From the IMG/VR virus record IMGVR_UViG_3300037285_000086, positions 1 to 26,547 of that record: a stretch of DNA of 26,547 bases, one strand, 5' to 3'. The translations under genes were made by a program, and so were the position numbers. Of the stretch, positions 1 to 26,547 are shown in pieces (position 1 is the stretch's first letter; each line of letters begins with the position of its first letter). Under the pieces are notes generated by a model. It did not search any database and was not told the DNA's origin. It saw only the letters and a list, made by a program, of their open reading frames with translations. This DNA comes from a virus.

Positions 1-14
1 GGCCCTTCGGGGCC
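1..14 (+). other. UUCG-loop hairpin at window edge
   Basis: A perfect 5-bp stem (GGCCC/GGGCC) closes a TTCG tetraloop, an unusually stable RNA fold. No T-run follows, so it is not a classical intrinsic terminator. It may be the 3' end of a terminator or processing hairpin of the upstream gene, which lies outside the window. Confidence 0.4.
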
Positions 15-41
15 AGTCACCCAGACGAAAGGAATACGAAC

Positions 42-281
42 ATGATGGCATTTTACACACAGCAAGCAGACCAGATTCTACCTATCTTTGGCGTTAGTTC
101 TTTTGAGGAAGCACGCGACTTAGTTGGCTCCTCGGGTCACGGCAGCATTGTCATAAGCAGCGATGCAGTTTACATGAATCCGCTGACCGGATCGGTAGAT
201 TTTGATGGTAACTGGGATACTCTGGAAGATGTTGTCGAGGTTGTTTACTGCTCAGTCACTGAGGCATGGGTAGAAGCATGA
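42..281 (+). CDS. hypothetical small phage protein
   Basis: A 79-residue acidic protein of no family I recognise. An AGGA-type ribosome binding site (about 29-33) precedes the paired ATG codons at 42 and 45. The chain has no signal peptide, membrane segment or cysteine cluster; it contains one Cys near the end and many Asp/Glu. Its TGA overlaps the ATG of the next gene (ATGA at 278-281), so the two are probably translationally coupled. It opens a run of small accessory genes upstream of the tail-completion gene, which suggests a moron-type cargo gene rather than a virion component. Coding status is supported by the overlap and ribosome site; function is unknown. Confidence 0.65.
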   Translation: MMAFYTQQADQILPIFGVSSFEEARDLVGSSGHGSIVISSDAVYMNPLTGSVDFDGNWDTLEDVVEVVYCSVTEAWVEA

Positions 282-544
282 CCCAAGCAACACCAGTATG
301 GGAGTACATAGCCACCCGGCACAACGGCAACGTGACGCGAGCGGCCAAGGCATTAGGCATGGACCGTTCCAACATTCACAGGTACATGAAGACCGCGCAC
401 GTCGTTAACGGTAAATTTTACAATCAGTATTCTTCTGTGGCGGCTTTAAAATATGTCATTGAGCTAACAGAGAGTTATGCAGGCAAAGATTCAGTCGAGA
501 TAATTGATCAGCTAAAAAGAATGCTCGCTGAAATGGAGGGGTAA
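278..544 (+). CDS. Fis-type helix-turn-helix protein, paralog 1 of 3
   Basis: An 88-residue protein started at the ATG overlapping the previous stop (ATGA); an in-frame ATG at 266 lies inside the preceding gene and is less likely. Residues about 6-40 carry a Fis-like HTH: W-E-Y-I, then GNVTRAAKALGMDRSNIHRY, ending in VVNGKFY. The C-terminal half is an amphipathic helical extension that the two paralogs (546-713, 3194-3367) lack. It is likely a small DNA-binding protein; its target is unknown. Fis-type HTH folds bind DNA as dimers, and the extra C-terminal helix could provide the dimer interface (inference). It lies in an accessory gene run between head genes (outside the window) and tail genes. 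Confidence 0.75.
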   Translation: MTQATPVWEYIATRHNGNVTRAAKALGMDRSNIHRYMKTAHVVNGKFYNQYSSVAALKYVIELTESYAGKDSVEIIDQLKRMLAEMEG

Positions 545-545
545 C

Positions 546-713
546 ATGGCCCAGGCTACGCCAGCGTGGGAGTACGTAGCGATAAGTCATGGCTCAAACG
601 TTGGCCGTGCGGCCTCTGCGATGGGAGTGTTACCCGATACTCTAAAGAAGGCCATGAACAGCGGGTATGTCATTAACGGCAGGCTTTACACCATAAAAAG
701 GAAAGCAAAATGA
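546..713 (+). CDS. Fis-type mini-HTH protein, paralog 2 of 3
   Basis: A 55-residue ORF beginning one base after the previous stop. It starts MAQATPAWEYVAISHGSN, matching the previous gene's MTQATPVWEYIATRHNGN, so the pair looks like a tandem duplication followed by divergence. The HTH core reads NVGRAASAMGVLPDTLKKAM, followed by the C-terminal signature SGYVINGRLYT, which is nearly identical to that of the third paralog at 3194-3367. It consists of essentially the HTH alone. Its TGA overlaps the ATG of the next gene (710). It probably binds DNA; partner and target are unknown. Conservation with two paralogs makes it a real gene despite its length. Confidence 0.75.
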   Translation: MAQATPAWEYVAISHGSNVGRAASAMGVLPDTLKKAMNSGYVINGRLYTIKRKAK

Positions 714-1024
714 AAACACTAACAGCCCTAACCCTAGCCATCCTAATGGCCCTATCTACAACAGCAGCAAGCGAAGAACAAGCAAGCTGTGAACAGATCG
801 CAGGGATTGCAAAGAGCATAATGACAGCACACCAGAGCGGCGTCAGCATCGTTGATATGATGGCCATAACCAAAGGCAACAAGCTACTCCAGACCATAAC
901 CATTGAGGCTTACGAGGGCGCTCGCTACTCTACCAGCACGTTCAAGGAAAGCGAGATAGCCAAGTTCCGCGACAGGTGGTATATGTGGTGTTATAAATTG
1001 CAGGCTAATAAAACTGAGTCTTAA
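710..1024 (+). CDS. secreted/periplasmic conserved phage protein
   Basis: A 104-residue protein with a Sec signal peptide: MKT, a hydrophobic stretch to about residue 19, and a probable cleavage near TTAAS|EEQ. The mature part is helical, with two cysteines (CEQIAG near the start and MWCYK near the end) that could form a disulfide. The pattern of CEQ...IM-TA-Q-G, then AYE-RYS and a C-terminal W/C-rich helix, resembles a small exported protein family common in phages of Gammaproteobacteria, usually without a known function. Exported morons often alter the host envelope or exclude other phages; that role is inference here. It overlaps the previous gene by ATGA. Confidence 0.75.
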   Translation: MKTLTALTLAILMALSTTAASEEQASCEQIAGIAKSIMTAHQSGVSIVDMMAITKGNKLLQTITIEAYEGARYSTSTFKESEIAKFRDRWYMWCYKLQANKTES

Positions 1025-1184
1025 ATTTCCGATCAAGCCCAGGCAGTGGTGGCGCTAATAACACTGTCAGCCAGAGCCCGCCGCATCTCCTAGTAGTACC
1101 GTATAGGCGGGTGATCTGGACGGAGAAGCTACGAGACAGCTAGACCCGCAGACGCGGGCATTAATTCTAACGGGAGTGGATGGG
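1025..1184 (+). other. intergenic stretch with hairpins
   Basis: About 160 bases without a convincing gene. There is an inverted repeat CCCGCC (1077-1082)/GGCGGG (1106-1111) and a tight hairpin CCCGC-AGAC-GCGGG (1145-1158) followed by a weakly T-rich CATTAATTCT, possibly a poor terminator. The frame after the stop of the 710 gene stays open for 22 codons (to about 1090), but nothing shows that it is translated. Confidence 0.4.
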
Positions 1185-1307
1185 ATGAAATTTAGAAAAA
1201 AGCCAGTAGTGATTGATGCGATTCAGTGGACAGGCAACAACACAAAAGATTGCATTAATTTTTTAGGTGATCGCGGGTTTTTGCTATACTCCAGCAACGG
1301 AACATAA
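1185..1307 (+). pseudogene. 3'-truncated 'PVVIDAIQW' phage gene
   Basis: A 40-codon ORF that begins MKFRKKPVVIDAIQWTGN, the N-terminal signature of a widespread small phage protein (usually about 80-110 residues, with a later PGDW/PGDY motif). After FLGDRGFLLYSS the frame ends, so the C-terminal half is missing. The remaining 3' part contains the extended -10 element TGCTATACT used for the following tail gene. This looks like a remnant truncated when the late promoter or tail segment was joined to it. A start with an upstream GGGAGTGG is present, so a short peptide could still be made. Confidence 0.6.
1282..1290 (+). promoter_or_regulatory. extended -10 promoter for tail-completion gene
   Basis: TGCTATACT is an extended -10 (TGnTATAAT-like) ending 29 bases before the ATG at 1320. 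The flanking CGCGGG upstream and TATACTCC resemble the two late promoters at 3420-3454 and 5478-5512, although the CCCGCTATTTCCC box is absent. No good -35 hexamer is visible. Confidence 0.45.
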
Positions 1308-1319
1308 CAGGTGGTGGGC

Positions 1320-1712
1320 ATGGCTAACGTAACCATAGATCAGTGGGTTGCCAAGTCTCAGGCGCGGCTAGATGCTGTGTGGAAGACTGCGGCACAAGAT
1401 ATTGTGCGCGAAGTGCAGACCCCAAGGGCTAAGGGCGGAAAATTACCAGTGGACACGGCCTTCATGCGCAACAGCTTTTCCGCAGACGTGAACAAGATCC
1501 CAAGCGGCAACGGAAGCTCAGCGTACACTGCCGGGCCAATTAGCATTGTGATAAACATGGCCAAGATTGGCGACCAAGTTGTATTTGGATGGGCCGCAAA
1601 TTACGCCATCTACATGGAAGTGCGTTACAGTTTTTTAAGATCAGCGGCACAAAACTGGCAGCAGATCGTCGATAAATCAGCACAGAAAGTTAGAACGAGG
1701 GTAGGCGGATGA
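1320..1712 (+). CDS. tail-completion / HK97 gp10-like protein
   Basis: A 130-residue protein. The start at 1320 is chosen because AGGTGG (1309-1314) sits correctly upstream. The sequence has the style of small head-tail joining or tail-completion proteins: an amphipathic N-terminal helix (QWVAKSQARLDAVWKTAA), then PVDTAFMRNSF, a beta-rich centre and NYAIYMEVRY near residue 100, followed by a C-terminal helix. In HK97 gp10-like proteins the 'D-T-G-x-L-R-x-S' and 'Y-A-x-x-x-E-x-G' positions are typical, and both have counterparts here (inference from remembered family pattern). Its position just upstream of the tail terminator gene fits the usual siphophage order. Confidence 0.65.
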   Translation: MANVTIDQWVAKSQARLDAVWKTAAQDIVREVQTPRAKGGKLPVDTAFMRNSFSADVNKIPSGNGSSAYTAGPISIVINMAKIGDQVVFGWAANYAIYMEVRYSFLRSAAQNWQQIVDKSAQKVRTRVGG

Positions 1713-1927
1713 GCAAACATATTCACACGCCAGGCGACGGTAAAGGTTACAGACAGACATTTGTAAACGGCAATAAAATCAAAAACGTTTTTTATGCCGA
1801 CGAAAAAAAAGGAATAGTCAAGTTTTATCCTTTACCTTTGCATATAAAAAGGCCGGAATGCGACATTATGTACAGCCGCACTTTGAGAGGTAACGTGACC
1901 GTGGAGTTTATCAATGACCACAACTAA
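1709..1927 (+). CDS. hypothetical phage protein, accessory
   Basis: A 72-residue, basic, beta-rich protein without signal or membrane segment. It begins at an ATG overlapping the tail-completion stop (ATGA at 1709-1712). Motifs visible are QTFVNGNKIKNVFYAD, GIVKFYPLP and RTLRGNVTVEF. Similar short 'FVNG...VF-AD...GIV' proteins occur in many phages without known function, as far as I recall. It is AT-richer than its neighbours and separates two genes normally adjacent in siphophages, so it is probably an inserted accessory gene. Confidence 0.65.
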   Translation: MSKHIHTPGDGKGYRQTFVNGNKIKNVFYADEKKGIVKFYPLPLHIKRPECDIMYSRTLRGNVTVEFINDHN

Positions 1928-2177
1928 GACAGTAATAAAGCAATCCCTGTTCACAAAGATTGTCAATAAAATTAGGCAAGGGAGCGCCAAAAAGCAGCGC
2001 ATAGCTTTGGCTCAATCTAAAAGCTATAAACTTGTTCTCGCGGACTGCTCGGCTGGAATATTTGCAAAAGTTTATGCGCCAAACGGTGAAGAATTGCCGG
2101 GGGTTCTTGGTTATGAAATTTGGCCTTGTGCCGATGGAACGCATAACATTTTTCTTACTTTGAAGATGCGGGAATAA
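1914..2177 (+). CDS. hypothetical protein with N-terminus copied from tail terminator
   Basis: An 87-residue protein whose first 15 residues (MTTTKTVIKQSLFTK) mirror the start of the following tail-terminator gene (MPTTTNTAIAQTLFTK), at DNA level as well. After that the two diverge completely: this protein continues as a basic, beta-rich chain ending YEIWPCADGTHNIFLTL. Its start overlaps the previous gene by 14 bases. The simplest reading is an insertion that duplicated the 5' end of the recipient gene, supplying the cargo gene with a working start region. Function unknown. Confidence 0.6.
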   Translation: MTTTKTVIKQSLFTKIVNKIRQGSAKKQRIALAQSKSYKLVLADCSAGIFAKVYAPNGEELPGVLGYEIWPCADGTHNIFLTLKMRE

Positions 2178-2228
2178 ATCATGCCAACAACAACTAACAC
2201 AGCAATAGCACAGACCCTGTTCACAAAA
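1914..2228. repeat. diverged direct repeat of a gene start
   Basis: About 45 bases at 1914-1958 and 48 bases at 2181-2228 are homologous (shared CTGTTCACAAA near the end and ACAACTAA near the start; one codon longer in the right copy). They bound a 220-base unique segment, as expected for an insertion with a duplicated junction. Confidence 0.6.
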
Positions 2229-2582
2229 CTTGCGGCTGCATCTCTCGGCTACCCCATTGCCTACCCCGGCCAAGAATTTACGCCGCCAAACTCAGGAGTG
2301 TGGCTAGAGCCTATGGTCATGCCTAATGCTGGAATCGACAACGGACTGGCACCAACAGACGAAACTGTGCCGCAGGGGTTGTTTCAGGTTAGCGTGTTTA
2401 ACAGGCCCGGGCCTGGCGCTTATATCGCGACCAGCAGGGCAGCGGATGAGGTCAAGGCGGCATTCCTGAAGAACGCGACAATCACGGGCTTGGTTCGAGT
2501 ACAGCGCAATCCGTACAGCTTTGAGATCCAGCCAGAAGATGATCGATTGGCGGTTATTGTCACAATACCGTATACAGGGTAA
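2181..2582 (+). CDS. tail terminator (DUF4128-like) protein
   Basis: A 133-residue protein with the pattern of phage tail terminator/minor tail proteins of the DUF4128 type: an N-terminal helix (AIAQTLFTKLAA), YPGQEFTPPNSGVWLEP, a central GLFQVSVFNRPGPG strand region, a helix with RAADEVKAAF and a final basic-hydrophobic beta strand (RLAVIVTIPYTG). Tail terminators form a ring capping the tail tube and joining it to the head. It lies directly before the terminator at 2619-2640 and upstream of the major tail protein, separated from that only by an accessory cassette; this is the standard position. Confidence 0.75.
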   Translation: MPTTTNTAIAQTLFTKLAAASLGYPIAYPGQEFTPPNSGVWLEPMVMPNAGIDNGLAPTDETVPQGLFQVSVFNRPGPGAYIATSRAADEVKAAFLKNATITGLVRVQRNPYSFEIQPEDDRLAVIVTIPYTG

Positions 2583-2618
2583 ACTGTTGCCTGGCTCGTC
2601 GTGATGACGCCCTTTCTG

Positions 2619-2640
2619 CCCTGCTTATGTGGGGTTTTTT
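2619..2640 (+). terminator. intrinsic terminator after tail terminator gene
   Basis: A CCCTGC/GTGGGG stem (two G-U pairs) with TTAT loop is followed by six T. Just upstream (2598-2610) is a CGTCGTGATGACG inverted repeat similar to the leader hairpin at 3481-3495. Confidence 0.6.
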
Positions 2641-2653
2641 GTGGGTGTAGGTG

Positions 2654-2681
2654 TTGCTTTTTTGCTCCACAGTGTTAATGT
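2654..2681 (+). promoter_or_regulatory. TTGCTT-N16-TAATGT promoter of A1-B1 cassette
   Basis: The -35 TTGCTT (2654-2659), a 16-base spacer and -10 TAATGT (2676-2681) match the promoters at 5011-5038 and 25076-25103 in spacing and flanks (AGTGTTAATGTTGA here). It sits between a terminator and a strong AAGGAAA ribosome site, so it drives the A1-B1-HTH3 cassette on its own. Confidence 0.65.
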
Positions 2682-2722
2682 TGACTGGTAGAAGGCCAAT
2701 AAACAGAAGAAAGGAAATAAAC

Positions 2723-2968
2723 ATGAAAAACTTATCTCAATACTCAAAAGAACAAAAAGACTATTTAATTGAAAGGGCTAAATTTGCAGAAAATGGCGCC
2801 AAGGTTTTGGACGAAATGGCCGATGAACTTAGGTCATTAAATTTTGCCATTGAAGCGTGCGGCCGCGATGGAAAAATTGAGTATGAAAAGGCTTGTTCCT
2901 TGGCAGTGTCGGTTGTCAAAATCGCGGCCAACTATCTAAGCAATAGCGGAAATCCAAAAAATGGTTAA
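2723..2968 (+). CDS. cassette protein A1 (unknown family, duplicated)
   Basis: An 81-residue, mostly helical soluble protein with start at 2723 set by AAGGAAA (2711-2717). The core holds KVLDEMADELRSLNFAIEAC followed by GRDGKIEYEKAC and a C-terminal helix ending IAANYLSN. Protein A2 at 23628-23861 has the same core (KVLEDMAHELRSLSFAIEAC, then GHDGAIEYKKVC and IIANYLPN), so the two are clear paralogs. Two cysteines are conserved between copies. I do not recognise the family. It overlaps B1 by 8 bases and shares a private promoter and terminator with it, so the pair is expressed as a unit inside the late tail region. The DNA is AT-richer than the structural genes. Confidence 0.75.
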   Translation: MKNLSQYSKEQKDYLIERAKFAENGAKVLDEMADELRSLNFAIEACGRDGKIEYEKACSLAVSVVKIAANYLSNSGNPKNG

Positions 2969-3197
2969 GGGCTACTACATTTGTGACACTCAAGAAAAAG
3001 TAAGATTGACAAAGTGGAGCCGCTCTCTTTCCGAGGCGGTCGCTAGATGCAAGCGTCTAAACAAAAGTAACGACGAAAGAAACGGGCGCGTAATGGCTAG
3101 ATTCTTTTGCGGAGATTGGGAAGACGTTTCTTTGACCATGAATGTGATAAGCGGGGTAAGAGAATGGCCAGTTCAGAATTATGCCCAAGGTGCATGA
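2961..3197 (+). CDS. cassette protein B1 (unknown family, duplicated)
   Basis: A 78-residue basic protein. Motifs in order: YYICDTQEKVRLTKW, a helix with CKRLNKSNDERNGRVMAR, then FFCGDWEDVSLTMNVIS and a C-terminal REWPV. Protein B2 (23866-24111) keeps YICD, RLxKWxR, CKRLNKxND, NGRxMARxFCGDW and WP, so all three cysteines and the tryptophans are conserved. Conserved Cys/Trp/Asp suggests a compact fold, possibly metal-binding or disulfide-stabilised; this is inference. The start overlaps A1's stop, implying coupled translation. Its own stop overlaps the start of the third HTH paralog (ATGA at 3194). Confidence 0.75.
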   Translation: MVKGYYICDTQEKVRLTKWSRSLSEAVARCKRLNKSNDERNGRVMARFFCGDWEDVSLTMNVISGVREWPVQNYAQGA

Positions 3198-3367
3198 GAT
3201 CATCAAATTCAACGCCTTTGTGGTGGTACATAACAACAAAGCATAAATGCAACGTAACCGATGCAGCCAAGGCACTGGGAAAAGCCCGATCAACAATAAA
3301 TCGAAATATTAACTCTGGATACGTTATTAACGGCAATCTTTACACGAGTAAGGGGGATACAAAATGA
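3194..3367 (+). CDS. Fis-type mini-HTH protein, paralog 3 of 3
   Basis: A 57-residue protein. The start at 3194 is preferred over an in-frame ATG at 3164 because it overlaps the B1 stop (ATGA), has AAGGTG just upstream, and gives the same length as paralog 2. The HTH reads CNVTDAAKALGKARSTINRN, followed by NSGYVINGNLYTS, matching NSGYVINGRLYT of paralog 2 (546-713). It closes the A1-B1 cassette and is followed by a terminator. It may regulate the cassette or a nearby promoter, but nothing in the sequence proves the target. The second A-B copy (23628-24111) lacks this third gene. Confidence 0.7.
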   Translation: MRSSNSTPLWWYITTKHKCNVTDAAKALGKARSTINRNINSGYVINGNLYTSKGDTK

Positions 3368-3385
3368 CCTAAGCCACAACACCAC

Positions 3386-3405
3386 AGCCCCACACCGGGG
3401 CTTTT
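3386..3405 (+). terminator. intrinsic terminator ending A1-B1-HTH3 cassette
   Basis: AGCCCC (3386-3391) pairs with GGGGCT (3397-3402) around ACACC and is followed by a short T-run. It lies 18 bases after the HTH3 stop and immediately before the late promoter at 3420. Confidence 0.7.
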
Positions 3406-3419
3406 GTCGCTCCCAAACC

Positions 3420-3454
3420 CCCGCTATTTCCCCCGCCCGCGCATGTGCTATACT
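3420..3454 (+). promoter_or_regulatory. late promoter copy 1 (major tail protein)
   Basis: CCCGCTATTTCCC (3420-3432), an 11-base GC-rich spacer and TGTGCTATACT (3444-3454). The last part is an extended -10. There is no TTGACA-like -35; the conserved box lies where an activator or alternative factor would touch. The same 35-bp layout is repeated at 5478-5512 before the tape measure gene. Confidence 0.65.
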
Positions 3455-3480
3455 CCCCACAGCAGTTTCTAGGACTGCCC

Positions 3481-3495
3481 TCGTCGTGACGACGA
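3481..3495 (+). promoter_or_regulatory. leader hairpin of major tail protein mRNA
   Basis: TCGTCG/CGACGA forms a perfect 6-bp stem around TGA. It ends 25 bases before the ATG at 3521. A comparable hairpin with a GTGA loop lies 26 bases before the tape measure start (5538-5551). Possible mRNA-stabilising or translation element. Confidence 0.5.
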
Positions 3496-3520
3496 TATTA
3501 TCCAAATCTGGAGCACACGC

Positions 3521-3976
3521 ATGGCTAAAATTACCAGTACTGGCACGATCCTATCTGTAGTAGCAGAAGACCCCGCAACTTTTAACGAATCCGGCTACGA
3601 AGCATTAACCTACGTTGCTGTCGGCGAAGTTATTGACCTGCCCCCATACGGTCCAAACGTCCAAGTCGTCGAATCAAACCCGCTTGCCTCCGGCATTACT
3701 GAAAAGTTCAAAGGCTTTATTAACTTTGGCTCTCAGTCTATTGGCCTGGAATTTGACGCCGCAGACGCTGGTCAGATCATTCTTGCCGCAGGCGTTGAGG
3801 GTGCTACTAAAAACACTCAGCACGCTTTCAAGATCGAATACCAAGACGGCTCAGTTGACTTCTACAGCGCGCGAATTTTCAGCTACACCAAAGCGCCAGG
3901 CAGTGCTAACAGCATGGTCGGATCGACTGTGCAGGTAGAAATCAATACACCCATTACCCGTGTAGCAGCGGCGTAA
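3521..3976 (+). CDS. major tail (tube) protein
   Basis: A 151-residue beta-rich protein of the size and pattern of siphophage tail tube proteins: MAKITSTGTILSV at the start, GEVIDLPPYGPN, a central FKGFINFGSQSIGLEF strand pair, FKIEYQDGSVDFYSARIFSY and a last strand VGSTVQVEINTPITRV. Such proteins stack as hexameric rings to make the tail tube. The start is set by TGGAGCACACGC upstream of the ATG. It has its own late promoter and leader hairpin, as expected for a high-level product, and is followed by the tail-assembly chaperone pair. Family assignment rests on position, size and strand pattern. Confidence 0.85.
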   Translation: MAKITSTGTILSVVAEDPATFNESGYEALTYVAVGEVIDLPPYGPNVQVVESNPLASGITEKFKGFINFGSQSIGLEFDAADAGQIILAAGVEGATKNTQHAFKIEYQDGSVDFYSARIFSYTKAPGSANSMVGSTVQVEINTPITRVAAA

Positions 3977-3989
3977 CGAGTAAACAGTT

Positions 3990-4041
3990 TTGACGGGCTA
4001 GGGCAACCGAAGAGCGGCTTCATCCACCGCCTGCCCGTCAA
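3990..4041 (+). other. stem-loop between tail tube and chaperone genes
   Basis: TTGACGGGC (3990-3998) is perfectly complementary to GCCCGTCAA (4033-4041). The loop contains further pairing potential (GCGG/CCGC). No T-run follows. It may lower read-through or protect the tube-protein mRNA 3' end so the chaperone is made at lower level (inference). Confidence 0.5.
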
Positions 4042-4075
4042 CCTAAATCGGATGCTTATCGCAAGGCATGAGATA

Positions 4076-4507
4076 ATGAAAATTGAAAAAGATATTTCCA
4101 GCAACTTTCTAAATATGTTCGACACTGAATCCGCTTCGGAATCCGGTTCATGGCTCCATTTAGAGCGCCCAGATAAGCGGGGCGCGCTTTGTTATCTTGA
4201 CAAAGAAATGACTGTTCCTTGTAGGATAAAATTAAAGGGTCCTGACTCGGAGGAGTGGGGTTCATTTTCGCGTCAGTCTCAAAAAGACAAAGAAAAAAAG
4301 CTAAAACGCACGGGCAAAGAAGACGCCGTATATGAAGCGAAGCTGTGGTCACGAATGACCATTGAAGTTGAAAACATTCCGGGCTATGAAAGCCCTGATA
4401 GAAATGCTTTGTTTGAAATGTATTTAAAGCACAAAGATATGCGCACCCAAGCTCTTTACTACGTGATTAACCAAGAAAATTTTATTCAAGGGGACGAGAG
4501 CTATTAA
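4076..4507 (+). CDS. tail assembly chaperone, G-like product
   Basis: A 143-residue charged protein read in the zero frame; the ATG at 4076 is preferred to 4052 because it is closer to GAG/AAGG signals and begins MKIEKDISSNFLNMF. In siphophages the gene between tail tube and tape measure encodes the chaperone G and, by -1 frameshifting, the longer GT, which together load the tube protein on the tape measure. Here AAATTTT at 4477-4483 sits 22 bases before the stop, as in that family. Residues in the middle (SRMTIEVENIPGYESPDRNALFEMYL) are followed by the slippery run at codons NF. Confidence 0.75.
   Translation: MKIEKDISSNFLNMFDTESASESGSWLHLERPDKRGALCYLDKEMTVPCRIKLKGPDSEEWGSFSRQSQKDKEKKLKRTGKEDAVYEAKLWSRMTIEVENIPGYESPDRNALFEMYLKHKDMRTQALYYVINQENFIQGDESY
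4477..4483 (+). promoter_or_regulatory. programmed -1 frameshift site AAATTTT
   Basis: In the zero frame this reads A-AAT-TTT, a standard X-XXY-YYZ heptamer. The -1 frame is closed by TAA at 4468-4470 and then open from 4471 to 4953, so the slip falls exactly in the permitted window. After slipping, the product continues Y-S-R-G-R-E-L-L-K-L-W. Confidence 0.75.
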
Positions 4508-4953
4508 AGCTCTGGGCCTCGCAGATAGGTTGGTTACACTCAGTACCACAGCGCCAGCGCAAAGAAGACAAGCGCAACCGCTACGAGCAGTACGGCGAAG
4601 GGCATCCATACACTTGCATTCCTGAAATACGGGGGCTGGAGTACCTGGCAAGTGCGGTTCAGGAGCTAGGGCTAGTTGGTCAGGGCGGTATGTCAATCAG
4701 CCCTACAAGCTGGCAGGAGATAGAGAGCTACATCCGGCTAACCGGGTCGTGGCTCTCTAGCTGGGATGCACAGATGCTGATGGAGATGTCTAGGGCTTAT
4801 GTCAATTGGCGCAACAAGGGCAGCGAGCAAAAAGACATTTCCGATGACGTGCCTTATATTGAGCGCAATGAAGAAACGCTGGCAGCTATGCAGACGCACT
4901 TGATGGACAGCAGAGACAGATCAGCCGATTTGGCGGCGCAAGCAACGAAGTAA
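4483..4953 (+). CDS. T domain of frameshifted tail chaperone GT
   Basis: This 156-codon extension is made by joining 4076-4483 to 4483-4953 (-1 shift), giving a GT protein of about 292 residues. The segment from 4483 to 4690 has no start codon with a ribosome site, yet translates cleanly: YSRGRELLKLWASQIGW, then RYEQYGEGHPYTC, GLEYLASAVQELGLVG. An internal ATG at 4690 (MSISPTSWQEIESYIRLTGS) begins an 87-residue ORF that is only the distal part of this frame. In lambda the T part contacts the tube protein while G contacts the tape measure. The region is followed by a terminator. Confidence 0.75.
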   Translation, partial: YSRGRELLKLWASQIGWLHSVPQRQRKEDKRNRYEQYGEGHPYTCIPEIRGLEYLASAVQELGLVGQGGMSISPTSWQEIESYIRLTGSWLSSWDAQMLMEMSRAYVNWRNKGSEQKDISDDVPYIERNEETLAAMQTHLMDSRDRSADLAAQATK

Positions 4954-4964
4954 TTTTAGTGCGT

Positions 4965-4997
4965 GCAGGGAGGGCTTAGGGCTTTTCCTGCTTTTTT
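4965..4997 (+). terminator. intrinsic terminator after GT chaperone
   Basis: GCAGG (4965-4969) pairs with CCTGC (4987-4991), with extra pairing inside, followed by six T. It ends the tail tube/chaperone unit before the second accessory cassette. Confidence 0.6.
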
Positions 4998-5010
4998 GTT
5001 CCCTAAAGTG

Positions 5011-5038
5011 TTGCACTGTTGCGCCTGTGTGTTATTGT
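5011..5038 (+). promoter_or_regulatory. TTGCAC-N16-TATTGT promoter of second accessory cassette
   Basis: TTGCAC (5011-5016), a 16-base spacer and TATTGT (5033-5038), embedded in CTGTGTGTTATTGTTGA. It has the same design as 2654-2681 and 25076-25103 and lies between a terminator and the 5079 gene. Confidence 0.65.
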
Positions 5039-5078
5039 TGAGTGGTAAAAGGAAATTAACCAAAACGGAGAAAGCGAC

Positions 5079-5384
5079 ATGAATAATTCTGACTTGCTGA
5101 ACTTTATTGAAGACGATGAAATCCTACGAGTTGCAAAAGATGCAGACCTTATAAGTTGGGAGTGGGGAACAGAAAGCAATCTTGAAAAGCTGGCGATGAT
5201 AGAAGGCGCGGCTATAATGCTGAAAGAGCTTTTAAACGATAGCCCTATTTTTTTTACTGGCAAAAAAGGGAAAGAAATTCTTTTATGGAAGATGCTAAAA
5301 GTTGAGGTGCAAGAAAAATCAGACGATTACACGGATCGCCAAACTCTAGTAAGCTTGGGTGAATTTGAGAGAGAAGATGAATAA
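5079..5384 (+). CDS. hypothetical acidic accessory protein
   Basis: A 101-residue, strongly acidic, helical protein (MNNSDLLNFIEDDEILRVAK at the start, LAMIEGAAIMLKELL in the middle, a Glu/Asp-rich tail). No signal peptide or family match that I recognise. It is alone between its own TTGCAC-type promoter and an intrinsic terminator at 5446-5466, so it is an autonomous moron inserted between the chaperone and tape measure genes. It is AT-richer than neighbours. A highly acidic small phage protein could be a DNA mimic or inhibitor, but this is speculation. Confidence 0.65.
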   Translation: MNNSDLLNFIEDDEILRVAKDADLISWEWGTESNLEKLAMIEGAAIMLKELLNDSPIFFTGKKGKEILLWKMLKVEVQEKSDDYTDRQTLVSLGEFEREDE

Positions 5385-5445
5385 TCAAATATAGTTGACA
5401 ATCTATTTTGGCAGCTTTTATTTAAGATTAAAATTATTTTATCGG

Positions 5446-5466
5446 CCCTGTTTTCAGGGTCTTTTT
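5446..5466 (+). terminator. intrinsic terminator of second accessory cassette
   Basis: CCCTG-TTTT-CAGGG is followed by TCTTTTT. It lies directly before late promoter copy 2, the same order as terminator then promoter at 3386-3454. Confidence 0.75.
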
Positions 5467-5477
5467 ACGTCTAGCCT

Positions 5478-5512
5478 CCCGCTATTTCCCATCCCGCGCA
5501 ATGTGCTACAAT
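5478..5512 (+). promoter_or_regulatory. late promoter copy 2 (tape measure)
   Basis: CCCGCTATTTCCC (5478-5490), an 11-base spacer and TGTGCTACAAT (5502-5512). The box is identical to that of 3420-3432 and the spacer length is the same; only the -10 differs (TACAAT against TATACT). The distance from -10 to the downstream start is 65 bases here and 66 there. Confidence 0.65.
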
Positions 5513-5537
5513 TGACCAAGAATTTTACAAGACCACC

Positions 5538-5551
5538 CCGCTGTGAAGCGG
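5538..5551 (+). promoter_or_regulatory. leader hairpin of tape measure mRNA
   Basis: CCGCT/AGCGG with a GTGA tetraloop. It ends 26 bases before the apparent AUC start, matching the geometry of the major tail protein leader (hairpin 3481-3495, 25 bases to the ATG). Confidence 0.5.
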
Positions 5552-5577
5552 CACCGTCCAAACAAGGGAGAATTACC

Positions 5578-8500
5578 ATCGAGGACCTCGCGAGCCTGGG
5601 ATTCAGAATTAATACCGATGGATTGCGCCGCGCTACTGGCGATCTTGACCGCCTAGACCGACAAAGCCGTACCACCACTTCTACAGTGCAGAAACTTGGC
5701 GCTGCCTTTGGTGCGCTTGGTATCGGCGCGGCTCTCCAAGGCTCTTTAAACTCGTTTGCCAACTTCGAGCGAGGTTTGATTGGCGTCGGTAAGACCAGCG
5801 ACATTACCGGCGATGCCTTGACAGGTTTAGGGCAAAGCATCCGTGAATTATCACGCGACCTGCCCGTAACATCGGCTGAACTGCTTGCTATTGCACAAAG
5901 CGCCGGGCAGCTAGGCGTCAGCGGCACGGACAACATTCTTCGCTTTACTGAGACAGTTGGAAAGCTGGGCCTGGCGTCTGACCTGTCTGGCGAACAAGCG
6001 GCCACGTCTTTGGCGCGGATCCTTACAGTTACCGGCACAGCAATCAGCGAAGTGGACCGGCTTGGTTCTACCATCGTTCAGCTTGGCAACAACTTCGCAG
6101 CAACAGAGTCAGAGATTGCGGATGTAGCCACGCGTGTCGCGCAGTCTACTAGCCAGTTCAGGGTTAGTGCTGCCGACGTGCTGGGCATATCCACAGCATT
6201 AAAAGCCGTAGGCGTAGAGGCCGAATCAGGCGGCACACAGATTGGACTTTCATTCCAGGCTATCAACGACGCGTTAAGAAATGGCGGCGAAGAACTAAAC
6301 CGCCTCCAAGAAATTACCGGGCGTACCGGAGATGCTTTGCGCCAAGACTTTTTCAACGGCGAATCAGCTAAAGTTTTTGAAGATTTTGTAAAGGGACTGG
6401 GCAACATACAAGCATCTGGCGGGGACGTTTCAGCAGCCTTGAACTCGCTAGGGTTGAACGGCAGTCAGGCAGTGCAGGTTCTTAGCACACTGGCCACACG
6501 CACGGACGTGCTCTCAGATGCCCTGTCTCAGGCTAACACCGAATATGAAGCAAACGTGGCGCTTAACAAAGAGGCGGCTGTAGCTAGCACCTCGTTCAGC
6601 GCACAGCTACAATTAGTGGGCAATGCCGCAGACGAAGCCGCAAGCGCCATTGGCTCTATTATTGCCCCCGCTGCCCTTGAGGGGCTAAGTACCTTTAGGG
6701 ATGCATCTCTGGCGGTTGCTGAAAACATAGATGAAGTAGCAGATGCTGCTGCCGCCGTTGCCATTTTAATTGGTGGTAAGCTTGCCGGTGCACTGGCAAT
6801 AGGCGCAGCGGCTTTTGTGACAAACACCAAAGCATCTCTTTTGAGCTTTGCTGCAACGACTAGGGCAGCTAATACTCAGGCTATTCTGGCGCAAGGGCTA
6901 ATAAGGCGCACTGCCTCAGAAAAGCTTGCAGTCTTCGCCACGTTAGACAGAGCAAGGGCCGAGGTTGCAGCGACGGCAGGGACACAGGCAAATGCCGCTG
7001 CACTTGTCAGACAAACGGCAGCGGTAGACGCCGCAACGATTGCAGCCGCAAGGCATACCGTAGCACTCAGCGCAAACACCGTCGTAATGGGGGCCGGTGC
7101 GGTTGCGGCAGGCGTACTGACAAGGGCGATGGCCCTGCTAGGAGGGCCAGTCGGTGTTCTTATAATTGCAGCAGCATCGCTTTACTATTTCCGGGACGCG
7201 ATATTCAGCACAAAAGTAGAGCTAGGCGAGGCGGGTGAAGCGGTTCGTGGGTTTACCGACGGGCTGCAAGACATGACATCCGCAACGGTAGAAAGCAACC
7301 GCCAGTCACTTGCTCAGCAGATGCGAGAAAACACCATTGCTATTGCCGAAGCTGGGGCAGAGCTTGACCGGTTGCAAGAAAAGCAAAAATCACAGAACGT
7401 TTCTAACCAAGGCAGGCCGGGTGCTGCCACTGCGCAAATGCGTGAAGCACAGCAGGAAGTCGCAGTCCTTACCAAGCTTGGCGTCGTCATGGGCGAGCAG
7501 TTTGAAAAGCTAAACGAACGCGCCAATCAACTTGCCACAACCGCTGCCGAAAGCTCAGCAAGTGCCGCAGATTCAATAGCCGCTACAGCCGAAGCAGCCG
7601 CAAGTGCTGCCGAAAAAGTTACCGCTGCCCTAATTGTAGAGCTTGAGTATTTGAGATTGCAGAATGGTTTGGTGGAGGCTGGCATATCAGCGTCTAAAAT
7701 TGAAATCGCAATCATGGAAACCAAGCGCGAGTTGATGCTCGAAGCGCAAGGGCTGACCGCGGCTCAGGCTGTAGAGTATGTGGCGCTGGAAAAAGCAATA
7801 GCCTTGTCTCTCAGTGCCCAGCGCGAAGAAGACCAGATGCTGCAAAATCTGCGGGATCAGTACGGCGATACAACCAAAGCCGCAAGAGACTTCACGGCAC
7901 AAGTTAAATTGCTCTCGGACCTGCTATTAGCAACGGGCGATCCAGAAATTGCACGCATATTAAAGCGCCTGGCTGATGACTTTAACGACGCGGGGAAGAA
8001 AGCAGCCGAGGAATTTAAAAACCCCTTTGAATCCGCGGCTCAGAGTGTGTCCCAATCACTGCAAGACGCCATTGCATCGGGTGACTTTGGAAGCCTTGGA
8101 GAGGGCGTGGGCAATGCTTTCGCGGCATCGTTTAGTGCGGTAGTGAGCAAAAGCATAACCGATACGCTGTCTGAAGGTTTAACAAAAGACAGCTCAGCAA
8201 TATCACAAATCAGCGCAGCTTTTGCCGGGCCTATCGCGGGCGCTGTTGTGGGCGGCGTTGTTCAGCTTGCCGTTGCCGAGCTGGCCGACTTCTTTAGCTT
8301 CGGAGACTTTGACCCAACGGCAGACCGACAAGCAGCGCAAGGCACCGGCACAATACTTGGATCAATAGATGCAAAGTCTGACAGCATAGCAAAAGCCACA
8401 GAGCTGACAGCCAGCACGAACGAGGAGCTGGTCAACATCAACACCGGGATGCTCAGGGCGCTACAAAGCGTACAGGAAGGTATTGCGGGTGCGGCGGCAA

Positions 8501-10560
8501 GGGTGGCGCGGGGCGCTGGGGCTCAACAGTTTAACGCGCCATCGGTTAGCTCTGGTCAATTTGAGGGACTTATCGCTGGCGGCGCTTTGGGGGCTATTGG
8601 CGGAGCCACCCTTGGGCTAGCACTTGGCGCAACCGCAGGAGCAACAGGCGCTTTGGCCGTTGCCGCCGTCCTTGGGCCAGCGGGTTTAATTGTTGGTGCG
8701 CTACTAGGGCCGACACTTGGCAAACTTTTTGGCGGCAAATCAAAGCAAGTAGACGAAGGCATCCGAATCACAGGCGGCGCAATCCAAGACCTGATAGAGA
8801 ACACGGTTGTAGAAGGATTTGCAACTTTCAGGGTTAAGAAAAACATTGTTAGCAGCACGAAAACCAAGGAGAAATTCCAGTCTCTAGGCGATGACGTAAG
8901 CAACCAGTTTGCTCTCGTTTTTGAATCGCTTGTTGACTCAGTGTCAGAAGGTGCGGCAGCAATAGGCTTACTGCCTGCCGATGTCCAGTCAGCACTAGAT
9001 CAGTTTAGGGTTGAGACTCAAAAGATAAGCTTAGAAAACCTTAACGCAGGCGAACAAACCGATGCAATCCAAGAAGTCTTCGGCGTTATCTTTGACAACT
9101 TGGCGTCGGCAGTCGTGCCATTCCTTGATGACTTCCAGCGGGCCGGTGAAGGCTTAGGCGAGACTCTTGCAAGAGTTGCTACTCAAGTACAGCTAACAGC
9201 AGAGGCGGCAACTACTCTCGGCTTTGCGCTAGATAATGCCCTTGGCGCGGAGATGGTGGCCGGTATATCGGATTCGCTCGTTAAACTAGTTGGCGGAATT
9301 GAGGCATTCTCAACTGCGATCACGTCTTTCGAGTCAAATTTCTTCACGGAGGCGGAACAGTTCGACATCAACGCCCGCCGGTTAACTCAGGCAATGGGCG
9401 ATTTGCCGCTGGCAGAAACGCGCCAAGGCTTTGTTGACTTGCTGCAAGCGCAGGACGTGACCACAATTAGCGGGCGCGAGGCGGTGGCTACGCTGCTTAG
9501 GTTGCAGGGTTCGGCGGATGATTACTATTCATACCTAGAAGACGCTTCAGAAGCAGCGGCACAATTAGCGCTAGATGCACTCAACGGCATCCGGGGTGCA
9601 ACCGATAGCGCCCTTGGCGACTTGCAGAGATTGGTTAACGACCGCAAGAGCGTACTGCAAGAGGGCTATAACGCTGAAGTTGCCTTGATTCAAGAGCAGA
9701 CCAGCGCAAGGCTTGAAGCTAATCAGCTTGTGCTAGATGCCGCAAAAGCCGGAATGCAAGCCATACAGCAAGAGTTGACTGGCATAACGTCGGCGTCTAA
9801 CCGGTTGCGTGGCAACTTTGAACCGGCACAGGCAGGGCTGAGGTCTAACGCTCTGGCCACTCTGAGCGCGGCAATTGCAAGCGGTGACCTTACAGGCACA
9901 GACCAAGCCGCAGGCGTTGCAATCGACATCAACGCGGGCGCTTACACCAACTCTGCGGAGTATCGGGCAGAGCAGGCCCGCACACTGTTTACGCTTTCAC
10001 TGCTACAGAGCGAAGGCCAATCACAGCTAACGGTTGCTGAGCAGTCTGTACAGCGACTGGAAGAGCATACAACCGCAATCCGTGAAGAGTCAGAACGTCA
10101 AATATTAAACGCTGAGCAGGCTTTGAACGCGCAGCTAATGGCGCTTGATGCGCTTTATACCGAGCAGCTGAATCAAGTTAACGAGCTGCGCGGAATCCGC
10201 GCGGGCGTCCTTGGAGTTGAGGAAGCAATCGCGGCCCTGGCAAGCGCAATACAAGCTGAATCAGGACTAACAGTTAGCACAGTGCCCGGTTTCGCCAGCG
10301 GCGGAATGCACTCAGGTGGCTTGCGGATTGTAGGCGAGCGTGGCCCTGAACTTGAGGCTACCGGCTCCAGTAAGATCATGAGCAATTCCGAATTGATGTC
10401 ATCCCTTGGCGGCAATCAAAAATTGGCAGATGAGATGCGGGCCATGCATTCTGATATGATGCTGGGGTTAAATACTATGGCCAAGACATCTAATAAGATA
10501 AGTCGGCAGCTTGAGCGATGGGATCTTACCGGCCTGCCAGCGACGAGGGAGTTTGTATGA
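5578..10560 (+). CDS. tail tape measure protein, apparent AUC start
   Basis: A protein of about 1660 residues that sets tail length. Residues about 60-290 form a TP901-type tape measure core (FERGLIGVGKTSDITG, ELLAIAQSAGQLGVSG, FRVSAADVLGISTALKAVGV). Alanine-rich coiled-coil stretches and several hydrophobic segments follow (near 7085-7185 and 8560-8730), typical of tape measures that also form channels. The C-terminus has FASGGMHSGGLRIVGERGPE, common in this family. The frame has no ATG near its 5' end: AAGGGAG (5564-5570) stands 7 bases before ATC at 5578, giving EDLASLGFRINTDGL after the initiator. GTG 5503 and TTG 5512 are in frame but lie in the promoter. The TGA overlaps the next ATG. 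Confidence 0.9.
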   Translation: MEDLASLGFRINTDGLRRATGDLDRLDRQSRTTTSTVQKLGAAFGALGIGAALQGSLNSFANFERGLIGVGKTSDITGDALTGLGQSIRELSRDLPVTSAELLAIAQSAGQLGVSGTDNILRFTETVGKLGLASDLSGEQAATSLARILTVTGTAISEVDRLGSTIVQLGNNFAATESEIADVATRVAQSTSQFRVSAADVLGISTALKAVGVEAESGGTQIGLSFQAINDALRNGGEELNRLQEITGRTGDALRQDFFNGESAKVFEDFVKGLGNIQASGGDVSAALNSLGLNGSQAVQVLSTLATRTDVLSDALSQANTEYEANVALNKEAAVASTSFSAQLQLVGNAADEAASAIGSIIAPAALEGLSTFRDASLAVAENIDEVADAAAAVAILIGGKLAGALAIGAAAFVTNTKASLLSFAATTRAANTQAILAQGLIRRTASEKLAVFATLDRARAEVAATAGTQANAAALVRQTAAVDAATIAAARHTVALSANTVVMGAGAVAAGVLTRAMALLGGPVGVLIIAAASLYYFRDAIFSTKVELGEAGEAVRGFTDGLQDMTSATVESNRQSLAQQMRENTIAIAEAGAELDRLQEKQKSQNVSNQGRPGAATAQMREAQQEVAVLTKLGVVMGEQFEKLNERANQLATTAAESSASAADSIAATAEAAASAAEKVTAALIVELEYLRLQNGLVEAGISASKIEIAIMETKRELMLEAQGLTAAQAVEYVALEKAIALSLSAQREEDQMLQNLRDQYGDTTKAARDFTAQVKLLSDLLLATGDPEIARILKRLADDFNDAGKKAAEEFKNPFESAAQSVSQSLQDAIASGDFGSLGEGVGNAFAASFSAVVSKSITDTLSEGLTKDSSAISQISAAFAGPIAGAVVGGVVQLAVAELADFFSFGDFDPTADRQAAQGTGTILGSIDAKSDSIAKATELTASTNEELVNINTGMLRALQSVQEGIAGAAARVARGAGAQQFNAPSVSSGQFEGLIAGGALGAIGGATLGLALGATAGATGALAVAAVLGPAGLIVGALLGPTLGKLFGGKSKQVDEGIRITGGAIQDLIENTVVEGFATFRVKKNIVSSTKTKEKFQSLGDDVSNQFALVFESLVDSVSEGAAAIGLLPADVQSALDQFRVETQKISLENLNAGEQTDAIQEVFGVIFDNLASAVVPFLDDFQRAGEGLGETLARVATQVQLTAEAATTLGFALDNALGAEMVAGISDSLVKLVGGIEAFSTAITSFESNFFTEAEQFDINARRLTQAMGDLPLAETRQGFVDLLQAQDVTTISGREAVATLLRLQGSADDYYSYLEDASEAAAQLALDALNGIRGATDSALGDLQRLVNDRKSVLQEGYNAEVALIQEQTSARLEANQLVLDAAKAGMQAIQQELTGITSASNRLRGNFEPAQAGLRSNALATLSAAIASGDLTGTDQAAGVAIDINAGAYTNSAEYRAEQARTLFTLSLLQSEGQSQLTVAEQSVQRLEEHTTAIREESERQILNAEQALNAQLMALDALYTEQLNQVNELRGIRAGVLGVEEAIAALASAIQAESGLTVSTVPGFASGGMHSGGLRIVGERGPELEATGSSKIMSNSELMSSLGGNQKLADEMRAMHSDMMLGLNTMAKTSNKISRQLERWDLTGLPATREFV

Positions 10561-11450
10561 GAGTCGTAACGCCGTTTAACGTAGACACTGGGCAGCTTAC
10601 AACAACCAATGTTGTCAACGAGTTTGCCGATTGGTCTGCGGGCACGTTTGACATTGGTGATCAGGTAGTCGAAGCGAACAACGTCTACAAAGTCGTTGCA
10701 GACCCCGACACCACCGACCAGCCAACCATAGGCGCTGCCGCCAGCCCGGCAACCTGGGTGCTGATGGGGCCGTCTAATCAATACCGCATGTTTCGCGATG
10801 GCCGTGACAGCTATTCAAGCCGCGATGAATCCATTGATGTCACGCTGAACTTTGCGCAGGTAGTCACAACGGTTGCTGCACTGGGATTACAAGGAACGTC
10901 TGCAACCCTGACAGTCGTGGACTCGGTTGAGGGCACAGTATACGACGAAACAATATCACTCGTTGACATTGGTGTGAGCAACCTGTGGGAATATTTTTTC
11001 TTGCCTTACGACTTTAACGACACGGCAATATTCGACGGAATCCCGCCGTATCAAGGGGCAGACATAAATCTAAGCATTAACGCTGCAACCGCTGCCGATG
11101 AAGCAAGGGCTGGCCGGGTTCTTGTTGGAATTGAGAGATCACTTGGCGTTACAAACTACGGCGTTAGCGTATCTATACTGGACTACAGCACAAAAGAGCG
11201 TGACGGCTTTGGTAATTTAACCCTAGTACCACGGCGAACTGTCAGACTGGTTGATTATGATGTTAAAGTAAACACCGATAAAGTCGATTTTGTTGTTCGA
11301 TTTCTTGAAAGAATATCATCAACCCCTACGCTGTTTATTGGCGATTCTTCATTCTCTAGCTCGGTCACATTTGGAATTTATAGAGACTTTTCACAGGGCA
11401 TAACATCGCCCTCAATTTCTGACTTAGCTATTCAAGTCGAGGGCTTTTGA
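10557..11450 (+). CDS. distal tail (baseplate-like) protein
   Basis: A 297-residue protein started at the ATG overlapping the tape measure stop (ATGA). Residues about 25-50 (WSAGTFDIGDQVVEANNVYK) resemble a short carbohydrate-binding-like fold (W..GT...GD.V...N.VY) seen in chitin-binding type 3 modules and phage tail proteins. The rest is beta-rich: YRMFRDGRDSYSSRDESIDV, WEYFFLPYDF, IPPYQGADINLSINAAT, NYGVSVSILDYSTKERDGFG. Position right after the tape measure suggests a distal tail or hub protein that binds the tube end and perhaps receptor glycans. It is the only gene between tape measure and fibre. No firm family name. Confidence 0.65.
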   Translation: MRVVTPFNVDTGQLTTTNVVNEFADWSAGTFDIGDQVVEANNVYKVVADPDTTDQPTIGAAASPATWVLMGPSNQYRMFRDGRDSYSSRDESIDVTLNFAQVVTTVAALGLQGTSATLTVVDSVEGTVYDETISLVDIGVSNLWEYFFLPYDFNDTAIFDGIPPYQGADINLSINAATAADEARAGRVLVGIERSLGVTNYGVSVSILDYSTKERDGFGNLTLVPRRTVRLVDYDVKVNTDKVDFVVRFLERISSTPTLFIGDSSFSSSVTFGIYRDFSQGITSPSISDLAIQVEGF

Positions 11451-11452
11451 TT

Positions 11453-12775
11453 ATGGCCATACCTGAAAAACCTACTCTTACCACGCCCCCGGCTGCACCA
11501 ATTAGGGGTCAAGATCCGACTGTCTTTGCAGATAGAGCTAATGCTTATCTTCAGTTTATAACCAGTAATGTCTCGGATCTTACTGAGGCGATTGATTGGC
11601 AAAATACGGTGTTTACGGCGGTTGATCAAGCAATGACGCGCTCAGAAAGTGCCGCCATTATTGCCGCAGGATCTGCAAATTATCAAGGGCAATGGTCTGA
11701 CGCGTCGGGGCCTGCAACTGCGGGGGGGAGCTACGAAAACTTGAGCACCCTTTGGCTGCTATTGTCTGACGTTAGTAATATAGCTGCAAATGAGCCTGTG
11801 GAAGGATCATTGTGGACTGAGCTATCAATTTACACAGCTAATGTGATCGACAATCTTCTTGACGATAAAGCAAATCAAGCTACAACTTACACTAAAACAG
11901 AGGCTGACAATCTTCTTGACGATAAAGCAAACCAAAGTACAACTTACACAAAAACAGAGGCTGACAATCTTCTTAACGCCAAAGCAAACCAAGCCACAAC
12001 TTACACTAAAACAGAGGCTGACAATCTTCTTGACGATAAAGCAAACCAAAGTACAACTTACACAAAAACAGAGGCTGACAATCTTCTTAACGCCAAAGCA
12101 AACCAAGCCACAACCTACACTAAAACAGAATCAGTTGCACAATTTAATCAGTTTGGCGTAGGGGCGGCTGGGACAGCACTGACAAACGCTGAAAGCGCAG
12201 TTCTCGGGTCTAACAACTCAATAAGATTTGAGAGTAACGCGGCAGCGGTAGCTGCAAACTACCCGAATTTGGGCGCAGGCACCGGGCCGGTACATTGGAA
12301 TTTAATGACTTACGGGGAAAGTGGTAGGATTACGCAACTAGCTACTGAGGTATTCGGACAGTACACAGGAGGTAAAGGCTTTACGTTTATCAGAGTAAAG
12401 CACGACACATGGCAACCGTGGGTTAAAAACTTTACTGAGGTAGGTGGTGCGTTTATAGGCTCAATAAGCGCAACAAACCTAAGCGGAACAAACACGGGTG
12501 ATCAGACCAACATCTCCGGCAATGCTGGCACAGTATCAAACATAACCACAGCACAGGTGGGATCAGCTACTGCGGGGCTGGCGCTGGAGGCGGTTGGGAG
12601 TTATGTGATGGCCAAAAATTTTGGCGGCGGTAAACAACCCGGCAGTACTGTCTCCGGTTCATCTTTAGCGTATGCCGCTGCTGATGGAGGATCTACCGGA
12701 ACGCTCTCTGGAACTTGGCGACTGATGGGCACCGCCGCTTTTGGTGATGTAAGTACATTTCTAAGGATCTCATAA
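11453..12775 (+). CDS. tail fibre protein with TYTKTEA repeats
   Basis: A 440-residue protein; the ATG at 11453 is preferred over TTG at 11447 because GAGGG (11439-11443) is correctly spaced. The N-terminal third (IPEKPTLTTPPAAPIRGQDP...FADRANAYLQFI) is of the kind that anchors fibres, followed by NYQGQWSD. Residues about 133-227 are five copies of a 19-residue unit (DNLLDDKANQATTYTKTEA), as found in trimeric tail fibres. A receptor-binding-like region (YPNLGAGTGPVHWNLMTYG) and a glycine/serine-rich tail (GSTGTLSGTWRLMG) follow. It probably forms a trimeric fibre that recognises the host surface. Confidence 0.85.
   Translation: MAIPEKPTLTTPPAAPIRGQDPTVFADRANAYLQFITSNVSDLTEAIDWQNTVFTAVDQAMTRSESAAIIAAGSANYQGQWSDASGPATAGGSYENLSTLWLLLSDVSNIAANEPVEGSLWTELSIYTANVIDNLLDDKANQATTYTKTEADNLLDDKANQSTTYTKTEADNLLNAKANQATTYTKTEADNLLDDKANQSTTYTKTEADNLLNAKANQATTYTKTESVAQFNQFGVGAAGTALTNAESAVLGSNNSIRFESNAAAVAANYPNLGAGTGPVHWNLMTYGESGRITQLATEVFGQYTGGKGFTFIRVKHDTWQPWVKNFTEVGGAFIGSISATNLSGTNTGDQTNISGNAGTVSNITTAQVGSATAGLALEAVGSYVMAKNFGGGKQPGSTVSGSSLAYAAADGGSTGTLSGTWRLMGTAAFGDVSTFLRIS
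11849..12133 (+). repeat. five tandem 57-bp repeats in tail fibre gene
   Basis: Copies begin at 11849, 11906, 11963, 12020 and 12077 (the last diverges at its end). Units 2 and 4 share AACCAAAGTACAACTTAC; units 3 and 5 share CTTAACGCCAAAGCAAACC. So units 2-3 and 4-5 form a duplicated 114-bp block. In-frame length change is possible by slippage or recombination. Confidence 0.9.
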
Positions 12776-13287
12776 TGACCAATTACAAAAACCCAGCCTA
12801 CAACGCAAACGGCACCATTGATATGGAGCTAGATCACCCTGTCTATGGTCTCATACCCTTCACCGCCTCCCCTGACGATCCAGAAGAACATGGCCGATTG
12901 CTATTTGCAGATGTACAAGCCACGGCATTACCCTACGTTGCACCGACGCCTGACGTGCCCGGACTGATTGCACAGCTAGCGGCCGACCGCAAAGAGCAAG
13001 AGCAGGAGGGCGTAACACTGAACGGCATCCGCTACGCAGGCGACCCCGGCAACCGGCAAGCGCTGCAAGAAGCAATTGCGTTTATGGATGATTCGGCCTT
13101 GACTAAGTTCCCAAGGTGGAAAGACTCAGACGGTCAGTTTCACGTCAATCACCCGCTGTCTGATGTTCTGTACGCATACCGGGCCATAGGGGTGCGCAGG
13201 GCACAGCTAATCGCAGCCGAAGGTCAGTACGCCGAGCAGATCACGGCAGGCACACTAACGGACTTAATTGAGGTAACTTGGCCATGA
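12775..13287 (+). CDS. DUF4376-containing tail fibre accessory protein
   Basis: A 170-residue protein beginning at an ATG that overlaps the fibre stop (TAATG). The N-terminus (MTNYKNPAYNANGTIDMEL, then VYGLIPFTAS) resembles fibre-assembly proteins. The C-terminal part (VTLNGIRYAGDPGNRQALQE, FPRWKDSDGQFHV, AIGVRRAQLIAAE) has the features of the DUF4376 domain, found in phage proteins next to fibres. It is probably a fibre chaperone or fibre-associated protein; the coupling to the fibre gene supports this. Its TGA overlaps the ATG of the PagL-like gene. Confidence 0.65.
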   Translation: MTNYKNPAYNANGTIDMELDHPVYGLIPFTASPDDPEEHGRLLFADVQATALPYVAPTPDVPGLIAQLAADRKEQEQEGVTLNGIRYAGDPGNRQALQEAIAFMDDSALTKFPRWKDSDGQFHVNHPLSDVLYAYRAIGVRRAQLIAAEGQYAEQITAGTLTDLIEVTWP

Positions 13288-13760
13288 ACAAAACCAAACT
13301 AAGCGTGGCGGCTTTTGTCGTAATACTGATCGCAGCCGGGTACTCAGCAACATCCCGCGCCGACACCGTGTACATCGGCTTGGGAAAATCAATCCTAAAT
13401 TCATCAGCAACCGTGAGCGAAATTGGCTACGAACGCAACGGCTGGGAGGTTCAGGCTACTCTCATGGGCGCAGGTGATACAAAGAACGGGCATCAGGATC
13501 AGATGTCCATCTACTCAGTCTCGTACATTACGCGCCCTGGCTGGGGCTACAGGGGCGTAGAGCCCTATGTTCGGCTGGGGGTCAGTCACAACACTGGCAG
13601 CACGCTAATCGGAACAAGCAACTTTCGACTAGGCTTGGGCGTTGAGTTTAACCAAGTGTTTCGGCTTGAGTATGTGCACCACAGTAGCGCCGGGATACAT
13701 GACCCAAACACTGGGCTGGATTACGTGGCGTTGAGTTACGTTATGCCCGCGCCTTGGTAA
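13284..13760 (+). CDS. PagL-like lipid A 3-O-deacylase (outer membrane barrel)
   Basis: A 158-residue protein with a signal peptide (cleavage likely after TSRA, residue 26) and short amphipathic beta strands ending in a C-terminal Trp, as in small outer-membrane barrels. Residues 132-146 read HHSSAGIHDPNTGLD. This aligns with the PagL catalytic segment H-Y-S-N-A-G-x-x-x-P-N-x-G-x-E: His132, Ser134 and the following AG, PN and G are kept, while the catalytic Glu is Asp146. PagL removes the 3-O-linked acyl chain of lipid A in Gram-negative outer membranes. Its gene lies between fibre accessory and endolysin genes and overlaps the former by ATGA, so it is expressed late. It may remodel the envelope during lysis or block re-adsorption (inference). 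Confidence 0.7.
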   Translation: MNKTKLSVAAFVVILIAAGYSATSRADTVYIGLGKSILNSSATVSEIGYERNGWEVQATLMGAGDTKNGHQDQMSIYSVSYITRPGWGYRGVEPYVRLGVSHNTGSTLIGTSNFRLGLGVEFNQVFRLEYVHHSSAGIHDPNTGLDYVALSYVMPAPW

Positions 13761-13776
13761 CTTTGAGGTAATCAAT

Positions 13777-14232
13777 ATGATTTACGCACAACATTTTAGC
13801 CAAGAAGAGTTCCGAGACTGGGCCGAAGACATGAGCCCGCGACTAGTCACAATGCTAGACGTTCTTAGGTTCCGGCTGGGCAGCGTAATCTCAATATCAG
13901 CAAGCGAATACGCCCTTGGCCGAAACCTTGGCCGGGGGAAGATGTCAGCGCACAACGTCGACGAGTGGAGCGAAGTGCTGGCCGTGGATTGTTTTGTCAG
14001 TGGCGTCTACAGCCGCTATCAGGCTGAAGGTGTTGTACACGAGGCCATATCCATAGGATTCACAGGCATAGGCGTCTACTCTGACACAAGCAACAACAAG
14101 GGCGAGGAGCAAGTTATGTTCCACCTTGACGTTCGCCCCAGCGAGTCGATGGGATCGCCTGCGACGTGGGGCCGTATCAGCGGCAAGTACACAAGTTTGA
14201 TTGCGACTGTTCAGTCGCTAAAGGCGGGTTAA
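13777..14232 (+). CDS. M15-like peptidase, putative endolysin
   Basis: A 151-residue protein. It starts IYAQHFSQEEFRDWAEDMSP, like 'F-S-x-x-E-F' lytic peptidases, followed by LDVLRFRLGSVISISASEYA, the usual second helix. Metal-ligand candidates are H59 (SAHN), D71 (LAVDCF) and H116/D118 (MFHLDVR), in the order H...D...H of peptidase family M15; the distance between the first two is larger than usual. TWGR near the C-terminus is typical of this phage group. No signal peptide, so a holin is needed for release. Two holin-like genes follow directly. Cleavage of peptide crosslinks in peptidoglycan is likely, though not proven. Confidence 0.7.
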   Translation: MIYAQHFSQEEFRDWAEDMSPRLVTMLDVLRFRLGSVISISASEYALGRNLGRGKMSAHNVDEWSEVLAVDCFVSGVYSRYQAEGVVHEAISIGFTGIGVYSDTSNNKGEEQVMFHLDVRPSESMGSPATWGRISGKYTSLIATVQSLKAG

Positions 14233-14234
14233 CT

Positions 14235-14723
14235 ATGAGCACATGGGATAAAATTAGAAGCGTGGTCGGCTCTGTCGCACCCGTAGCAGGCTCTTTGCTT
14301 GCCGGGCAAGCTGGTGGTGCTATTGGTGCCATGCTTGCCAGTGCGCTAGGAGTAGACGCCACACCAGACGCCGTAGCCGCAGCAATAAAAGCGGACCCTA
14401 TGGCCGCTGTCAAGATCCGCCAGATCGAGGCACAACTAGAGCAGACCCGGCTGCAAGTGCGCGGCCAGGTTGTGCAGGCAGAGGCCAAGGGCGAGTCATG
14501 GTTGCAGCGTAATTGGCGTCCACTGACAATGGTTTGGTTTAGCTTTTTGGTTGGCGCGTACTGGTTCGGATATACCCCTGAGAACCTGTCAGAAGAAGCC
14601 ATACTATCCCTGTTTGGCCTAATTAAACTGGGCCTTGGTGGGTATGTCATTGGCCGCAGTGCGGAAAAGATCACAAAGGAAATCAGCGGGTCGGGATTGC
14701 TGGCAAAGATTTTGCAAAAGTAA
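14235..14723 (+). CDS. holin, GTA 3-TM holin family
   Basis: A 162-residue membrane protein started at the ATG after the endolysin stop. Segments: a Gly/Ala-rich N-terminal hydrophobic stretch (VAPVAGSLLAGQAGGAIGA), a charged helical linker (IRQIEAQLEQTRLQVRGQVV), then WLQRNWRPLTMVWFSFLVGA and LFGLIKLGLGGYVIGRSAEK. The 'W-x-x-R-P-x-T-M-x-W-F' and 'G-L-G-G-Y-V-x-G-R-S-x-E-K' motifs are hallmarks of the three-transmembrane holin family first named from gene transfer agents. It would permeabilise the inner membrane to release the endolysin. Confidence 0.85.
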   Translation: MSTWDKIRSVVGSVAPVAGSLLAGQAGGAIGAMLASALGVDATPDAVAAAIKADPMAAVKIRQIEAQLEQTRLQVRGQVVQAEAKGESWLQRNWRPLTMVWFSFLVGAYWFGYTPENLSEEAILSLFGLIKLGLGGYVIGRSAEKITKEISGSGLLAKILQK

Positions 14724-14771
14724 ACTGTTACAATGCTTGCAATTCAACGCACCTCAAAACGAGCCAGCAGT

Positions 14772-15041
14772 ATGACTCTAAAGACTGTAGTAGAAAGCGC
14801 CCCAAGTGCTTTAAAACCAGAATCAATTGCTGCAAGCTCTACCTATTTAACAAACGGAATAGTCTTTACTTGGGGCGCGATGACGGTTAACGAAGTGATG
14901 ATGATGATTGCCACAGCATTCGGCATAGCCACTTTCTTTGTCAACTTGCATTTTCAAAAGAAAAGAGAAAAAAGAGATCAGGAGCTGCACGAAATCCGAA
15001 AGCAATCCCCTGATCGTCGCTGTGTTACTCCTGATCAGTAA
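14772..15041 (+). CDS. small membrane protein, putative second holin
   Basis: An 89-residue protein if started at 14772 (MTLKTVVESAPSALKPES); 14733 is an alternative upstream ATG and neither has a strong ribosome site. One clear transmembrane helix (VNEVMMMIATAFGIATFFVN) is followed by a charged tail (FQKKREKRDQELHEIRK), the architecture of HP1-type phage holins. It could be a holin, an antiholin partner of the 14235 gene, or an inner-membrane spanin subunit; no Rz1-like partner is evident. Its end overlaps the convergent minus-strand gene by 7 bases. Confidence 0.6.
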   Translation: MTLKTVVESAPSALKPESIAASSTYLTNGIVFTWGAMTVNEVMMMIATAFGIATFFVNLHFQKKREKRDQELHEIRKQSPDRRCVTPDQ

Positions 15042-15460
15042 TACGTCACGAACGGCCCTGGCGACTTGCTCAGGCGCTTTGTATAAATCCAGTGATAGCC
15101 CTTGGACTTTGGCAGGTCAACGCTGATTGAATTAATCCTGTGCTTGGCCCATATCTTCTCCACGTTGCGCGGCGACATCCCAAAATCTTCGGCAATGTTC
15201 TTTGCTCGGTCTTGCAAGATCAGCGCGTCTAGCGCAATACCACGATCATAGTCTGCCCTGATCTTGGCAACTAGACCTGCCTCAAAATTGTTCGTCTCAT
15301 AACCTTTTCCTAGCCTGTTGACTGTGCTGCTGACCATATCGTATCGCGCACCTATGGCTAGCATGGTGTATTGCTTTCGCTCCTTTTTGCGCTCATCGCG
15401 CTGAGCGTAGCGTCGTAGGATTTCGTCTATTGTGCGCTTGCTTGCTGGGGGTTGTCTCAT
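15035..15460 (-). CDS. putative DNA-binding phage protein
   Basis: A 141-residue basic protein. Two possible HTH regions: MLAIGARYDMVSSTVNRLGK (residues about 33-52) and AEDFGMSPRNVEKIWAKHRI (about 90-109). The first part is very Arg/Lys-rich (RRYAQRDERKKERKQ). It is the last gene of a six-gene minus-strand run and starts in ATGA overlap with the gene before it. It might be a regulator of late or accessory genes, given two HTH-like segments and its location at the strand junction; target unknown. The short GYHWIYTKRLS near the C-terminus is not assigned. Confidence 0.6.
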   Translation of the reverse strand: MRQPPASKRTIDEILRRYAQRDERKKERKQYTMLAIGARYDMVSSTVNRLGKGYETNNFEAGLVAKIRADYDRGIALDALILQDRAKNIAEDFGMSPRNVEKIWAKHRINSISVDLPKSKGYHWIYTKRLSKSPGPFVTYY

Positions 15461-15996
15461 GACTTCTGTTCCTGCTTGTTGGCTTCTTTTCGCAGTCGAC
15501 TGGCGAAATTAAAAAGATGAAGATAAACAGCACCATCTCGAATACCGCGAACATTGCCTTGGATACTATAGGCTTCGGCTTCTACCGCGTCTGCCTGCTT
15601 CCGCAGAATAAAAGCATTAGGATTAATCGGGTCTTCTGCTTCACGCAATCTGCACTCAAGGCTAGCCACTAGCGCCCGTAATCGATCCAACTCATCGCTG
15701 GCAGGGTGGGTGTAGAGAGGAATAATCTTTATGTCTCTTTTATCTTTCCCTATGTTGCAAAGAGTGGCGTAGTCTTCCGCCTTCTCTAAAGTTGGATAAG
15801 TTGTGAAATGATTTACGGGGCCGTTGTCGAATTGCAAAGACCACATTACAGGCTCACAGCTATCAAGCGCCTGGAAGCTGGCTTGCCCTGCCTCATATCC
15901 GGCAATGAAATGTTTATCAAGTCCCATGTCTTGCCACTCATCGCCAAAGTTGTCGTATTGATCTGCGTGCTTCTCAAATGCTTCTCTGCTATCCAT
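15457..15996 (-). CDS. conserved phage hypothetical protein
   Basis: A 179-residue protein started at the ATG overlapping the upstream stop (TGATG). The N-terminus (SREAFEKHADQYD, then FIAGYEAGQASFQAL) and the middle KIIPLYTHPASDELDRLRA are typical of a heterogeneous phage protein group in which 'W...I.LY..P' precedes a coiled coil. The C-terminal part is helical and alanine/glutamate-rich. No catalytic motif is visible. It belongs to the translationally coupled minus-strand operon 17111-15035; function unknown. Confidence 0.65.
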   Translation of the reverse strand: MDSREAFEKHADQYDNFGDEWQDMGLDKHFIAGYEAGQASFQALDSCEPVMWSLQFDNGPVNHFTTYPTLEKAEDYATLCNIGKDKRDIKIIPLYTHPASDELDRLRALVASLECRLREAEDPINPNAFILRKQADAVEAEAYSIQGNVRGIRDGAVYLHLFNFASRLRKEANKQEQKS

Positions 15997-16328
15997 CAAA
16001 AATACTCCTCTACAAAATCGTCAATTTCTTTGCTGTCCATGCTGACAGCCAGCGTAGAAAACTTATCTGTCAGCCAGTCTCGCCACACTTGCCCCATATC
16101 AAAGTCTGGGCTTGTAATCACCGAGAACAAATAGCCTTCCATCTGTGTACCTTCTTCGCTTAGCCAATCGGCAACAAGCCAGCTAAGCTTGTGGTTGTCA
16201 TCCAGGTATTCATGCATCAGACGTTTGGAAAATTCTTCTTGGTTCCGCTCCATAGCCGCGTCTTCGTCTGCGGTCTGGTCAACTATGCCCTGGTGGCGGT
16301 CTAGCTCGCTTGTGTTGTAGTCAGTCAT
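15996..16328 (-). CDS. hypothetical acidic phage protein
   Basis: A 110-residue acidic protein, no signal or membrane segment. Readable parts: HKLSWLVADWLSEEGTQMEG, FDMGQVWRDWLTDKFS and a terminal run of Asp/Glu (EIDDFVEEYF). Its ATG overlaps the stop of the upstream gene (ATGA, 16325-16328) and its stop overlaps the next start. Part of the unit III operon; function unknown. Confidence 0.6.
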   Translation of the reverse strand: MTDYNTSELDRHQGIVDQTADEDAAMERNQEEFSKRLMHEYLDDNHKLSWLVADWLSEEGTQMEGYLFSVITSPDFDMGQVWRDWLTDKFSTLAVSMDSKEIDDFVEEYF

Positions 16329-16606
16329 TGTGTTTCGCCTCTAGCCTTAGCCATAGCATTTTCAATTTCGTTAAGCGTATGCGCGGTTGTGTGGCCATAC
16401 ATTTGATTGTCATATATTACGTCTTGCAAGCGCGAATACAGATTGCTGGCCTCAGACATAAGAATGCCATTAAATTCTGTTTCTTCTTCGCGGGATCCGT
16501 GTGCGACACCTAAGCCCCATACTGTTACCATTTTTCCGTTTTTTTGCCTAAGATCACCAACGTAATCATGAGTCCAAGGCCCCGGCGTAAACTTTGTATC
16601 AGTCAT
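16325..16606 (-). CDS. TDTKFTPGPW-family protein, tandem copy 2
   Basis: A 93-residue protein that begins MTDTKFTPGPWTHDY, identical over the first 11 residues to the upstream neighbour (start 16899). 'FTPGPW' openings are common in a small phage protein family of unknown function, usually with a later N/A-rich helix (here EASNLYSRLQDVIY). The rest differs strongly from copy 1, so either the copies diverged or only the start was duplicated. ATGA overlaps on both sides imply coupled translation. Confidence 0.65.
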   Translation of the reverse strand: MTDTKFTPGPWTHDYVGDLRQKNGKMVTVWGLGVAHGSREEETEFNGILMSEASNLYSRLQDVIYDNQMYGHTTAHTLNEIENAMAKARGETQ

Positions 16607-16899
16607 TCTGTATCTCCTTTTGCCTTGGATAGTGCAGTCTTGGCAGCAACAACAAGTGGGCTTGTCTGGCAGTAAGGTATCTCGCCAGATTCCACAATGT
16701 TGCGCAAAGCTTCGTAAAGCTCAGGGGCTGCGGAGATTAAGTGACAGTTTGCTGAGGCCACAGACTCCGCAATCATGTTTCCGCCGTAATATTCCGGCTC
16801 TGTGCTACCCCTGATGGTTAGCCCCTCTGTGCTGTCAGCAACAACAGTATGTCCGTATCCAAGCCTCCAAGGCCCTGGCGTAAACTTTGTATCAGTCAT
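16603..16899 (-). CDS. TDTKFTPGPW-family protein, tandem copy 1
   Basis: A 98-residue protein with start at 16899 because it overlaps the upstream stop (ATGA); an ATG two codons earlier lies inside that gene. After MTDTKFTPGPWRLGYGH it carries the classic ending of this phage family: NCHLISAAPELYEALRNIV. The 'N-A-x-L-I-x-A-A-P-E-L' segment marks a widespread but uncharacterised phage protein. Coupled with copy 2 downstream. Confidence 0.75.
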   Translation of the reverse strand: MTDTKFTPGPWRLGYGHTVVADSTEGLTIRGSTEPEYYGGNMIAESVASANCHLISAAPELYEALRNIVESGEIPYCQTSPLVVAAKTALSKAKGDTE

Positions 16900-17111
16900 T
16901 TGCATTCCTCATATCCGTCGAGTTTGGGCCAGCCATATTCTGAATCGCTGTCAATATAAATCTTTCTCATTTCGCAATAGTTCGCCTGCTTTCCCACTAA
17001 ATCGTCTTGCGCATCTTTGCTGCTTAGAATTAGCGCGACAACAATTATGCAGAAAAGCACGCTGATTGCTGGTGCCGGGTTGCTTGTCGTGGTTTGGTTA
17101 CGTGTTCGCAT
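16896..17111 (-). CDS. small single-span membrane protein
   Basis: A 71-residue protein with one transmembrane helix (AISVLFCIIVVALILSS) after a short basic N-terminus, then a soluble acidic tail with NYCEMRKIYIDSDSEYGWP and a terminal CK. The 'YCEM...W...GW-D...C' tail recalls small phage inner-membrane proteins without a known role. First gene of the minus-strand unit III; the promoter TTTACA-N17-TATATT lies 26 bases upstream, with an AGAGGAAG ribosome site. Confidence 0.65.
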   Translation of the reverse strand: MRTRNQTTTSNPAPAISVLFCIIVVALILSSKDAQDDLVGKQANYCEMRKIYIDSDSEYGWPKLDGYEECK

Positions 17112-17129
17112 GTGACTTCCTCTTTAGTG

Positions 17130-17170
17130 TTGTGTTAATATATAGCCTTATTGGACAACTGTAAACACAA
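17130..17170. promoter_or_regulatory. putative operator pair around unit III promoter
   Basis: TTGTGTTAA (17130-17138) and TAAACACAA (17162-17170) are near-perfect inverted repeats (8 of 9) flanking the promoter. The same TGTGTTAA core appears inside the three TTGC(A/T)(C/T)-type promoters. The gene for an HTH protein starts 15 bases downstream on the plus strand. Confidence 0.5.
17137..17165 (-). promoter_or_regulatory. minus-strand sigma70-like promoter for 17111-15035 operon
   Basis: Reading the minus strand: TTTACA (17165-17160), 17-base spacer, TATATT (17142-17137). It is close to consensus and correctly placed for the gene starting at 17111. Confidence 0.7.
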
Positions 17171-17184
17171 AAGGGAATATTTTT

Positions 17185-17424
17185 ATGAGGCTTGACGTGT
17201 ATCTTTTACTGGCTGTCGCGCACTACTGCGGCGTCGATCAGCGTGACTTATCAAAAGCATCTGGTTTAGGTGCTAACATTCTGAGCGTGTGGAAAGCGGC
17301 CAAGCGGAACCCGAAGAAAGAAAGTTTCTACCGAGTGCAGTCGGCGCTCGTTGATCTGGCAGGGTTGCCGGTAGAGTACAAGGAAATGCACATTGAGCAG
17401 ATTGCGCGGATACTTATCAAATAG
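17185..17424 (+). CDS. small HTH regulator, isolated on plus strand
   Basis: A 79-residue protein with an HTH-like segment at about residues 15-45 (GVDQRDLSKASGLGANILSV, then WKAAKRNPKKESFYR), of the Cro/C1 style with unusual flanks. It is preceded by AAGGGAA and is transcribed against both neighbouring minus-strand units. A strong terminator begins at its stop codon. Its promoter region overlaps that of the divergent unit III, so it is likely a local regulator of that promoter and perhaps of the related TGTGTTAAT sites. Identity as a DNA-binding protein is inferred from the motif and its placement. Confidence 0.65.
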   Translation: MRLDVYLLLAVAHYCGVDQRDLSKASGLGANILSVWKAAKRNPKKESFYRVQSALVDLAGLPVEYKEMHIEQIARILIK

Positions 17425-17445
17425 CCCCTCGCGGGGCTGTTTTTT
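17423..17445 (+). terminator. intrinsic terminator of 17185 regulator
   Basis: AGCCCC-TCGC-GGGGCT is followed by G and six T. It works for plus-strand transcription; in the other direction no T-run follows. Confidence 0.85.
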
Positions 17446-17644
17446 ACCTGTTAAATATTGCCCTCTTCATATAGTCATCTCGGCACTCTCCGCCAGGGCA
17501 AAAAGCCCCCTGATCAATGTGGTCCGAACAATTTCGGCACAGGCCAGTGAATGGGTGTGTGTGAACCTGACGCCGTGCATTCTGCAACGCTATTTGTAAG
17601 TTTGCCTCGATTATGCTGTCTGCTTCGTCCGCTTCGTTTGCCAT
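17444..17644 (-). CDS. DksA/TraR-type zinc-finger protein
   Basis: A 66-residue protein with an acidic/helical N-terminus (ANEADEADSIIEANLQIAL) and a C-terminal cysteine set: CRNCSDHIDQGAFCPGGEC followed by RDDYMKR. Small TraR-like phage proteins have this layout (N-terminal helix inserted in the RNA polymerase secondary channel, C4 zinc finger at the C-terminus), so it may modulate host transcription; the finger spacing is not classic, so a generic zinc-binding protein is possible. It lies 1 base after the methyltransferase stop, last gene of its unit. Confidence 0.65.
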   Translation of the reverse strand: MANEADEADSIIEANLQIALQNARRQVHTHPFTGLCRNCSDHIDQGAFCPGGECRDDYMKRAIFNR

Positions 17645-17645
17645 T

Positions 17646-18410
17646 TTATGCCTCTCCTATGCGTTTTACTGCAATGTCAAAATAGCCTTGGTCTAGCTCT
17701 ATGCCTATAAACTTTCGCTCAAGTTTCTTGCAGGCTACTCCGGTTGTTCCGCTGCCCATAAATGAGTCCAGCACTGTGTCGCCTTTGTTGCTCCAGCTTA
17801 GTACATGATCGTTGGCTAGTTTTTCAGGGAAAACCGCAGGATGATTAGTCTTTCCACCGCCTACTCCAAATTTCCAAATGTTTTTCCTTTTGCCGAGTAG
17901 CTGCATTTCTTTTCTTTTTCTATCTGCTTTTTTGCCATCAGCAGATAACCCGCCATCTGCCATAGATTCAACGCCGGATCTAACATTTGCCCTGTCTCGA
18001 ATAAAATTTAAAGCTTTTGGTTTCCCCTTAGAAAAAACAAACATATATTCAAAAGACTGCAAATAGCAATTGTTAGAACCAAAGCAAGCTTGCGCTTTTT
18101 CATAAATCATTGTGTCGTGCAGATTAAAGCCACATTGCATGGCCCACAACGCTTGCCTGAAGCTGGTTCCTGTTTCGCTACCTTTTACCGTTGCATCACA
18201 AACAACCCAAACAACCACGCCGCCAGTCTTTGTGACTCGGTAAAGATCAGCGATCACAGTTTTCCATACATGTTCACCCCATTGATTGTTGTTGCCGTTA
18301 TAGGTTCTCAGATTGTCGTATGGCGGGCTGGTCACGGTAAGATCAACGCTGCCATCTAGTATTGTTTTCATACACTCTAGGCAGTCGCCTTGCATTAGAT
18401 CCGCGCTCAT
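17646..18410 (-). CDS. orphan DNA N4/N6 methyltransferase (beta class)
   Basis: A 254-residue S-adenosylmethionine-dependent DNA methyltransferase. The catalytic motif IV is TSPPYDNLRTY near residue 32, and the cofactor motif I FMGSGTTGVACKKL is near residue 222, so the order IV...I makes it beta class. S-P-P-Y is commonest in N4-cytosine enzymes but also occurs in N6-adenine ones. The region KTNHPAVFPEKLANDHVLSW before motif I is typical of this family. The start 18410 has AAAGGAG well placed and overlaps the upstream stop; a GTG one codon earlier is weaker. No restriction enzyme lies nearby, so it probably shields phage DNA from host restriction. Confidence 0.9.
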   Translation of the reverse strand: MSADLMQGDCLECMKTILDGSVDLTVTSPPYDNLRTYNGNNNQWGEHVWKTVIADLYRVTKTGGVVVWVVCDATVKGSETGTSFRQALWAMQCGFNLHDTMIYEKAQACFGSNNCYLQSFEYMFVFSKGKPKALNFIRDRANVRSGVESMADGGLSADGKKADRKRKEMQLLGKRKNIWKFGVGGGKTNHPAVFPEKLANDHVLSWSNKGDTVLDSFMGSGTTGVACKKLERKFIGIELDQGYFDIAVKRIGEA

Positions 18411-18613
18411 CACACATCTCCTTTAATTTGTCCCAACAACTTAAATGCCTGGTCCGCGATTCGGTAGTTCTCTCGTTTGTCGTACTGAGCGCGGGCGTTT
18501 ATCACTGTAAGACGTGCGATTAGATCCGCTTGCTGTGTCAGCTTGACGTTGAGTGCCTTGATTTCCATCTTAGCGTGCATAAGTCTATCGCCTTGTTTTT
18601 GTGTTGATGTCAT
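18410..18613 (-). CDS. short coiled-coil-like hypothetical protein
   Basis: A 67-residue protein started at the ATG overlapping the upstream stop (ATGA, 18610-18613). A helical heptad-like stretch (KMEIKALNVKLTQQADLIA) dominates. No catalytic or metal motif. Coupled between the DUF3310-like gene and the methyltransferase; function unknown. Confidence 0.6.
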   Translation of the reverse strand: MTSTQKQGDRLMHAKMEIKALNVKLTQQADLIARLTVINARAQYDKRENYRIADQAFKLLGQIKGDV

Positions 18614-19221
18614 CGCCCCTGCTCCACTTCCAACCACCGAGTTGCGTAATCCCTGATCTTCTCAATCTCGCTAATCAGATCGTCTTTCTTGCCCATGCTG
18701 CGATTGTATTTTCCTATCGTAAATCGCATCGCGCCCCGGAACTCCTGCGGCGTTAGCGTGCGTGCTGCTTCGTCTATCCAGTCACCGCCTTCGTCATCTT
18801 GGTAGCGTAGCTGGCGGGCCTGTGGATATGCGTCACCGTCGTTGCCGTTTCGGGCAATAGCGTTCATGCGATGCTCTGCTTCGTCCCAAGCCTCGTCTTC
18901 CTCTGGGCTGCTGAACGGATCCTCATTGCAGGCGTCAGAATGAACTCTTGCTTGGCTATCTTGCTCTGGGTGCCAAGCCGTTACTTGTGTTGTTAGACTA
19001 GGGCTCTGCCGTTGATGTACCCTTTGAATTAAAAACTCATCGCGAGCGGCTTGCCATTTTACTTTAGGAAAAGCCAACGCTCCGCCGTAGTAGTTTTCTT
19101 TGTCTAAACTGTTTAACGATAAATACTTGGCCTCATTGTTAATTTTAATAATCCAAAGGCGGGAATCATCCATAGCCCACTCGAGCTCATTCTCTGCTAA
19201 CCACTTTAAATCTGCGTGCAT
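18610..19221 (-). CDS. DUF3310-like phage protein with N-terminal extension
   Basis: A 203-residue protein. The C-terminal 70 residues (GGDWIDEAARTLTPQEFRGA, MRFTIGKYNRSMGKKDDLIS, EIEKIRDYATRWLEVE) match the DUF3310 pattern 'D-x-I-x-x-x-x-x-x-P-x-E-F-R-G-x-x-x-x-x-x-x-K-Y-x-x-R-x-x-x-K-D', a small phage protein family sometimes linked to nucleotide metabolism. The N-terminal 100 residues contain aromatic-rich segments (LKWLAENELEWAMDD, NYYGGALAFPKVKWQAARDE) I do not recognise, joined by an acidic linker. It is the first gene of unit II, with ACGGAGAA ribosome site and promoter at 19252-19280. Confidence 0.65.
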   Translation of the reverse strand: MHADLKWLAENELEWAMDDSRLWIIKINNEAKYLSLNSLDKENYYGGALAFPKVKWQAARDEFLIQRVHQRQSPSLTTQVTAWHPEQDSQARVHSDACNEDPFSSPEEDEAWDEAEHRMNAIARNGNDGDAYPQARQLRYQDDEGGDWIDEAARTLTPQEFRGAMRFTIGKYNRSMGKKDDLISEIEKIRDYATRWLEVEQGR

Positions 19222-19251
19222 GACATTCTCCGTTTCGTTATTCGTGCGTTA

Positions 19252-19280
19252 ACAATAAACCAACAATGAGTTAATGTAAA
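19252..19280 (-). promoter_or_regulatory. minus-strand promoter for unit II (19221-17444)
   Basis: On the minus strand: TTTACA (19280-19275), 17-base spacer, TATTGT (19257-19252). It sits between the SSB terminator and the DUF3310-like gene. Confidence 0.7.
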
Positions 19281-19290
19281 CGCTGATGGC

Positions 19291-19320
19291 AAAAGAAAAG
19301 CAGCGCCGTTAAGCACTGCT
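19291..19320 (-). terminator. intrinsic terminator after ssb
   Basis: On the minus strand AGCAGTG pairs with CGCTGCT (one G-U) around CTTAACGG, followed by TTTCTTTT. It ends the recombination operon 12 bases after the ssb stop. Confidence 0.75.
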
Positions 19321-19331
19321 TGTGAGGTCGG

Positions 19332-19802
19332 TTAGGCAAGCCACATATAGGGCTTGGCAAATGGCACGTCGTCGTTGTAATCGTTCTCATGACCAGGCCC
19401 GCCCGCTACTGGCGCGGGTTGCTGCCTCTGTGGTGAAGGCGCTTTCTGTCCGCCCTCTGACTTACCGTCAAGCATCTGCATAGTGCCTGTAACGTCAAGC
19501 AGCACTTCTGTGGTGTACACTTCCTGCCCTTCTTTGTTGGTCCACTTGCGGGTTTGTAGCTTGCCCTCAACGTAGACCTTAGAGCCTTTTTTCAGATACT
19601 GCCCGCAGATTTCCGCCAGCTTTCCAAACACTACGATCTTGTGCCACTCGGTCTTTTCTACCTGCTGGCCGGATTTGTCTTTGTATCCCTCATCGGTTGC
19701 AATGCTCATGTTAGCCACGGCAGCGCCAGAAGGTGTGTATCGAATGTCAGGGTCTTGCCCGAGGTTTCCGATTAGGATTACTTTGTTTACGCCACGGCTC
19801 AT
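19332..19802 (-). CDS. ssb: single-stranded DNA-binding protein
   Basis: A 156-residue SSB. The OB fold occupies residues 1-110: [55 protein letters not shown], then EVLLD. A Gln/Pro/Gly-rich linker leads to an acidic tail YNDDVPF. Unlike bacterial SSB, where the acidic tail ends the chain, eight residues (AKPYMWLA) follow. SSB tail residues recruit repair and recombination partners, and the extension could change this. The start overlaps the DUF1351 stop (TAATG). Placed with ERF and DUF1351 in one operon, it probably serves single-strand annealing recombination and replication. Confidence 0.95.
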
Positions 19803-20869
19803 TATGCTGCTACCTTATTTCGTTGAATGGTTACTGTTTGTAGTGTCTCTATCCCTGCTGCCGTCAACACATGACGCAGTTCAGACACAATATCTTCATC
19901 TGTTACGTTATCGCCGATATCAATAAAAAACGTGCAGGTTACTGTTCCGGCCTGGCGGCTAGGCTCATCACTAGGCGGTACGTCGTCAGGGTCAACCTCT
20001 TGCGCAACTTCTGCGACTTCTACAGGCCGCGCAACAACCTCAACCATCTCTGCAATTGCTTTTGCTGCCTCACGTTGAGCTTCATCAATTACCCTGGCCG
20101 CCTCACGATCTGCGGCTTCACGCTGCCGGGCCTGCAATTCTTCCTTTTGCTTTTGCTCACGGTCCATCTTCTCGCGCATACGCTGCTGTGCGACTTCCTC
20201 GCGTGCCAATTCGGTAGCCATAAGCCTGGACAGCTTTTCGCTGTAAGCCAGTTCAGCGTCAAACAGGAAGTGCTCAACATGGCCACGGTTAAGCGGTGCA
20301 GCCAGTCCAGCCTTGTAGCTTTCATTCTCCAGTCGAAGTAGGCGCATATCGGTCTGATCTTGCAGTTGCTTATCCAGTGTGATCAGTGCCTCAAGCTTGC
20401 CCCTAACGTTTGCTGTTAGGTTCCCTGTGGCTGTTACAGCACTGAGCAACACCAAGACATCACACTCTGCTCGGCGAAACTCTGCCCGGATACTCTGCGC
20501 AGCCCATAGCTCATCGCGCAAGTCGGTGAGAAGCTGAGACGCCAGCTCGCGGGTCTGATTCTCAAACTTGGCAACCTGAGCCAATATCTCCTGCCGGTTC
20601 ACTTCCCACATCTGCTCAAGCTCTTTCATCTGAGCTTCAAACACTTTTACCGGGGCCGTGGCCCTAACCGCTTCCGACTTTCTCAAGGCAGAAATCTCGT
20701 TTTTGATCGCATTTAATTCTGTGGTCAGCTTCTTTGACTCGGGCAAGGTTTCCAAAGTCACAACGATGCCTTTGTACTTTTCCGACAACTTAATCGATTG
20801 GGCCTTTAGTTCCTCGAAGTTAACGCTGATCTTGGCCGGGACATTTTCAATTACGATTAGCTCTTTCAT
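19802..20869 (-). CDS. DUF1351-like recombination-associated protein
   Basis: A 355-residue protein, largely helical. The N-terminus has the DUF1351 look: [20 protein letters not shown], then [20 protein letters not shown] and a long coiled coil through [17 protein letters not shown] second coiled coil ([20 protein letters not shown]) is followed by a Pro/Glu linker and a small beta-rich C-terminal domain ([20 protein letters not shown], then [12 protein letters not shown]). DUF1351 proteins are found beside phage recombinases and SSB and may organise recombination intermediates. Its ATG overlaps the erf stop and its stop overlaps the ssb start. Confidence 0.75.
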
Positions 20870-21573
20870 TTCTTGGCTCCCTGAAACATTCCGGTAGGTT
20901 TGGCTTCTGCAAAGTTCCTGTTAGCCAGGCGGAACTCTTGCGATTGCATTGTGGTTCGCTCTTGCGTAGTGAAAGGTCCACCTTTTGTTTTAGCAACCCA
21001 GATGCTTTGTTTTTCTTCTGCTGTTAACTCAAACCATGCCTCCGAGGCAGTGCTCAAGTCGCCCGATTCAATACCCTCTTTGATTGCCTCTATTGTATTC
21101 CTGAGAGCGTGTACGGCATCTGACAGAGAATTCTGACGCGATTGCTCTTTAGCGTTAGCCGCAGCATCTTTGCGCTCTTGGTCCGCGTTTGTGTTGTCCC
21201 GGGTGTCGGCGTCTTTGTTGTCGTCAATCAGCAGCAGGCCATTTAATGCGTACTTGCGGGCATAGCTAGAAGTTGACCCTGTAATCTGCGACTCATCCAT
21301 GCCTTTCTTGGTTAGCGCCTCGCGGGCATAGGCCGTTGTCGTAATGCTAGTTTGACCGTCTGACATGGTGACCGTAGCTTTGACGTACACGCGATCACCT
21401 ACGGCCTGTATGTCATCGCTGATGGTCAGCGTCAAGACACCTAAAAGAGGTTTAACGGCCTGTAAGATATCCTCACAACTTCTGTACTTGTAGCCACCAA
21501 AGCTGTTTGTCTGGCATTTAGGCGCGTTTAGCTGCGACTGTATGCGGGACAGTGCTTCATGTAATGTGCTCAC
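20866..21573 (-). CDS. erf: ERF-family single-strand annealing recombinase
   Basis: A 235-residue ERF protein. The core is residues 1-135: LHEALSRIQSQLNAPKCQTN, then SFGGYKYRSCEDILQAVKPL, GDRVYVKATVTM, TTTAYAREALTKKGMDESQI and TGSTSSYARKYALNGLLLID, with DDNKDADT closing it. These are the signature segments of P22 Erf-type recombinases, which anneal complementary single strands and help circularise or repair phage DNA. The rest is a helical, charged linker. The start is GTG (21573), with its GTGA overlapping the stop of the small upstream gene. Confidence 0.95.
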   Translation of the reverse strand: MSTLHEALSRIQSQLNAPKCQTNSFGGYKYRSCEDILQAVKPLLGVLTLTISDDIQAVGDRVYVKATVTMSDGQTSITTTAYAREALTKKGMDESQITGSTSSYARKYALNGLLLIDDNKDADTRDNTNADQERKDAAANAKEQSRQNSLSDAVHALRNTIEAIKEGIESGDLSTASEAWFELTAEEKQSIWVAKTKGGPFTTQERTTMQSQEFRLANRNFAEAKPTGMFQGAKK

Positions 21574-21695
21574 GACTGCTGCTCCTTTGCATAGGTTTCT
21601 GCGTATCCGAGATCGTATGACACGCCCCGGCCTGCATGGTGAGGTACGCCGTCTTCACAATCCTGCTTGCCTTGCTCGTATAAAGTCCTGTCCAT
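21570..21695 (-). CDS. 41-residue hypothetical protein
   Basis: A 41-residue ORF (MDRTLYEQGKQDCEDG...) preceded by AAGGAGAAG and overlapping the erf start by GTGA. The GKQDCEDGVPH and GYAETYAKEQ segments resemble short phage proteins ('Y-x-x-G-x-x-D-x-x-x-G-x-x') without known function. Strong ribosome site and tight coupling to erf support it as a real gene. Confidence 0.6.
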   Translation of the reverse strand: MDRTLYEQGKQDCEDGVPHHAGRGVSYDLGYAETYAKEQQS

Positions 21696-21716
21696 GATCT
21701 TCTCCTTACTGTGGGG

Positions 21717-21959
21717 TTAGAGGTCTTGGCAATTTAAAAGAGCTTCTGCACCCTGCCTTGCAAGATTGGCAATTAGCTCAAACAGTTCACCATGACCTGC
21801 TTCGTTCATTGAAAGGTTAATAACTGTCGAATTAGACAGAAGACCCTGCATTGCTTGCGCCTCAAAATACTCTCGCTTGGTCAGGCCCATAGGCGCAGCT
21901 TCTACATAAGACTGCCACTCCTGCGGCATTGCCGGGCTGTTTCCGTTATATGTGTTCAT
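21717..21959 (-). CDS. GLTKREYF-family phage protein
   Basis: An 80-residue protein started at 21959 behind AAGGAAAAG; an in-frame start at 22052 would run through the regulatory region. It has the typical features of a common phage early protein: NSPAMPQEW at the N-terminus and GLTKREYFEAQAMQGLL in the middle, then a helical tail. The function of this family is not known. It is the first gene of the minus-strand recombination unit, opposite the Cro-like regulator. Confidence 0.75.
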   Translation of the reverse strand: MNTYNGNSPAMPQEWQSYVEAAPMGLTKREYFEAQAMQGLLSNSTVINLSMNEAGHGELFELIANLARQGAEALLNCQDL

Positions 21960-21984
21960 AATCTTTTCCTTATTAGCGTTTGAC

Positions 21985-22013
21985 TTCACAACCACTTTAT
22001 CGCAAACTATACG
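21985..22013 (+). promoter_or_regulatory. plus-strand promoter for the replication operon
   Basis: TTCACA (21985-21990), 17-base spacer, TATACG (22008-22013). The -35 is moderate and the -10 has one poor base. It overlaps the minus-strand promoter at 21994-22022 almost completely, so the two are probably mutually exclusive. Confidence 0.5.
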
Positions 22014-22022
22014 CAAATGCAA
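21994..22022 (-). promoter_or_regulatory. minus-strand promoter for recombination operon, with CGCAA repeats
   Basis: On the minus strand TTGCAT (22022-22017), 17 bases, TAAAGT (21999-21994). Within it, CGCAA at 22001-22005 and 22012-22016 (11-bp phase) and TGCAA at 22018-22022 form direct repeats on the plus strand, a plausible operator for the adjacent HTH gene. Confidence 0.55.
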
Positions 22023-22045
22023 CAACTGAACCGGAGAAATATATA

Positions 22046-22219
22046 GTGACAATCGAGCAGATCAGAGAGGCTTTACAGGACCGCAACCTCAAAGAAGTCG
22101 AGCGCCGCACTGGCGTCCACTACGTTACCCTTTCGAGGATCAGGAACGGCTCACACACAAACCCGCGCTATAAGACCGTCAAGACGCTGGAAGACTACTT
22201 TAAAGATCAGGTGGCATGA
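22046..22219 (+). CDS. Cro-like HTH regulator
   Basis: A 57-residue protein with GTG start at 22046, chosen because CCGGAG lies at a suitable distance; upstream in-frame ATG 21980 would lie in the promoter. The chain is an HTH alone: IEQIREALQDRNLKEVERRT, then GVHYVTLSRIRNGSHTNPRY and a final helix TVKTLEDYFK. This is the pattern of small XRE/Cro-type phage repressors (V-x-x-x-T-G-x-x-x-x-T-L-S-R-I-x-x-G). It lies at the head of the plus-strand replication operon, facing the recombination operon, the usual place for Cro. No larger CI-like repressor is visible. Confidence 0.8.
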   Translation: MTIEQIREALQDRNLKEVERRTGVHYVTLSRIRNGSHTNPRYKTVKTLEDYFKDQVA

Positions 22220-22220
22220 G

Positions 22221-23063
22221 GTGTCTGGGTACATCAAGCTGCACCGCGCAGTGAGGGGCACAGCGATAGCCCAACACCCTGAGTATTTTGCGGCATGGGT
22301 CCACCTTCTTTGCATGGCAAGCCACAAGGCACACCAACAAATTGTTGGGACTAAAATCGTTGACCTTGAGCCAGGTCAATTGGTGTTTGGAAGGCAGCGA
22401 TTTAGTGCCACCACAGGCATCTCGGAGAACAAAGTAAGATCCGCAATAGTGGTGTTAAAAGAGCTTCTAATGATCACCAGCAAATCACACGCTAAATTCT
22501 CAGTTATATCAATAACTAACTGGTCAAAGTATCAGGACTCATCACCAGCAAATAACCACGAAACCACCAGCAAACCACCAGCAAGCCACCACGAACAAGA
22601 AGGTAGTAAGAATGAAGAGAATGAAAAGACTAAAGATAAAGACCTTGTACCAGCCAAGGCTGATACCTCGAAATACTCGGATGAGTTTGAGGCTGTGTGG
22701 CTTGCTAGGGTAAAGCGAGAGGGCAACGACCCGAAGGCGGGGGCATACAAATGTTGGAAAGCCAATCTTAAACGCGGGGTAACGGCAGAGGTAATGACAA
22801 ACGGCATGGCCCGGTACAAGAAATTCTGTGAGGCAAAGAAATCAGTCGGCACCGAGGGAGTGCAAATGCTGCAAACCTTCTTAGGGCCAAACGAGAACTA
22901 TTTGCAAGACTGGACAGTTAACAAACAGGTACAGGCTAATGGAAAATATAACGGATCTTATGGGCAAGCAGATTACAACGGTGAAGGATGGGCTGAAGGA
23001 TTCGACCCAACCGCAGACCCCTTCGCAGACCTCATTGACGGAACTGGACCAACGAATCATTGA
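22221..23063 (+). CDS. O-like replication initiator
   Basis: A 280-residue protein started at GTG 22221, with AGGTGG just before. Residues about 1-105 form the winged-helix DNA-binding domain of phage replisome organisers (GYIKLHRAVRGTAIAQHPEY, LEPGQLVFGRQRFSATTGIS, ENKVRSAIVVLKELLMI, FSVISITNWSKYQ). A low-complexity linker follows, encoded by iteron-like repeats, then a C-terminal helical domain (EFEAVWLARVKREGNDPKAG, GAYKCWKANLKRGVTAE) that would contact the helicase loader. Lambda O has the same plan with the origin inside the gene. The P-like gene starts within its last 125 bases. Confidence 0.8.
   Translation: MSGYIKLHRAVRGTAIAQHPEYFAAWVHLLCMASHKAHQQIVGTKIVDLEPGQLVFGRQRFSATTGISENKVRSAIVVLKELLMITSKSHAKFSVISITNWSKYQDSSPANNHETTSKPPASHHEQEGSKNEENEKTKDKDLVPAKADTSKYSDEFEAVWLARVKREGNDPKAGAYKCWKANLKRGVTAEVMTNGMARYKKFCEAKKSVGTEGVQMLQTFLGPNENYLQDWTVNKQVQANGKYNGSYGQADYNGEGWAEGFDPTADPFADLIDGTGPTNH
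22473..22660. other. putative replication origin with iterons
   Basis: Four copies of ACCACCAGCAA or ATCACCAGCAA begin at 22473, 22541, 22563 and 22574 (spacings 68, 22 and 11), with a degenerate fifth (GCCACCACGAA) at 22585. A purine-rich, AT-rich strand follows (about 22595-22655, mostly A and G). The order iterons then asymmetric AT-rich run, between the two domains of an O-like gene, is that of the lambda origin. Confidence 0.6.
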
Positions 23064-23631
23064 TCGGCTATTCGCTCGCTTAAAAGCAATCTTTCCAAAA
23101 TGGAGAGAGATATGGAATTCCGAGGACGAACTGAGGGCCGCTAAGCGTCAGTGGACACGTTCAATTGTAAGCAAGGGGGTAGCCGACCCTTCTATGTTAA
23201 AACTCGGCATAGACCGCGCAGAGGTCATAGGATGGGTACGCCCGCCGTCACCAGCGCAGTTTTGCGAATGGTGCATTGACGCAGCCAAGGTCAACGCAGG
23301 CATTCCGACCCAAGCAGATGCCTTGTCAATGATTATGACTGTTGCGCGAAACGGCAACCACAACCGCAAGCGCACAAAAATGAAGCCAGCAATTTACCAG
23401 ATGTATCGTTTTATAGACTGGTATTCTTTTTCGCAGAAGAAAACCGAGGACGCAGAGAAGATTGCGATCCGCGCATACGAGCAGATGGTTGAACACTGGA
23501 GAAGCGGCCTACCGTTCGCTGAACAGCCGATAATGATTGAGGAACACAAGCCCTCGGGTGTCGTCACAAAATCCAACAGGAATGCCGGTAGAGCCGCTAT
23601 GAAAGAACTTATGAAGGGGATGGTCAAATGA
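22939..23631 (+). CDS. P-like helicase loader
   Basis: A 230-residue protein with the lambda P-type signature: LDQRIIDRLFARLKAIFPKW, then EDELRAAKRQWTRSIVSKGV and PPSPAQFCEWCIDAAKVNAG. Lambda P brings the host DnaB helicase to O at the origin. The ATG at 22939 makes an N-terminal leader of about 35 residues that overlaps the O-like gene in another frame by 125 bases, more than the usual few bases; the ATG at 22960 is an alternative. The TGA overlaps the ATG of gene A2 (ATGA). Confident on the family, less so on the exact start. Confidence 0.85.
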   Translation: MENITDLMGKQITTVKDGLKDSTQPQTPSQTSLTELDQRIIDRLFARLKAIFPKWREIWNSEDELRAAKRQWTRSIVSKGVADPSMLKLGIDRAEVIGWVRPPSPAQFCEWCIDAAKVNAGIPTQADALSMIMTVARNGNHNRKRTKMKPAIYQMYRFIDWYSFSQKKTEDAEKIAIRAYEQMVEHWRSGLPFAEQPIMIEEHKPSGVVTKSNRNAGRAAMKELMKGMVK

Positions 23632-23861
23632 CTAAATACACTGGCACAGAAAGTGAAAAAAGTAATTTACAAGAAAGATCTGATTTTGCGTTAACAGACG
23701 CAAAAGTTTTAGAAGATATGGCTCACGAATTAAGAAGTTTGAGCTTTGCAATTGAGGCGTGCGGGCATGACGGAGCTATTGAATATAAAAAAGTATGTGT
23801 TCTGGCTCCAAAGCTAATAAAAATAATAGCTAACTATCTTCCTAACGGTTTTGAGGAGTAA
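23628..23861 (+). CDS. cassette protein A2 (paralog of 2723-2968)
   Basis: A 77-residue helical protein; the start overlaps the P-like stop. KVLEDMAHELRSLSFAIEAC, then GHDGAIEYKKVC and KIIANYLPN match A1 position for position (A1 has KVLDEMADELRSLNFAIEAC). The first 25 residues diverge and are rich in Ser/Lys/Glu. Both cysteines are kept. In this copy there is no separate promoter; it rides the replication operon. It is AT-richer than P and NinG around it, which suggests acquisition. Function unknown. Confidence 0.75.
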   Translation: MTKYTGTESEKSNLQERSDFALTDAKVLEDMAHELRSLSFAIEACGHDGAIEYKKVCVLAPKLIKIIANYLPNGFEE

Positions 23862-23865
23862 GGAA

Positions 23866-24111
23866 ATGGCACAGGTATTTTACATTTGCGACGTTAACGA
23901 CAAAACGCGCTTACCAAAATGGCACAGGACTTTAGGCGCTGTGACTAATGAATGCAAAAGGCTTAACAAGAAAAACGACAAAAAGAATGGCAGGACAATG
24001 GCACGTTATTTTTGCGGCGATTGGGCGGAAATAAATATTGCAATGGAGATTATAAGTAAAACTAGAAATTGGCCTATTAAATTTGTAGCAAAGAAAAAGG
24101 CTAACAAGTGA
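23866..24111 (+). CDS. cassette protein B2 (paralog of 2961-3197)
   Basis: An 81-residue basic protein started at 23866 behind AAGGAA, four bases after the A2 stop. FYICDVNDKTRLPKWHRTL, CKRLNKKNDKKNGRTMAR, YFCGDWAEINIAMEIIS and RNWPI are the counterparts of B1 motifs in the same order; all three cysteines and the tryptophans are conserved. The C-terminus is a lysine-rich tail (AKKKANK) that B1 lacks. Unknown function. Its stop overlaps the GTG of the next gene. Confidence 0.75.
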   Translation: MAQVFYICDVNDKTRLPKWHRTLGAVTNECKRLNKKNDKKNGRTMARYFCGDWAEINIAMEIISKTRNWPIKFVAKKKANK

Positions 24112-24455
24112 GCGAGGTATCAGAACACTGGCTCCACGGCCTGAGAACGCTGGTCAAGGATTTTGCCGAAGCTAAAGCCCAGCGTGTGTACCTTGAGCAT
24201 TACCGCAAAAGCAAAAAGGCTATGCTTATGGCAGAGGCTGAGGTTAGCAATCCGATGAAATACAAATCAGCATCCAGTCAAGAGGTCTACGCATACCGGC
24301 ATGCCGAGTACATCGAGCTGCTGGAAGGGCTAAAAGCTGCAACGGAAACCGAAGAGTACAGGCGGTGGCAGCTTAAAAGCCGAGAGATGCGTTTCGAGGA
24401 ATGGCGGACAGAACAGGCTACGCAACGGCAAGAACACAAACGATACGGGAATTAG
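24108..24455 (+). CDS. conserved phage protein upstream of ninG
   Basis: A 115-residue, charged, almost fully helical protein with GTG start (GTGA overlap). EHWLHGLRTLVKDFAEAKAQ, YLEHYRKSKKAMLMAEAE, YRHAEYIELLEGLKAATETE and EEYRRWQLKSREMRFEEWRT are the conserved parts of a small phage protein that commonly precedes ninG-like genes, as far as I recall. The helical, Arg/Glu-rich structure suggests a protein- or DNA-binding role; no catalytic motif. Confidence 0.7.
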   Translation: MSEVSEHWLHGLRTLVKDFAEAKAQRVYLEHYRKSKKAMLMAEAEVSNPMKYKSASSQEVYAYRHAEYIELLEGLKAATETEEYRRWQLKSREMRFEEWRTEQATQRQEHKRYGN

Positions 24456-24456
24456 G

Positions 24457-25071
24457 ATGCGAAAGTGTCGACATTGCAAAACAGAGATTCCCAAGGTCAG
24501 CGAAAGCACGCCAATACAGGCAAAGGGCTTTTGCAGCTTTGCACATGCATCGGACTATGGGCTGATAAAGGCCAAGGCATCTATTGCAAAAAAGGCAAAG
24601 CAGAAAACCCAAAAGGCCAGCAAAGACCGGCTGGATCTAAACCGCAGACACCTGCCCTGGCAGCATGAGCAGTGCAAAACCTCGTTTAATCGATTACGGG
24701 TGCAGGAAGAGTTCCAGTGGTTCGCTGAGCGCGGCCTTGAGCCGGAGTGCATATCATGCGGCAAGCAGAACATGGACTGGTGCTGTGGCCACTACAAGAC
24801 CGTTGGTGCCCAGTCAGGACTTAGGTACGACCGTAATTGCACATTTTTGCAATGCAATCGATATTGCAATATGGGGCTAAGTGGCAACCTATCAGGCAAC
24901 AAGACAACCCGAGGCTACACGCAAGGGCTGGCAGATAGGTTTGGCCAGGCTGAGGCAGACAGGATCATCGCGTACTGCGAGGCACAAACAGCGCCCGTTA
25001 AGTGGGACTGGCAGGAAATGGAAGCCTGGCGGAAAGATTGGAATATAAAATATAGAGAATTATCCAAATAA
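24457..25071 (+). CDS. ninG: NinG/Rap recombination protein
   Basis: A 204-residue protein of the lambda NinG (Rap) family. It begins with a CxxC zinc finger and the family signature KCRHCKTEIPKVSESTPIQA, then GFCSFAHASDYG; the middle has a helical linker (KAKQKTQKASKDRLDLNRRH); the C-terminal half has CISCGKQNMDWCCGHYKTVG, RYDRNCTFLQCNRYCNMGLS and GNLSGN, an HNH-like metal-binding fold. Rap cleaves branched DNA such as Holliday junctions and helps recombination. Its position after O, P and accessory genes is that of lambda's nin region. Confidence 0.95.
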   Translation: MRKCRHCKTEIPKVSESTPIQAKGFCSFAHASDYGLIKAKASIAKKAKQKTQKASKDRLDLNRRHLPWQHEQCKTSFNRLRVQEEFQWFAERGLEPECISCGKQNMDWCCGHYKTVGAQSGLRYDRNCTFLQCNRYCNMGLSGNLSGNKTTRGYTQGLADRFGQAEADRIIAYCEAQTAPVKWDWQEMEAWRKDWNIKYRELSK

Positions 25072-25075
25072 GTCC

Positions 25076-25103
25076 TTGCACACCCACTAGCCTGTGTTAA
25101 TGT
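25076..25103 (+). promoter_or_regulatory. TTGCAC-N16-TAATGT promoter for 25141 operon
   Basis: TTGCAC (25076-25081), 16 bases, TAATGT (25098-25103), embedded in CCTGTGTTAATGTTAACTC. It has the same design as 2654-2681 and 5011-5038. It starts 5 bases after the ninG stop. Confidence 0.7.
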
Positions 25104-25140
25104 TAACTCAACAACACGAACCACAAGAAAGGAAATTACG

Positions 25141-25302
25141 ATGAGCGAACACATCGGAAACTACAAAGACCTAAACGGCGACACAGTGCGCGTGACCTTT
25201 GATAATCGCCGGTACTATTACGAGGTGATCGACGGTACGCCGGATCGGTACGTTAGCCACCAGGGTCCAGATACAGACCGCACGCTGGTGCGCATCGCAT
25301 GA
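25141..25302 (+). CDS. 53-residue hypothetical protein
   Basis: A 53-residue, beta-rich ORF (EHIGNYKDLNGDTVRVTF, then RRYYYEVIDGTPDRYVSH). It has AAAGGAAATTACG before the ATG and is the first gene after the TTGCAC promoter. The last bases overlap a 15-codon ORF that begins ATGATCTGC (25299). No family recognised; its ribosome site sequence is repeated before the 25343 gene. Confidence 0.65.
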   Translation: MSEHIGNYKDLNGDTVRVTFDNRRYYYEVIDGTPDRYVSHQGPDTDRTLVRIA

Positions 25303-25346
25303 TCTGCGAAGGCTGCAAAATTAAAAATAAAAGGAAATTACGATGA
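25299..25346 (+). pseudogene. 15-codon CxxC mini-ORF, possible gene remnant
   Basis: It reads MICEGCKIKNKRKLR, overlapping the previous stop (ATGA) and the next start (ATGA). Its CEGCK start resembles that of the 25846 gene (MNNCEGCKRR). It may be a truncated copy, or a coupling peptide that carries the ribosome to the 25343 gene. Confidence 0.35.
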
Positions 25347-25849
25347 GCAAGCGATTCGGAAGAAACCAGCGCAAGCAGATGAAAGATCAGATTGCTAAAC
25401 TTGAGTCAGGCTTATCTGCTGCCGAGCGGATCATTAAAAGAACCGAAGCCTTTGGTCGGAGAGATCGAAATATTGTTGAAGAAACGGCGCAGGTTCTTGG
25501 CAGGCATTTCATAACACTAAGCCCATACCAAGAGGAAGTCAGGGCTTTGGACCAGCTTGCCGCAGGTTGGCGCGTAGCAATGGCCAGTCAAATACCGACA
25601 GCCTATTACTCCAATGACACAAGCCCATCTCATCAAGAAGTTTGTGAAATTGTGTTGCCAATTCTACGCGGATCTGTTGAGGCCGATAAACTCAGGCAGC
25701 GCGTTCACATCCAATTTACGTATTCGGGACGCAATGTGGGTTACGGCATAGACTTAGAGTCATTGGCGCTTTTGCCGCCAAGAGTTAGGGCCGAAAGGAT
25801 TGGCCGGGAAATGGCGCTTCATCTCTTAAAAGATTTGGATGGGCTATGA
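25343..25849 (+). CDS. hypothetical phage protein
   Basis: A 168-residue protein, basic at the start (SKRFGRNQRKQMKDQIAKLE), with a helical N-terminal half, then IQFTYSGRNVGYGIDLESLA and a C-terminal helix IGREMALHLLKDLD. The start uses the ribosome site AAAAGGAAATTACG. No recognised domain; a DNA- or RNA-binding N-terminus would fit the basic start. It overlaps the next gene by ATGA. Confidence 0.65.
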   Translation: MSKRFGRNQRKQMKDQIAKLESGLSAAERIIKRTEAFGRRDRNIVEETAQVLGRHFITLSPYQEEVRALDQLAAGWRVAMASQIPTAYYSNDTSPSHQEVCEIVLPILRGSVEADKLRQRVHIQFTYSGRNVGYGIDLESLALLPPRVRAERIGREMALHLLKDLDGL

Positions 25850-26031
25850 ACAACTGTGAAGGCTGCAAGCGCAGACTACCCATACACGCCGGCATTCACG
25901 TCGCCGAGCTGGAATACATTCTCTGCACCCGGCCCGCGCTAGAGCTAGAAGCTAAGTACGAAGACACTTGGTACAGGCCAGATAAAAAAGTAAGTCAAGA
26001 TGCGCCGTTTAGTTGTGGAAGCAAGGCATGA
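25846..26031 (+). CDS. small cysteine-containing protein
   Basis: A 61-residue protein with NNCEGCKRRLPIHAGIHVAE at the start and two further cysteines (LCTRPA and FSCGS). The paired cysteines suggest a small metal-binding fold. It overlaps both neighbours by ATGA and directly precedes the PAPS-reductase-like gene. Phage genes of this kind are found next to that family; function unknown. Confidence 0.65.
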   Translation: MNNCEGCKRRLPIHAGIHVAELEYILCTRPALELEAKYEDTWYRPDKKVSQDAPFSCGSKA

Positions 26032-26420
26032 GCGACCAAAAGAAAAAACTGTTTATAAGCTTTTCAGGCGGGCGCACGTCAGGTTTTATGACTTGGTGGC
26101 TGATTAAAAATTACGCGGATCAATTCGATATAAAAGTGGTTTTTGCCAACACCGGATCGGAGCGTGAGGAAACTCTGCAGTTTGTAGATCAATGCGACAA
26201 GCACTTTGGATGGAGTGTTGTGTGGATTGAAGCCGTTGTTCATCACGGCATCCGAAAGGGCAGCACTCACAAGGTTGTAAGCTTTGAAACTGCAAGCCGC
26301 AAAGGTGAGCCGTTCGAAGAGGTTATCAAAGAGTACGGCATTCCAAATGCAGCTTACCCGCACTGCACTCGTGAGTTAAAGACAAACGCAATGACCAGTT
26401 ACATAAAATCAATTGGCTGA
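26028..26420 (+). CDS. PAPS-reductase-family protein (N-terminal part, ends at in-frame TGA)
   Basis: 130 residues from the ATG at 26028 (overlaps the previous stop). The PP-loop is LFISFSGGRTSGFM (nucleotide binding), followed by VVFANTGSEREETLQFVDQC and AYPHCTRELKTNAM. These are typical of phage PAPS-reductase/adenylyl-transfer-like PP-loop proteins, usually about 250-300 residues. The frame is stopped by TGA at 26418-26420 where many relatives would have Trp, but coding-like sequence continues in the same frame. It could be a nonsense mutant, a read-through gene, or a sequencing error. It is a late member of the 25141 operon. Confidence 0.75.
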   Translation: MSDQKKKLFISFSGGRTSGFMTWWLIKNYADQFDIKVVFANTGSEREETLQFVDQCDKHFGWSVVWIEAVVHHGIRKGSTHKVVSFETASRKGEPFEEVIKEYGIPNAAYPHCTRELKTNAMTSYIKSIG

Positions 26421-26547
26421 AAATCGTGGACGACAGCAATCGGCATTAGGGCTGACGAAGTTGACCGAATAAACCCTAAGTTTCGAGAGTTAAATTTTTG
26501 GTATCCATTGGTAGGCATCAACACAACCAAGCAAGACGTTAAACGAT
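26421..26547 (+). other. continuation of the same frame after TGA, to window end
   Basis: In frame with the preceding gene, with no further stop: KSWTTAIGIRADEVDRINPK, then FRELNFWYPLVGINTTKQDV and KR. 'IGIRADE-DR' and 'P-LV' are normal parts of this family, so this is the C-terminal half separated by one TGA. It runs off the window. Confidence 0.7.

Follow-up and report, generated by a model that had tools for sequence, protein, structure and literature searches.

A phage tape measure gene probably translated from a conserved AUC codon, with AUG alleles in close relatives

The window, meaning the whole stretch of DNA analysed here, is a 26,547-base IMG/VR virus record and belongs to a group of uncultured phages. 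It carries tail genes in an order that shows synteny in relatives: the tail tube gene from 3521, a tail assembly chaperone frame at 4471-4953, and the gene for the tape measure, the protein that sets tail length, from 5578. All features of this region lie on the plus strand. The tube protein gene (3521-3976; PF16461, E=4e-6; phrog_158) has a normal ATG, while the chaperone frame matches phrog_18915, with PF23812 falling below the cut-off. The latter lies in the -1 frame relative to another chaperone-like frame (4052-4507), and the two overlap at 4471-4507. A slippery-looking A AAT TTT is present in this overlap (4477-4483), making a programmed -1 frameshift likely, as in lambda G/GT. A simple pattern search for a slippery site in the chaperone of relatives found none. 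The tape measure gene itself (5578-10560, 1660 residues) matches Pfam PF10145 (E=1.3e-18) and many PHROG tape measure families. Further along, a gene with a weak tail fibre match (11447-12775) contains a tandem repeat with units of about 57 nt (11826-12123).

The interval between chaperone and tape measure (4954-5563) is a variable insertion site, occupied by differing inserts or by nothing in phages whose tail genes are otherwise about 77-79% identical. One such insert (L083/L085) has an apparent opposite-strand gene. In the window, the interval includes a small gene (5079-5384) that has no family match and was not aligned in relatives. It is followed by a promoter-like block, CGCTATTTCC...TGTGCTACAAT (5480-5512, with the -10 element at 5507-5512), recognised by consensus match only. 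This is the second of two copies in the window; the first begins at 3422 in the tube gene leader (3422-3520), which has its -10 at 3449 and a hairpin at 3482-3494 before the ATG at 3521. Both leaders open with CGCTATTTCC...CGCGCA(A)TGTGCTA(T/C)A(C/A)T, a resemblance that suggests one promoter cassette present twice. The tape measure leader also contains a hairpin, CCGC-TGTGAA-GCGG (5538-5551), which is kept in the leaders of L105, L001/L117, L004/L107 and L007. The first-pass annotation had described a near-identical geometry for the two leaders. Its distances from the -10 to the start codon (65 bases, and 66 for the tube gene) stand, whereas the hairpin-to-start distance is 26 in both leaders rather than 26 and 25.

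The tape measure frame runs from stop to stop over 5395-10560. From the ATC at 5578-5580 (base 5580 is C), 1660 codons extend to 10560. This ATC had been proposed as the start codon on the grounds that AAGGGAG (5564-5570) lies 7 nt before it and that no in-frame ATG, GTG or TTG has a ribosome site, and both observations were borne out. Pairing of AAGGGAG with the anti-Shine-Dalgarno gives a duplex of -8.4 kcal/mol, whereas the nearby canonical codons, namely TTG 5395, GTG 5503 and TTG 5512 upstream and TTG 5623 and GTG 5686 downstream, have values of +0.2 to +1.9 kcal/mol and thus no Shine-Dalgarno. The three upstream codons, in the open stretch 5' of the ATC (5395-5577), are missing in the other AUC haplotypes, and GTG 5503 and TTG 5512 lie within or adjoin the -10 element. 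An ordinary start with a Shine-Dalgarno is available for most other genes of the window. On both strands of the window, only 3 of 791 ATC triplets are preceded by a Shine-Dalgarno this strong. Given this rarity, and the recurrence of the site in eight other contigs, the pairing at 5578 is more than chance. tRNA genes were sought in the window and none was found, and a phage-encoded initiator tRNA was rejected on that basis.

A protein scan of IMG/VR yielded 80 loci, and the set with ATC was completed by exact and degenerate DNA scans and by a scan with the 25-residue N-terminal module. Eight further contigs, from eight different metagenome numbers, have ATC at the exact position: L082, L083, L084, L085, L086, L087, L105 and L135 (L015, L013, L014 and L307 are duplicate labels for L082, L084, L087 and L135, respectively). 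With the window, they make nine records, five haplotypes and three upstream arrangements, among which the ATC is invariant. When ATT, ATC or ATA was permitted before EDLASLGF, all eight matches were ATC. A generic scan for GGAGAATTACCATC returned mostly chance sites. The retention of this non-NTG codon across relatives strongly supports the proposal of AUC as the start.

The three arrangements place very different sequences 5' of the ATC. In the first (the window and L105), it is preceded by the promoter-like leader with its hairpin. In the second, comprising two haplotypes (L082-type, that is L082/L084/L087, and L135), a chaperone homologue lies directly 5' of the site and ends at an in-frame TAA, followed by four codons and then the ATC (TAA AGG AGA ATT ACC ATC in L082-type; TAA AGG AGA ACT ATC ATC in L135). 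In the third (L083, L085 and L086), the ATC follows a stretch inserted between chaperone and tape measure, of about 770 nt in L083 and L085. Frameshifting or read-through from the chaperone was rejected, as the other arrangements lack the in-frame TAA seen in L082-type and L135. In four of the five haplotypes (L082-type, L083-type, L105 and L135), no ATG, GTG or TTG occurs from the in-frame stop to the ATC. The first one downstream is at codon 44 in L082-type, codon 26 in L083-type and L135, and codon 16 in the window and L105, so none is common to all haplotypes; in L082-type and L135, it falls beyond the conserved N-terminus. This AUC persists although the relatives have diverged and the adjoining genes differ, which makes a genuine start signal very probable and a sequencing error very improbable. 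The AUC haplotypes have a short block at the start in common; a single ancestral change, passed on by recombination, may therefore underlie them, making for fewer than nine independent events.

Among isolate phages, a blastn search with the region found no match in the collection, and protein matches were below 60% identity and in no record spanned 80% of the query; consequently, no isolate phage tests this start. A search of genome contigs returned distant relatives only.

Codon comparison of six AUC rows, representing the five haplotypes, indicates where coding begins. Codon 1 is ATC in all six. Across codons 2-11 (EDLASLGFRI, 5581-5610), there are no amino-acid changes, and nine of the ten codons vary synonymously (for example, Ser AGC/AGT/TCG, Leu CTG/CTC/TTA and Ile ATT/ATA/ATC). 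Immediately upstream, the encoded amino acid varies at both codon -1 (ACC/ATC) and codon -2 (ATT/ACT). The absence of constraint at these two positions, together with amino-acid constraint from codon 2 onwards, places the coding boundary at the ATC.

This pattern also bears on two other candidate starts. The in-frame ATT two codons upstream (5572), present in four of the five AUC haplotypes, would give fMet-Thr-Ile-Glu-Asp, and E. coli has proven natural AUU starts, those of infC and pcnB (PMC9410913). Initiation there is nonetheless very unlikely: the AUU is only 1 nt past GGAG, which is far too close, its homologue is ACT in L135, ruling it out as a shared start, the amino acids at codons -2 and -1 change, and in AUG relatives the start corresponds to the ATC and not to the AUU. 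A start at a downstream canonical codon (TTG 5623 in the window), producing a protein that lacks the first 15 residues, is likewise hard to credit. The window and L105 both have TTG as codon 16, but the other AUC haplotypes have CTT there, the window's TTG has no Shine-Dalgarno (+0.2 kcal/mol), and the amino acids of codons 2-11, which this start would omit, are conserved while their codons vary synonymously. We consider it highly likely that translation of the tape measure gene begins with the AUC at 5578.

The start codon of close relatives had been set as a check on this assignment, with ATG there counting against it. Some relatives do have ATG at the homologous position (L001/L117, L002/L114 and L004/L107), while many others, carrying diverged alleles, have ATC. 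L001, L002 and L004 read ATG GAA GAC CTC where the window reads ATC GAG GAC CTC, and ATC is present in L013-L015. The spacing from GGAG to the start is 7 nt with both codons (for ATG, in L001/L117 and L002/L114, for example). Such ATG relatives are the evidence favouring the view that base 5580 is truly G, the C being an error of sequencing or assembly or the mark of a dead allele. Against this, eight further contigs, all from other metagenomes, share the ATC although their neighbouring genes are up to about 23% diverged, and the frame beyond it remains intact and shows purifying selection. An error or dead allele is thus exceedingly improbable, and a sequencing error at 5580 is excluded for practical purposes. 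Since the ATC alleles have diverged yet keep ATC, the ATG relatives point instead to allelic exchange.

Evidence for exchange comes from a tree of the tube-to-chaperone region, from which the start site itself was excluded. The most parsimonious number of changes between AUC and AUG on this tree is five, and its starred branches force at least three. L085 (AUC) and L117 (AUG) are nearly identical from tube to chaperone, with end branches of 0.0007 and 0.0014, and their tape measure bodies differ. Further, each of three bodies occurs with both starts: body A in the window (AUC) and L117/L114 (AUG), body A' in L082 (AUC) and L125-L127 (AUG), and body B in L105 (AUC) and in L115, L122 and L136-L141 (AUG). 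Similar bodies with both starts imply that the start and N-terminal module are swapped together by recombination. Either start, AUC or AUG, seems to function in phage backgrounds that are much alike, and the phages that carry them presumably have the same hosts. The 25-residue module EDLASLGFRIDSSGLRRA (5578-5652 in the window) is conserved in L082, L083, L085, L105, L111 and L115. The tape measure bodies attached to it are of several kinds, which suggests that modules at this N-terminus are often exchanged.

Shine-Dalgarno strength differs somewhat between the two alleles. AUC haplotypes range from -7.4 to -8.7 kcal/mol and AUG relatives mostly from -5.6 to -7.8 kcal/mol, although three of the latter (L129, L131 and L149) have Shine-Dalgarnos as strong as those of AUC haplotypes or stronger. 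One-sided Mann-Whitney comparison of AUC with AUG gave p values of 0.050 for all relatives and 0.045 for nearer relatives, a hint that a stronger Shine-Dalgarno compensates for AUC.

We infer from these sequence patterns that initiation actually takes place at AUC, that fMet is the first residue, and that output may be affected. The Shine-Dalgarno, about as strong as AAGGAG and 7 nt upstream, would set AUC in the ribosomal P site, where initiator fMet-tRNA would start despite the third-base mismatch, giving a protein that begins fMet-Glu-Asp-Leu-Ala. Few copies of the tape measure protein are needed per virion. Efficiency at AUC is probably reduced, and partly offset by the stronger Shine-Dalgarno, and such a reduction would suit a protein required in these numbers. 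It is plausible that AUC keeps tape measure output low; near-identical phages with almost identical tail genes use AUG. In keeping with Shine-Dalgarno-directed initiation on such a codon, AUC with a Shine-Dalgarno in mycobacteria supports low, above-background and Shine-Dalgarno-dependent initiation (PMC4633059); AUC served there as a presumed negative control and was a weak initiator. As IF3 disfavours weak third-base pairs (PMC10158994), output from AUC should respond to IF3 fidelity. The AUC site is one allele of the tape measure module, recombining with AUG alleles among closely related phages.

The C of AUC might also be kept for another reason, for instance as part of a start-site hairpin (CGAG-GAY-CUCG) or of a DNA block used in recombination, with this element tuning initiation. 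Four of the five AUC haplotypes form the hairpin (-2.0 kcal/mol), the three AUG relatives that were folded do not, codon 4 is CTC in all AUC haplotypes, and tape measure bodies are exchanged downstream of the start block. Yet the hairpin is very weak, its closing pair is broken in L105 (-0.1 kcal/mol), and the haplotypes are few; in any case, AUC still has to specify the first residue. We regard this explanation as improbable. Returning to selection on the codon itself, it is possible, though rather unlikely, that the phage lineage keeps AUC, and specifically AUC and not AUU or AUA, under selection, with output set by IF3 fidelity or by a start-site mRNA hairpin, and the module traded against AUG by recombination.

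Several known systems share features with this site. The AUU starts of infC (encoding IF3) and pcnB in E. coli are likewise near-cognate AUN codons that have a third-base mismatch with the initiator anticodon, are conserved, and are expected to be inefficient. Here, in contrast, the codon is AUC, the gene encodes a phage structural protein, and close relatives have AUG alleles; unlike infC, there is no sign of IF3 autoregulation. In Staphylococcus aureus, cvfC1, ccpN and infC have conserved AUU and AUA starts with extended Shine-Dalgarnos (PMC13009471), and resemble the phage site in that a strong or extended Shine-Dalgarno directs a conserved non-canonical start. The present case differs in using AUC, in being from a phage, and in having a Shine-Dalgarno of only 5-6 nt that is not extended. 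Among tape measure genes, SPP1 gene 18 starts from AGGAGG-9-AUG (PMC6316719). Genes of this type and that of the window follow the tail chaperones and have a Shine-Dalgarno-driven start, but the window has AUC in place of AUG, together with its own promoter-like leader and hairpin.

Two other candidates were noted. One is a major head protein gene (phrog_212, E=1.3e-60) on the minus strand of L167, a contig also labelled L267, which has GGAG-7 nt-ATC at 10592. Most homologues place ATG, GTG or TTG where this ATC sits, and the gene lacks a canonical start ahead of codon 31. It may be a second AUC-started phage gene, although it comes from a single contig and a base error is possible. In L254, the ORF INVITDTTPYIGTLHNVSTG on the plus strand has AAGGGAG-7 nt-ATC at 1188. 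An in-frame stop lies a short way upstream, codon 29 is not preceded by any canonical start, and the phage collection yielded no relatives of it. A literature search for AUC or ATC starts in phages found no natural published case in the papers covered, weakly suggesting that a natural AUC start in a phage gene is new to the literature.

AUC is almost never used as a start codon, and gene finders normally permit ATG, GTG and TTG only. A gene finder with this restriction would mis-start or truncate a 1660-residue structural protein here. A conserved AUC with interchangeable AUG alleles in near-identical phages suggests that more AUN-started phage genes have been overlooked, and would represent a natural experiment in how start-codon choice bears on tail assembly.
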